Shown here: positions 1 through 64,000 of the stretch, in pieces
Numbering within the stretch: the first letter of the stretch is position 1
Layout: every line of letters begins with the position of its first letter
NCBI GenBank assembly: GCA_037176885.1
Contig: JAWWNJ010000059.1
Span: 558,001-622,000 of the forward strand
From: Favolaschia claudopus
Taxonomy: Eukaryota; Basidiomycota; Agaricomycetes; Agaricales; Mycenaceae
Direction: 5' to 3'
Length of the DNA: 64,000 bases
Program-made: the position numbers and the translations under genes
Notes under the pieces: model-generated
Databases searched by the model: none
Told to the model about the DNA's origin: nothing
Seen by the model: the letters and a program-made list of their open reading frames with translations, nothing else

Positions 1-822
1 AAACAATGTCTGAGCCTGGGAAGACAGTGTGCCGTTTTGTGACAGTGGCAGAGAGGGGCCGATCATGATCTTGTAGATCCGGACCTTTCTCTTTCCTCGA
101 TCACCATCTTCTCTGTTGGCCAGCCAGCTTTCCGCACTCACGAACATTTTGATTTCACGTATTTCTGCTTCTATCGACTTCCCGCATAACACTCCGCCTG
201 GGAGCTCTTCTTTCCCCCGCACCCCTATCCAACTCGCTCATTCACGACACATACTCCCGCACTCCAAATCAATGAACCAAATCACCGTCCGACGTTCGTT
301 CATCTGACAGCGTACGAACCGCCTACAACCCCAACCATCCTCCCTGAAACTCACTGGCCTCTACTCATTCTATGTCGAGACTGGTTCTGGTTACAACCCC
401 TGTACCGCTGTCTCATACCTGGTCTCCCCCCATCGTTTTCATTTTCATCGGGGTTTTCCTTCGGCTCTCTCGATCCGGTCATATTCCTTAACATCACCTG
501 TCCGCTACCAATATTGCTTGCCCTTTTCCCTGAAACTTCACGTTCACAAAATCTGCGCCTCTGACACATTTATCTGGCATATTTCTTTCGAGTCTTCGAG
601 TTACACGCTCAAATTTTATGCTCACGCGGCTTCTTCAATTCAGAGTACTTAACTCAAAGTAGCTCAGATGGTGTTGACCCTCGGATATTCCACATAATAT
701 TAACACTCGAACGACATTCGCCCTCCCCACTTCGCGGTCTCGATTCCAGTCTAAAGCTCAAACGGTGTTCGCGCCTTTCACGTTAACGAGTCTCGTTCAA
801 GTCAAGCGCTGTCCGCGTATGG
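1..822. other. No gene recognised
   Basis: Only short reading frames without recognisable motifs are present. The stretch is pyrimidine-rich near 160-560. I see no repeat ends or RNA gene here. Confidence 0.4.
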
Positions 823-950
823 CTAATTCCGCTGAGTACTGGTACACTTGAGATTTAATTGGAGTATAAGAAAAGACGACTCGGACACTAATTCCGCTGA
901 GTACTGGTACACTTGAGATTTAATTGGAGTATAAGAAAAGACGACTCGGA
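823..950. repeat. Tandem duplication of a 65-bp unit
   Basis: A unit beginning CTAATTCCGCTGAGTACTGG at 823 is repeated at 888, the second copy running to 950. The copies are identical until the last bases. The motif CAGCGGAATT near 995 is the reverse complement of the unit start, so the pair may sit inside a small inverted-repeat element, but I could not define its ends. Confidence 0.8.
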
Positions 951-1966
951 GTCAAGTCGGGAACTTTAGGGAAACACAACAATTCAAGTCAAAACAGCGG
1001 AATTGGTGAGAAGTTTACGGAGATGAATCAAATACTGTAATAAGGCAAGCAGACTGAAAGGACATCGGAAACAGCCTGTAGAGACAGAATGCAGACAAAG
1101 GAGTCTTTAACAGGATTGTAAGAAACGATCAGCGTGCCAGTAGGCGGATCAACACGCATCAGCACCGGCTTGATGGGTGTGATGACCGATTGATCCAATG
1201 CTGCTTGAACTCCGTGTGAGGATGATTGAAACCTTTAACTACATCAGACCTCACTGCAGTCTAAGTGAGAGTTGAGGAAAACCTCCTATGATTGATGCTA
1301 AACTTCATCCAAGCTGAACTTCAACTACAAGGTTCAATTGCCATATTTGGAAAATTTTCGATCGGAAGTTGAACTTCGGTTAAAACTTCACACCGAGCAG
1401 TAAAGTAGCCTCAAAACTGCGGCCTCGAGTTCCTTTTGGGTTGAAACTAGAATATTTACTGAAAAATGAATTTATACAAATAGCAAGATAGTGTGCAGGT
1501 TGACTCTGAATATGAAGTCTCTCTTGATACAGGTCAGTTTTAGCAGTCAACTCTACTATTAAAATGGATGCCGTGATCAGCCGAGCCATCAATTGTCGCT
1601 TCTCAGCCGACCCCCTTGACGCGTCCAAGACTTTATATACGTTTGAACGACTGTCTTCAAAAAAGTTTATAAAGTCTTGTTTACGAGACTAGTACGGGTT
1701 GGCGTCTGAATCGTGTCCAACCTTGGTCAAGCTTCAGGTGTAGGAGCTTGTCCTGTTCGGCTGGTGGTCCTCGGCTGGGACGCGCGGGGCATGGTGATGT
1801 CGGTGTGTCGGTGGCAGGTACAGCGTCCGAGTTGCGTGAGCGACGATAAGGGCTTGTGAGATGTAGGGCTACCTTGGTCGATATTTAGGCGGGAACGAGG
1901 TGATGGGAACGATAGTGTAAAATTTTGATACAAAAAAGCCTGCGCTGAGCGCAGAGTGCCGCTATG
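951..1966. other. No gene recognised
   Basis: AT-rich sequence with short reading frames only. Apart from the possible inverted match to the tandem repeat near 995, nothing can be supported. Confidence 0.4.
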
Positions 1967-2115
1967 TACAGTCGAAGCTGTCATAACCCATAGCTCTCAT
2001 AACCCATAATCTCCATTAACCCATACATTTTTGAGGGTTTTTGACCGGTTTTTGGCTGGGATAACTAGCTTTTTGGCTCTACCGAGGGCTATGGGTTATG
2101 ACAGCTTAGACTGTA
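1967..2115. mobile_element. TA-flanked MITE, copy 1
   Basis: The ends are inverted: CAGTCGAAGCTGTCATAACC at 1969 and its near-exact reverse complement ending at 2113, flanked by TA on both sides. The interior repeats the motif ATAACCCATA several times. There is no coding capacity. TA target duplication with CAGTC ends fits the Tc1/mariner-pogo group (family knowledge). A second copy lies at 8567 in the opposite orientation. Confidence 0.85.
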
Positions 2116-3301
2116 CAATCTGATATTATATTACAGCTGTTTGCATAGTTAATGGCACCTCCTGCATTTTTATGAAAAGAAAGCATTTCAAACGTCCTAT
2201 CTTCCCGCTCTCATATCTCATTCAATTTTCAACCAATTCACACAGTTCAAGTTTTGTTCTGAAGCAGTTCGGCAGGGGTTCCAAGCCGCCGGCAAATAGC
2301 GGCAAATGCTTCCGAAAGGTGATGGCATCATGCCGAGGTTAGTTGTCCCAACTGGGATGTGATTTGCTTCGTTCTGGCTCAATTCTGGACGGTTTGGGGT
2401 GCCATAAAGCAATATTAGCAGAAGAATAGAGCTCAAATCAGGTCTGCAATCACACCTTTTGAAAATATGCAGATACAATTGCTCAGCGCCGAGAACGATC
2501 ACTTGGTGAATAATTTCATTCTGCTGTTAGTGGTTTGCGGTTGTCTTACATTTTGAGCTTGCAGACCTCATTACCTACCTAATGGCTACATACTCTCCAA
2601 AATCGAAGTGATTCTGAACAGAAATGAACAAGTTTTTCCAGGTTCGTTGTTCGTATTACCGCCGATGACCGGCAATCAAGGGACGCAAAGGGATCGGATT
2701 AGGGGACAGTTCAGATATAGGATGAAAGCCCTGTCAAAACGCTACAAAATGAGCCTAGAATCATGCTAATTGGTCCATAAATGGCTGTGTAAGGAGCCAT
2801 ACAAGTTCGGACATTTAAATTGCTCTTCATATACAAAATGATCGGAAGTGCCATTAGCTTTGCAAACAGCTGTAAACCCTCTCTTTGCATGGGTTTGACG
2901 AATAGACACTTCCTTGGTCAATCTGACCGTGGTACGGGATGGTCCGACTGTGGGGCCGCAGTCAGGCTGACCGCGCCGCCACAGCCGGTTTGACCGCCGA
3001 CACGGCTGATCTGACTGCGGTTCACGATCTTGTAAAAACACGGAATTTATGGGTAGTTATAGGCAGTATAGACTTTATGGTGTGATATTGTGTATTAGAG
3101 GAACAGAATAAAGACTTGTACCAACATATGACAGGAACAGCCAGATTGACTGTGTTGAGAATGACTGTGCGGCGCACAGTCGGCATGAGCCGTGGCAGGC
3201 CACGGTCAAAATTTAGGCGGTCAGAATAACCGCGCGAAAAATCAAATAACCGCGGCGCGGTCATACCGGCTGTGACTTCTCTCTAGTCATTCAACCATCA
3301 G
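2116..3301. other. Non-coding stretch with repeated CGGTCA motifs
   Basis: No gene recognised. From about 2920 to 3275 the motif CGGTCA or its complement TGACCG recurs, with runs such as ACCGCG, in both orientations. This resembles the subterminal repeats of a DNA transposon, but no clean terminal inverted repeat or target duplication was found. Confidence 0.35.
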
Positions 3302-4867
3302 AGAGGGCAAAACTACTCGGAGTTCTGCTCGACTTCAAGCTCTCCTTCCGGAATCATGTTGAGCTCGCGCAGTCCCGTGGCACCAAAGCAGTCCTCGCTC
3401 TCTCCTGCATCGCGACCCCCACTTTTGGACTCCCCCATTCCTACGTTCGCCAGCTTTTCCAGAGTGTCGTAGTGCCGCGGATGGAGTACGGGCTGCCAGT
3501 GTGGTACAAGCCGGTCGTCGAGCGCGAAGGAACCAGGCGAGCAGGAACAGTGTGGGTCGCCAAGGCGCTCGGCAAGGTTCAACGACAAGCGTGTAAACTC
3601 ATCACCGGCGCTCTCCGCACCACAGCCACAGACGTGCTTGACTTCCACGCCAATCTTCTCCCCTTACACATTCGCCTCAACCGCTCCGCCTACAATGCCG
3701 CCGCCCGCGCGCCTTGCCTCCCTCCCGTCGTCCAACCCCGCTCGCCTCACCTTCCTCCGCTGCCGCCGCGTCCCTCGATTTCATCGCTCTCCAATCCATC
3801 ACCTCATCCACGCGTTCCCCATCTTCAGATCCGCTTTCGAAACAATCGACCCGCAGCGACGACTTACCCCGATCTCTCCGGGTGTACTTTCCACCTTCGT
3901 CGCACCCGACAAACGTACAGCGAGGGAGGACATGGAGAGAATCACGGCACAAGGAGGGACATGTATCTTCACAGACGGGTCGGGCTTCGAGGAGGGGACG
4001 GGAGCCGCAGCAGTAGCGGTCACGGGAAGGGGAGCGGGCATCAGAAGATAGAAGCATTTGGGATCGTTGAGTGAGCACACTGTTTTTGAATCCGAGGTCT
4101 GCGGTGCCATCCTCGCCCTCGACATCGTGGCCGACATTTCCCGCCTCACCGACGTTGACATCTTCCTCGATTGCCAACCCGCCATCGCCGCTCTTTCCTC
4201 ACCAAAGACGCAGCCCGGACAGTACCTCCTCGCCGTATTCCACGCTATCCTCGGACGCCTTACTCGCACACGCCGCACCCTCAAGATTCGTCTCAGATGG
4301 GTGCCAGCGCACGTCGGAATCGCGGGAAATGAGCTTGTCGACACCCTCGCCAAGGAGGCAGCATTAGGAGCATCCACGCCCCTCAAAACGAGTGTCAAAA
4401 TTTTCGAGTCCCCCCTCCCCGTGAGCAGAGCAGCTGCGATTGCTGCGGGTTCGAAGGCATTCACGCGGAAATGGGTAGAGGAGTGGAGAACATCACCGCG
4501 TCACGCGCGAATCGCTTTCTTCGACTCGCCAACCCCCTCCAACGTCGTCTGGAAGATGTACAACGGCCTGAGCAGACCGCAGTGCAGCATTCTCACTCAG
4601 CTAAGAACCGGACACATCGAACTCAACGCGTACCTCTTCAGATTCCACCTGGCACCCTCCCCCTCCTGCCCCCACTGCAACGTCCCTGAATCTGTCCCTC
4701 ACTTCCTTCTCCTGTGCCCCGCCTACCGCGCGCAGCGCCTCCGCCTTTATATGCGCCTCGGGACTGCCCGCGTCACCCTTCGCCGCCTCATTTCCTCCAA
4801 ACATGACCCGAACCCCGTTCTTGCATTCGTGCGCGACACTCACCGCCTCCCCTCCTACGCTCTCTGA
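3302..4867 (+). pseudogene. 5'-truncated LINE: end of reverse transcriptase plus RNase H
   Basis: This is the 3' part of a non-LTR retrotransposon polyprotein. It opens in the RT thumb region, with a LLGVLLD..LSFRNHV motif, continues through a region with RMEYGLPVWY, then an RNase H domain with the acidic residues in FTDGSG, the E of VFESEV and the D of DIFLDCQ. A C-terminal CPHC...H...C cluster precedes the stop. The frame changes near 3690 and again near 4050, so it cannot be translated through. The endonuclease and catalytic RT are missing, as expected for 5' truncation. An AT-rich 3' tail follows to about 4960. Confidence 0.85.
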
Positions 4868-4969
4868 GCCCCTCTCTTCTCTTCAATACTCACTTATCAA
4901 TTTTCTTTTTAGATAGTTATACATACATATGTACATATTACGTCTTATATTCACGCTACGACCTCGCAC

Positions 4970-6015
4970 TTAAGGCTGCCATTGCAATGTATTAGAAGTG
5001 AACTTATAATTTTTTTTTGGCCGTCCAAAAATGTGTTTGCGTGCCCGTTCACGGAATCCGCGCGCACGTCCATCACGTCCGCGCTTCCCTTTACCAGATT
5101 TACCACGACTCACAGCCGCTTGGACTGATGCCGCCGTCCACTCGCCGCGTGTTTTTGATTGCTTATCCGTGTACAGGTGCAAAAATGCCGACATTTCCTC
5201 CAAGTGCCGTCGTTCCCAACCATTGATTTTCTTTGGAACGATGCGCTTACGCTTCTTCCCGGGAGATGACGGTTTGAAAAGCAGGAGCTTGATAGCATCG
5301 AGAGCTTCGAGGGCCATGACCTGTGTGGGAGGCTTCCTTGCATCCCAAGGGGTTCCCCGCCCATTCTCTGGCTCCTCCTCATCATCGGCAGGGGAAGGCG
5401 GCTCTGTATAGGCCTCTTGCTGTCCCTCCGGTACATCAATTACGCCCGGATCCGTCAACATCTCATCCAATGAGTCAGCAGCAGGAGATGATTGAGCCGG
5501 ATTGGACTGGCAGTCGAGATCGCCGTCGCAGCCATTGTTCAAGTTGGCCGTGTCAGACGGAGTGGATGGCAATGGAATGTCCGTGGTGATGTCCGAGACA
5601 GGAGAAGACGACCGAGAAAGGCGAGTTGGAACCACAGCATCGAGTAGAGATGAAAGAACCCGGCGTGGGAGGGACTGCCGAGAAGACGCGCTGTGAGTGC
5701 TGACATCAGAAGAAGACGTGTTTTGTGGCTCGGGACGTGTTTTCTTGAGCTTTGAGGGTCTACCAATGCTTTCTGGATTAATCTATAAGCGTCAAACGCG
5801 TCAATTCACGGTATGGAAGCTGTGAGATAGCGCACATTTTCCTTCCCACTCAGCTCCTTCCACTTCCGTTTGAGAGTCTCGGTGGTGTTCGAGAACGCGT
5901 TAGGGGAATGCTTATTGAGGTTTCCAAGGTTCCACAGCTTTCTTCGAGGCATACCCAACGCGAGGGCGCGCAGACGATGGCGGGAATGGCAGATTTGGGT
6001 GTATTTGGGCGGCAT
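4970..6015 (-). CDS. Two-exon hypothetical protein, basic
   Basis: I do not recognise this family. Exon 1 (6015-5836) encodes 60 residues starting MPPKYTQ. A 53-nt intron with GTGCGC..TATAG ends occupies 5835-5783, and exon 2 (5782-4970) adds 270 residues, giving about 330. The frame joins without loss. The protein is low-complexity in the middle, with Ser/Pro/Asp-rich segments and an acidic DDEEEP run, and basic towards both ends: GRPSKLKKTRP, GKKRKR, and a C-terminal GRPKKNYKF tail. The basic clusters could be nuclear localisation or DNA-contact segments (inference). It could be a transposon-associated gene, given its neighbours. An upstream extension to 6063 has no ATG. Confidence 0.55.
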
Positions 6016-7777
6016 TCGGCTACACAGGGACGAAACTCTACTAAACCAGAGTTGACCCAGCAAAGTAAAGCCTGTGGTTGAGATATTTCAAGATGAGGTT
6101 AGTTTTAAGCCGGCCCAGCGTGGTCTAGGTTGTGCGAGGGACGACTTGGGTTGTCCCAGAGTTATGTTCGGAAACCATGTGATTTGATGGTCTGATGCTG
6201 TCCGACGTGCCCTTGGTCACCAATTGAATTCAAATTGGTCACTGCGCGTCCTTTTCATTGCACGATACACAAACAATGGAGTACAAAGATGAATATATTG
6301 AGGTGTATGAAGGGGTACTGGGCACGAACAGGTGCCATTTACCGTAAATCAGAGGAAGGAGGCAGAACAGGCCTGAGGGAATATGAATGATGTGGACAGT
6401 GGCAATCGTGGAGGAACGCGATCCACAAAGATAAAGGTAGTGCTGGACGGACCAAAGAACTTTGGGATCTACACACCATTCCATCTTCATCTTCTGAAGC
6501 CAGTGCGCGTGCAGTGAAAGCCAGACTTTACAGGTGGAGATGAGACTGGATTGAGGGATGGCATCGGGGTTCTTGAGCAACAGCAACCAGTAGATTGAAG
6601 TCTTGCGGGTGACGTGGTTGAAGCTTTGAAGTCTTGAGCGCTTGTGCATTGAATGTCTTGCATACGACTTAAATCTTAAGCTTGCGAGCAAGTTGCGATG
6701 ATTTGAAGGTGTGATTCTTGGACGCTCCATTTTAATGCAAGACCCCTAATACTTGACTATATACCCGCCAGGTTGCCTTGAAGGAAGCTTGAAGTGGGAG
6801 GGGACGTTTCAAACGAGGGAAGACGAAGGATCACTTTAAAGCATTGAACTTTGAAGTGGGTGACTGTCACTGAATGCGTCGCCTTTGGGTGCGAGGTTAC
6901 AACGTCCCGGGAGCAAGATCTGACAAGCCGAAGCAGTAAAGCTGAATTGAGGGAGCTTGCACTGGCGGGGCCGAGTCCTTCGACGTCGGGAGGGGAGCTG
7001 AGGGAAGCGAGAAGACGGTGGGAGAGGACAAGTTGGTTTTCCGCCACATGACTTTGATCAACAGCTTTGATCGTCGTCGTCATTGTCAAGCTCAGGAGTT
7101 TTAGTCCCTGGGGCCTGGACAAATGCACCAGAATCAGCTTCCAGCTTGAAGCTGGGGTGAAGGGAGTGTGATATTAAGTTTGGGACCGCTCGTTGCATTG
7201 CGCACCGCACATTTCCATAAAAATTTCCGCGGGACAAAATTGATTAGATTTGGTGCATCGGCCAAATGAAACGTGGGACGGCTTCAAAAGTTTGTATCTA
7301 GTCCATCCAACCTTCTGGCTGTGTAATGGCCGAGGTGATTGTCAATTTTTCCGAAATCGAGTTATTCTACTTATTCAATATTATCTACAAATCTGTGCGG
7401 CCAGATTTCTCAATAATATGGACAACTATCGGAGGCCATTAAGATTTTTCCCAAAGTACCGCTTTTGTCACGCTGTGACACGTGATGTGAGTGGATCGTC
7501 CTTGAGCCTACCTTACGCTTGTTCAGACATTTGCGTATGGTGGTGGCCGAATGTTTCGACGAGTACATTCAGCCTCGACAACCCTCGGAATATCTCAATA
7601 TGCGCACCTTCCCAATGGCTCCATACTCCTCCGCATACCCGACAAAGTCACCTCCACGCAGATGGGCGCCGAAATCTCGTCTGCGATGGCGTTAAAATAT
7701 AAAGAGTTCCAAAAAAGAGAAGACAGGGTTGATTCGGGCAGTCACCATGTGCAGCGGCGGGGCCAGCCCAATGCAAA
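6016..7777. other. No gene recognised
   Basis: Long stretch with overlapping short reading frames on both strands but no motif or consistent splice structure. Repeated CTTGAA/TTCAAG words around 6590-6860 give the region a simple-sequence character. Confidence 0.35.
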
Positions 7778-8081
7778 TAGAGCGTTTGTGCTAAGCGGCG
7801 GGGACGCTTGACAGGCATGTGGAGCGGGGTCGCTTCGCTAAAGCCAGGTCGCTCGCATTTCCTCAGAACAGAAGACTCTGTTGGGCTTGAAACTCGGTAC
7901 AGTGTCAGAAAGGACCCTTAAGAGTGCCTACCTCAGTGCGTTTAATATTCTGCGGGCTGAGTCCTGTTTAAACGATGATTTGTTAGCGACCTGGCGGGAA
8001 TGACGTCGTTGGTTGAAGCGTCTCAGCGATCCCGCGGCACATGCCTGTCAAGCGGCCCAGCCGCTCCGCACAAACGCTCTA
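7778..8081. mobile_element. TA-flanked MITE with GC-rich arms
   Basis: Both ends carry GAGCGTTTGTGC as an inverted repeat, next to TA at 7778-7779 and 8080-8081. The arms stay similar for about 55 bp, including CGCTTGACAGGCATGTG. The interior is non-coding. Terminal structure and TA duplication point to mobilisation by a Tc1/mariner-like transposase (inference). Confidence 0.85.
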
Positions 8082-8566
8082 ATGTTGTAGATATTGAAGA
8101 GGAAGATGATGTAGAGTCGTAGAACGCGTGGATATACTGCTTGGAGAATTTTTACGATTTTTATTGATTTTTTGGGAATTTTTTGAGGTCGATACCGAGT
8201 CCGGACAAAAAATCGTCAAAATTGAGGGGTCTGTGCCGCAGTCCGGACAGAAATATGAGCCGGCTGCGAGCTCAAAGTCCGGACAAGAACCTGCTGGGAC
8301 CAAGGGGCACCCACCGGCAAAACCCGAGACACGGGGTTAGAGGGGGGTGGGTGTCTGAAGTACCTTATTTCACTTTTCCGACCCAGCCTCTGATTGGTCT
8401 AAAAACGCGTTTCCGAAGGTCAAAAAAAAGTAACAGAAAATATTTGATTACATAATATATTATGTATCCCACGACCAGACCCGAACGGCAACTTTTGGCC
8501 AGCTGGGAGGTAAGATTAGTGTGGGATAACACGTTTGAGCACCAGAGTGTCCCCGAAGTGTGCTGG
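8082..8566. other. Spacer with GTCCGGAC repeats
   Basis: AGTCCGGACA or close variants occur three times between 8199 and 8287. The same word recurs in the hAT-like element at 15540-16002, so this may be a decayed relative. No terminal repeat could be fixed. Confidence 0.4.
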
Positions 8567-8733
8567 TACAGTCGAAGCTGTCATAACCCATAGGCCTCGG
8601 TTAGGTCAGAAAGGTATGGGGTATGGCAGATTTATGGGTTATCCCAGCCAAAGGTCAGTCAAAATCCCCGAGAAATGTATGGGTTAAGGCAGATTATGGG
8701 TTACGAGAGCTATGGGTTATGACAGCTTCGACC
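8567..8733. mobile_element. TA-flanked MITE, copy 2 (right end eroded)
   Basis: The left end is TACAGTCGAAGCTGTCATAA, identical to the element at 1967. The right end keeps CTATGGGTTATGACAGC but the last bases are changed. The internal ATAACCCATA-type repeats lie in reverse order relative to copy 1, so the two copies are inserted in opposite orientations. Confidence 0.8.
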
Positions 8734-9920
8734 AATTCAAATCACGGCCAAATTTGGACAAATTTTCTCAGTCTTTGAGGGGAATTACCCGTTTTGGGGA
8801 TTATGTAACACTTACGTATGGGGGTGGGCGTCGACCGAGCCTTAAGTCAGTTTTCCGACCTCGTGTCCAAGATTTTAAGGATGGGTGCCCCTTGGCTGGG
8901 ACCAAATTTTGGTATCAAACCTCACAAGGCATTTTCGTGGGTCCTGTTGTGTTGCCTCTTTTTGAGGTGGTTACGGTCACGATTGAGGCCGTTACCTTGA
9001 AAAAATCGTGACGCAACACGAAAAAAGTTTTTGGCCTGGGAACATACACAGGTGAGTCTGTGCTTACCTTTTGTGCTGCTTATTGGCCTAGTCTGAAATT
9101 GTTGGCGGGGTTCGACCCGGACCTCGGTTTTGTCACGGCTGTAACATCATGTGCATTTCCCCACGCCCCAATGGGGCATGACACGTATGCGCGTCGGTGC
9201 TGTGGTACGCAGCGACGACCCACTGTGAAGGCTTCGCAAGCCTAGAGAAGTATTGAAAGACTGCCCAGCCCATAGATAGACATAATTCAGTGCTATTTTA
9301 CGCTTTAGGACCATAATCATCAAGCAATATTGTGTTCATGGAATAAGTACAGTATCTTCGGCATACGTACTGGTTACGACCCCGCCCAAAGTCCCAGATG
9401 CTTCACAGTGGTAGATATTAGCCCCGGCAAGTGTAAATGTGGGGTTCCAAGCCCTTTATGCAGCCAACAAGCTCCATATTGGGCTCAAGTTGGACCGCCA
9501 AGTTTTCCGAACGACGTGTCATTTCCTTATCCGACCGTGTGAACTGGCACGTGTGTCACAGAGGTCTTGGATGACAGGCGCCATCAAGTTCAGACTCTAT
9601 ATAATAGATTTATCGACTATCATAAATCTTGTAGAGTCTGACTTGGTGAGACTATTATTGGCCGAGATCCCTCGAAATTGTAGTGAATTCAACGATTTGA
9701 TGGCTTCTTCACGAATTTTTTGAACCAGACGGTTGCCTCCTTTGGCAACGGTCACGGCTCACGACGGGTTGGTTGCCTGAAAATGAGGCAACCGTTTTGT
9801 CACGGTCCCTCGACGATTGCTTCCATACAGGGAGGTACATACAGTATAGGGCTCCAAAATGCAGACAAAATGACTGGGGTGCTTTGTAAGCACTGTGCGG
9901 GCCTTTCCTCGGACTTCGGA
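8734..9920. other. No gene recognised
   Basis: No coding signature. A segment at about 9840-9930 resembles 52283-52385 (shared TATAGGGCTCC...TTTGTAAGCA and CTCGGACTTCGG words), so it is probably a dispersed repeat. Confidence 0.35.
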
Positions 9921-10287
9921 TACAGCCGTTTTGATGTCCGGGGGTCCTGAAACAATATACGGGTTGTGATTGAGTGGTGCTCATTTGTGCTTACCTAATA
10001 CCTTTGTTTTGCTTCACCACTTCAGCCAAATCTGAGTTTTGCTTCCGCCACCCAGAGAACACCAGGGGGTTAACAGAACTGAGGATCAAGACTCAGCCCA
10101 GAGCTCGATAGGGCCATGACTTGCGAGCAAGGACCTGGACCAAAACAAGGGACCAGCGGCACATGATGTGGTACGGCAACGCCCCACAAAGCTTTGCCGA
10201 TGACAGAATCGTCAACAAACGTAAGCACAAACGAACGAGCACCACTCAATCAGAACCCGTACGTATATTGTTTCCAAAACGGCTGTA
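9921..10287. mobile_element. TA-flanked MITE of the CAGCCG family, copy A
   Basis: The ends TACAGCCGTTTTG and CAAAACGGCTGTA are inverted and flanked by TA. Subterminal AGTGGTGCTC and GAGCACCACT also pair. The interior matches the element at 12450-12835 in reverse orientation (shared GCCGATGACAGAATCGTCAA). Non-coding. Confidence 0.85.
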
Positions 10288-10378
10288 AGGCTTTATAATA
10301 ATTTCAGGGTCTCGGAAGTCTCAAGGAGGACCCCCGACAACCACCTACGATGCCTGCCGGCGAAATTTTCAATTCGGA

Positions 10379-10705
10379 TACAGCCGTTTCGTAAAAAGGA
10401 TACGGGTTCCGTCATTTCTTCCTCTTTGATTTTTTGTTGTTGACGATTTTGTCAAAAACTCCACAAATTGTTGCCTCAGACGGAAGGTGCCGTAAGGAAC
10501 ACAATTGGGTCAGACCAGCTTGCACGATTGTTGGGGTCCATATAAGAATTGTAATTTAACCAGATAATAGACCAATGCTCTATGGTACAACTTTCCCGAG
10601 ATATACCGAGGCCGGGCGAGCGAGAAATCAGATTCCGCAAACAGACTCAAGGTCAAGCAAGTGTCAACAAACCGAAACCCGTATTCTTTTTCCGAAACAG
10701 CTGTA
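10379..10705. mobile_element. TA-MITE nested in the hAT-like element
   Basis: Inverted ends TACAGCCGTTTCG and CGAAACAGCTGTA sit between TA duplications. The sister element at 13653 has the uninterrupted sequence AATTCGGATAAGACGTGCCC around 13700, which is the matching empty site. This confirms both the ends and the TA duplication. Confidence 0.9.
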
Positions 10706-10921
10706 AAACATGCCCAAAATTCGCCCGCACCCTGCCCGAATTCGGATGAGGAATCAACTTTTTGGCGGCCAAGCCTGGTCAAAAATTCGGATAAAGCATG
10801 GGTGGTTGCCGACAAGCCTGGCCGAGGTTCGGATAACTTGGGCTGCCGACTCAGACGGCTTGGATGAGGACCTGCGGCTGGCCATTGACGAAATTCGGGT
10901 CAGTTGTCAACCAAATCATGG

Positions 10922-11703
10922 TAGTGTTGCCGTCGGCTGGCTACGGCTGGCTCGTGAGCTGGGCCGTCGGAGCCGGGCTCTCCGCGGCTCAGTGATGGCT
11001 AATTGATGGCTCAGCCTACTTTTTCTACGGCCAGCAATACAGACCTGCTATCTTTGAAGCAGCCCCTGGTCACTTGGAAGGCATAGTGGATGTCCACCCT
11101 GGCAATATTTCCTCCTCTCAAAACAATGAAATCTGGAAAAACTGTCACAGAACGTTACGTGAGTGACAGCTGTGACGTCAATGACGAGCACCTGCTAAAG
11201 CCCACCGACACGAGGCACCTTGCGCAAATTATTGAAGCTAGTCTCGGATACCCAGACCTTCCTGCGTAATCCTTGTTGGCGTAGTTTACGCAGAGCCGGA
11301 GCTCTTTCCTAATCCGTAATTCCAATGACAGTTTTGACGTTTGATTGATTTTCGTGATGATGGATGGTTCCTACGCCCTTGTTCCGATCACCCTCAAAAT
11401 CAATCAAACGCCAAAACCTGTCATTGAAATTACAGATTAGGAAGTAGCTCCGATATATCTAATCTCGCCCTCTCGAACGGCGGAGGAACGTCTGGGTATC
11501 CGAGACTAATTGAAGCAGGTGTCTCAGAGAATGTTTCTGGACGTGTAGCTTACCCATAGAACCACTGTCGTGCACAACAGAGCGAGTTGAAAAAATACCT
11601 CTGAGCCGACAGCTAGCCGCGGCTTCAACAGCTGGCTGCGGCTGGCTTATTTTTAGCTTGGCTCGTCGGCTCGCCGAAGCCGAGCCGAGCCGCGGCAACA
11701 CTA
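10922..11703. mobile_element. TA-MITE with GTGTTGCCG ends, itself interrupted
   Basis: GTGTTGCCG at 10924 and CGGCAACAC ending at 11701 are inverted and flanked by TA. GGCTGGCT repeats fill the arms. The host sequence ATCATGG..AAATCAG reads continuously in the sister copy near 13910. A further element is inserted at 11239-11508. Confidence 0.85.
11239..11508. mobile_element. hAT-like palindromic MITE, innermost insertion
   Basis: Ends TAGTCTCGGATACCCAGAC and its reverse complement, with the exact 8-bp direct repeat ATTGAAGC at 11231-11238 and 11509-11516. Most of the interior is also palindromic, for example CAATGACAG..CTGTCATTG with TCAATCAAACG arms, so a single strand could fold along nearly its full length. 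Confidence 0.85.
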
Positions 11704-12142
11704 AATTATCATGGTAAATCAGTGAAATCTCATAATATCGACTGTTTCAGGCAGTTTCGGGAATATATATGAGACGCAACGTTTTAGCATGGCCAATGCC
11801 TGGCGGAGCTGATACCCGAGTTAAAGGAAGCATTTTCGCCGTCACCGAGAACTGAAGGAGCATCTGCAAGGCCTTCCCAGCCGTAAGGTAGACGACACGC
11901 AAATACGGATAGGAGCAAAATTTCGATTTTCACTTGGTTTTAGGTGATTTTCTGATGCCTGGTCAACGGTTCGGATAAAACCAAGATAAAACGTCGACCT
12001 CCTGCGAGGCCTGGTGCCAATTCGGATAAGAAATGCCCAATTTGTGGTCCAGATAAGATGTCCCAAACTCCGGATTTTCCGGGGCAGGCATCATAGGTGG
12101 TTGTCGGGGGTCCTTCTCAAGGCCTCATCGGATGACTTCCCA

Positions 12143-12936
12143 TAGTGCGCAGAGCCCGCGTGGCTCCCGGTGGCTCTCACGGCATGCGCTGTGGAGCGGC
12201 TACGCGCTATGGTGGCTCATTCGGTGGCTGGAAGAACAACTTGAAATTCATTTTCTTCGGCATTTTTTCATCCCCCTGGATGACCTCGAAGCGTTAGGCT
12301 CCCAAACCCCCAGGAAGCACACCAAGGTTCCACGCCAACCGTCGGTTTTGCAAGAACCGGCCAAAAACGCACCAAATAAAGCGGGAAACTGGTAACCTAA
12401 CCACGACACCTCACTACATTGAGGTATAGTCACAGAGGTACCATGTAGATACAGCCGTTTTGGAAACAATATAAGTACGGGTTTCGATTGAGTGGTGCTC
12501 GTTCGTTTGTGCTTACGTTTGTTGACGATTCTGTCATCGGCCAAGCCGGGAGCACCACTTTGTGGGGCGTTGCCGTACCACATCAAGTGCCGCTGGTCCC
12601 TTGTTCTGGGCCTTGCTCGCAAGTCATGGCCCCCCTGTCGAGCTCTGGGCAAGTAGCAGCTGAGTCTTGATCCTCAGTTCTGTTAACCCCCTGTTTTTTC
12701 CTGGTGTTCTTTGGGTGGAAGCGAAAATCAGATTCGGCTGAAGTGGAGCTGGTGACGGGAAGCAAAACAAAGGTAAGCACAAACGAATGAGCACCACTTG
12801 ATCAAAACCCGTATATTGTTTCCAAAACGGCTGTACTTGAAGCCCCACCTGCAACGCGGGCGACGAGCATATGCCGTAGCCGCTCCACAGCGCATGCCGT
12901 GAGAGCCACTGGGTGGCTACCGGTGGCTCTGCGCAA
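12143..12936. mobile_element. GC-rich TA-type MITE interrupted by another MITE
   Basis: TAGTGCGCAGAGCC at the left is matched by GGCTCTGCGCA at the right. A perfect inverted match of about 33 bp including CGGCATGCGCTGTGGAGCG lies within each arm. The last bases at the right are altered, so the target duplication is not intact. The element at 12450-12835 is inserted inside it. The arms resemble those of the element at 57566. Confidence 0.7.
12450..12835. mobile_element. TA-flanked MITE of the CAGCCG family, copy B
   Basis: The ends TACAGCCGTTTTGGAAACAA and TTGTTTCCAAAAC..GGCTGTA are inverted, with AGTGGTGCTC/GAGCACCACT further in. It is the reverse-oriented relative of 9921-10287. Confidence 0.9.
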
Positions 12937-13652
12937 AGTCCGAATATCGAAGGGGTACACCGCCAATTTGGCGGGAGCTCCCGGTGAAATCCGGATTCCC
13001 ATATTCCAAGAAAGGTTGCTGGGAGATAAAAAGACACAATCCCCGGAGCTTTTCAAAATTGGATATCTCAGAAATGTCCCAGCAGCAGCTTTGCAGCATA
13101 TATTCAGTTCAGGCTCTCAGAAAATTTCAGATAATTTGTGCATTTCCAATGACAGAAAAACAGCTTGATTGAATGCAACCCATACTATCCTACTTACGTA
13201 AACGACCGCGTCCTACATCTGACTCAGTCTGACTCTATACATGAATATGGGGAGGATAAGAGAACTTTGATGACCAAGAACAGCGTTGACAGCATGGTTT
13301 GAGGCAATTCGAGGCTTGAGAGTCTTGAGATTTAAGTTCAAGGTGGCTGGCTTGCATTTGGGGTTACAGATCCTGGATTTGCGAGACTTCGGCTCTTGAC
13401 GAAAGCATTGCTGCATTGACCAGTGGACACCACTCTCGAGTCTTGACGAAACCTTGACGAACAACATTGCAGTCACTTGCAGGTTGGCTTGAGGGCTTGG
13501 TGACAACTTTGACGAATGTATGCACCGAAGGAAACAAAGATGGAGATGTCTGAGGGGAGCGGCGTCAGGGAGAAGGAAAGAACGTTCGAGAGGTGCTGTG
13601 ACGTGGCGCCAAGTTCCGTTTCACACGTCTCGCTTATACGGCGCATGGACCA
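12937..13652. other. No gene recognised
   Basis: Short reading frames only. CTTGAG/CTTGAC words recur between 13260 and 13500, which looks like simple-sequence drift. Confidence 0.35.
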
Positions 13653-14911
13653 AGGACCCCCGACAACCACCTATGATGCCTGCCCGCGAAATTTTCAATT
13701 CGGATAAGACGTGCCCAAAATTCGCGCGAACCCTGCCCCAATTCGGATGAGAAATCAACTTTTCGGCGCCCAAGGCTGGTACAAAATTCGGATAAGGCAT
13801 GGCTGGCTGCCGACAGGCCTGGCTGAAATTCGGATAACATGGGCTGCCGCCGGCTTTGATGAGGATCTGCGGCTGAACATTGACGAATTTCGGTCAGTTG
13901 TCAACCAGATCATGGCAAATCAGCGAAATCTCATGTTAAGTATGATAGCGGGCCTAACTTCGTGACAAGTCGGTTACCCAATTTGGAAATCATTACTGCG
14001 ACCTCACCTTTTACTTAGGTGAATTGAAAATTGTGTAGAAAGCACTCTAAGAAGGCCAGCTAAAGATCCCCCGGTGAAAAAGTTTGAAAAGTTGAAAAAT
14101 TATTTTTGCTCCCCGGATTTCGCGCTTTTGGTCCGGGCCGACCGGTAACCGGTGGCCCTGTGATCCCATCAACGCATCAAATAGCCGCCGAGCAGACGAA
14201 AAAAAGCAAACCACAACCTTGAACTAAATGGTTCACAGTATCAGGGGAGTCTAATACCATCACAGAGCAATCTGGTGCTGTTTGGAGGGCAAATTGCAAA
14301 TTTTTAAGCGCAAAATCGCAAGTTAGGTACACACAATTTTGGAAATTTCCGCAAAAATCTCGCGCTTTTCTTACCCTAGGTTAGGGTTACTCCGTTTTCT
14401 CTGAAATGAAAAATTTTACTTCCCTATGTTCCTGCTAAATCTCAAATCTTGAAGAATTTCAACCAAAATTACGGCTTGACATGAAGTTCTGTCGGCTATC
14501 ATACAGCTGTTTTACGGTTTGTGTCCGGTTTTTGATCGAGTGGGGCATTTCGTTTCTTGTTTACACCTGTATGCCTCTGAGTCACCGTATGGCTCCACTC
14601 TGGCCTCAGATTGGGCCACCAGTGAATGCAGTGGGGCTGCGGTGGAGCGCTTGAACTGCCTCCGGCTCCTCGGCGAGGGTATGCACAAGCAATCACAGGT
14701 AAACAACTTTTGAAGAACCCCACTCCATCAAAAACCGGACAAAAACCGTAAAACAGCTGTAATATCGCGATTGTTGACCTTTTCAGGCAGTGGCGGGAAT
14801 TAATATGGGACGCAACGCTTCGGCAGGGCCAATGCCAGGCAGAGCTGATACCCGAGTCGAAGGAAGCATTTTCGCCGTCACCGAAAACCAAAGGAGCATC
14901 TGCAGGACCTG
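13653..14911. mobile_element. Sister copy of the hAT-like element, right end missing
   Basis: It begins AGGACCCCCGACAACCACCT like the element at 10327 and shares the AATTCGGATAA repeats. After about 14761 it also shares the right-hand section (GAAGCATTTTCGCCGTCACC). It stops near 14911 without the terminal repeat. It lacks both MITEs present in the 10327 copy but carries its own at 14502. Confidence 0.8.
14502..14761. mobile_element. TA-MITE nested in the sister element
   Basis: TACAGCTGTTTTACGG and its reverse complement, then inverted GAGTGGGGC/GCCCCACTC-type arms, with TA on both sides. The flanks CTATCA..TAATATCG match the undisturbed CATAATATCG near 11731. Confidence 0.88.
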
Positions 14912-14925
14912 AAGTGGATCAAATT

Positions 14926-16020
14926 TCATTCATTTGGGAGGTTAACATAGACAAAACCTGAATAACCGTCATCATCAGATTTAACAAACACGACCTTGAC
15001 ACAACCGCTGGGAGTTTCAATTGTGGGTTTGATCCTGGAAAAAACCAGATCTTTTTGACGACCCTTTGAGCACCATTGACCAAGGCTAGTAAGAATTATT
15101 AGTTGCGGCTTTGCAAGTATCTCCACCAAATACCGTTCGATGTCCAAACATTGCGAGTGATCATGACCCGAGCTCCTTCAGCAATAAGCACCTCTTGCTC
15201 CAGCCCATCAGCGTCCTCTTCAGAAGCCTTGCTAGCTTCACGGCTGTTGTGCTCGGCCCGGCAAAGCAAAACCGGTTTTCCCAACGATGCAAGACAGCGA
15301 GTGCTGACTCCCTCCTTAGTTGGGAGCAGATGCAATACATCTTCGAAACCTTTTCGCTCTTCTGCTGAGACGCGATCCCAAAATCTGGTAGAGAATAGAG
15401 TGTGATCCTCAGCTGTTGTCTTGTATTCTCGAAGTCGCATTAATGCATCACGAAATTTTATCTGCTCTGGATCATCTCCTTGTTGCCAAAAGACTGTTTG
15501 CAGTGTGACTGATTGTGTGTCGCACCTGTACAATCTCTCAGGACCCCCTGATAATCGCTTTGAAGGCTAGGTCCAGATGTCGACCAAATCGCCAATTTTT
15601 GTCCGGACGTTTTTGGGCTCAAGATTTTGATTTTTGCCCGGACAGGACCTAGCTGTGAATGACGTAATGCGACAAATAGGGCAAATTCTGGTTCCCACGA
15701 GGCTCAAAACGCGTTTTTTTTTCTCCATAACCACCGCTTTTGGTGCTTCCTGGTCAGATTCAATCATCATTCACCACATTCAACACAATCCACAAGGATC
15801 TGGAGGTAAAATGGGCAGCTGTTTTTGATTTTGACCAACCCATCGGGCGCCATTTTATAAAATTTTGTCCGGACACGAACCTAGCTATGTATCCCCGTCT
15901 CCAGGCCCAATTTTTGTCCGGTTGGGACCTAGGTTTTGGGCCAAAATTGGCCATTTTTGTCCGGAAAGTGGGCTAGGCTCCAAGGGTATTATCCGGGGTC
16001 CTAATCTCTCGAAGTCTATT
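14926..16020 (-). pseudogene. Pif1-like helicase fragment of Helitron type
   Basis: The minus strand encodes the C-terminal part of a Pif1-like DNA helicase of the kind found in fungal Helitrons and related genes. Visible are DFERLYR, FRDALMRLREY..TAEDH, EDVLHLLPTKEGV, EGARVMITRNVWTSN and, after a 48-nt intron (about 15147-15100), a LVNGAQRVVKKIWF motif with P..LKLPAVV. An 11-nt insertion just after this motif shifts the frame before VFVK..DGYSG. The Walker motifs and the N-terminal half are absent. The exon is split by a hAT-like MITE at 15540-16002. It is not functional. Confidence 0.7.
15540..16002. mobile_element. hAT-like MITE inside the helicase remnant
   Basis: Ends AGGACCCCCTGATAAT and ATTATCCGGGGTCCT are imperfect inverted repeats, flanked by the exact 8-bp duplication AATCTCTC (15532-15539 and 16003-16010). 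TTTTGTCCGG followed by GACCTAGCT-like words repeats at least four times in both orientations. The AGGACCCC start is shared with the larger element at 10327, so both may use the same transposase. Confidence 0.88.
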
Positions 16021-17174
16021 TAGCCACACTTTACGTTGAAACGATGCACCAAACTTAAACGGCTAGTGAAATCCAACTAAGAAAGAGTAGACACCCAAAC
16101 TTATCCAAAATCCAACCAGTAACAACTCTAGTCTCCCAATGTCAGAATCCGATAAACTAAAAATTAAGACAGCCGACGTCACCCCGATGCGGCACCCTTA
16201 ATAGTACTATTATGCCCAACGGGTTTGAATTTGCACATTGCTTCTGAATCCCTGATATTTTCCGTTCCCCCGTCCATCGTTTGGTTCCGGACTTTCTCGA
16301 ACTTCATTCCTTGGTCAATTCTACTCAATATCCCCAAGCCACCTGAGCTACAACGAAAGGAAAGTGGTCGAAAAGTCTTATATCATGTTTTCCGCGTCCG
16401 CAGTACAGCATATTTACAGCTCTTGTCTACAGTTTCCGTTTATCCGTAGCTACAGCTTTGCTACATATTTAACTACCCACTTCACGGAGACGTACTTCAG
16501 CCGTTCACTCTATTCGCGTCCGTCTGAGACTGTCGGGAAAATCAAAAAAGGGGTGTTGGACCTGGATAGCTAGGCCTTGTAAGGTCTAATAAGGCCGTTG
16601 GGGAAAAGGAGGGTTACAAGGTTCAAATACGTACCAAATACTACATACAAGGCCTTATAACACAGGGAATAATGAGACTTGTAAGGCCTTACAAGAGGCC
16701 TTACAAGGCATGTTCGGCGGGGTTAAGCAAAGGTATTGCCACTTCATCTTCTTTGTAGTGCGTCTGCTGAGTTGACTTTGTAACGACTTGGTGAGTATTG
16801 AATATGATTTGTATGTCGGAGTACCGGCCTACAGCAGGGGGAGCTTGTGTAAATTGTTACTGGAAGCACTCAAATTAACAATGTCAATGTTGCGCTGTTG
16901 TTTGGGGCATAATTCGGCCAGATTCCTTTCTCGCACATAATCTACTGTTGTGAACAAAACATTAACAACACCTCGTCGAGAACCTGCCCCTCTGTACCGT
17001 GTATGAAAAGGAGAACTGTATTTTTCATTTCCGTTAAGCAGCTTTGGGCAGGATCAATCACCCGTGCACCATCAGTTGAAAGGGTGCGTCATCAGTTGCA
17101 TATTGCTTTTGGTTGACGGCTCTGATAAAAGGGGGAGCAAGCTCCCCCAATTACTATCAGAATAACATGTTGGG
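16021..17174. other. Non-coding, with a palindrome cluster
   Basis: No gene recognised. Between about 16565 and 16715 the word AAGGCCTTGTA and its complement recur, including the perfect palindrome CTTGTAAGGCCTTACAAG near 16680. I could not find ends of an element around it. Confidence 0.45.
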
Positions 17175-17257
17175 TATGTGGACAATGGTCCACATAGGAG
17201 AGGAAGCTTGCTTCAGTCCGTACACGCAATTTACTGAATTACATACTACATAGTACA
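17175..17257 (+). repeat. Dispersed repeat shared with 53306-53398
   Basis: TATGTGGACAATGGTCCACA and the following sequence through AATTTACTGAATTACATACT are nearly identical, in reverse complement, to 53306-53398. The first 20 bases form a hairpin around GTGGACAATGGTCCAC. Confidence 0.8.
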
Positions 17258-17475
17258 GAGTAAGTATGTACACTCGCCGGTCTATTCTAAGTATTCCTGC
17301 AACTGTTGAAAAGGCTCAAGAAATTGAAATTCATTAAGAATATCCTGTATATATATTGATTCCATAAGTATTGAGTTTGAAACCCAAAGCCTCTCTCCGC
17401 TCCAAATCAACTCTGAGCATCTGACGCACTGTGGTTTCATTTGGCTTCTGCAATCTTTGCAACAGGAAAGTCCGT

Positions 17476-17682
17476 TTAACCTTCATGAATAGATGTTATT
17501 GGTGTTTGCCCGGCCGTTTCAAGAATTCTATGATGCCACGCATAACGCTGCGGTCGTTTCTGGTTTCCGACGATGCGTCGCGGACGAAGAGCTCCATTCT
17601 TGAGAGCTGCATGGCACTTTGGGCACTTGAGACATGAGACAAAGAAATGGGGGAGCCAAAGGAAAACACGAGGCTGGTAAAG
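17476..17682 (-). pseudogene. Zinc-ribbon fragment resembling DUF6729
   Basis: One frame reads FLWLPHFFV followed by CPKCHAALKNG and LRPRRIVG. A W-P-F segment, a C-x2-C pair, then an R-R-V block is the pattern I associate with the DUF6729 domain of basidiomycete transposon-linked proteins (recognition only). The expected second Cys pair is not present before the stop. It is an isolated remnant. Confidence 0.4.
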
Positions 17683-17909
17683 CGACGGGGGATTAAATTG
17701 CTGGCCCTCCAGCGCAAGAACTGGTTCAGGAGGAGGATGGATCCAGAATGATCATCGATATCCTGGAGAAGTACTCTTGCCAAAGCTCCGCGGCCGGAGA
17801 AGCTTGGTACCCTGTTTCTGAAACACCGACGGTTGTATGGTTCTGCGGAACAATGTATATAGCCATGCGGGCATGCCCTTCGGCTGTGTGAACGAAGCTG
17901 TCGGCGAAG

Positions 17910-18390
17910 TCAGCTATCAGTCACTGAGTAACGAAGATCCCACGAACCTTTACCACCATCTACCACCTTCTCCTTATTCCGTGCTCCCCTAGGCTCGCTC
18001 TCATCGTCTTCGTTCTCCGAATCCATGTCTTCATCGTCGCTGTCCGCCTCGTATGCGAAGGTTTCGCGTTTGGAGAAGAAGACATCTTATCGTAGATTGA
18101 GTATGACGCGAAACGGTAAAGAAATGCGGGCCACTCACGCGCACCGGATTTCTTGGATGCGTCCTTCAGCTGTTCAGCAGACAGCAAGGTGTTAGATGGT
18201 GGTGGTAGCGTACAGATGTCGACGCAATTTGTGAATGCTCTGGTCGAAGGTGAGCAGGCTATTGAATTGAAGTAAGTCCTAAACACGTACCTCCTAACGC
18301 CTCGCGCTCAATCCGAGCTATTTCTTGTTCTGCTTCGGGTGTGAAATGGCCAAATTCGAAATATTCGTCGTATTCGTCTGCCGAGTCCAT
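17910..18390 (-). CDS. Small acidic hypothetical protein, three exons
   Basis: It starts at ATG 18390 (MDSADEYDEYFEFG). Exon 1 ends at GTACGT near 18292. The likely acceptor is TCAATAG near 18253, leading into an exon ending ..LKDASKKS near 18146. A second intron starts GTGCGC and ends GATAAG near 18088. The third exon opens with FFSKRETFAYE and a run of Asp/Glu, and ends ..YSVTDS at the stop 17912-17910. The frame stays open across both joints. About 120 residues in total. The TPEAEQEIARIERE opening and SVTD ending recall the N-terminal part of fungal exonuclease V, but no catalytic region follows, so I do not assign it. It may be a truncated gene. Confidence 0.45.
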
Positions 18391-18638
18391 TGACCGAGTT
18401 TGCTGTGATGTAGAAGCGGCTTCAGCAGGCAGAACCCATGGATTTTGACGGGCCGGAGTCGGAAGGGTATATCACAGTACAGGATTGGGCGGATTTGAGG
18501 CTCGATTTCGATTTGGATTTACCGTGGGTCACGGTCGTCACGTCTGCTGTCATTCGGCAGGATCGTCTCGGCATCAGACGGCAGAAATAAATAGTCTCAC
18601 TTGGTTTCATTCCCCTCTCCTACTATCGGCCTGTCGCG

Positions 18639-19016
18639 CAGTCTCCTACCCAGCCTCACTTCCGAGTGTTGGGGAGTCACTGAGGGCGTAGATTCACTGT
18701 GAATTCACTATGTGTAAAATCAATTGACAAATTTGATCTTATTACTCCCGAACTTCAAACCCCCCGTTTCTGAGTGCCTGGAACCTGGCACCTATTTCTG
18801 TGAAGTCGCAAGATATCGACAACAAATATTTTTCCGAAATGTGGCTATGTTGTTTACAGTTGTTTTATGCCAGCCTCCCTGGAGAGTGTTGGGGGTTTGA
18901 AGTTCGGGAGTAATAAGATCAAATTTGTCAATTGATATTACACATAGTGAATTCACAGTGAATCTACGCCCTCAGTGACTCCCCAACACTCGGAAGTGAG
19001 GCTGGGTAGGAGACTG
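18639..19016. mobile_element. Mutator-like MITE with 126-bp terminal inverted repeats
   Basis: Arms 18639-18764 and 18891-19016 are inverted copies with one mismatch seen (CAGTCTCCTACCCAGCCTCA..). The exact 9-bp direct repeat CCTGTCGCG flanks it (18630-18638 and 19017-19025). Long inverted repeats with a 9-bp duplication are the hallmark of Mutator-like elements. The 126-bp centre has no coding capacity. Confidence 0.93.
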
Positions 19017-19062
19017 CCTGTCGCGGTTTCTGTTCGCTCTAACTAGGAAATCTAACTTCTAA

Positions 19063-19275
19063 TAGAGGGTTTGCGATGAGCCATTGGAGCCATTGAATGG
19101 CTGACGATTTCCCGATTAGGGAACTTTGATGGCTCAAAAATTGATGTCAAATTATACAAGAGGTCCCTGGAATGAAGTTTGGATGCTGAGACCAGGGTTA
19201 ACCTTTTTCAATGCGCCTGGATTTCGACTTTTGTGTAGCCACTAGCCATCTAATGGCTGCATCGCAAACTCGCTA
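19063..19275. mobile_element. TA-MITE of the GAGGGTTTGCG family, copy 1
   Basis: TAGAGGGTTTGCGATGAGCC at the left pairs with ..GCATCGCAAACTCGCTA at the right. TA flanks both ends. A diverged copy is at 58621-58833. Confidence 0.85.
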
Positions 19276-20500
19276 ATACCGGGAAAAAGCGCCCTGGGAC
19301 GCGTTCAAAATTTGTTCCGGCTCAAGCGGCAAAAATGTACGTGATACGTGGGTTGATCCACAGCTGATCCCGCGGACTTTTCCGAAGTTTTCAGTGTCAC
19401 ACTGACTGAAATCCAAATCCCCAAATCCGCCAAATCCGCTACTGTGATATACCCTATTTTAAGCCTCGGGCTTACCAAATAAATATTCAGCACCTTGTGT
19501 CGGGAAAACTGGGTTTTGCTTGTAAGGGATTGAGATGGCTTACGGCCTTGTGGAGCCTGGAGACATCTTGCAACCAGGTGGCGGGCGCGGTTATAATCCA
19601 TCTCAAGTTGTTTTGATCCGTTTCAACCTTACCCAATTTCAACGTGAAAAAAATATGAATCCAGTAATTAATATCCTTGTTTTTGATTTGCAGATGAAAT
19701 ATAACAATTGCTCATTCAATATCCTTGTTTTTGTTGTGAATGAAGGGCAACTATGCGCCTAAAGGGATTGGTATATAGATGGGTGTGGTGGATTGCGACC
19801 TTGCGGCGGCTTGAGATAGGGTAATCCGTTGGAGTGGCTTATGAGCCTCGGGGTGGAGTAGAAGACTCCATAATCCCGAAACTATGCGTCATAAGCCACG
19901 CTCCGCTTACGACCTTGTAGTGGCTTGGGACCCAGCCCAAGCCACCAGAAGCAAAACTACATTTTTCCGACATGTATACATACTTCACCTCGCACCACCT
20001 CAAAGTCATCGCTCTGTGTCAAAACCCCTGCAAAGTAAAAAAAGCTGTGGAAAATTGAAATCATCACAATTCTTCAAACGCTGCTGACATCCTAATTTTG
20101 TGTCTACTAAGTAACTTCAAACTGCGACAATTTCCTTTTTTTCATGTGGCCTTTTATCTTTGATATCGAAGTAGAGTACTATATTGGGAGCTTTTTTTGC
20201 ACCTTAATATCTGATATTAACTGTGGGGAGCACTACCTACTAGGTTCGTCACATTGAAAACCCGAATTTCGGCCTGATTTACTTTATTTTTCGGCACTGA
20301 TGGCGCTCTGGCGGCTTTAGAAACCACGATTTTTTTTTCTGAAAATGCGCGCTTACGCTTAGTTTAGAGGAGCTGAGTCGCCCTATCTAGTCAAATATTA
20401 AAACCTCTGTCAGATGGCTGGTTCGCGAAATAGACCTCTCAGATTGGACCATGTTTTACTCTATGTGATGATTGCCTCGGTACAAGTATTTACGGTATGC
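19276..20500. other. No gene; old repeat near 20270-20470
   Basis: The segment 20270-20470 (GGTTCGCGAAATAGACCTCT and flanks) is a diverged, reverse-oriented relative of the element at 56044-56318. Otherwise no coding signature was found. Confidence 0.45.
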
Positions 20501-22476
20501 CTAGAGACGGTTTGTCTTTCTTTTCTCCCCGCTTCCAAAGTTCTTGCGCCTGCATAGTTTGATTGGGTGAGCGCTGGAGATCAAGTAGGGAGTACACTTA
20601 CGCATCATCGAAACTCTTCTGCCTCTGCGACCCCGATGTCAGAGCAGAGCGAGACTCTTGGATACACTCCGGTTCCCCCATATCGAGTGTTTCCTAGCGT
20701 GCGTATTCACAGTGACGACTCTAACAACTCAGGCATCATGGACTCACCTCGATAACGGGAGCGGGCCCACTTCTCCAGGGGGGGATCTGATAATCTTAGT
20801 GTCTGCTGACTTAGACTCCGCCGCAGCTGGCATCTTCTCTGCAGCTTCAGGCTCCTCTAGTTCCTGCTTACTGCATACACTTAGAATTGCGACAAGCATC
20901 TCTGTAACTGATATGGCCAGTCATCAGTGGGGTGCAAGAGAGAGAGAGAGAGCTCACATTCCTCTCTTCTAAAAAAGGAAGACTCCATGAAAACGCGTTC
21001 ATAAAGTTTGGCAACCAGTAAGGATGCGGCACGCAGTTGAATTGCCTGATGTTGAGAGTATTGGCCTCATATTTGAGAATTGCGGCTTTATTGTTATACA
21101 TGTCCAGGTAGTTTGGCGCAGAGAAAATGGTTATTACAGAAGGAAACCCGGTCGACTTTGATTTGCTGTACATCCGGTACCTGCAAATGAGTTATGAGCA
21201 TCGCGAAGCTTAGGCGTGACTAGTCGAACCCTGCGTCTTGAGCCTCGTGAGCACGAATAATGGATAGTAAGTTGTTCCTTTCAAGGAACTGGGAAGCAGC
21301 TTGATGGCTGTTATTGGACTTCAGAGTGTGCTGGTAAGAAGACCAAAGGGTGGCCTACGTAAAGAGATACGAGCAGCCGCGGACATGTTTGTGGAGAAAG
21401 CTCTCCTTCGTATTTTCAAAGTCCAATGCAGGGTCAGCCCACAAAAGGTCACACATGAGCCCTGTTTTCGGAGGCTCACGGAAACGTTCAATCTATGCAG
21501 ACAAAATAAGGGACCTCCACCGACGCGAATGAAGAGTCTTACAGCGCCAATGTCGTCAAGCGTATTCAGTTCCGGGGATAAACCCCCATGTAGGCACAGT
21601 TCATCACAGCTGCGAGGGGAAGAGCGTTAGATGACTCTATACAAGCGTCGTATACACTTTCTGAGTACTTCCGTGTGCCTGGTCACAATCGGATGTAATC
21701 AGTATGATCCAAGTGTGTGAGCAACACCTTCATACACTCTAGTCGAAACGTGAAATGATTGGTTAGCCGACATTCGTGGTTTCCTCGCAGCAGAAACACG
21801 GTGTTTGGGTGACATATCTTCAGGGACCAGAGATACAGAACGCACTAGTTTGACGCCCACCGTCAACGAAAGAAATTAAACGACTCTCCGTCTCACCTCC
21901 ATACCAAAAGAGCCCCGATCCACATAGTCACCCAGGAAGAGATAGTTCATGTCCGCCCGGTCTCCGCCCACTTCAAAGATCTTGAGAAGATCATACTGAG
22001 AAGAAAAACTGACTGAGAATGGAGAATTCGATAGGTAGCGCATACATATTGGCCATGGACATCGCCACACACTGAAATAAGTTTGGCTGACTTGTCGACG
22101 TGACGATGCTGCGACATACCAGTGGCTGGAGCATTGACTATCAGAACATTGGGCTCTCCCCGAAAGATTTTGGAAGCAGTGGACAAAATCCAGAGTGCTT
22201 GTTCCTCACTCACACGGCCTTCACCATAGAAGTGATCTTTCAAAAAGGCAATATCAGGGCAAGCCCCGTCCGTGGCGAAGAATTGAGCGGCGGTGGGGGT
22301 TCCAGCCAAGGGTAGTGATACCTAAGAATTCAATTGAACAGTCGCTTTTAGTTGGGACGCACCGCACGGGTGCACTGTAGTGCGTGTCCCTCGACTGCTT
22401 GACTCACGTTTCTCACAACGCGTTCCCGAGTGCTGATGATTGTGCCGTCTTCGAGAACATGTCGCGTCGAGTCCAT
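20501..22476 (-). pseudogene. Calcineurin A (PP2B catalytic subunit)-like gene, damaged
   Basis: The spliced minus strand gives a protein phosphatase 2B catalytic domain: LEDGTIISTRERVV (exon 1, 22476-22408), [91 protein letters not shown] and [15 protein letters not shown]. The phosphatase metal-ligand motifs (GDVHG, GDYVDRG, RGNHE and the later His residues) are all visible. Introns are mostly about 45-90 nt and keep phase. Defects: about 10 nt are lost at 21598-21602 (the QQF step between AAVMN and LCLHGG), shifting the frame. One residue is missing after RGNHEC. The intron following LEERN appears out of phase by one. Downstream only KQELEEPE and a short FDDARKNF tail remain, with no clear calmodulin-binding or autoinhibitory segment. 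It is probably a decaying paralogue rather than the housekeeping copy. Confidence 0.75.
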
Positions 22477-22516
22477 CGTAGCAACAGGCTGTTGTTCGCT
22501 AGCATGTGCGACCCTG

Positions 22517-22715
22517 GTCCTATACTTGAAAAGAGGGCCAGGCCATCAGTCGCGTGACTTTTGACAGAAAATCACGGGGTCAATGTCGAGATGTTGAGAT
22601 CGTACTAGACGTCGCGAGCGGAGCGAGCGCAGCGGGGTTTGGGGCGTGACTGAACGGAGGGAGGCCGGCGAGCGCAGCGAGTCGGCCGTGCCGGAGGCAG
22701 GGAGCTAAAGCTTGT
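22517..22715. repeat. GC-rich dispersed repeat, copy 1
   Basis: It starts CCTATACTTGAAAAGAGGGC and includes GTGACTTTTGACAGAAAATC and GGCGAGCGCAGCGAG, ending AAGCTTGT. It lies just upstream of the calcineurin-like gene. It shares both ends with the copies at 22764 and 23969 but has a different middle. Confidence 0.75.
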
Positions 22716-22763
22716 CCTATACATGAAAACACAAGGTGACGTTAGTACCGTGACTTTGACAGA

Positions 22764-23000
22764 AAGTAACGTGCTTTTTGACAGAAAATCACGGGGTCCC
22801 CGGCGCCGCGCGCCGGCGAGTGCAGCGAGCGGCAGTGCGGCGCCGCGGGCACGGAATCCAGCAAAAAATTTAAACCGGCCCGGCCCCGGGGTTTGGGGCG
22901 GAGCCCCGACAAGCTGTGCACCAGCCGTAGGGAGGCCCTGGGAGGGACGCGAGCGCAGCGAGCCGGCCCTGCCGAAGGCGGGGTGCTTAAGCTTGTTATA
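22764..23000. repeat. GC-rich dispersed repeat, copy 2
   Basis: TTGACAGAAAATCACGGGGT leads into CCCGGCGCCGCGCGCCGGCG and ends GGCGGGGTGCTTAAGCTTGT. This central block is nearly identical to 24090-24265. GC content is far above the surroundings and there is no open reading frame with recognisable motifs. Confidence 0.8.
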
Positions 23001-23088
23001 CCAATCGCACTCATTCTGGGGGTCACCGCAGTTTACTGATGGTGACCTGTCACGTGCCTCTTTGCCCGCCAATTCTACCAGATGTATT

Positions 23089-23146
23089 TAGACCGGTGAC
23101 CGATCTCTCGTGTGAAGACAATCGTTCACAGAGAGACCGGTCGATC
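23089..23146. repeat. Solo terminal repeat of the Mutator-like family
   Basis: TAGACCGGT.ACCGATCTCTCG through GACCGGTCGATC matches the outer 58 bp of the element at 30278-30666 with a few changes. It can fold on itself through the GACCGGT/ACCGGTC pair. No partner end was found, so it is an isolated remnant. Confidence 0.75.
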
Positions 23147-23302
23147 AGAGTTTGAATTCCCTTGAGGAGCCATCAAAATAAAAATGGCGTCATTTGACGC
23201 GTGGAAAGTCACGTTTGATGCTCCATCAGCGTCCAAACAACACCATCGCAGGCAGCAAAACCTTGCTCTCCGCCAAGAGGTGATAGGGCACAGGCATCAA
23301 CA

Positions 23303-23783
23303 TACAGTCGGATATCTCATAATGCATGAGGTCAAAATGCATAAACCTCATTATGCATCGACTTTTGGTGTCCACCGACTTGGTAGGCTGGGATTTTATG
23401 CATTATCCTCATAATGCCTATTGCATAGGGTGAAGAGTGCATCTATGCATTTTGAAATCGCAAAAATCGTACAATTTGGTGAATTTTACCGCTCTCAGGA
23501 CCAATTTAGACATGTTCCGCACCCTGAATACACAGCTGTGTCATTTTTACCCCAAAATTTAGCCAAGTTCCTTGATCTGCTGGTTATTACAGCTAATGTT
23601 GATCATGACAGGCTCCCGGCAACTTCCACGTGATTCGGTGTTCGCCGGACTACCATATATAGTATTTTCGTGACAATGTCACGCATGTCACCTAGTGTGA
23701 CATTATGCAGAAATGCATATTGCTCATAATGCATAGGGTTTGGGGGTCCACGGGCCTTATGCATTATGAGCTATCCGACTGTA
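23303..23783. mobile_element. TA-flanked MITE with TGCATTATG repeats
   Basis: Ends CAGTCGGATATCTCATAATG and the reverse complement of a near-identical sequence, flanked by TA. ATGCATTATG or its complement appears many times in the arms. There is no gene inside. CAGTC ends are shared with the elements at 1967, 8567 and 35169. Confidence 0.88.
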
Positions 23784-23968
23784 CGTAAAGGCACCCTCCC
23801 ATCTCCATGGAAAATTTGGTGTCTAAAAAGTCCCCACAAACCATATTTCCCATTGGGAGGAACTGTTCGATTGGTCTAATTAGATTGCCCCGAATGGAAG
23901 TCACGTAACCTTGGGCAGTGCAAACGGGCGGCTTCCGGAGGCGCTCATCGGGCGCTTGTCCATGCTCC

Positions 23969-24265
23969 TATACTTGAAAAGAGGGCCAGGCCATCAGTCG
24001 CGTGACTTTTGACAGAAAATCACGGGGTTTTGTCAACATCCTACAACACAACCGGCTGTCGAGATGTTGAAACTCACACGCGGTCCCCGGCGCCGCGCGC
24101 CGGCGAGTGCAGCGAGCGGCAGTGCGGCGCCGCGGGCAAGGAATCCAGCAAAAAAAATCCAGGCGGGGTTTGGGGCGGAGCCGCGACAAGCTGTGTACCC
24201 CCCGTAGGTAGGGACGCGAGCGCAGCGAGCCGGCCCTGCCGAAGGCGGGGTGCTTAAGCTTGTAC
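23969..24265. repeat. GC-rich dispersed repeat, copy 3
   Basis: It begins with the same CCTATACTTGAAAAGAGGGC as copy 1, then carries the GC-rich core of copy 2, ending GGGGTGCTTAAGCTTGT. It therefore links copies 1 and 2 as one family. Confidence 0.8.
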
Positions 24266-24873
24266 TGCTCCGGTTCCTCTCTTCCTCTGTGACACTGACC
24301 CCCTCCCGCCTACATGATACACATATGTCTTGGCGCGTTGATGCTGTTTGATGCGCCGTCTCGACTCTCCCAGCACTTCTAAGGCAACTACTTGAGCGCC
24401 TTTGGAGCGCCTCCTCAGAGCTCCCCTTCACTCGCAACCACTGTGAAATGATCTTCAGCTTTGCTTCAGCTTCTCATCTACGCTCTCGAAATTTGAATGC
24501 TTTGTGTTCTGCCTCACTACTCCGAGTCTGCGCGTTATGATATTGATGATCTCCTGCTGTTGCCCTCGACCTATCATGTACCAGGTGCTCCTTCATCTCG
24601 CTCCTTATTCGCGCATCGTTGCGCGCTACCACCGCTTAGAACGTGAATCGGCCGGACCTTTCTCATTTCACAAAGACAGAAAAGGAAATTGTCTGCCAAT
24701 ACATACACGAGGTCGGGCCTTGCCGTCGACAAAGTTTTTCCTCTAACCATTTGAAGATTGCGCAAAGTCCTAACACCTTGAGGCGGCAAAAAGGTATAAG
24801 TAGCCACAGTATTCATCCGAAATTTATCACCCTTCCGCTCTTTCTCGCCTCTCGTCTCTTACTTTACTTCCTG
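24266..24873. other. Upstream region, no gene recognised
   Basis: Pyrimidine-rich tracts (CTCGCCTCTCGTCTC) just before the ATG at 24874 are typical of fungal 5' leaders. No motif can be named. Confidence 0.35.
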
Positions 24874-25843
24874 ATGTCTCAGCCTTCTTCATCACCTCTG
24901 CCCACCTTCCTTCAACGCTCGGCGCTCGCCACTCATTCAGCACCAGTGACTCGAGAATTTGCACCCATCTACAACAACCTCCCCGAAATTACCGCCCGAG
25001 ATCCTCTTGGACTTCTTCCCTATCGTCGCCGCATTCAGGCCACCAAAGGACTTGTCCTCGAGTGGGACAACGAGAAGAAATGTCTTGTGCAGTGGTCGTG
25101 GTAGGTCCATCGCGTACTTCTACACTTCTGGTCCTTTGGCAGGTGAATATGTCGCTGCGTGCGCTGAAGGAATCTGCAAATACTGGAGTGCGTGTATTGT
25201 TTATTCTTCATTTCTTGCTCAATGCTTATTTTTTCTCCAGTCCTATTAGAACGGATGTACCCTAAGCGTTCTCAGCCGGTACGAGAGTATCCTCTCCGAG
25301 GTATGTTTGTATTGTGTCAGTCTATCCAGAATCCAAACTCGTCTCGTATCAGATACCACTGGTCAGCCTCCCATTGAGCTGCGGGATATACACCGCTTTC
25401 TGCCCTCCTCAGCAGCTACAACTCCATCCAGTAAGATCATCTTTTTACGAACTTGTAATAATGTATATTCAGACCTTCTTCAGGTTCCCGGGGTTCGTCG
25501 CTGCGTCGCACTGGCTCCACAGACCTTAGTTCTCGCCCCTTCAAGCGTCCTCGTCGATCCAGCTCTAGCAGTACTGTTGGCGGGACATCCAGTGCGTTTT
25601 ATTCTCAATTGATGCACTTGATCATCCACTTACCATCGCTCTCAGGCAAAGCTTGAGAGCCCCTTCGCTATGCTTATGCAGCTCGATGCTAGCAGTAATG
25701 CTGGCCTCACTGAAGCTGAGTTCCGAAAGCTTTTCGTTCGTTGCTTAGACTGTAAGCTGTACACCACAACTTCAGCCTTTGAAGACCACAACTGCCGCCT
25801 TATCTCTGCTTCCACCGAAGTAATTGGCTTGACCTCAGATTAG
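24874..25843 (+). CDS. Unrecognised multi-exon gene with a Cys/His cluster
   Basis: It starts ATG 24874 (MSQPSSSPLPTFLQRS). The first exon reads to ..CLVQWSW at about 25104. The sequence SIAYFYTSGPLAGEYVAACA follows one base out of frame, so either a tiny splice event or a frameshift sits near 25100. Introns beginning GTGCGT (25190), GTATGT (25301), GTAAGA (25431) and GTGCGT (25588) separate exons carrying ERMYPKRSQPVREYPLR, a Ser/Arg-rich stretch and a last exon with AEFRKLFVRCLDCKLYTTTS and FEDHNC. The C-x2-C..H-x2-C arrangement could bind zinc. It ends at TAG 25841-25843. The joint into the last exon is uncertain in phase. I cannot name the family. Confidence 0.4.
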
Positions 25844-26956
25844 TAGATATATATCTCGAGATACCGGTCAATAGATAAGGCACTCCGAATTCCCTTTTAC
25901 TCAATACCTACCTTAATATCCTTGCATCTCACCTTGTATATTCCCCCTCACTCGTTTTACAAACTATCGGCATTCATTACAAGCAGTAGCATAGTCATCA
26001 ATCTAATTACTTGGCCTCAAATTTAAAGCTGTGTGCCTATTCGCGTTGAAGTTCGGATTATGGGGCCTTAATGTTACATATAAACATGCCCTGAAAAAAA
26101 TATACAGTACTCCTAGCACTCTCAGGAGTGCAGGATAAATCACAGGGATGAATACAGCCTGTTCCCGACACAGAATAAGGCAGAACGTGTTAGCGAGACC
26201 GGTTCCACGAATGCGGATGAGCGGTTGGTGTTGCCAATTGGCAATACGAGTTGAATAGAGTGTAAAAGATTTTTGCAAACTTCCTTCTCTTAAGTCACCT
26301 TCCGTTTCTCTTAGAATCTATTAAGCAGCCGACCGACAAGAGTGTATCTTTGTCGTACTTGAACACGGGAAACGTCTCCGTGGTCTTAGGCCTGCTGTAC
26401 TAATCTCGAGTCAAGCTTAGAGCGTTGCTAGAGAATTAGTCGTAGTGATACTCAATGAGCGTTGTGCTTCACTTAGTGTTCACGCAGATTTTAAGTGGGT
26501 ACGATATGGATTGAAGTAAAGAAGTGATGCCCACATTCGGGGGACATCTCCGTTTATATACTGTAGCTAGCTCGGGGATGCCCTCGGGCTCGGGGTTGCT
26601 CTGTAAGCCCGAGGCCGAACAATGCCCGAGAGAACGCTGAGAGTCATCTGACCACTATGACGCAAAGGGTCAGAAAGTAGACGGACAAGTTCGACTTTTC
26701 TGCCGGGCTTTGCGTCATTTTGATCGAGTTTTTCCGAGTGCGAGAGAACTGAGAATAACGGATTAATTCCAATATCCACAACATAGCCCCCCCAGTCGAA
26801 GTTCACTCGAAGAAAAGCTCGCAAGAATGTTACATTTTGAGAATATAAGGTAAGCATAGGTAAGAATCGTATTGGTACAATAATCGAGTCCATCCTCTTT
26901 GTGAGAATTAAAGTACAACTCGGCCGATCTTGAGACGATATCGATAAGTAGATCAT
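25844..26956. other. Intergenic, no element defined
   Basis: A TATA-like GTTTATATACTG near 26552 followed by a GC-rich CGGGGATGCCCTCGGGCTCG stretch is reminiscent of an LTR promoter, but I found no TG..CA ends, primer-binding site or partner copy. Confidence 0.3.
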
Positions 26957-28303
26957 TTACCAGTCGGTATCACGCCACTTTCCCGTTCCATCACCTTCTG
27001 CTCGCACCCGCTCATTCAACCATTCCTCGGTGAGCCCATGTTGCTCGAGAAAACGACGCATCAGGACAGGGCCGTCGTCGTCCTCCCATACGTTTGTCGG
27101 GGGTGGAGTCATTGGCCAAATGACCGAGGTGACAAAGCCATGGCTCTTGAAGACAAGAATGCGTTCGGCCGCGGGGTTGAGGGCAGTGGCGCATCCTGCG
27201 GTAATTTAGCATTGGAATGCACGGAGGGAAGGTACGTTACGGAAATCCATCTCATTTGCCTTGACAGGATCATTCATGAGGCGTCGTAGTGAGGGATTAC
27301 AGCCACTATATTGGAAGGAAGGGCGGAGGCGCTCGTCGAATTCTTTGTCCGGTACACCCAACGCAGAACCGAATGACCAAAGAGAATCCATACCGTTGGT
27401 GAGGCTGGTGTTCTGCATCGTGTCCAGCATTTGATGTTCGTGATAACTAATCATCTCCTGTAAACCTTCGATATATTTGACCGCATCTGCGGGATTATTC
27501 CAGCTTCGAGCATCGAGGTCGTCCGAAGACGGGATATCATGAGATTTAAAGAGAGAAATACCAGACATAGGTGAACCGTTCTCTCTCAACGCCTCAATGT
27601 TGATCGAAGGGAGTGTATATGGACCGTCAGTGATTGGCGGCACAGTGGAGGATATGGGCAATCCGTTCGAGACGTTCAAACAGCAGGCGGTGGAGAGCTG
27701 GCTTCACGGACCAGGAAGACGTCCCGTAAATGACTTCGTACTCGAGGAAATTGATAGCCGGTGTATCAACGAGATTAGGACCCAGCACTCCTCGATAGAT
27801 GAGCTGAAGAGTGGGATCCTCTGCGCAGTGCGTATACGAGTTAAAGCGATGGTTGCATAGTTGAGAAACTCCCTTACTGATGATCGAAGTCATAGCTACT
27901 TCGGGATTTTCCTTGTCGTAAGTTGGTGTTAGTGCCAGGGAAGGCCGGGAAGTAGGGAGGATTGGCATGAGCTCGTCCGAGCTATCCGACAATCCAGAGT
28001 CCGAGGAACCAGAGGTTCGATGGGTAATGAAGTCAACCATTTCGGGTGCAGAGTTGAATGGTCGAACACGAATGCGAGAGCGAATGGAGTCGTGAAGCTC
28101 CCTGAATCCTGGAGCGAATCCAGCCAGACGGAGTTCGTCGTTGTTCTGGGGATGATTAATGATAGTACATAGTTTATGCATCCAACACGCACTTGAAACC
28201 GCTCTGGTCCATCCTGGTAGTTCCTTTTGAACTCTGCGAGCGCAACGGGATCACAGCACGAGTTGGGATAGACTATTTTGATACAGTCGGAGGCGTTCGA
28301 CAT
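26957..28303 (-). CDS. Unrecognised four-exon gene, apparently intact ends
   Basis: Exon 1 is 28303-28193 (MSNASDCIKIVYPNS, 37 residues), followed by a 47-nt intron GTGCGT..CCCCAG (28192-28146). Exon 2 runs from 28145 (NNDELRLAGFAPGFRELHD) to near 27755. A short intron, exact ends uncertain (about 27755-27715), is needed to reach the frame NVSNGLPISSTVPP. The next joint is clear: intron 27240-27196, then CATALNPAAERILVFKSHGF to the stop at 26959-26957 (..GKWRDTDW). Roughly 410 residues, with Ser-rich (GSSDSGLSDSSDE) and acidic stretches and no recognised catalytic motif. The neighbouring Gypsy remnant lies immediately upstream, so its promoter may overlap retroelement sequence. Confidence 0.55.
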
Positions 28304-28464
28304 GGTGAGAGAGTGTGTAGATTATACGATGATAGGAAAGATTAAAGGTTGGCGGTAAGAGGGAAAATGAGAAAGGCGAGACAAACGAACATGGGACGTA
28401 TTTTATACAAAGCAAGGCTCCAAAAAAACTGAGATCATGTTGGAGTGAGATGGAGACTATGCGT

Positions 28465-29225
28465 TCATGCATCGGGTGAAGGTGGGTCGCTGAGATCCGC
28501 TCGACGAACCTGCTGATGAATTTTCAATTTTTTAGCATCAAGCCAGTCTTGCATGATCATGGGGGCATTTCTAAGTCCCTTTTTGGTCAGCCATTCGTCA
28601 TGATCTGGTCCAAAGCCCTTCCAACGAACCTTGAATTGTTGAATTCTTCTACCACGGATTTTTCTGAATCGCTCAGCGAGAATAAAGTCAACGTCGACTT
28701 CGGGTTTGGCATCAAAGTCATCACGATTTAGGGTTTTCGTGGGACGCTCACCGAATTCAGGTGGTGACGTATGGTAGGATTCTAGATGCGCAATATTGAG
28801 AATGGGGTGGATACCGTAAGAGATTGGAAGACGAAGCTGATATGTCACCGGACTGAGTTTTCAGATAATTTCGAACGGACCGTCATATTTCATGAGTAAT
28901 TTCTGCCCTCTGCCCGTTTCATTCCGCAAGAGTTTCAGAGAGTGAGGGTTTAATACTACCTGATCACCTTCTTCAAACTCTGTCCGAAGCTTCCCATTGT
29001 TGTATGCGCGTCTCTGAAAGACCTGAGCCAGGAGCAGTGCTTCTTTCGCTGAGTGTTTGCCATTGGGTGATTTTCTCAGCATATATCCTGTTTTTGAGCC
29101 CTGTGAGCACTGAGCAACTTTAGCGGCTTCAACGAGCGCTGACTGGCGCGAAGGCGGCTTCACAATGATGCTTTGAATAATTTTGACATGCGGAATTTTG
29201 TGTCGATGTTTCCGGAGCTCAGTAA
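28465..29225 (-). pseudogene. Ty3/Gypsy integrase C-terminus with chromodomain
   Basis: It reads from ELRKHRHKIPHVKII and KPPSRQ (about 29225) through EGDQVVLNPHSLKL and KYDGPFEI, then an in-frame TGA near 28858. The rest continues KLSPVTYQLRLP..HPILNIAHLE and a chromodomain (FILAERFRKIRGRR..FKVRWKGFG..DEWLTKKGL). This is the C-terminal tail of a chromovirus-type Gypsy polyprotein (family knowledge). Protease, RT, RNase H and the integrase core are missing and the stop breaks what remains. Confidence 0.85.
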
Positions 29226-29464
29226 CTCATCCTTTTAAATTTTGCCTTGGTTGAAAACCTCTGGATGAAAATATGGAATACGACAAGCGGAGTATACCTC
29301 CTTAGAGCAACTGGCATGGCACTGATGCAGTGGGTGTGGCCTACACAAGCCCCTGCAATTATTCTGGCCAAATACTGATGTTGTGGGCATCCCAAAAGAG
29401 AAAATTGAAATAATCCCAAAAAGGAAGGAGGAAGAGGGAAGGAAGAGAGCGAGAGAAGAATCTC

Positions 29465-29540
29465 ACTTGTAGTTCAGTGGATAGACTGAGAGGCTTTCTA
29501 GACTCAAAATCTGGGTGCTAGGATGTTCAATGAAATTTTC
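29465..29540 (+). other. tRNA-like A-box region, possible SINE head
   Basis: TAGTTCAGTGG fits the RNA polymerase III A-box consensus, and GATGTTCAATGA about 45 nt later is a weak B-box. No cloverleaf with paired acceptor stem can be built, so this is not a functional tRNA. It could be a degenerate tRNA-derived short element. Confidence 0.25.
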
Positions 29541-30268
29541 TCCGCCTGCGGCGCGCTGTTTATGATTTATGCGCACTACTAAGATGCAGGCACGTGCTTT
29601 ACGCCAATACTGCTCAAAATTGCCCGATTCGATTATTTTGGATGCTCGGCAGCCGCCGCTGCCAAATAGTGAATCCCAAAATGGTTTATTCACGGCCGGC
29701 AAACAGCGAAAGTCACACAAGTCACTGTTTGTGACGTCCAATCAAAACCATCATGCTAGACCGAATCGCGTTGCTGAGGCTCAGAAAAATTCCAAGTGAG
29801 TCTAAACTGAACTCTACTCACTCTAGCTGCTTGCAGTTAGAATTCTGATGCCTGGTGCACCCCAAAAATACGACTAACTGCTCATACCCGACCGTTTGTG
29901 TTCATGTTTCTGCTTTTGTCAACATTTGAGACTTTTTCAACACCTCAAGCGCATCGAAACCATCTGCAGTATTATGATTTTATGCCTGGAATCGATGCAA
30001 CTTGAGCTTGAACACTTAGATTACCCACGGAATTACCAGTGCTGTGTGTCCGATGCCAACTGCTGCTATATTTTTGTCAGATACATGTTCACTGTAGGTT
30101 CATAATCACATTGAAGAGTGAAATCTGCGATTGGACTAATAGAACAACGGAGAACTGTGCATTGAACTGAAAAATGAACTCGGATTGCACGGAAGATCAC
30201 GGAATTCCCAAAATGGCCTGATTCTTACATAATCATCACTATTACTGCAGTATTTGCCCACAGCACCA
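29541..30268. other. No gene recognised
   Basis: AT-rich, with short frames only. GTATTTACC at its end is the target duplication of the next element. Confidence 0.4.
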
Positions 30269-30277
30269 GTATTTACC

Positions 30278-30666
30278 TAGACCGGTAACCGATCTCTCGT
30301 ATGAAGACAATCGTTCATAGAGAGACCGGTCGATCTGGTATTTATTTACCGGGATGCCAGAGACGTCACGTTTCTGGCACGTGTACTGCTGTCATCTTGC
30401 TTACGCGACACTTCTCTCTGTCCAATTTCATTGTCTTAACGGGCCTCCTGCGCCATGAAATGTTTTTACTCTATGATATGCAGTTTCTTGAACGAAATCA
30501 CACCTCCTCGACAGCCAAAAGGATGGAATTAGCAAGAGAGACGTATCATGTAAGCAAGATGACATGACAGAAACGTGACGTCTCTGGCATCCCGGTAAAT
30601 AAATACCAGATCGACCGGTCTCTCTATGAACGATTGTCTTCATACGAGAGATCGGTTACCGGTCTA
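30278..30666. mobile_element. Mutator-like MITE with perfect 99-bp terminal repeats
   Basis: Arms 30278-30376 and 30568-30666 are exact inverted copies starting TAGACCGGTAACCGATCTCT. The 9-bp direct repeat GTATTTACC flanks it (30269-30277 and 30667-30675). Similarity continues more loosely inside (CATCTTGCTTAC on each side). Zero mismatches over 99 bp imply a recent insertion or conversion between the arms. There is no transposase. Confidence 0.95.
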
Positions 30667-30678
30667 GTATTTACCCAT

Positions 30679-30849
30679 TATTCTCTCCGTTGCCCAGTGC
30701 CGCCGTCAGTGGCCGGAGCGCGGGGACCGGTAATTCAAACTCCGCCGGTACCTGGATACCGGTATTTACCACCGCCATCAGTATCGAGCCCAAATTTGAA
30801 ACACGCACAAGCTGCCATGGCAGTGACGTGCACGTCACGTGCGATCGTC
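30679..30849 (+). repeat. Left copy of the long direct repeat flanking the LINE
   Basis: TATTCTCTCCGTTGCCCAGT through GTGCGATCGTC is repeated in the same orientation at 35904-36082. The copies differ by one 8-bp insertion (CGGACCGG-type duplication) and a C/T change near GGTACCTGG. The LINE with its poly-T lies exactly between them. Confidence 0.9.
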
Positions 30850-33800
30850 TGTCTGTTTTTTTTTTTTTTTTTGCATCTGCCTTTATATACCGCAACAAGT
30901 ACACCAGCTACTAAGACGCGGTGCTCGTGAGAGCAATAGATAATTAAGGGTGAGCGCAGGAATTCGGACGGGTTTTGTAGAGTAGAGTGGTGGAGGGGGG
31001 GTTCAGAGTTTCGGGTTGCGGAATGGGTAGCGGTACATAGACCATAGAAACCATGCGCATAGAGGAAAATATGTACAAGAAGGAGAAAAAGGGGTGGGGG
31101 GAGGAGGGGAGGGGCCATGTGGCGAGAGCGACATATAATTCATCGTTCCATGACCGATTTTGCCGAGGGGGAGTTGCGCGCGGCCCATGCGCCTATCCAA
31201 TCTCGTCGAATTCTTCGTCTGAGTCCGGAGGATCCGGTTCGTCTTCAATTGTTGGCAGCTCTTGCTGAAGTCTCGGTTTTCCGGACTTGGTGAATGCCCC
31301 GGACGACTCGAGGAATTTGGCCAAGGCGGCTATGCCTTTCTTTGTGCCCAATATCTCGGGCAGGGAAATATCCCTTGAGACCTTCCTGAGAGTGTGCGTT
31401 GGTCCTCATACTGAGGACACTCGCGAAGTAAGTGTTCGCGCGTTTGGACCACCTCACCGCAAGGGCAGTCAATGTTCTCGGAAGGCACAAACTTTTCATA
31501 GTACTCGCCTGAGAAGCAGTGACCGATGCGACACTGGGTTACGCGTCCGAATATTTCGCGTTGCAGCTCCTTAAAGTGTGGGATGGGTTTTGTCGACGGA
31601 GGAAAGCGATTTGCCATCGCATAGCGGCCAGTCTTGGCTGCCGCTTTCCATTCCTTCACCCACACCTTTTGCACTTTCTCCTTCAACTTTCTCATAACGT
31701 GTGAGCGAGTTCCTCCGCGCGGGGCCCCGAGTTCAGCACCCGCTTTGGCAAGCTCGTCTGCGCGTTCGTTTCCGATAATGTCGCAGTGTCCCGGTGACTA
31801 TGAGATCTCGACTTTGTGCTCGGGGTCTGCGTCCAGGAACGCGCAGATTTTCTCGTAGAACTTGAGAGCGAGCAGTTGGCCAGGTCGAGGTTTCGGGTCG
31901 AAGATCGTATTGATCGCGGACGTGTTATCTGCAAAGAAGTGAATCTCTTTAATCTGATCGTCGTTGGCCGCTATAGCGACAGCTTTGGCGGCTCCAAACA
32001 GCAGGCCAGTGATCTCCCCATCGTACACCTCTGCTCGGCTGCCCAGACCAATGCTTTCTGCGAACACTTCCTTCTGTTCGCGGTATATCACAACACCTGC
32101 ACCTGCCCGCCGGACGCGGTGAACGAGGCGTTGCGAGCCGTCCGAGTATACTAGAAGGTGTTTGGAAGAACTGAATTCACGTATCTTTTCTTTGTGCGCC
32201 TTCGCTGCCTCGTCCTTCTTTTCTCCTTTCGTCCCTGATATTGAAAGCCGACCAGGGAAATCGTTTTTTGTCCGACGCCACAGTTCCACAAGGTACGGGA
32301 AGATTCGTTCGTCTTGAGGGTTCGCGAGTTCCGCAATCCGTTGAAGTTGGGTTGATTTACGTAGATTCACCTTGCTGCGAGAGTTTTCCGGGCGAACTGG
32401 AAGTGGCGGAGGGGATGTAGGTTTGCTGCCCCCCCGCCAGTCTTCAGCGAGCCTCTGAATGATGGGGTTGTTCATACTTACCTTGCTGAAACGGATTGCT
32501 GCCCGTCTGTTCCCCTCGTCCATGGCCAAGCGGATCGGGGGTATGGAGGCTTCAATTTCCAGAGCGTTGATGGGCGATGTACGAAAGGCGGCGCAGATCA
32601 GTCGGAGTGCTCGGCGCTGGACACGCTCCAGTTGTTTTTCGTGCAACTTCTTCCGCGTCCACCATGCTGCGCTGGCATACGTCAGAACCGGGATGACACA
32701 CGCTTTGTACAGGTGACGGAGGTGCAACTGGGACAGTCCGTTTACGGTGTTTGACAGCATTGTCATCCCATTGACCGTGTTTTCCGCCCGAGCTGCGAGT
32801 GTCTTCACATGGTGGTTAAAAGACAAGCGCTTGTCAAGATACACTCTGAGCCACTTGATGGTGTCAAGGGCATTGATTGTCGATTCCGATTCGTTGGCGT
32901 TGGGTAGTCGGATTGCTGGGTTCCCAAGGTCTAGTCCATTCTTCTTCTTCTGGCGACCGGTGTAGTGCATAAGTTCTCGTTTTGCATCGTCGATGTCGAG
33001 GCCCCAGCGTTTGAGGCTTGTGCGTATCTTTATGTAGGCCTTGCGTAATAGTCGAATGTTGGTTTCGAGGGATTCCGATGCGATATAGATTTTTCCGTCG
33101 TCGACGTACATGATAAGTGTCATATCAGTGGGGTCATCAGGTGTAGGGAACATACTCGCCGGATTTTGCCTGGGTCTGAACATCTCCAGCAGTTCTGCAC
33201 TGTAGAAGGCGGCCAGAATCGGGGATACTGGTGAACCTTGAGGTATACCGTTCTCGACTCTCTTCATTCCGCCCCGTTTTCCGTCAATGCATACTGCTGC
33301 TTGTCGGTCTTCCAAGAAAGACGCGACCCACTTGACGTACTCCAGGGGGATTCGTTTGCGTCTTAGCTCGCAAAGAAGCCTCTGATGGTTTACAAAGTCA
33401 AAGTACCCCTTTATGTCGAACGTCAAGGCGGATACGACTTTACCGTTGTTCCACGCCGCTTGCACGTCGTTGGTAAATGTCAGAATCGCGTCCGTGGTTG
33501 AGGTATTGGCGCAGCCTCCGAACTGCGAGCCCGGGATGAGGTTGTGGCGGCCGGCTAGAAATGAGAGGCGGCGCGCAACAACCCTCTCGAGGACTTTGCC
33601 CAGGCATTCCAAGAGTTGGATTAGTCGATACGCTCTCGGGTTGGAGTAGTCCGGTTTACGTGGCTTGCGTAGTGCTACCGCGATGGCCTTGCGCCACTCC
33701 CGGGGGTGGTAGCCGTTCCGCAAACATCTCTTGACCAGCTTGTACATCTCGGTGCTTGCATCCTGCCAGGCCCAGCGTATGATGCCGTACGAGACATTAC

Positions 33801-35168
33801 TGTCTCCTGGAGCCGAGCTGGCGCCGGCGTCCCAAATGGCTTTGTGTACCTCAGTTATTGTTATGTCGACAAAGCTGAGGTCGTCCGGGTGTCGGTTTTC
33901 GATGTCGGGATGGAATTCGCCTTCTAAGATGGGTGGGGGTTGGAAGAGCTCGCTGCGAAGAGCCTCGCACTTGTCTTCGTGGGAGACAGCGGGAGCTTGG
34001 CCATTCCTGCGGTTAATTGCAGGTGTAGGGTAGTTCCGCGCACCTTTGGACCACTTTCTAAAACCCCAGATCTCCTCTGTATGCGCCTCCTCCAGCTTCC
34101 CCACTGCCCATTTTGCCTTTGTCGCTTTGCACAGTCGTTTGAAGAAGTTCGCTGCTTTCTTGACCTTGTCCCGTAGGAACCGGCTCCTCGTCCTGTTGTT
34201 AGCTTCGAACTCATTACGCTCCGCCTGCGCCTTGCTGAGGTTCTCAGACGCCTCCCTCAGCTCCTTATTCCACCAGGGTTTGGCATTCGCGTTGGGTTTC
34301 CGCACTTTACCCACTCTCTCTGTTGCCTCGCGCATCGCATTAGTGAGCGCACTAGCTGCCTCCAACTGTTCGTTTGACACCGGTTGGTCCTCGTCCATAA
34401 TCGGAGTGATATCCGGCCGGTGTGCTTCGAGCGTGTCCCGGAAGGCTTTTCTCCAGTCTTCAGGTTCCACCTCCTTCAGACTGTATTTCTCTCCGGACGT
34501 GTTGTCAATTTCGGTGCGGCCGTGATCCATGGTCCACCGAATGCCTTTGTGGTCCGACCCGTACGACATGCTGTCGTCTATGCTCCAGTCCTTGACTGTG
34601 TCGTGGTTTGTTGCATCTGCGTTCACGAACGTCAAGTCTATAACTGATGATGAGCAGTTTCGGTCATGCGGGACATAGGTGACTTCTCCTTTTTTGTTAA
34701 GCAGAGCGAACCCGTTGTCGGTCGTCCATTCGACGAACCGGTTCGAGCGCGAGTTGCCGCGGACCCCCATACATGACCATAGCTCGTGGTGGAGGTTGGT
34801 GTCGCCCAGAAGGATGACCGGGCGGTCTGTCGGAAGGTCGAGGGCTTTCAGCCGTTCTACCGCGGGCCGAATGTGTTGTTCTTGGTCGTTGTAGATGTTT
34901 ACAAAGGTTGTTGTTGGCGCTCCGGGTTGTGAGACGTCGATCACCTGAATGTCGAGGTCTTGCGCGATGTCCGAGCGTAGCGTGACGGTGAAGTCTGGGC
35001 GACTGCGGTAGTATACCATCACCCGTGGAGCCGGATGTGCTGTTTGTATGTCGTCCTTGGGTAGTACTGGGATCCAGGCCGCGTGCCCAACTGGCCCAAA
35101 TATTGGATCCCCCTTGTCATCGAATCCAATTCGGGACCAGCTTGGTTCCTGTAGAAACAGAATGTCAT
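30850..35168 (-). pseudogene. LINE retrotransposon: endonuclease, RT, RNase H
   Basis: The minus strand holds one long frame from about 35168 to 31798. Domains in order: an apurinic-type endonuclease (ILFLQEPSW, ILLGDTNLHHELW, GSDHKGI) lacking its first strand; a reverse transcriptase with YRLIQLLECLGK, FDIKGYFDFV, GIPQGSPVSPILAA and the YVDD box; and an RNase H with YSDGSQ, YDGEITGL and FFADNTSA. A TAG replaces the Trp expected in the IS(W)SPGH motif near 31799. Reading then continues GNERADELAKAGA and a CPCG...H...C cluster (CGEVVQTREHLLREC). A one-base loss near 31398 shifts the frame before the end at 31195-31193. A 17-base poly-T at 30856-30872 is the 3' poly-A of the element. It is 5' truncated and now inactive, but only by a few mutations. 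Confidence 0.9.
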
Positions 35169-35905
35169 TACAGTCTTTCACCGGTCAATGAGACAAACAT
35201 TTTCACACATCGAATTATTAACGGACTCAGAGTTGAACAAACAGACTAAGGTGGTAGAAACATTGTAGCACTTGTCTAGAATGGTAATGCAAGTTCTCAG
35301 AGTTTTACCTCAATCAACGAGGGAGCTACACATTAAACGACACGAAACCGGTCTTCCCGTATCAATGAGACAAATGTCAATCACTACATCAAAAATGCCA
35401 TTCGAAGGATTTTCTGCGGATTTTCGGCCCAATCTGTTAAGGAACACACTTTTGCGACATTAGCCATCCGGTTTCCACTGAGTTTGAGCAAAAATGTGAA
35501 GAGATATAGGATTCGAAACGAAAGTTTGATGAGTTGCCTTTTTTGGGAAACACTCTGTCTTAGAACGCTGGGGCTGGTTAAAATAGTGCATTCTCAGCAC
35601 CTAGTGCCTAGCAACCTAGGAGGGTGCTCAAGCACTATCAGAGTATGTCTAGACAAATACGAAGCAATATCATCGTTGTTGAACATAATCATGGGCCGAT
35701 CAAAATTGACCTTTTTGACTTGCCTCAGTGCTCAAAGGTCTGGAGATGGCAAAAAGCATTCGATGACCTAGATAATGTATATACGCATGCAGGTGAGATG
35801 AACGAAGCCCTCCACCAAGTATCTAAGGTAAATCTTATGAATTGATGCCGCACGGGCCGTTTGTATCATTGACCGGTTTGTCTCATTGACCGGTGAAAGA
35901 CTGTA
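35169..35905. mobile_element. TA-flanked MITE at the LINE 5' junction
   Basis: A perfect 28-bp inverted repeat (CAGTCTTTCACCGGTCAATG.. at 35171-35198 and its complement at 35876-35903) lies between TA duplications. ACCGGT and GAGACAAA words recur near both ends. No gene is inside. It is inserted where the truncated LINE end meets the right direct repeat, after the LINE arrived. Confidence 0.93.
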
Positions 35906-36082
35906 TTCTCTCCGTTGCCCAGTGCCGCCGTCAGTGGCCGGAGCGCGGGGACCGGCGGACCGGTAATTCAAACTCCGCCGGTATCTGGATACCGGTATTT
36001 ACCACCGCCATCAGTATCGAGCCCAAATTTGAAACACGCACAAGCTGCCATGGCAGTGACGTGCACGTCACGTGCGATCGTC
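35904..36082 (+). repeat. Right copy of the long direct repeat
   Basis: Partner of 30679-30849 (179 bp against 171 bp). It continues into CTCAACTCTCATGG, while the left copy runs into poly-T, as expected if this is the downstream half of a target-site duplication. Confidence 0.9.
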
Positions 36083-36230
36083 CTCAACTCTCATGGAGCA
36101 TTCTAGACTCGCAGGCCAGTCGACGTACACTTCGGTCACAATCCGAGAGGGAGGGACTATTTAGGAAGGAGGGAAAACATCACGACAAACAATGATGAGA
36201 ACAGTGATGAAGGGTAACCTCGTGTACGGA

Positions 36231-36312
36231 CTGGACCCGCATGTCGCATGTTTCGGTGATGGATTTTCGTCCCGCCATCTCAGAGGCTCGACTTAGAAAA
36301 AACACGTCGGAA
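36231..36312 (+). repeat. Left terminal inverted repeat of the DUF6589/RecQ unit
   Basis: It starts CTGGACCCGCATGTCGC and includes GATGGATTTTCG, CCCGCCAT, TCAGAGGCT and GACTTAGAAAAAAC. It lies about 165 bp beyond the DUF6589 stop codon. Confidence 0.85.
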
Positions 36313-36477
36313 CTGTATCGAGAAGAATTTCTGTATCGTCCAAATTGGGGATGACATGTGGCAGTGCAAATGGATCAATCCGAGGCATATGCGCATGAGG
36401 CAACAAACACTTCGACTTCAACGCGTCGTGGCACCCGCTCTCCACTGTAAACTAAGAACATGCTAAGGCTAAAGCTG

Positions 36478-39400
36478 CTAGTCGTCCTCGTCATCGTCAC
36501 TGTCCAAATCAGAATCTGAGTCGTCTTCCTCACTCTCCCCACCATCAAGATCCCACTCCGGAATACCATCGATATCCAGCTCAACATCGCGCTCTTCAAA
36601 TCTGGTCAGCGTCGGTGAATCTGCAAGCATGTCCTCTTCGTTTTCTTGCTCCTCGTCGCTCTCGTCGCCACCGTTGTTTTGTGATTCTGGCCAAGGCAAC
36701 TCAGGGAACTCGTCATCAGATCCCGCGGAAGCATTTTCGGTGACACCGCTTTCGACAGTCGGCGTTTGTGCATCATCGCGAACGTCGAGGAGCGGCAAAA
36801 GGTCAGCAACAGGGGTCAGATGCCGCCGTTTCCGGAGGCTCTCAAATTGCTCGTTGAACTCGGCAAGTGGTGTTGTCGATGTTCCGTGGGTTAACGCCGC
36901 CATACCCACCGAGATAACATCCGGCACAGGTTTTTCGTCATCGTCCAGAACCCGCCCCTCCTTCTCAACGTATACCTCGTGTTCGTTCAGGCTAGCCATG
37001 AGTGCAGCGATATCGGCCGCGAGGTCCGGAGTCGCGTGTTTCGATCCTTGACGGTTTCCAAGCTCAACATTCATTCGGTTTGCGAGCTGCCGCAAGATAT
37101 CGACACACGGCGATACAAGTGCGAGCCAATCCCATGAGTGGCCTGCTCCATCCGCCTTGTATATTTTCTGAAACTCTATATTAGGGCACAACAGTCTCCG
37201 GCGCGATTCGGACTCGCCTTGATCCAGAAGTTGAGATGTTCTTGTACCAAGTCTATCTCAACGAAGGCTTTAATCTTTCCCTGCGGGTTTGCGAGCCAGT
37301 TTTGGAGGACAATATATCTTGGACACGGTCAGTGCCATTTTCAAATTGCGTCAAATTTCGTGGGCTTACCGGAGTTCATTTGTCCAGACACATATCAGGT
37401 TATGCAAAATATGCAGCATCTCGTGAGCATATTTGGTGCGTCCGTTACCTCGATATGAAAATGCCCACAGTCGCAGGATGATAACAATACGCCCAGAATC
37501 ACCGCTCTTGATTGCGTCCGCAAATTCGCGGGTCAGCAACGCGTCGCGCAGAAACAGCACGGCATTTTCGAACACCATGTCACCCTTCCGAATGTGAGGC
37601 AGCCGCTCGGAGGGAGTCTCCGATGATTTCTGTCCTTTCTTGGTCGCCTTTGCTGCAAATTCCCGGGCCCGTTCTTCTGGAATCCGACGTTCACGAAGCT
37701 CCTGGACACGATCAACGTCGGTATAAGTTTTATATATTTCTTCCGCATGTTTGATGAGTGTCTGCCAGCTGTCGATTGAAGCGGCGCAGTCCTCGAGTGA
37801 GTCGTGCCCGGACACAAGGAGCAGGCAGTGTAACACACGCGCGTAGAGTGACACCATGATCAAGTCCCGGCAGGTTCGGAATGGTGGAAGCGAGGTAAGT
37901 GTAATTGGCAGCCGGTCCAGGACAGAGTTATGAAAACCCAGACTACCAGGACTTCGCGCGCCTGCAGACGGCTTCCCGAAATGTGTTTCGAGCACGCCGT
38001 GGCAGTCTGCAATTTTCGCGTGAAACAATCCTGGCATCAACACTATGTGCCGCCAGGAATGGGGACCGCTTTCATGACCCAAACGTACATTCAATATTGA
38101 GCGCTGCCGTGCAATCGTTAACTGATCGCCAGCAATGATCTGCACGTATTTGCCATATTCGGGGTCGTCCGGTTTGAAGCCAAGGACGCGCATAATCTCC
38201 TCAACAACCTCAACGTTGCCCGTAATAGAACTTTCGTCGATTTCCATCGCCGGCAGCGGATGGAGGGGTGTTTTGTGGACTTCGATGACATCGTCGCTTA
38301 CGGGTTGGGACGCATCTAGGTCTTTGCGCCATCGTTCAAAGCCTTCGCCACCGTGAAGAACGACTATGCGAAGAATGGTATGCACCATGTTTTTCGTCAG
38401 AAAAGTGGACTCTTCTTGATTCAGCATGATGTCTTCCAAGGTCAGGGGCCGTGCATTCAATATCGAGGCATCAAGGCTTGCCGTCAACATATGCTCGAGT
38501 TTCGCATTGTGGAGTGGGATGAGAGTGGCGCATGTGCCGTTTTCTTGCGCGCCTAAATACTTCATGTGTGAGTCCCTTGCGTTACAATAGTGTCAAAACT
38601 CACTCTTGCGCCCCAGAATTTGTTCCGCAATACGATTCATTAGATTGATGTTGTCGTAAGTCAGCAGTGAAAGGTTCGACTTTGCGAGTGAGCGCGCTGT
38701 GGCCATGCAAGCATCCCGCAGCACACTGAGTAGTCCAGGGCCTCGAACCCGCTTAGGTTTGGTTTTCTTTGTGCGCTTCTTTTTCTTCTTCTGCTTTTGT
38801 ATGGCTGGCACGCCTGGAGCGTCATCCACTCCATCCAAGCTTTCTCCAGCGTCCTGAGATGTGCTCAGTTTCATTCCAGTTCGCATGCGAGCTTTCACAT
38901 ACCGTCTTCTCCGTCTCAGTTTGGTGGCGATCACTCGCTCCGAAGACACTTGAAATGATGCTTGTATAGCCAATCGAGAACCCATACACCCCGAGCACTG
39001 GAAAGTGTTGACGCTGTGCCCCAGTAGCCGCAAGGTACATGCCGTTCACTGCTTGGGCATAATTATTGTTCTGGCTGGCTCCACGCAGTAAGGTGAGTGC
39101 GGCTGCCCCTTTCATCTGATGATACGTTAAACTATGCCGACAGAGGTAATGTGTTTACTTGCGAGTTCTTTCTTGGCCAGAAATTTTTCCGTGGCACTCT
39201 TCAGTTGACGAGTTGTTGTCGAGAAACTGTCGAAGACTCGAAACACCGTTGGAGCCATGCCGCGGATGGTGTGCGCAAGGTTGGCAAGACTGAAATCAAT
39301 GAAGAAACGTTCATTAACGGCCTTCTTCGTCTTATTCAGAATGCCCGATTGTGTTATGGCTCGGGATTCAGTGAAGACCACCCGGGACACATGGTTCGTT

Positions 39401-40175
39401 GCCCAGTTGTGCAGAAAGCTCCGCGTTGTCTGATTGTATCTTGATGTAGTCCAGTACCCAAAGATGCGCTCGACGATAGTCTGGTGGGCAAAAAAACCGC
39501 GCCAACGCCAATCTGAATTCAATTGGGTCTCAGGATTGAAGACGTGATCAAGAAACTCTGCGAGCGATATGTCGTTCTCTTTCATCTCCTTCAAGAAATC
39601 ATCGAACATCTTTAGCGTAACGGGGTGTGTCAAGACTCATCCACCATTATGATATTCCTGTTACTGACCTGATTACGGCGAAGTCTTCTCTTCTCTTTTT
39701 CAAGCTCGGCACGCTTCTCTGCCTCCAGCCGTTGCACATTTGCATTATCTGCCTTCAAGATTGTCATAAGAATGGTCGGGTCAGTCAAAGCTTGACTCAA
39801 TACCTTCTGTTCACGGTTCAGTAGACGGCTCTTCTGGCGCTGCTGCTCCGCTCTTTGACGCAAGATGAGCCGTTCCTTGCGCGGGGTAAATATAATGTCA
39901 TCGCTGGTGGGGTGCTCGGCACTAATGTCAACGTCGTCCGGGGAATTTTGGGGAGGCACAGAAGATCCTCGCTGCCGTTGTCTCAATTGAGGGGCTGAAG
40001 ACTCGATTCCGAGCAAAGAGGTGAGCGCGGGCATTTTTTCGGTAGGTGTTGCTTCCTCTGTCTCAGAATCGCTCGACAAAGGGTCTGGCGGGTCAGAAGG
40101 AGGTAACACCTCAACATCTGTGTCAATTTCAGACGAAAGGATGGTCCAGCGGTTAGATCGCTTTTGTCGCATCAT
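36478..40175 (-). CDS. DUF6589 domain protein, seven exons, candidate transposase
   Basis: Exons: 40175-39669, 39609-39159, 39102-38903, 38853-38604, 38552-37370, 37317-37218 and 37167-36478. Phases agree throughout, giving 1126 residues without a stop. The N-terminus (to about 170) is Ser/Pro-rich, then a charged coiled-coil-like stretch (EKRAELEKEKRRLRRNQ). Residues about 170-470 hold LSLLTYDNINLMNRIAEQIL and an all-Lys insert. The DUF6589 core includes QENGTCATLIPLHNA, AGDQLTIARQRS (about 610), WRHIVLMPGLFHAKIADCHG, LWAFSYRGNGRTKYAHEMLH and DLVQEHLNFWIK (about 890). An acidic Asp/Glu/Ser tail follows. The function of DUF6589 is not established to my knowledge. Conserved acids in GDQLT, ADCHG and VQEHLN could form a DDE-type site (inference). 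The intron at 37217-37168 starts GC rather than GT. Confidence 0.88.
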
Positions 40176-40224
40176 GGGAGGTAGGCAAAAAAACGTGATC
40201 ACCGCCTTTCTCTTTTAGTCTAAT
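40176..40224. promoter_or_regulatory. Shared bidirectional promoter and leaders
   Basis: Only 49 bp separate the DUF6589 ATG (40175) from the helicase ATG (40225). The gap contains CTTTCTCTTTTAG just before the helicase ATG, which could be a pyrimidine-rich leader or an acceptor site. Such a small gap means that the two transcripts must start inside each other's coding region or use introns upstream. Co-expression is inferred. Confidence 0.45.
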
Positions 40225-43108
40225 ATGTCGGGTGCAGCAACATCTCGCAATAACGCTCAGAAAAAACGTACTCGGACGACCACTCATCGCTCTGATGAAG
40301 AGCTCTTGGCTCTGAGGGAAGAGCTCAAGCTTTTGCCGGGGCTGATACGCGCACATTACACCAAGTGGACTGCCGGAGCAAAAGACTTTCAATTGGAATG
40401 CATGGAGGGTCAGATATTAGGGGAGGAGATTCTATTACATGCAGCGACCGGCGCTGGGAAGACAGGGATAGCGGCGGGGCCACATCTATTGCCGTCAAGT
40501 AGGGGCAAGGTGACTCTGATGGTATCCCCACTCCTTTCCCTCCACGACGAGCAGGTGAGCCACATCAGTGTTTCTTTGAGTGCAAGTCCCTCATCTACTT
40601 CAAGGTGCTCACCTTCCGAAACGAGTTCGGACTGAAGGCTACTGCAATCAATAGCTCCAATGGTGGTTGTACCAAGGAGGTTCTGCAGGTATTTCAGTCA
40701 GCTGTAGCTTGTACCTCAGCTCAAGATCCTTCAGAAAGTGGTCTCAGGGGAATGGCAGATTGTCATGCTTTCTCCTGAAATGCTCCTATCACGCCAATTT
40801 GTAGATGGTGTCTTGCGCAAGTCGGACTTTGGGTCTCGCTGTCTCTCGGTCTTCATTGATGAGGCTCATTGTATCTCCCATTGGGGAGCCTCATTTCGGA
40901 AGAAGTATGCCTCGATCGGCCTAATTCGAGCTTTTCTCCCTCGTTGTGTCTCCATCATTGCGGTGACAGCCACTCTCACCCCTCGAGTTCGCGACGACTT
41001 GGTCTCCAAGCTTCACTTCAATCGGCACACATACATGTACCGCACTATAGGCAATGATCGTCCCAACGTGTCCATGGTGATTCGTTCCATGGAGCATGCC
41101 GCAAATTCATACCGAGACATTGACTTTGTCGTTCCCGAAGACAATCAAGTCCCAGCAGATATCAAACTTTCTTTTGTCTATACTGACGACATCAAGGATG
41201 GCGGACAGTTGGTAGACCACCTCAATGCTCGGGTACACCCCAGATACCGCGATCGAGGACTCGTACGCCCATATAATGCCGGGATGTCCCGAGAATATCG
41301 TGCGCATGTAATGTCCCTGTTCAGGGCTGGTGTTATTCGGGTTCTTGTGTGTACCGATGCAGCAGGAATGGTTAGCTCATTTTTTGCATCTCGATATTCT
41401 TACTGAAGTTTATGTCCTGCTAGGGCTGCGATCTGCCGGACATCGCGCTTGTTGTGCAATGGAAGATACCGCAAACTCTCTCTGCATGGATACAAAACGT
41501 GCAGGCCGAGCTGCACGCCGCGCAGGTATGCAGGGACTGGCGGTAATGCTTGCAGAAAAATCCGCTTTCGAAATCAATCCTGTCGCTGACATAACAGTCG
41601 TGGCAACTGCACAATCGTCCAGTCGCGGGCGTGGAGGCAGAGGCCGAGGCCGAGGTCGTGGTGGGCGCGGGGGCCGTGGTGGAGACAAGCAAGGTCGGGA
41701 CTACGCTATTCTGCACGGGCAGAAGCGAGGATCTTTCAAAGGATCTGATGACGCTGTACCTCCCCGAGATGAGCACACTATCGCGGACAATATGCCGCGC
41801 GAAGGTATTTATATGTTGATACAGGCCACCATATGCCGCCGCGTCATTCTTGGGCCAATTTTACAGAACCCAATTCACAGTGGGCGGTTACTTTTCTCGG
41901 TGTACATTGCCGCTAATCGGACGATCTTAGAAGTTCCTCCAGCGCAATGCTGTGACATCTGCAACCCCAAGCTATTTGATCAAGTCCGTCCCAGTCGACC
42001 TGTACGAGCCAGTCGTCAGAAAGGCATACGAAAGGGTCCTCCAGTCGACAGCGTAAGGGACGCCCTGTTTCTTTGGCGGCGGAATATATTGAAGTCACGT
42101 TATCCGGCCCGCTATTTTGCGGCGAATGCAATTCTGGACGACGCTACATGCGAGCTGCTCGCTTCAGTGGGCCCAATCGATGCTATTGAGACTCTACAAC
42201 AGCTTTTAGGGTCATCCTGGTCGCGTTGGGGGGAACTGGGCCAAGAATTGTTTGTTTATATGAAGGGGCTTGATATTCCTGCCCTTCCACCTCCGCCCTC
42301 GCGACAGAAAAAGCCAGCTTCTGTTCTACACTCTATTCCTGGCTCAGCTGCATCGTCTACGCTACCCCCTCCTCTTCCCACAACCCCTCGCTCTCCCACT
42401 GTGACAAATCCTCGAAAACGACCGTCTACATCGCGGGATCTATCTGTGGGTGAAGGGCCGCCAGCAGCCACTCGTGTTCGGCTAAATCATGCATCCCCAA
42501 CACCACACGCACCTCAGTACATCAATTCGTTGCCGGTCAATAGCCGCCTTACTCATGCCGGAACCTCTGTCCCTGTGGCACACACTCCAATTATACCCCG
42601 ACCACGGCCTACGCCACTCTTCAACGGCAATGGTGTGCATGCAGCACTTGCTGCGCATCAACCGCCGTCGTTCCTCACCCCGTCTCGTCCCCGTCCAACA
42701 GTTTCCCCCATACCACAAACAGCCACAGTCCCTTCGCTATCACATCAAAATTTCCATCCCTTTCCTCTACCCACTACTCCTCTCCCTTCCTCTGCATACA
42801 ACACCCCGACAAATCATATGCATACCCCCGTTAATTTGACTCAGAACTACCCAACGCCGCCCCAATACCATTCGTCACCTTATCATCACACTGTGCATTC
42901 TCCGAGCCCATTTTACAACCCTTACACCCCATACACCCCGATCCCTATGCCTCCCAATATGCCTGGGGCTCACTTGCATAATCCATACACTCGGTTCTAC
43001 CCTACGCCGCCTGCAACGATGCCGCCGTCGATGCGAGCGTCGTACAGTAGCCAGTCCTTTGAACACAGCCACAACCTTCCTAATTTAGAAGACCCGCCGC
43101 CGCGATAG
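40225..43108 (+). CDS. RecQ-like ATP-dependent DNA helicase
   Basis: Exons 40225-40554, 40605-40688, 40735-41370 and 41424 to the stop 43106-43108. A further in-frame 51-nt intron is possible at 41880-41930. Motifs: FQLECMEGQ (Q/motif 0), AATGAGKT (Walker A, about 73-80), TLMVSPLLSL, VFIDEAHCISHWG (DEAH box, about 180-183), VTATLTPRV, VLVCTDAAGMGCDLPD and, in the next frame, RAGRAARRAG (motif VI). A CRR..CCDIC group resembles the RecQ zinc site. The long C-terminus has an RG-rich stretch (SRGRGGRGRGRGRGG) and a Pro-rich tail. RecQ enzymes unwind 3'-5' DNA (family knowledge). Motif VI is reached only by a one-base shift at the AAAA run 41494-41497, which is either real damage or a homopolymer error. 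The gene lies inside the inverted repeats with DUF6589. Confidence 0.85.
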
Positions 43109-43317
43109 TTTTGCGCATCGAATTTACCCTCATATACAACACAGTGTTACTTTCAACTCATCTATAGCGTAGAACAACATATATCCCTTCAAATTCATGC
43201 ACGGAAACTTGTAGTTTATACTGAAATTGGACAAAAATGGACTTTTTCCCCAATCGATAGAGAATCAAAAATAACCCACCTTTCAATAGGCAAGTTGAGA
43301 ACGAATTTCTGAAGGTC

Positions 43318-43398
43318 TTCGACGCGTTTTTTCTAAGTCAAGCCTCTGAAATGGCGGGGCGAAAATCCATCTGTCAAACGGGCGACATGGGGTCCCAG
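43318..43398 (-). repeat. Right terminal inverted repeat of the DUF6589/RecQ unit
   Basis: Read on the minus strand it starts CTGGGACCCCATGTCGCC and follows the same series of blocks as the left repeat. It lies about 210 bp beyond the helicase stop and 138 bp before the next gene. Confidence 0.85.
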
Positions 43399-43535
43399 CC
43401 GGTTCCGGTCTTTGCTTGAGTGTTACGATGGCATCATGTCACACCGGACCGGCTGGTTTACGAGCCTAGGAGCATTCATACGTTGCGATTCCGCCCACTG
43501 CGTTTGTGGGCCTATCCTGTATTTATTGCAACAAG

Positions 43536-45327
43536 ATGGCTGAACCCCATGACTCCGGAATCCCTCGACTTTTGTCTAGGTGCAATCGTTGCCGAAGAGT
43601 TTGGTATTGCAACTCGGGTAAGGCGTTTCATCCATATTTCATCTTCCCCAACCAATCAGGGCTTCAATGCCACAGATTGCCAAAAGGTATGTGCACCTTT
43701 GTTTCGGTATTCGCCAAGCTGGTCTTCCCGTATAGGCCCACCACAGCGAACATAAACTTTTCTGCAGAACAATACACTCCGTTGACACCTCAAACGACCC
43801 TGAAGTCATTCAGCAATTACTTCGTCCTTTTGGTTTAACTCCAAATGCCACAACACGTTTGGATGAGATTAGCGTGCTTCACAGGTGTCAGATAATTGAC
43901 CTCTACCAGCGGAAAAGGTAAGGTGACCTGTTTACCTCTTTGTGGACAACACGACAATACGCCAAACCCAGGCCCCTCAACAAAGCCGAACTTTATCTGC
44001 TTTCCTGCGAGCCTCGGTGTCTCGGCTGGTAAGCGTTGTCGAGACTTTCCACGCATGCAGTTCACAATCAAGTCAGTGCAAAAACTGATAACGTCCTTCG
44101 AACGGAGGCCAATCTATCGGGGCAGGGCAGAGCGCAAACCCTCAAGCCTTGTCCACGCTGCATGATGGTGTTCTTCTGTGACGATCACCGCTCTTCCGAG
44201 GCTGATCTTCATCGTGAAACTTCGTCTGATAATGGGTTGGCCTCTGAGTGCAATCTCAGTCGTCAGATACGTCTAGACTCCGAATTTCGCCTCCTAATGC
44301 CTTCCCCGCACTTACATATGTGGCAATTCATTCCTCGCCAAGATATCTGGACTTCCCTCAAAGGCTTATCGTGGGACGACACATTAAGTGCGCCGATCAG
44401 AGCCGCATTGCCGACCAATACTTCTGTGGAGCACCTCGCGAGTTGCCTCAGGCTAGTGTCATGTCTTGCCAGCACAGTGATGACTGTGCTGTATGCCCTT
44501 GAGGTTTCCCTTGGCCCGACTGTCGATTCTTGTTCAACACTCACCATACATGTGACAGTTGTTACATCCCCGAAGTCGAATTTCTAACGTTATTCACATA
44601 GGTCCTTGGAGCAAGGGCGGAGTTTACATTGGCTGTCGCTTATATGTATGAGGTCATACTCCACCGTCTACCTAACGTCAAGAACCTCCATGTGCGAGTT
44701 CCTGACACATCATCACTGGCGCTGACTTTTACCAGATCTTGTTCTGCGATAATTTGGGAGGCAGCCAAGGTCATGTGGTCAAAGATGTGGTTCTTTGCAA
44801 GTGAGTTACTCGCTATGGAAAGTGATAGATAACATTCAACACCAGACCAGGGACTGTCGAAACAGTTCTGCTCACATGATTCATGACTACATTGATCAGT
44901 AAGTAACGTTTACTGCAAGCATGATTTGCGTACAATCCTTTCAATTTCGTAGTGCATATGTGAAACACCTTTCTCGGAGGAATGACTTCCAGGCTCCAGA
45001 CTTGTGTATCCTCATGAATGGATACATTGCCAATCATGAAACTGCCTTGTGGTCGGAGACAATCCGCTTGCTCCTTGAAAAGTCTGTTTACGGTACCTCC
45101 CCACAGCTTTCTTTCTTTTGATGGTTCTTTCCTTATTGTTTACATAGGCGAATGACGCATTGTATGCCCGGCGAGATTGCGACCTTTTACGCGGCTTAGG
45201 GGCACGTCTGATCTCCGGACTCACCTTGGCAAGCAATCCATGGGGCTCACTGGCGAGTGACTTGAATTTGGATACACTTTACGGCTTTTGTTCTGCCAAC
45301 AAGTGGCTAGTAGGCTGTTTCTCGTAG
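43536..45327 (+). CDS. MSS51-like protein with MYND zinc finger
   Basis: ATG 43536. Exon 1 (43536-43617), an 11-nt micro-exon (43676-43686) and exon 3 (43736-43917) together build a MYND finger: CNRCRRVWYCNSDCQ then HHSEHKLFC, matching C-x2-C..C-x3-C..H-x3-C. The third exon continues RTIHSVDTSNDPEVIQQL. After two more introns a second Cys cluster (CPRCMMVFFCDDH) appears, then SPHLHMWQFIPRQD, LTIH/VLGARAEFTLAVAY..ILHRLPNVK and DFQAPDLCILMNGYIA. The last exon (45149-45327) ends SNPWGSLASDL..YGFCSANKWLVGCFS. The C-terminal half follows the layout of the MSS51 C-terminal domain in fungal MYND proteins (recognition). Some internal joints (44820-45148) are approximate. It is probably a host gene, not part of the adjacent transposon. 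Confidence 0.72.
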
Positions 45328-46640
45328 ATGCCAGTGTGTAATCAGGCATGCCCATTCAAAAACACTTTTCGATCCAGAATGCCAACGTTTTGATGGGCGA
45401 CCAAAGTATGATTGTTGAAAAAAGTGTGTCATGTTCGAGAACGAGTTGCTGTACTCCGGGAGTGAATTGGGTTCAGTGAGAGAGGCAACTCGGCACACTA
45501 ATTTTCCGCCTCAAAGCATACATAAAAGAATGTGTAATAATAGGACAAAGAGACTATGCAACCTTTTGCCTGCTTCTTATGCAATCGTATATGTTCATAC
45601 ACTGCCAATTGGGCCAATTTGCCCAGCAGTCACCCACAAAATCTGGTTGAAAACACGCAATTTCCGATTCCGGTTACTTTTGGTCACACCGAGTAGAGAT
45701 ATTTACAGAAATATTCAATCTTTGCGAGATGGCCCGTTTCATCAAAGAGGGACAGTGTGCATTGTACTGATGGCTTCAATTGGCGAGCTCGTCGTTGGCG
45801 CCGACGAGCAGCCATGTTGCGCCAACAACGCATGTTGCCACGCCTTTTGCTGTCAAACAGCTGTTCGTATGTGAACGAGTACAGTCACAAGATGGAGGCA
45901 CTGATGTAGTCTCCCAGAGGCAGACTAGATCAATTCCCTTCAACCTTCGCACTACTCAGGATATTCCTTGATCTGACGTCTGCTTTTTGATCTGGGAGGC
46001 TTAGCGGTTGCCTCGTTTCAATCTCCGCTTTGCTCACGTGTTGACCACTCACGGCCAAACAACGATCGCGAAGTTCTCCAACCCTCCAGCGCGTTCTGGA
46101 CTTGTACCTTGGTTTTCAGAAGCTAGCATTATGTCGAACGAATATCAGGTACAGTACGTATCAGGGTTCCCGCAGTATTTCACCTGAAAGGAAGGGTCGA
46201 GGGAGAGTCAACCACATTGGGCCATACGGAAGCGAGGGGGAGCATTGGCGGATGTTTTTTGTTTCTCCAGCAGGGGGGTAGTGATTTTACCTTCGCACTC
46301 TTCTATCCATTGTAACGGGCCCGAAGTCCCATGAAGATTTATATATCTATGACGGTGCGTTGTAAATTACCGGCCTGTATCCTTGATTCCCATTCTCTTC
46401 ACATAGGAATCTGGTACGACTCTTACCGCCAAGTCTGCCTTGCGCGTGGGCTACTTCAAGATGATGGCGAGTGGAGTCTATGCCTCTCTGAAGCTGCAGA
46501 AAGGTAAACAGGTACCCGACTGCGACCGCCTGCCCAGTCTACCTTGCGACATTTGGGGTACTCTTTGCCGCTCTTCGAATTCGACAACTTTAGTCTGGAA
46601 CTTTGTCAGCGCAAAATTTACGTGTGAGACTTGTTAAACC
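45328..46640. other. Mostly non-coding; exon-like piece at 46408-46636
   Basis: A plus-strand frame after an acceptor (TTCACATAG, 46408) reads ESGTTLTAKSALRVGYFKMM and on to about 46636, and an ATG with MSNEYQ at 46131 could be its first exon. I do not recognise it. At 45973-46030 the words CTGACGTCTGCTTT and GGTTGCCTCGTTTCAA also occur at 50171-50230. Confidence 0.3.
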
Positions 46641-46770
46641 TCCTTTGAATTATTTGTTGCCCTCATTAATTTTGATGCAGGTTTTGAATAATAACTTCCA
46701 CAGGAAGTTTCTGCAGCATCTGAAGCATCGTTTGCTGTTTCGTTTAGCGTAGAAGGTACGTCCGAATCGA

Positions 46771-49178
46771 TTATTTGTTCCGAAGACGGCAAAATTTCCT
46801 CCATATTACCCCCCAGGGCTGAAGACATATCCACATCGTTGATGTAGATTCAGTAATCTGAGGGGACTCTTCAAAACCCGACTGGGGTTCATTAATTGAG
46901 GTAAGTTCGCTTTCTTCGTCACTGTCCAGCCCGTAATATAGGTCATCGTATTGATCTTGCGCATCAAAGTCTTCACGGGTAGCGGAAGCCAGGTTAGTGC
47001 GTGCAGCCCGGTTTCCCTTAAAGGAATGCTTACACTCATTATCCCAGTGCTTACCGCTTCCACAGTGACGACAAGGACGCGCACCTTTCGATTCGGGAGT
47101 TGCACGCTTTGAAACATTCCGATCATCTTTCGGAAACTTTGGTTCAGGAAGATTCGAAGACCAACCGACTAGATTCACTCGCGCCGATCGAAACGAGTTC
47201 CGGTTAGAATTGTCATATTCACGGTAAGGTTTATCGCGATCTCGAGCATCCAGTTTCATCAATGCCTCCTCATGGAAACGGATAGCTGCTTGGAACTCAA
47301 CGACGTCTTGGTACAACTGAGTTGTCAAGATAGTGTTCCACAATGTAGGTGCGCCATCCATAACATGAAGAATTATTTCTGAATCACTCAGCGTATACAC
47401 CGTATTCAACAGGTCAGTCTTGCGAATGAAGTATTGAGTAGGCTTCTCACGGCCATGCCCAGATTAATATTCACGATACGACGCTTGGTTTGCACGCGAA
47501 CGCTGCCGATCGAGCCAGTTGCGGTTCATGAAGTAATTCATGAAAGCGCTACGCAGGGTATCCCAGTTGGTCTCAATGCCAGCACGATAGGCTTCTAGTA
47601 AGGACCAATACCAAGTTTCTGCTTCACCCTGCAGTCTACGAGGTGCGATTCTTCCGAGTTGACGCCAAACAGTTCCTGATTCTCGCGCAATATCATTAAC
47701 CTTGAGGATCCAGCGGACAATTGTGTCTACGTTTCCATCCCATGTTGGTACGTTTTCAGCTTTCAATTTGAACTCAAAGTGTGGCTCCCTACTTCCTCCA
47801 AGACCATAAATGTCGCCGCCCGGTACTGGTGCACCAGGTGTTGCATTATTTCTTGGCAATCGGGGAGGAGGCATAGGCGGTCCGGTCGGACGACCTGGTC
47901 CAGAACCGTCATCGGGATCATCATCACCGGGATCACCTCCAGGAGGTACTCCAGATGTCTGCGGTTGCCGTGGCGGAACGGTTCGCGTCGATTGATAAGG
48001 TTGTGGACGGTTATTACCGTAAGTGTTTGCCACGTTAGGCTGTCTAACTTCACGGGGCTGACCACTTTGACCTTGATAGTTCATACGGCGCATCTGGTCG
48101 GCCTCCTCAGCCTCCATTGTCGGAATTCTAGAATTATTAGGTTCAAAAATTCCTTCCATTGGTTCAAAGAGTTCAGAAATTCGCTGGTTCCCTTTAGGCA
48201 AACCGGTAGGTAGCGGATTTCGAAAGCTGGTGTCCTGAGTGAGTGGATTCGTCATACGCTGATCTCCAATGTCGCGGAAGGCGAATGGGAGTTGAAGCCA
48301 TCCTCGGAACACCATACGTATCAAACCTCTGCGATTCTCGTCGACTTTCTGGGAGAGTCGGTGTAGACAGAGGTTCTGGCTTGGCGGTAATGTTCTCACT
48401 GGAAGAATATATCTTCGAGGCTGCCTCACTAACGTCAGGATCTCGTTCCCGCGGTCGATGTGTGGAAAAATCATGATACTTATTAGCGAGCATCAAGAAA
48501 TTCTCGACTTCAACTCGAAAGCAAACTCCCAGGATCTCGAAATCGTTTGCAAGATAGACGCCACTGATATCATCTTGGTCTCCCCATACAGGCAAGGCAG
48601 GCGGAGTCTTTCCTTCGATCACAAAGGCTTGTTCACATTCATGGTGCATTGTTTGTAGTGCGCGAATGAAAGCCTTATACGGTGCAGGTCGAAGGCGATA
48701 GACGACAGTACCATCTTCCAAGGTAAGCACCTCTAGTTCTCGTAACAGTCGATTGAGGTGTTCCCATTGGCGTGGAAATTCAGTGCTGGCAATGGTGCGA
48801 GAGAGTTTCACAGCATGATGCAGGAACCCTTTGTTAATTGCGTGAGCACCGCGGGTAAAAGCATCAGAGCGTCGAGCGAGGATGTCCGTATTATTGCCAA
48901 TTCGACCGAGAGGTCGCAAAGTGGCAAACTCAACAGTGATCTGCCTCGGAGGATCATCACTCAATTTATCTTCGCCCACTGGATGTCCCAGGTCTGAGAG
49001 GGGCTGAAGCACAACTTGCTCGGCAGCGGTGTGGCGATAAAGGAGATCCAGTATACGACCGACCAGCAGCAGAATGTGGAGGCTCATCGCGAGTAGCGTT
49101 CGGGGAAGGAGTTCGTGAGTCGAAGGATTGCGGAAGTGGAACAGGCGGAGAAGTGTACTCCGTAGATGTCGTCGCCAT
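46771..49178 (-). pseudogene. Ty3/Gypsy Gag, broken
   Basis: It opens MATTSTEYTSPPVPLPQSFD at 49178, shifts frame near 49000 (into PPRQITVEFATLRPLG) and again near 48270 (into RMTNPLTQDTSFR). A Pro/Gly-rich linker, a retrotransposon gag core (VPTWDGNVDTIVRWILKVND, GEAETWYWSLLEAYRAG, NWLDRQRSRANQASYREY) and, after an in-frame TAA at 47465, the segment PTQYFIRKTDLLNTVY follow. A CCHC knuckle CRHCGSGKHWDNEC comes next, and the frame ends at 46771 after DDLYYGLDSDEE. No pol follows. It cannot make a single protein. Confidence 0.85.
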
Positions 49179-49251
49179 AGAAAATAAAATGAACAGTTAT
49201 TGGCAAACGTACCTGTTTAAGCAAGAGGCTCCCAGTTTGTCCACCAATGTT

Positions 49252-49760
49252 AAAGATACGGGTTAGTTTCGGTAAAATAACCAAGTAGTAAGCGGTTTGA
49301 GTACCAATAACCTCTATATAATCAAGTAAATACCTGAACAGCTGTCCTAAGAGATCTTATTCTTCTTACGACGACTGGGAATGTCAACCAGTCCTAAGTT
49401 GCGTCTAATCTGAGAAGTAAGCGCGCGGCTTTACCACTGAAGACTAGCTTGGCTGAATTTAGGAGAGCGCGCGGCTTCTCTTAAGGTTCACACAAGATTT
49501 AGGATGAATCTACGTAGATTGATAGAAGTAAGTTAGAGCTGTCGTTACAGGAGGGAACGACTCCCTTTTATAATCTACGAGGATCAATTATAGAATATTC
49601 AAGAAGTCAATGGAACCATGAGGAAAGTAGTGGATTATTCTACTGTACCTCTTGATGACTCCGTCAGACCTTGCAAGTCAATATTGAATCCGATCGGTGC
49701 CGATCCAAAAGAGAGAGGGTATGATGCTTTGCTGCTAAGTAAAAGAACTTAGCAGCATTG
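49252..49760 (-). repeat. Probable 5' LTR of the Gypsy element
   Basis: The sequence upstream of gag on the minus strand holds a TATA box (GATTATAAAAGGG, around 49575-49563) and ends in TAACA beside GTGGACAAACTGG. TGTTAAAG at 49252 would be the complement of the LTR end. The far boundary near 49760 is a guess, because no second LTR copy is in the window. Confidence 0.5.
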
Positions 49761-49763
49761 ACG

Positions 49764-50203
49764 TCATGAACTCGGTCCCATGATCGTCAATGCCGAGAGC
49801 GCCGAGCGCGCGGGAAGACTCAGGAGCCGGATAACACCGATATCCATCACACCCAGAAAGCCACAAGTCCGAAGATGAAGTCGAGCTGACAGCACCAGTT
49901 TACACCGGTGCAGCGGCTGTTCTGGAGGGCGAGTTACGTCGTTCAGGTCGATTGGCGAATATTTCCGCTGAGAAGCGAACATATGGCGGGCCCAAACGCC
50001 GGGAAACGCGCAAGGAACTAGAGGAGGTCGTGGAAGAACAAGACAAGGACAATTCCGATGCTGATCCGAATGGTCACGTCAGCCGGGTGTTGCCGATTCT
50101 CGTACCTGATGCGGAGATACCGGGCGGAACACAAGAGAAGCAGCCAACCTTCGCAAGCTACGGATCCCTATCTGACGTCTGCTTTCTGACGCGTGGGGCT
50201 TAA
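49764..50203 (+). pseudogene. Retroelement linker fragment, Copia-like
   Basis: A plus-strand frame from about 49870 reads KSEDEVELTAPVYTGAAAVL then RRSGRLANISAEKR and an acidic/basic EELEEVVEEQDK-like stretch to 50203. RRSGR followed by low-complexity sequence is typical of the segment before the RT of Copia polyproteins (weak recognition). No RT follows. Its final CTGACGTCTGCTTTCTGA matches 45973. Confidence 0.3.
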
Positions 50204-50810
50204 CGGTTGCCTCATTTCAAACTCCGACTGATCTGCCACTAAGCGGGGTTTGAAACGTCAAAAACACACATCCTCGCCATTTTCATGTTCGTTCTCCACT
50301 ATCTCTTCCTGTATGGTCAAATGCTCCTAGCAGTACATGAACACATACTATGGGCTAGTATATCTCCGATTTCTAAGGAATTCGACGGGAAATAACCTCT
50401 TAACTGACGACATATGCTCGGATTCTACCCTGTGCTACATCCGGCTCGTTCTTCTTATTCATGCCCCCCTCGGCCTACATTGTTGTCGCAGAGCACTCAT
50501 GGGAGACATAACTACTCGTCTATGTCTATTATTTGCTATCACTGCTCTAGACTACCGCACGAAATGCTCGGTATTCCGGCGCCATGCTATCCGCTTTTTT
50601 GGCATCTGTAGCCTCTCTTCTTGGCCTCAAACGGCCTTGAATGTGCCCCAAAACTAACTCTGAATGGATTGATACTGTTAGCACACTCACTCCTTTCGCT
50701 GGGCCCAGCGAACTCCGCAAAATGTCGGTGAGATGAGGATAATGCGGCAAATTTGGATATGGCCCGAAAATATAGCACGCTAGGGCGCTTTTGTGCTACT
50801 GTATACTTAC
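50204..50810. other. No gene recognised
   Basis: The minus strand here follows a GTAAGT donor at 50810 and would be intron or beyond for the Helitron fragment. No matching downstream exon was seen. Confidence 0.35.
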
Positions 50811-51526
50811 GGGAACCACCATTGCTATTGGCAGCGAAGAACGCATCTAATTTGCTGACGGCGTTGGCACCCCGCTCGAGGACGGTGTCTGGATCCTCGC
50901 CTGGGTCAAACGAAACCATGTGTCGGCCTTTGGGATGGACTGGAAGCCGGACCACGTTTGGAATCCAGGTATGTGGGTCGAAGTGAAAGATGCGGCACGC
51001 TGCCTCTGGCGGTCCGATGTAGCGACCATCGACGTAAGTCTTAATTTCGTCTCTATCAACCTCCAGAGTCACACGATCACCGCCCTTGTGAATATATTTG
51101 AACGGGTATTTGATCGACTTCACTGTAACCGCGCACTCCACATTGATATGACAATCGAATTTGGCAGAGAGGTATGGGGAATAAGGGACAATCCAAGAGT
51201 TGTCGACGAAATGACGCCCCACAGGGTACTCGCGACCGTCTTCAGGACGCTGGTACAGAGGGTATCCGTCCGTGTCCATAGAGGTGTAAGCTTGAAACGG
51301 CTTTGGGAAGAATTTTGTGCAGCGTCCATTCTCCATACAGGGAGCGCGAGGGTTAAGTGCCCCGCATGGACCATGGACCATACATTGTTGGACCGTCTCA
51401 AAGAGAAGGGGTTGGGTCTGCGGGTCTGGCCACTGAGCCCGAATGGCGGAGTCGGTGTCATCGGGATTGAGCAACTTGTAAGGACGGCGAAGGAAAACCA
51501 ATAGATGCATGTGAGGCAGACTCATC
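50811..51526 (-). pseudogene. Helitron Rep (HUH) domain fragment
   Basis: It reads GMSLPHMHLLVFLR, which contains the HUH His pair of rolling-circle replicases, then CMVHGPCG, CTKFFPKPFQ, GRHFVDNSWIVPYSPYLSAKFD, IKYPFKYIHKGGDR (the Tyr/Lys region), RIFHFDPHTWIPNVVRL and DAFFAANSNGG. These are the N-terminal Rep features of fungal Helitron helicases. It begins exactly at an acceptor (GTGCAG, about 51532-51527) and ends at a GTAAGT donor (50810). The preceding exon and the helicase domain are absent, so it is one exon of a larger gene. Confidence 0.8.
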
Positions 51527-51791
51527 CCTGCACCTCACACACATCGCCCTCGGCTGCGAGAACGACACGTTCGAGCTTTTCCTTGGGTTGTTGCGCGTGC
51601 GGTGGTGGGATGAGTATGCGTTGAGGTGGATTCGGAGGTATATGCGTGAGTATGCGGATATGCCGGAGGCGTCGATGAAAGGGAAGCACGATCACTTCGA
51701 GGCCCTACTCGATATGCACGCCGTGAGGGACGAGCCTGACAGTGAGGGGTTGGAGCTAATGATGCTTGAGGGGTGGAGGCGGCGGAGGTAA
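51521..51791 (+). pseudogene. Unassigned coding fragment abutting the Helitron exon
   Basis: The frame LHLTHIALGCENDTFELFL..LLRVRWWDEYALRWIRRYM..EASMKGKHDHFEALLDMHAV ends at TAA 51789-51791. The composition (Trp, charged helices, no low complexity) looks like real protein, but I do not recognise it and there is no ATG. It lies head-to-head with, and slightly overlaps, the Rep exon. It may be a captured gene fragment. Confidence 0.4.
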
Positions 51792-51818
51792 TGGGCGGGT
51801 GGGTGGGGGTTTGGAGTT

Positions 51819-51843
51819 GTGGAGTTAGCGTCGCTAACTCCAC
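51819..51843. repeat. Perfect 12-bp hairpin
   Basis: GTGGAGTTAGCG, a single T, then CGCTAACTCCAC. Helitrons end in a short hairpin followed by CTRR within about a dozen bases. Here GACGAGCCTCGG follows instead, so identity as a Helitron end is not supported. Confidence 0.6.
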
Positions 51844-52759
51844 GACGAGCCTCGGTGTGGGTGAGGGAGGTGTTTGTTGGGTCGGGATGGGTGGTAGTGG
51901 GTTCGTGGTTGGAAAGGGCACCGTGCCTCCTGAGTCCCCTTCGACGGCCATCCCCCCTCGTTTGTGTCTTCGAGGATGATCTACCCGCCCTCGCAGGGGG
52001 TGCAGGTGTGACTTTGCCGGTCACCACGATGACAATGGTTGGGGTGCACTGTCTCAGTCTGCCATTCCTCTTGCCCCGTTAGGTAACTTAGGCCCTAGGA
52101 AGCTCCACCAAAGGGTTGTCCGAAAATTTCCCAGATTTTGGCCTCAAAAACCACTTTTTTGGAGCTCAAATGGGGCTGAAAAACCACTTTTCGGACAAGG
52201 GTAGTGACATGTCACATATGTGACTCCAGCCAAAAAATGTCACAAAAATCGAGTTTTCCTTGATGGGGAAGCTTGCATCCATCGGTATAGGGCTCCGGAA
52301 TGCAGATGCTTACAAATCTCCGTCCAAATGCTTTGTAAGCATGTCTTGGAGTCCTGACTCCGTGGCCTCGGACTTCGGGAACGGCCGGCAGACGCGGTCA
52401 TGCAACTGTCAAATGTCACGTGACTTCGGAACGCGCGCCGAAACAAAATTGAACCTCTTTGCCGCTTCAACCTTGCTTCAACCTCATGGATAGATATGTC
52501 CTACCTATATAGTATGTGTAGCTGCTCAATGGATGTGCTCCCTCTTTTCTTTCTCTCCTCTATGACGTGTATTTTGGTATTTCTTACACTTCTAGCCATT
52601 TGCTTAGTGGCTTGTTGCAACTGATTTTTTTTTAGCGCTTAGCATTAGCACTCAACATCAGCTTAATCCTCCACATTATCCTCTGTTACTGCATGTATGA
52701 GCCAGATCAATCAGTCAATGCTTTCTATCAAGCAAAATTAAATTAAATAGGTCTACGTC
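51844..52759. other. No gene; repeat traces
   Basis: TTGTCCGAAAA/CCACTTTT..GGACAA around 52113-52200 form inverted words, and 52283-52385 resembles 9840-9930. Element ends could not be fixed. Confidence 0.35.
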
Positions 52760-53290
52760 TCCAAATACTCCACAGCGCATACGAAATGCAGCTCGGGAGC
52801 AAGAGCGTGTCAATCGCATTCTGGATAGCCCTGTACACCGGAGATTGCCTTTACAGCAACCAAATTTGGTTCATGTTAACTTGAATGGCGAGCAACTTCA
52901 ACTTACACCTCGCACAGCGGGCCGAATTGCTGAGATGCAGAACACTGGGAATAGCTGGGAATGCTGGTATTTTAGCAGGACAGAATGAAGACCAGGATAT
53001 GCAAAGTTTACCTCCGTCACCAACATGTAGACCTCAAGGTCCAGAGCCACCTCCGGTGCTGCACAATCCTGTACAGCCAGCGCAAAATATACTAATATAG
53101 TACAAAAACAGGGAAATGCTCAACCCAATGCTCAAGCTCAAAGAAGACCAGTTGCTAGAGAGGCACATCCTGACAATCCTGACCTGCTATATTGCACAAG
53201 TGGCAGCCAGATTCAATTTCCAGGATATTCTTACTGAATTTCAATTTCTTGAGCCTTTTCAGCAGTTGCATGAGTACTTAGAATAGATCG
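52760..53290 (+). pseudogene. Unassigned degenerate coding remnant
   Basis: The plus strand reads PQRIRNAAREQERVNRILDS and LQLTPRTAGRIAEMQN, then shifts frame to DMQSLPPSPTCRPQGPEPPP, with stops, and a Gln-rich tail. The pattern suggests the N-terminal part of a repeat-borne protein. I cannot name the family. Confidence 0.3.
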
Positions 53291-53305
53291 GCGGGGGGGC
53301 CGCAG

Positions 53306-53398
53306 TGTACTATGTAGTATGTAATTCAGTAAATTGCATGTACGGACTGAAACAAGCTTCCCCTCCTATGTGGACCATTGTCCACATACATCATATTT
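53306..53398 (-). repeat. Dispersed repeat shared with 17175-17257
   Basis: Reverse-complement copy of the repeat at 17175, including ACTATGTAGTATGTAATTCA and the GTGGACCATTGTCCAC hairpin. Confidence 0.8.
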
Positions 53399-53466
53399 TT
53401 CCACCAAAATATGTAGACTCGAAACTGACCTTTCCGTGGCGAAACCCGGGTAAAGTTTTCAGACCC

Positions 53467-53917
53467 TATGGTGCGCATCGATTAAACACCACCAAATAGG
53501 TCCCATCATTGATGGGATCATTGATGTCTCAAATCGACGCAACAAAAGTTTTCAAATTTAATATTGCCTTGCTCGCAGCGGAGAAGGGTCAGAGGCAGGC
53601 AAGTGAGTTGCTAGCTGTCTCTTACTGCATCTCCTTTCACCTATATGCTACTTGAATGGGGTATAACTTATGTTAGGTTGTCTGCATTAGGAAATTGCGT
53701 AAGTGCACGTGCTTGATGGATTGATTGCATCAGTGATGTCTCAAATCGAGGAAAAAACTATTTATTGTCAGTTTTTATCCAATCGAGAATCCCTCTTGAG
53801 GGATTGAAGTACCATCTAATCGGAGTGTTTTGGCAAGAGGATCAGAAACCTGGAGGCTTTGATCATGTGCAATAAATTTCGTTCTTGTTTGGTGGTGTTT
53901 AAGCGATGCGCACCATA
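53467..53917. mobile_element. TA-flanked MITE upstream of the Copia gag
   Basis: TGGTGCGCATCG and TTAAACACCACC at the left are matched in reverse complement at the right (one mismatch in 24), with TA on both sides. TGATGTCTCAAATCGA occurs twice inside as a direct repeat. It ends about 100 bp before the gag ATG. Confidence 0.85.
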
Positions 53918-54018
53918 AGATCACCACACAATTCACAGAATCTGTCGTTTCTCAACACAAACCAATCTCGGTTCACGCCACCGATAACCCGGCCATCACT
54001 CTCCCGCCTTCCCACACC

Positions 54019-54888
54019 ATGACTACCTTCACCACCACTTCTTACCGCTTTCCAGCACTTCAGGGCAGCGATGATTTTGCCTCGTGGAAAATCTACATCA
54101 CCGACTGCCTTACCGAACAGGGATTCGATGACCATATTGACCCGGGAGTCACATTACCCACGGATCCCGCAGAATTGGCAGCGTGGAAAAAGGCGGACAG
54201 ACACGCTTTTTCCGCTATTCGGCTCCGCGTATCCCCGGACATCGTTCACCACGTCCAGGGGGAATCCACCGCGCTCGAAGCCTGGAGCGCTCTCTCCAGT
54301 GCATTCGAAACTACCGGCCTTCTCGGCGTTGTTCTCGCACGCCATCGGCTATACACCACCCGCGCCTCTGATGAAGACCTCGAGGGTCACATCAAAGTGA
54401 TGCACAAGATTCAGGGGGAGCTAAAGTCGCTCGGACACCCAGTTTCCGACTCCGATTTTGCTGTTGCCCTCCTCGGCTCACTTCCTGTGACTTGGGACTC
54501 ATTTGTCCGAGCCCCTCTTGCATCGCTCGGTTCCGCCCCAACCACCAAAGGTGTACTTCAGTTGATCACGACTGAGAGTCGCCGTCTCCAGCAGCGCGAA
54601 TCGGACGCCATAGCCACTGCCGAGCCCACCGGCATAATGCTTGCCCGCTCTGGTGGTATACGTAAGCCTTCGGCTGAGCCAGCCGCACAATCTCACCGCG
54701 CCAAGGCTCCTGCCAAAGCGAAGCCAGGATCACGCGCCATCTGCAATAAATGCGGCGGCCGCGGTCACTTTGCTCGGGATTGCGCCACCGAGGACGAAGA
54801 AGAAACCCGCGCAATCTTCGGAATGGATGAAGATGATTCTGACGAAGATTATCCCATTGTGGATGACGACGAAGATTTCATGTTCTAA
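54019..54888 (+). CDS. Copia-type Gag, intact, without pol
   Basis: One uninterrupted frame of 289 residues from ATG 54019. The N-terminal YRFPALQGSDDFASWKIYI and W..ADRHAFSAIRLRV, then EAWSALSSAFE, LLGSLPVTWDSF and a CCHC knuckle CNKCGGRGHFARDC near residue 240, are the layout of a Ty1/Copia Gag (UBN2-type). An acidic tail (EDEEE..DEDDSDEDYP) ends the protein. Gag binds RNA and builds the particle (family knowledge). No protease, integrase or RT follows. It is either a gag-only non-autonomous element or a retained gene. The absence of stops and the strong gene-like GC-rich codon use argue for recent activity or constraint. Confidence 0.85.
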   Translation: MTTFTTTSYRFPALQGSDDFASWKIYITDCLTEQGFDDHIDPGVTLPTDPAELAAWKKADRHAFSAIRLRVSPDIVHHVQGESTALEAWSALSSAFETTGLLGVVLARHRLYTTRASDEDLEGHIKVMHKIQGELKSLGHPVSDSDFAVALLGSLPVTWDSFVRAPLASLGSAPTTKGVLQLITTESRRLQQRESDAIATAEPTGIMLARSGGIRKPSAEPAAQSHRAKAPAKAKPGSRAICNKCGGRGHFARDCATEDEEETRAIFGMDEDDSDEDYPIVDDDEDFMF

Positions 54889-55074
54889 TTCCTTGCTCAG
54901 ACTTCCTCCAATCCACCTTCTAAATTACAACATCTTTAATCATTTCCTCTCTACAATCGACATCGGCCCATGTCCCATGTCTGTGGGCGGGATGAAAAAA
55001 TCACAAGTTGAGAAAAAGAGAGAAAAGAGGAGAAAAAGGGAGGGAGTTTCTTAATCAAGTTCTCGCCCACCCCT
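54889..55074 (+). other. Gag 3' flank with polypurine tract
   Basis: A purine run (GAGAAAAAGAGAGAAAAGAG and onward, about 55010-55048) is placed as expected for a polypurine tract before a 3' LTR. The LTR itself is not recognisable, and the next element begins at 55075. Confidence 0.45.
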
Positions 55075-55885
55075 TGTCGGAAAATCCGAAATCAGGTGAT
55101 AGGGCCAAATATACCAATATCAAGCTTGATCAGGCTGTCAAGTTCGGGGTCGGTTGATAAGGTCCAAAAAAGACTTATAAACAGTGATCAAGCTTGACGG
55201 CCTGATAATGCTTGATAGGTCTTGATCAAGGTTGGGCGGGGAAAATGGTCAAAATGTAACAACTCTGTTGTGCTTTCTATTAGAGTACTTCAAAGTGTTT
55301 GATACTATAAGACTTCTATTTAAGTTGGAATTTATATAAGTATTTCGCATCGCGCGGTTCGAACCCGCACGACTAAGTAATAAAATAACCACTATGCTAA
55401 GGAACCTTTAACATAGTGAGGTGGTCTACGTCACATATGATGGAACTACTCCACTTGCAGGCGTGATATCATCAACCGGACTCTGTCCAATTCACTTGTG
55501 CGTGTCTTGAATGCATAAGTAGTTTATAGTGTCATTGTACCTACAAATGTAGTCCCATAGACTCTGAGATCTGACAATAATTGAATTCTATCTGTAATTG
55601 AATTATCATATAAGTCGGTCATGAATTCACAAATTCACTTCCCATATCTTTATGATGTGAGCTTACATGGACACTGTATACTTCAAGAATGAAAGTCTAA
55701 GTACATAGGGTGTGTTGGAGCAGTTTTCCGCCTCATCCTGATACTACTTGACAGTGCTTGATATGGCTTGACCCTACTTAATCAAGCTTGACATCAGTTG
55801 ATCAACGGCACTGAGAGCCTGATCAAGCTTGATACCCCCGTCAAGCCTCGTCAAGCTTGATCAGGTAAATTCGGATTTTCCGACA
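55075..55885. mobile_element. Inverted-repeat element rich in TCAAGCTTGA palindromes
   Basis: TGTCGGAAAATCCGAA at 55075 and its exact reverse complement at 55870-55885 form 16-bp ends. Both subterminal regions (55120-55240 and 55740-55865) carry multiple TCAAGCTTGATC or TTGATCAAG words. The centre is AT-rich and contains a tRNA-like stretch. No target duplication is obvious (CACCCCT against CTGCGAT). Confidence 0.75.
55343..55406 (-). other. tRNA-like sequence with A and B boxes
   Basis: On the minus strand TAGCATAGTGG fits the polymerase III A-box and GGTTCGAACCG fits the B-box, about 35 nt apart. The T-arm pairs with one mismatch, but the acceptor ends do not pair and no sound anticodon arm is visible. 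It is best read as a tRNA-derived SINE head or a decayed tRNA gene inside the inverted-repeat element. Confidence 0.4.
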
Positions 55886-56043
55886 CTGCGATCTTTCGGT
55901 CAGATTTGCTTCAAAAGCGAGCGCTCTGGACAGAATAGGGAGTTTGCGTTCCCAAGTTCTAATCTGGCCGCGGCTTGAATTCAAGATTGCGGCATGTCCT
56001 TAGTGCATTCCCCGAATTTGCCCCGAATAGACTAAGGATTCGG

Positions 56044-56318
56044 CAGGCCCCCGGTCACTACCATATAGGTCCGTAGGTTTCATAGAGTAAAACAACGGCC
56101 AATTCCAGAGGTCTATTTCGCGAACCAGCCATGGAAGCGAGATTTTGGATCGCTGGGCCGACGCAGCTGCTCTAAACTAAGCTTTTCCCGCACTTTCCAG
56201 AAAAAAATCACCTTTTTTGACTCCTCTAGGGCGCCATCAATGCCAAAAAATAGAGCAAATCAGTCGAAAATCCGGGAATTTTACCCTACGGACCTATATG
56301 GTAGTGACCGGGGGCCTG
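56044..56318. mobile_element. MITE with perfect 34-bp terminal repeats
   Basis: CAGGCCCCCGGTCACTACCA and the following 14 bases are exactly inverted at 56285-56318. ATTCGG occurs directly on both flanks (left up to 56043, right from 56319), suggesting a 6-bp duplication. An older relative is at 20270-20470. Non-coding. Confidence 0.9.
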
Positions 56319-57565
56319 ATTCGGCCAATGTAATTCAAGATATTTTTACTTATTTAGGTTGCCGCCACCGGCGTTGGCAACGCAACAACAACCGGAACGT
56401 CCTCCGAGTCGTCCCGGACTCCCACTTTATCGTCTCCCGCTTCCCGCATCCCTCTCTCTTGCCTCTCCCTCTGCTTGTCTCCGACTATTGGCTACAATCT
56501 CGAATGTGAAAAACTCAGTCTGAAACTTCTACTTTTTGTTCTCGTCCAAACCCGACTGACATCGGGACGTCGTGTCGCGCGACACCATTTTCTGTACTCT
56601 GCAGTGTCTGCTCAGTGATGTATCCATTCGACTCAACAGCTTCTTTCTCTCCTACCTTGCCTTGTTTGCCGGTCCTTTCTTGTCGGCCACTCGGCTTTTC
56701 TTTACTCTGAAAGCCTTCATCAACCCCACTTCGACTCTGCTGTCTCCAATATTTCAGCTTCCTGCTTCAAATAAAATCCAATCGAGCCGGCAAATCAGTG
56801 AAAAGGAGTTGTGTAACGAATTTGAATGTCCTGGTGAGCAGCACTATTGATCATTCTTGATGAACTGGACTCGTACTGTCGTTTGCGAGACGGGGGTAAG
56901 GTGCACAGCGAATCTGTGGGCGTAGTTGTCCCGACACACACGATCCCCACTCGATAATGCACTCACCAGCCACAGGTTCCTGGTATGAGTTGAAGCCGGT
57001 TGACTAGACTAACCGCATACACATCTTCGCACGAGTCCGTGTGTTGAAGTCGGTGTGCGGTTACTTTTTTCAATGCATGTTTGGTCCTTGCGTTTGGATG
57101 TTGCAAACGCATCAATTGGGATACAAAACTTCAAACAAAGAACAATGAGCTACGCAGTCGCTGGAAACATTCAAGCATGTTGCAAACCTAGTCAAGACTC
57201 AATACCCCCCACGCTAATTTTTAGTTCCTCACATCCCACATGCACGTCGTCGTTGTCAAGCATCTCCTTTTCGTCTATTGCCTCCCACACTTGCGCTTCT
57301 ACACTCCCGCTTCACTCACTTGCGCACAGTCAAAACTATGATAAATTCCAATTGTATGTTTCGAGGTATGGATCATAAATTCTGCACTTTATCTGGCAAT
57401 TGGCACTTCCCCAGGTTACATCGGCGTCGTTACCTGCCATTTTTACCTGCTGAAAGTGCGTTAGAAGCTGTTGCTGTTGCACACAATAACCATGTCCGTT
57501 ATAAATTTGTTCCCCATCCATACCGGCACTACAGAGCGTAAACCAGGACCGACTGAAATTGAAAA
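56319..57565. other. No gene recognised
   Basis: Short frames with pyrimidine-rich runs and no motif or convincing splice structure. Around 56560 CGTCGTGTCGCGCGACACCA is a short palindrome. Confidence 0.35.
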
Positions 57566-58019
57566 TAGAGAGTTTGCGGTGAGCCGCCAGAAGCCACCTG
57601 GTGGCTCCGACGGCATGCGGATTGGAGCGGCTACGTCATGTGGCGGCTCGTTCAGCGGCTCATCGCGCGCGGTCCTTAGCACAATTTTGAGGTTGGGTAC
57701 CTTGCATACTTGACTATACCTTCAGCCAATGAGAGTTCGTTGTCCAAACGTGCATAATTGTTTTGAATTGAAGCAATTTCCAGCGTCAACCGAAGTCTTC
57801 GGCTCGAATGTGCGATAGCGTCAGATTTTCAGATCCAATTTTCTTCGTGTGTGTATGGTTCAATATATAGATGACTAAGTACTAAGAATGCACTCGCAAA
57901 ACCAAATTTGAACCAGTCTTACCAGCCGCCAAACGAGCCGCCAGACAGCATAGCCGCTCCAATCCGCATGCCATTAGAGCCGCCAGGTGGCTTCTGGCGG
58001 CTCACCGCAAAACTCTCTA
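57566..58019. mobile_element. TA-MITE with about 95-bp GC-rich arms
   Basis: GAGAGTTTGCGGTGAGCCGC at the left is paired with CACCGCAAAACTCTC at the right, with TA on both sides. Arms including CGGCATGCGGATTGGAGCGG remain alike for about 95 bp. Its ends resemble those of 19063 and 58621, and its arms resemble 12143-12936. Confidence 0.88.
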
Positions 58020-58620
58020 ATGTGTCGAAGATGATTTTGTTTGGCCTTCTCAGTTGAACACACCCTGTCAACCGCATCTGAGACTCAGGTTCCAAGACTG
58101 TTTGGCTTCTCATGGTACCTCTTTCGGACAGCAGACAGAAATCAGAGAGGTAAATGGTTCTAAGTAATGTCTCAACTTGTTAGATGGTGCGAAACGCGAT
58201 TATAGCCGCCTACTACACCGAAGCATTTGAGTTGAACTCAAGATCACAGAGAAATGATCGGGCCGAGGGCCCATCAGACTCGGGTGCAGTTCTATGTCCA
58301 AATAAGGACATGGGCGTCCACAGCCATCGCACATGAGCCTCGACATCTCTTCCTATTTCATCACGTCTATCTACCCATCCATCACCCACTGCCGAAATCC
58401 TCTAATTAGGTTTTAGACGGTCGCGGCATCAGAACTCAGCCAGGTGTAGTGCCAAGGGGGCAAGTACTTTCAGCCTAGAGGAGCGAGCCATGCCAAGCCG
58501 GAGCCAGCCAAGTCACTACCTCGAATGTTACGGTGAGGGGGAGTGTTGGAGATTGAGCGTTGAGCTCAGGGAATCACCTAGAACATTCTCTCGGGTGACT
58601 AACTAAGCTTTCCCCTTTAT
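58020..58620. other. No gene recognised
   Basis: No coding motif and no paired repeat ends were found in this spacer between two MITEs. Confidence 0.4.
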
Positions 58621-58833
58621 TAGAGGGTTTGCGAAGAGCCATTGGAGCCATTGAATGGCTACCGATTTCCGCATTAGGAAACTTTGATTGGCCAAACTTT
58701 CATGTAGAAGTCAAGAGGAGCTGTCTGGAATGAAGTTCGGGTACTCGGACTGGGGGTGTCTTTTGTCAATACGCCGGAATCTGGACACTTGTTTAGCCAT
58801 TAGCCATTCAATGGCTGCTTCGCAAACAGGCTA
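58621..58833. mobile_element. TA-MITE of the GAGGGTTTGCG family, copy 2
   Basis: TAGAGGGTTTGCGAAGAGCC at the left and GCTTCGCAAACAGGCTA at the right. It is diverged along its length from the copy at 19063, with TA flanks. Confidence 0.83.
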
Positions 58834-59660
58834 TTACAGAACTTTCTAGATACAATTGTAACTTGTATACATACTCAATGAACACCCAGCGGTAGAGCAT
58901 TGGTTTGCTCTAACGCGAGCTCTTCTCACAAATAGCGCGATCGCAAACTTAACTTCTCTTCCTTTGATCATCCTCCCACGGAATTGATACGTCGTTTCTC
59001 AACAAAGAGGTAAAGGTGGATGATTTGAGGTTGCTTTGGCTCTCATGTTATGCTCTAGGATTTGGAGAAAGAAATAGGTATCACAAGAGTCACTAGTCTC
59101 TTGAAACTGTATGGTGCACTCCAGTCGTTTGGTCCTGCCCCAGGAATCGAACAGGTATGTGCAGTCGCTTGGCGACCAATCTGATAACATGACTGTAGAC
59201 CGCGTCTCGTAAATTCTTTTGCGTGGAATACTACGATGTTCGCGAGGCTCGCGTTGCACGCACCGAGCTCGACGGCAAGGTGCTGTACAATATGCGTCTT
59301 TCCACTGGCGACCCTGAGCGACAGGATTTGGACGTCGCGTCGCCTGCCCGCAATGTGGATGGTGTCTCACATCCACCACTTGGGCTAACTCACGAGGGCC
59401 CTGGTCACCTCTCTCCATTTGGTATTCCGGCTTACGGTTACTCCTGTCCCCCAACGCAATATCCATGCGCCTTCAACTACAAAGTGCAAGCGCAATATTC
59501 GGCAGCGCCCAACATAAACATGGGTACCTGGACCTCAGATCAGAAAACGATGATCCCTAGTATATATGGGTTTCCCAATCCCCTTTCCACCACTCCTGAC
59601 AGCGAGTACTGGCAATGTTTCCGGCCGAGACCCCAACACACAGCTTATTTGTATTCACGG

Positions 59661-59852
59661 GTTTGTGCAAAGCGACCCGGGTCGCTTTGGGACCGCTCAG
59701 ATCTCCACAACGAGCTGCCTCAGGTGTGAGGTCCCAGCGACCTAGGAATGCCCCAGGGCGATACTCTCTTAGGTCGCTTGGAGCTCATACCTGGTATCTG
59801 TTGGTGCGGAGATCTGAGCGGTTGAAAAGCGACCTGGGTCGGTCGCACAAAC
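59661..59852. mobile_element. Fold-back element in the Mei2-like linker
   Basis: GTTTGTGC..AGCGACCCGGGTCGC at the left and GCGACCTGGGTCG..GCACAAAC at the right, with GACCGCTCAGATCTCC mirrored by GGAGATCTGAGCGGT further in. Nearly the whole 192 bp folds. No target duplication could be identified. Confidence 0.7.
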
Positions 59853-60037
59853 TCCCTATTACCCTCCTCCGCCCTTGTTTCCCGGGAATGCGCTGTTCAA
59901 TTTCCTCCAGCATCCTCTGCCGATTCATTCTGTTCGCCTTCCTGGTCCCCTAATCCCCATGACCGTTAACGTTGTGCCATTGCGGGCTGCTCAACAGAAC
60001 AACAACTCCGCTGAGCGGAATCAGTCGAACCTGGCGC

Positions 60038-60676
60038 TAGCGCTGGCCAAATAGGATCCGGAATATAATATGCCTTTTGGCGTATCGTATTCATATCCGT
60101 ATCGTATTTGCCTCCCAGGACCGTATCATATTCGTAGTATATTGTACTCATAGTCATAGGGTTGAATACGAATATATTTTGAATATATTCAAATATATTT
60201 TGGGTTGCAAAATTTTCAACGAAGTGCTCCAAAAACAGCTCAAATGAGGACATATCCTCCTCTCATGCTGCTTCAATGCATTATAGTGCATTTCTAAGGA
60301 AGAATCTCCACCCCATCACTGAGATGCAAAGCCAGATCAAATTGTTGTGATGGTCGGTGTTCACCCGAGATGCCCGGGGATGCGTCGGAACTGTTGCCGA
60401 GCCGTTGGGAGCCCGGGACAACGGTTGTCAGCTGGCCGGACAGGCATTATGTTGATTTTGGCCCTCAGCTCCAAGGGCCGGAACACATTTGATGGCAAAA
60501 GTGTGGTAAAATATATTTGAATACGCTGGGGTCCATATCGTACTCATATTCATATCGTATCGTAGTCATATTCTTCCATAGTCATATTCACTTCCCCTCC
60601 CCGAGCCGTATCGTATTCGTATTCCGTTGAATATATTCAAAATATATTTTTCGTATTATATTTTTGGCCAGCGCTA
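60038..60676. mobile_element. hAT-like MITE in a Mei2-like coding exon
   Basis: TAGCGCTGGCCAAA and its reverse complement form the ends. The exact 8-bp duplication CCTGGCGC flanks it (60030-60037 and 60677-60684). Removing one copy of the duplication restores the uninterrupted NLARIE reading. Subterminal AATATATTTTGAATATATTC and TATCGTATTCATATC words repeat in both orientations. Confidence 0.93.
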
Positions 60677-61091
60677 CCTGGCGCGCATTGAGCACGGACA
60701 AGACACCCGCACAACGGTCATGATAAAAAATATACCCAACAGGATCAGCGACAAGCAGCTGATGGCACACATAGACAATGTATGCCCTCGCAAGATCGAC
60801 TTCCTCCTGTATGTACCTAAGAATGGACTTCTGAACTGGTTCGTCGGTATTTCTTTGACCACATCACCTCCCACCAACCAAGCACTTCAGGCCGCAATGC
60901 TGGATACGCCTTTGTGAACTTCATCACCGTGCAAGATCTAATGCATTTCGCCAAAGCCAAACTCGGCGAGAAATGGTTTGTCCCTGTCCATGCCCGACGC
61001 TTTCTCAACAAATGGCTTCAGGAATATGGTTTTGAGCGAGAAAGTCCTACAAATGAGCTATGCTGATTACCAGTCTGTTGTCTACTATCTA

Positions 61092-62186
61092 AGCGTTACT
61101 GTAAGGTAGGGGACAGACATGTTTCCCCTCATGGTTGCCGTAATATTCCCATATGCGGCAGCTTCACGTAAGTTTTTCCCACCGGCTAATTTGCAGTGGT
61201 CAAATCGATCTGACGGTAGTGGCCAGAGTTGGACCTGAAGCACTGAAATGCCAGAATAAGACTGTAGAATAGCGTACATAGCATATATTTGCTGTATACA
61301 ACACTTAGAACTGAGTTCCAAAATTTTGTATGAAAGTTTTTTTTTTAGAGGGGACCCCCCCCTCCCGTGTTTTGTTGGACTAGCGCATGGGTAAGTGGTT
61401 AGTTGCTAAGTCCAACAGCCAGAGCAGGTTGGATGCTTCCAAAGTGATGGTTGTTTGGCATTAATGATGTTCATGAACAGTGAAAATTACTTGAAGTCAA
61501 CAATTGTTCAAATTCAAGCCCACAATTGTCTGGTTACTGCATCTATTCAACTCGGTTCAAGTCAAGTCTCCTGAGTCTCGGAGATGTCCTCTGAACCTGA
61601 CAGAGTCTGAAAGTATGTTTGTAATGCCGGTATCCGGGTTACAGAAATGGGGGGAGCTTGTGTAAATCCGAGTAAATGTTCCACAACGTTCAGTGGAATG
61701 CCAGGTTGCATTAATACATGTCAGAGCTGTGGCGTCATTTTCAGCGCAAAGTGAGGCATTGTTTTTTATTCTCCGACGTTGGTACTTGGGTATACCTAGC
61801 GTCCTCCAAATTGCAACCAAATTGCATCTTCTTTGCTGCTAAGTTAGATAACAAGCAATAGATTTGTTATTTGCAGAACACCTCCGCTCAAGACCTCTTT
61901 GTGGTTCTTCTGTGGCAGAACTCGTCAATTCCTCTTGTGCCAACTGCTTGATTTTCAGTTGACTTTCAAAGGGTTGGTTCTCTTCTGTGGATGCCTCGGA
62001 AAACGGGCTTCAGCCTGTAAGATCGACATGGGGAAAGACTGACTATGAGGCATGAGTATGCGCCTCTCAATTTATTCACTCGCAGAAGAGCTAGTGAGCC
62101 AAACAACAATTGGACAGTGTTTGAACCAACATCGGCGTTGTCAGAGGCTCGAAGCGATGACAGCAACATCATCCCACGGGTAGACA
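61092..62186. other. No gene recognised
   Basis: AT-rich spacer with short frames. TTTTTTTTTAGAGGGGACCCCCCCCTCCC near 61336 is a simple poly-T/poly-C tract. Confidence 0.4.
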
Positions 62187-62955
62187 TCAATTTCTGACGA
62201 AGCGTGCCTTTTTCCTGCGACTGGCCTTATTCATACGGGAAAGCGCATCAGCAACAGAATTCTCATCCGTTGAGATCCAAACTGGGCGAAAAGTGAAGTC
62301 CCGTTGAACGGCCAGATGGCACGGTGTTGTTTGGGGCGAGCTGATTGCGGGCGGGGGTTGTCGCGAAGCTAGCATGGAATGGCATCAAGATGAAGTTCAA
62401 GATGCCGGTGAAGCGGTAGCCAGCCATGGACATTCTCCGAGTCCATGTATTCTCCAATAAAGCTGGCCAACTTCATGGATGTGATGGCCGAGGCTACAAA
62501 GTTTTCCTTGGAAGCTGAGTAGCGAGAGGGAAATATTAGCTGAGATAGAGCGGACAGCGGCGGGGCCGATGGGGAGGGGAGTCCTGTGAGCGAAGATGGC
62601 TTGGGTTGGACAGAAGGACCATTGTGGTGGGAGGAGAGAAGGGTGGAGGTTGTGTTTGGCGCTCCGCAGCACCTTTGTGGGGTGTTGACCTCATCTTGCC
62701 GTAAAGCTTGAGGGCAGGTCCGGGTTGTGCTTTGCATTTCATTGATCTGAATTTCATGAACACGAGAGGTACCAGCACAGTAAAACGCGAAACACCCTCT
62801 CGCATTCCTGTCCCAGTAAACCCTACTTCCATCCCTGAGCACATTGCCCGCAGGAAAAATTCCATTGCGTCACCACGTCCACTACCCACTGTCGTCGACT
62901 CGCGCCACCGGTAACGGTCCCAGCTCCGCAAGCTCCCCCTCATCTGTAACCCTCA
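62187..62955 (-). pseudogene. Retroelement RNase H tail fragment
   Basis: WISTDENSVADALSRMNK at about 62280-62230 is the C-terminal motif of the RNase H domain of reverse-transcribing elements (W..ST.EN..AD.LSR). Upstream frames contain SAITSMKLASFIGEYMDSEN and LPLHRHLELHLDAIPC, interrupted by shifts and stops. The RT core is absent. The element class cannot be fixed; DIRS or Gypsy are the candidates. Confidence 0.4.
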
Positions 62956-63753
62956 AGAGGTGGGCGGGTCAAAATCCGCGGATATCAACCTAGGGGTCTT
63001 GGTTTTAAGTTTTGCCTCAGCGTTTGAACTGGAGTCCAGAAAGGAAATCCGACCGAAAGTTGAGTTGAAACTCCAAATAGGTCGGACCGAGGTCCGCGCC
63101 TTCGGCCGAGGGGAGGTTGATATCCGGGATTTTTCGGCCGCCCACGGCGGCCCACCTCTTGCTTTACACTCACAAGAACAACACAAGAACGAGCTTGGAA
63201 AAAATTGCGGTAATGTGGTTAAGAGATATTAATGCCGCACTCTCGCGTGATCGCATCCTTACAAACAAAGCAAAATTTGGGACACTTGCGTTCAGTAGAA
63301 AGAGTGTCCTGAGGACTTGGTCAGGTTTACTAGTAGATGAAGATTCCCTGCCGGATGACTGGACTACCTTAAGGGGGGTTTTAGTGGGTATGCAACCTGG
63401 TCGTACTGGAATTGGTTAAAGCAAGCTTTCGGCTGGAGCCCCACACTAAGTTTGATTGTGCGTAACGGCATTTCCTCCCGGACAACTTCTCCCCGGCTCT
63501 CACTGGTTTCGAAAAACTAGTAAACAAAGTGGACGACCTTGGAATGCTTCTGCAGACTGAGAATCGTTAGGTTTCAAAGACCAAACACTCCAAAAAAAAA
63601 AAATAATAATAAAAGGAAAATAAGGTTTCCAAGAAAAGAACTTGTTGTCAGTCACGTGGAAACGTGTCAGTCACGTGGTGCGCTCCATCGTTGGGTCAAT
63701 AGCGTTTACTCAGTACTGAGTCCAAGACTCCGAGGATACAACCAAACCCACAC
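62956..63753. other. Upstream region of the BTB gene
   Basis: No gene recognised. A TTTCGGCCG-containing stretch and a long A-run (63593-63602) precede the BTB start. CAGTCACGTGGAAACGTGTCAGTCACGTGG at 63649-63678 has the CACGTG E-box twice and may be regulatory. Confidence 0.35.
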
Positions 63754-64000
63754 ATGGAAAAAAACACGGTGAAGGTAGAGGGCCTGTGGTTCTCTCACGA
63801 GATGATTGTGATCAAAGCGGAGCACAAACTGTTTCGCGTTCCGGCAGGGATCTTGAGCGCCAGGAGCTCCGTCTTCAGCGACATGATGGCCTTTCCACAA
63901 CCTTTGGACGAAGAGCGCATCGACGGCACTCCCGTACTACTGGTGCAGGATACGGCCGACGGATTTGATGCGTTCTTGCGCGCAGTGTATGACACAAGGT
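63754..64000 (+). CDS. BTB/POZ-domain protein, N-terminal part
   Basis: ATG 63754 opens a frame that runs off the window end (82 residues). GLWFSHEMIVIKAEHKLFRV, GILSARSSVFSDMMAFPQP and GTPVLLVQDTADGFDAFLRA follow the BTB fold as found in large basidiomycete BTB families: a D/E-rich start, an A-R-S-x-V-F turn and an F-L-x-A helix. BTB domains mediate protein-protein contacts, often as substrate adaptors for Cullin-3 ligases (family knowledge). Two CACGTG boxes lie about 80-105 bp upstream. An upstream exon cannot be excluded, since CACACATG could follow an acceptor. Confidence 0.8.
   Translation, partial: MEKNTVKVEGLWFSHEMIVIKAEHKLFRVPAGILSARSSVFSDMMAFPQPLDEERIDGTPVLLVQDTADGFDAFLRAVYDTR

What the first reader, a model, noticed from the sequence alone, without database searches (positions are those of the whole stretch)
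36231..43398. DUF6589 and RecQ helicase genes packaged between terminal inverted repeats
Two divergent genes, a full-length DUF6589 protein (1126 residues, seven exons) and a RecQ-like helicase, are enclosed by inverted repeats of about 82 bp (roughly 67 of 82 identical), each lying within 165-210 bp of a gene's stop codon. Nothing else is inside. DUF6589 is a domain without an established function, to my knowledge. Placement next to a helicase inside repeats suggests that it is a transposase and that the pair is a transposon. A replication- or unwinding-coupled mechanism would be unusual for a eukaryotic DNA transposon. I know of no named superfamily with this pair.
Basis: partly seen in the sequence, partly recalled or inferred. 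Interest (0 to 1): 0.95.

Follow-up and report, generated by a model that had tools for sequence, protein, structure and literature searches.

The report
A helicase-carrying mushroom jumping gene
This is a real jumping gene in a mushroom genome that carries its own likely cutting enzyme and a DNA-unwinding enzyme; it fits a class described in 2020, but it suggests a function for a protein domain listed as unknown and shows that its two genes come in two different arrangements.

Summary
Copies in the same genome (Favolaschia claudopus) put the ends 122 and 65 bases further out (36104, 43468; TAGACTCG...CGAGCCTA), flanked by a perfect 9-base duplication, GGAGCATTC. Eleven of 19 loci carry perfect 9-base duplications (10 sites), including gene-less derivatives of 0.5-1.4 kb. 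Four related loci without the element show the 9-mer once, two of them with homology on both sides. Both genes show purifying selection (dN/dS 0.03-0.07). The predicted DUF6589 structure matches Hermes, P element and RAG1 best, though weakly by Foldseek. RecQ-type helicase plus 9-base duplications in a basidiomycete fits AcademH (Kojima 2020, not held; known here through citing papers); homology to Academ transposases could not be tested. This copy's helicase frame is broken. Less expected: 52 of 86 DUF6589 loci have a listed helicase match within 6 kb, none in tandem; 10 are divergent (this clade), 42 convergent, layouts that are circular permutations of each other.

The parts
36104..43468 (.). 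whole transposon, 7365 bp, ends TAGACTCG...CGAGCCTA
   Evidence: copy-to-copy homology stops here and perfect 9-bp direct repeats abut both ends
36095..36103 (.). left target site duplication GGAGCATTC
   Evidence: identical to 43469-43477; present once in four element-free related loci
43469..43477 (.). right target site duplication GGAGCATTC
36104..36124 (+). left terminal inverted repeat TAGACTCGCAGGCCAGTCGAC (14 of 21 identical to the right end, ungapped)
   Evidence: first 100 bp of the left end 93-96% conserved over 12 copies
43448..43468 (-). right terminal inverted repeat TAGGCTCGTAAACCAGCCGGT
   Evidence: 69 of 84 identical to 43320-43403
43320..43403 (-). right subterminal inverted repeat
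36478..40175 (-). DUF6589 gene (likely transposase), seven exons: 40175-39669, 39609-39163, 39115-38903, 38853-38604, 38552-37370, 37317-37218, 37167-36478
   Evidence: PF20231 E 1.2e-138; splice sites from aligned copies and coordinates; deposited protein P0001, 99% over the residues searched
40225..43108 (+). RecQ-like helicase gene, exons read by eye as about 40225-40554, 40605-40688, 40735-41370, 41424-43108; exon 4 frame-shifted near motif VI, so this copy's helicase is probably inactive
   Evidence: DEAD and Helicase_C, recQ_fam, RecQ structures, copy alignment

Best explanation
A degenerate copy of a two-gene DNA transposon that fits the AcademH lineage. The DUF6589 protein is the DDE (RNase H-fold) transposase: it binds the TAG-type ends and/or the 84-bp subterminal repeats, cuts the element out and joins it to target strands 9 bp apart, giving 9-bp duplications. 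The divergently placed RecQ helicase is an accessory enzyme of the element, most likely unwinding or processing DNA at the ends or at the gapped insertion joints. Short derivatives with both ends and no genes suggest that the ends suffice in cis. Shown: ends, target duplications, element-free sites, dispersed copies, selection on both genes, RecQ kinship. Predicted: the DDE fold and residues. Inferred: cut-and-paste, binding sites, what the helicase does, and kinship to Academ transposases.
Confidence: 0.85

Rival explanations
1. A distinct, unnamed superfamily that resembles AcademH only because it also has a helicase and about 9-bp duplications.
For: No Academ reference sequence could be compared; no Pfam, NCBIfam or PDB sequence profile links DUF6589 to a named transposase.
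Against: Helicase gene, 9-bp duplication length and basidiomycete host all agree with what citing papers say of AcademH.
Confidence: 0.1
2. A KolobokH element, the other fungal transposon lineage described with a RecQ helicase.
For: RecQ helicase, fungal host (PMC9587614).
Against: 9-bp duplications against the 4-bp TTAA of Kolobok (recalled); the helicase lies on the opposite strand, head to head with the transposase gene, not downstream of the transposase domain.
Confidence: 0.02
3. Two host genes (DUF6589 gene and helicase) that happen to lie between copies of an unrelated short inverted-repeat transposon.
For: Short gene-less elements with the same ends exist.
Against: The same two genes sit between the same ends with different flanks and different 9-bp duplications at five full-length sites (window, C73, C22, C141/C117, C26); element-free related sites lack the whole 7.4 kb.
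Confidence: 0.01
4. The helicase is a passenger captured from the host and not needed for transposition.
For: This copy keeps perfect target duplications although its helicase is broken, which may have happened after insertion; short derivatives move without coding for it.
Against: dN/dS 0.03-0.04 in the helicase across copies, and listed helicase matches beside 52 of 86 DUF6589 loci, down to about 25% identity.
Confidence: 0.1

Closest known systems
AcademH lineage of Academ DNA transposons (Kojima 2020, Mob DNA 11:15; paper not held, seen through passages of PMC10045372 and PMC10799480)
   Same: helicase beside a transposase, 9 or 10 bp target duplications, reported from Basidiomycota
   Different: transposase kinship not testable here; I have no published comparison for the divergent gene order of this clade against the convergent order of the other paired loci in this genome
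KolobokH (PMC9587614, passages)
   Same: fungal transposon with a RecQ helicase
   Different: there the helicase lies downstream of the transposase domain; 9-bp rather than TTAA duplications here (TTAA recalled)
hAT (Hermes) and P element transposases
   Same: best structural matches of the predicted DUF6589 model; strands like an RNase H core and a long helical stretch before the last conserved acidic helix, read from the secondary structure
   Different: 8-bp duplications and no helicase gene in hAT and P (recalled); 7-14% sequence identity
MuDR/MULE transposons
   Same: about 9-bp duplications (recalled)
   Different: no MULE domain found in the Pfam scan

Membership tests
AcademH | encodes a superfamily 2 helicase | tested here: met
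   DEAD, Helicase_C, recQ_fam, RecQ structures; in this copy the frame is broken
AcademH | 9 or 10 bp target site duplications | tested here: met
   perfect 9 bp at 11 of 19 loci, 10 different sites; element-free related loci
AcademH | terminal inverted repeats | tested here: met
   TAGACTCG/TAGGCTCG ends, 14 of 21, plus subterminal 69 of 84
AcademH | DDE-type transposase | tested here: inconclusive
   predicted model best matched to Hermes, P element, RAG1 with conserved D463, D622, E900; Foldseek E 0.018 only
AcademH | transposase homologous to Academ transposases in Repbase | not testable with these tools
   no reference sequence or paper held
AcademH | no XPG nuclease (marks AcademX; XPG recalled, 'nuclease') | tested here: met
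   no XPG domain in the eight ORF pieces scanned or the two spliced products scanned; other ORFs of the element were not scanned
KolobokH | 4-bp TTAA target duplications (recalled) | tested here: not met
   9-bp duplications
[quoted passage not shown]
   helicase is divergent, on the opposite strand
MULE | MULE transposase domain | tested here: not met
   Pfam scan of the 764-aa spliced piece: only DUF6589 reaches its cut-off
hAT | 8-bp target duplications (recalled) | tested here: not met
   9 bp

The most novel reading that the evidence does not exclude
Helicase-bearing DUF6589 transposons occur in two gene layouts that are circular permutations of one another (end-transposase-helicase-end divergent, or end-helicase-transposase-end convergent), and no tandem pair was seen in this genome. 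The switch could have arisen by reopening a circle made by joining the element's two ends, so these elements may pass through a circular, joined-end form on which the helicase acts.
Probability: 0.08. Interest if true: 0.7.

Novelty: new member of a known kind. Interest (0 to 1): 0.4.

Why it matters
It suggests a function for Pfam DUF6589, listed as unknown and marked on all 120 listed homologs (of 218 hits), many of them 'hypothetical proteins' of Mycena and other mushrooms: by inference most are transposases and should be masked or annotated as such. It supplies ends, a 9-bp duplication rule, short derivatives and six copies without this copy's helicase frameshift in one genome, so the role of a RecQ helicase in a DNA transposon becomes directly testable. 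The two gene layouts are a tractable puzzle about how such elements rearrange.

Tried and rejected
Rejected: a host gene pair between stray repeats. Disfavoured: KolobokH and MULE. Led nowhere: the AcademH paper and a fungal cut-and-paste survey are not held; DUF6589 occurs in no paper of the library and PF20231 in one unrelated optics paper; a four-term search with XPG found none; the listing of a paper search on Favolaschia/Mycena showed no title on these elements. Passages of PMC8290104, PMC12210899, PMC12730594 and PMC10294476 added nothing on the helicase pair. The profile of DUF6589 against PDB sequences gave only chance-level matches. Target duplication of a convergent relative: the C59 and C20 copies and the transposase-side ends of C208 and C221 share the same right flank, so they may be one insertion duplicated with its surroundings; no duplication was seen, and my helicase-side fetches for C208 and C221 missed the end. 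The right-end conservation profile (0.71-0.77 over the first 100 bp, 5 rows) is pulled down by one row that I cut too short. I had no way to list animal DUF6589 proteins, since the protein search shows only the best 120. Families absent from the structural listing are not excluded by it. One search was a script error, redone; my patterns failed for the later introns, so exon edges come and reading of the sequence.

Full report
Place. The window is G000:C59:558001-622000 of a 264.6-Mb, 460-contig assembly. The best database protein, P0001, is 99% identical over the residues searched, is named hypothetical protein R3P38DRAFT_3206790 of Favolaschia claudopus, and lies on a contig of 1,474,119 bases, the length of C59. 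Favolaschia claudopus belongs to the Mycenaceae, Agaricales.

Observation. The repeat finder reports one inverted pair in 35500-44200, 36226-36309 and 43320-43403, 69 of 84 identical. Pfam finds DUF6589 on minus-strand ORFs and DEAD/Helicase_C on plus-strand ORFs; spliced, DUF6589 scores E 1.2e-138. The gene has seven exons; aligned copies share the intron positions. The helicase is RecQ-like. The two start codons, as I assign them, are 49 bp apart. In this copy exon 4 of the helicase is out of frame with the six other copies that cover that stretch, so the window element is probably not autonomous. Over the element the seven other copies aligned are 66-78% identical to it.

Ends. The left repeat has 26 matches in the genome. 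I fetched 18 stretches holding all the matches outside the window's own pair. The element ends TAGACTCGCAGG... and, read from the other side, TAGGCTCGTAAA.... Directly outside lie identical 9-mers GGAGCATTC. Of 19 loci (window plus L009-L026) 11 show perfect 9-bp duplications: window, L009 GCCAACGCC, L011 CAATAGTAG, L012 and L019 AGAATACGC (same site, perhaps the two haplotypes or a duplication), L015 ACCTTGGAT, L016 ATTAAGGGT, L018 GGGGTTCTA, L022 ACTACTGGT, L024 CCCCATCGG, L026 GGTGGGCGT (L016 read by eye from the flanks printed there, since my coordinate for its right end was short). That is 10 different sites. The other eight do not: L010, L013, L014, L020, L021 and L025 lack an end or have it disrupted, while L017 and L023 have both ends but different right flanks from their look-alikes L016 and L024. 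L016, L018, L022 and L026 are about 0.55 kb and L024 1.4 kb: derivatives with both ends, too short for the genes.

Element-free sites. The right flank of the window element has eight other matches in the genome. Four of those places were read (C79, C195, C128, C38); each carries CATGGAGCATTCATACG with the 9-mer once. In C128 and C38 about 30 bp of the window's left flank also precede it; in C79 and C195 the sequence to the left is different. The first two therefore show the insertion and its 9-bp duplication directly; the other two show only that the right-hand sequence normally continues through the 9-mer.

Selection. Nei-Gojobori comparisons of six pairs of copies give dN/dS 0.04-0.07 for the largest transposase exon and 0.03-0.04 for the main helicase exon (one helicase pair not computable); dS is saturated in several pairs, but the C29-C141 pair is not (dS 0.55 and 0.32) and gives 0.04 and 0.03. 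The pairs share copies and are not independent. The inference is that both proteins mattered while the copies spread.

Known or new. PMC10045372 (passages) says AcademH generates 9 or 10 bp duplications and AcademX 3 or 4, and relates this to the helicase and nuclease they encode, citing Kojima 2020. [quoted passage not shown] PMC9587614 (passages) describes KolobokH with a RecQ helicase in fungi and lists Academ among superfamilies with a DDD/E transposase. The 9-bp duplication and opposite-strand helicase fit AcademH, not KolobokH. The Kojima paper is not held, so transposase kinship is untested. In the searched library no paper mentions DUF6589, and PF20231 appears in one unrelated optics paper.

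Two layouts. From 106 DUF6589 matches merged to 86 loci and the 150 listed helicase matches, 52 of 86 loci have a listed helicase match within 6 kb: 10 divergent, 42 convergent, 0 tandem. The 150 are the scored part of 292 candidates, so the 34 unpaired loci are an upper figure, and many pairs are copies of one another, so they are not independent. The 10 divergent loci match the window's transposase exon at 52% or more over most of the stretch matched; the convergent ones match at 22-50%, the 50% over only 46 residues. One unpaired locus, on C86, has a 50-residue piece at 58%. A convergent element at C59:71286-76685, outside the window, has 175-bp inverted repeats (98%) that also begin TAGTCTC and end GAGACTA, so TAG-type ends are shared by the one convergent type that I read; its duplication was not found. 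The two layouts are circular permutations of one another. I offer joined-end circles as a bold reading only; two inversions, or independent assembly of the pair, would also do.

Verdict. A real, well-delimited transposon, a new member of the AcademH kind by the features that could be tested, with a likely function for a DUF. Interest moderate.

Noticed in passing
43469-43760: The insertion sits in the start of an ORF (ATGGAGCATTCATACG in element-free relatives) whose product reads like a cysteine-rich MYND-type zinc-finger protein (by eye, not tested); 91-98% relatives exist elsewhere in the genome.
   Followed up: partly
35504-36082: The left flank is made of dispersed repeats: 35504-35906 occurs at 99-100% identity on three other contigs and in part on more, and a second short repeat covers parts of about 35904-36082.
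   Followed up: no
L012 and L019: The same insertion (same 9-mer and flanks) on contigs C141 and C117, 98.5% alike over 739 bp of left end and flank, suggesting that both haplotypes or a large duplication are in the assembly.
   Followed up: no
39116-39162 and 37168-37217: In the window copy two transposase introns seem to begin with GC instead of GT, and the deposited protein P0001 reads part of the first one as coding.
   Followed up: partly
G000:C59:71286-76685 (outside the window): A convergent DUF6589-helicase element with 175-bp, 98% inverted repeats; copies on C20, C208 and C221 share its right flank.
   Followed up: partly
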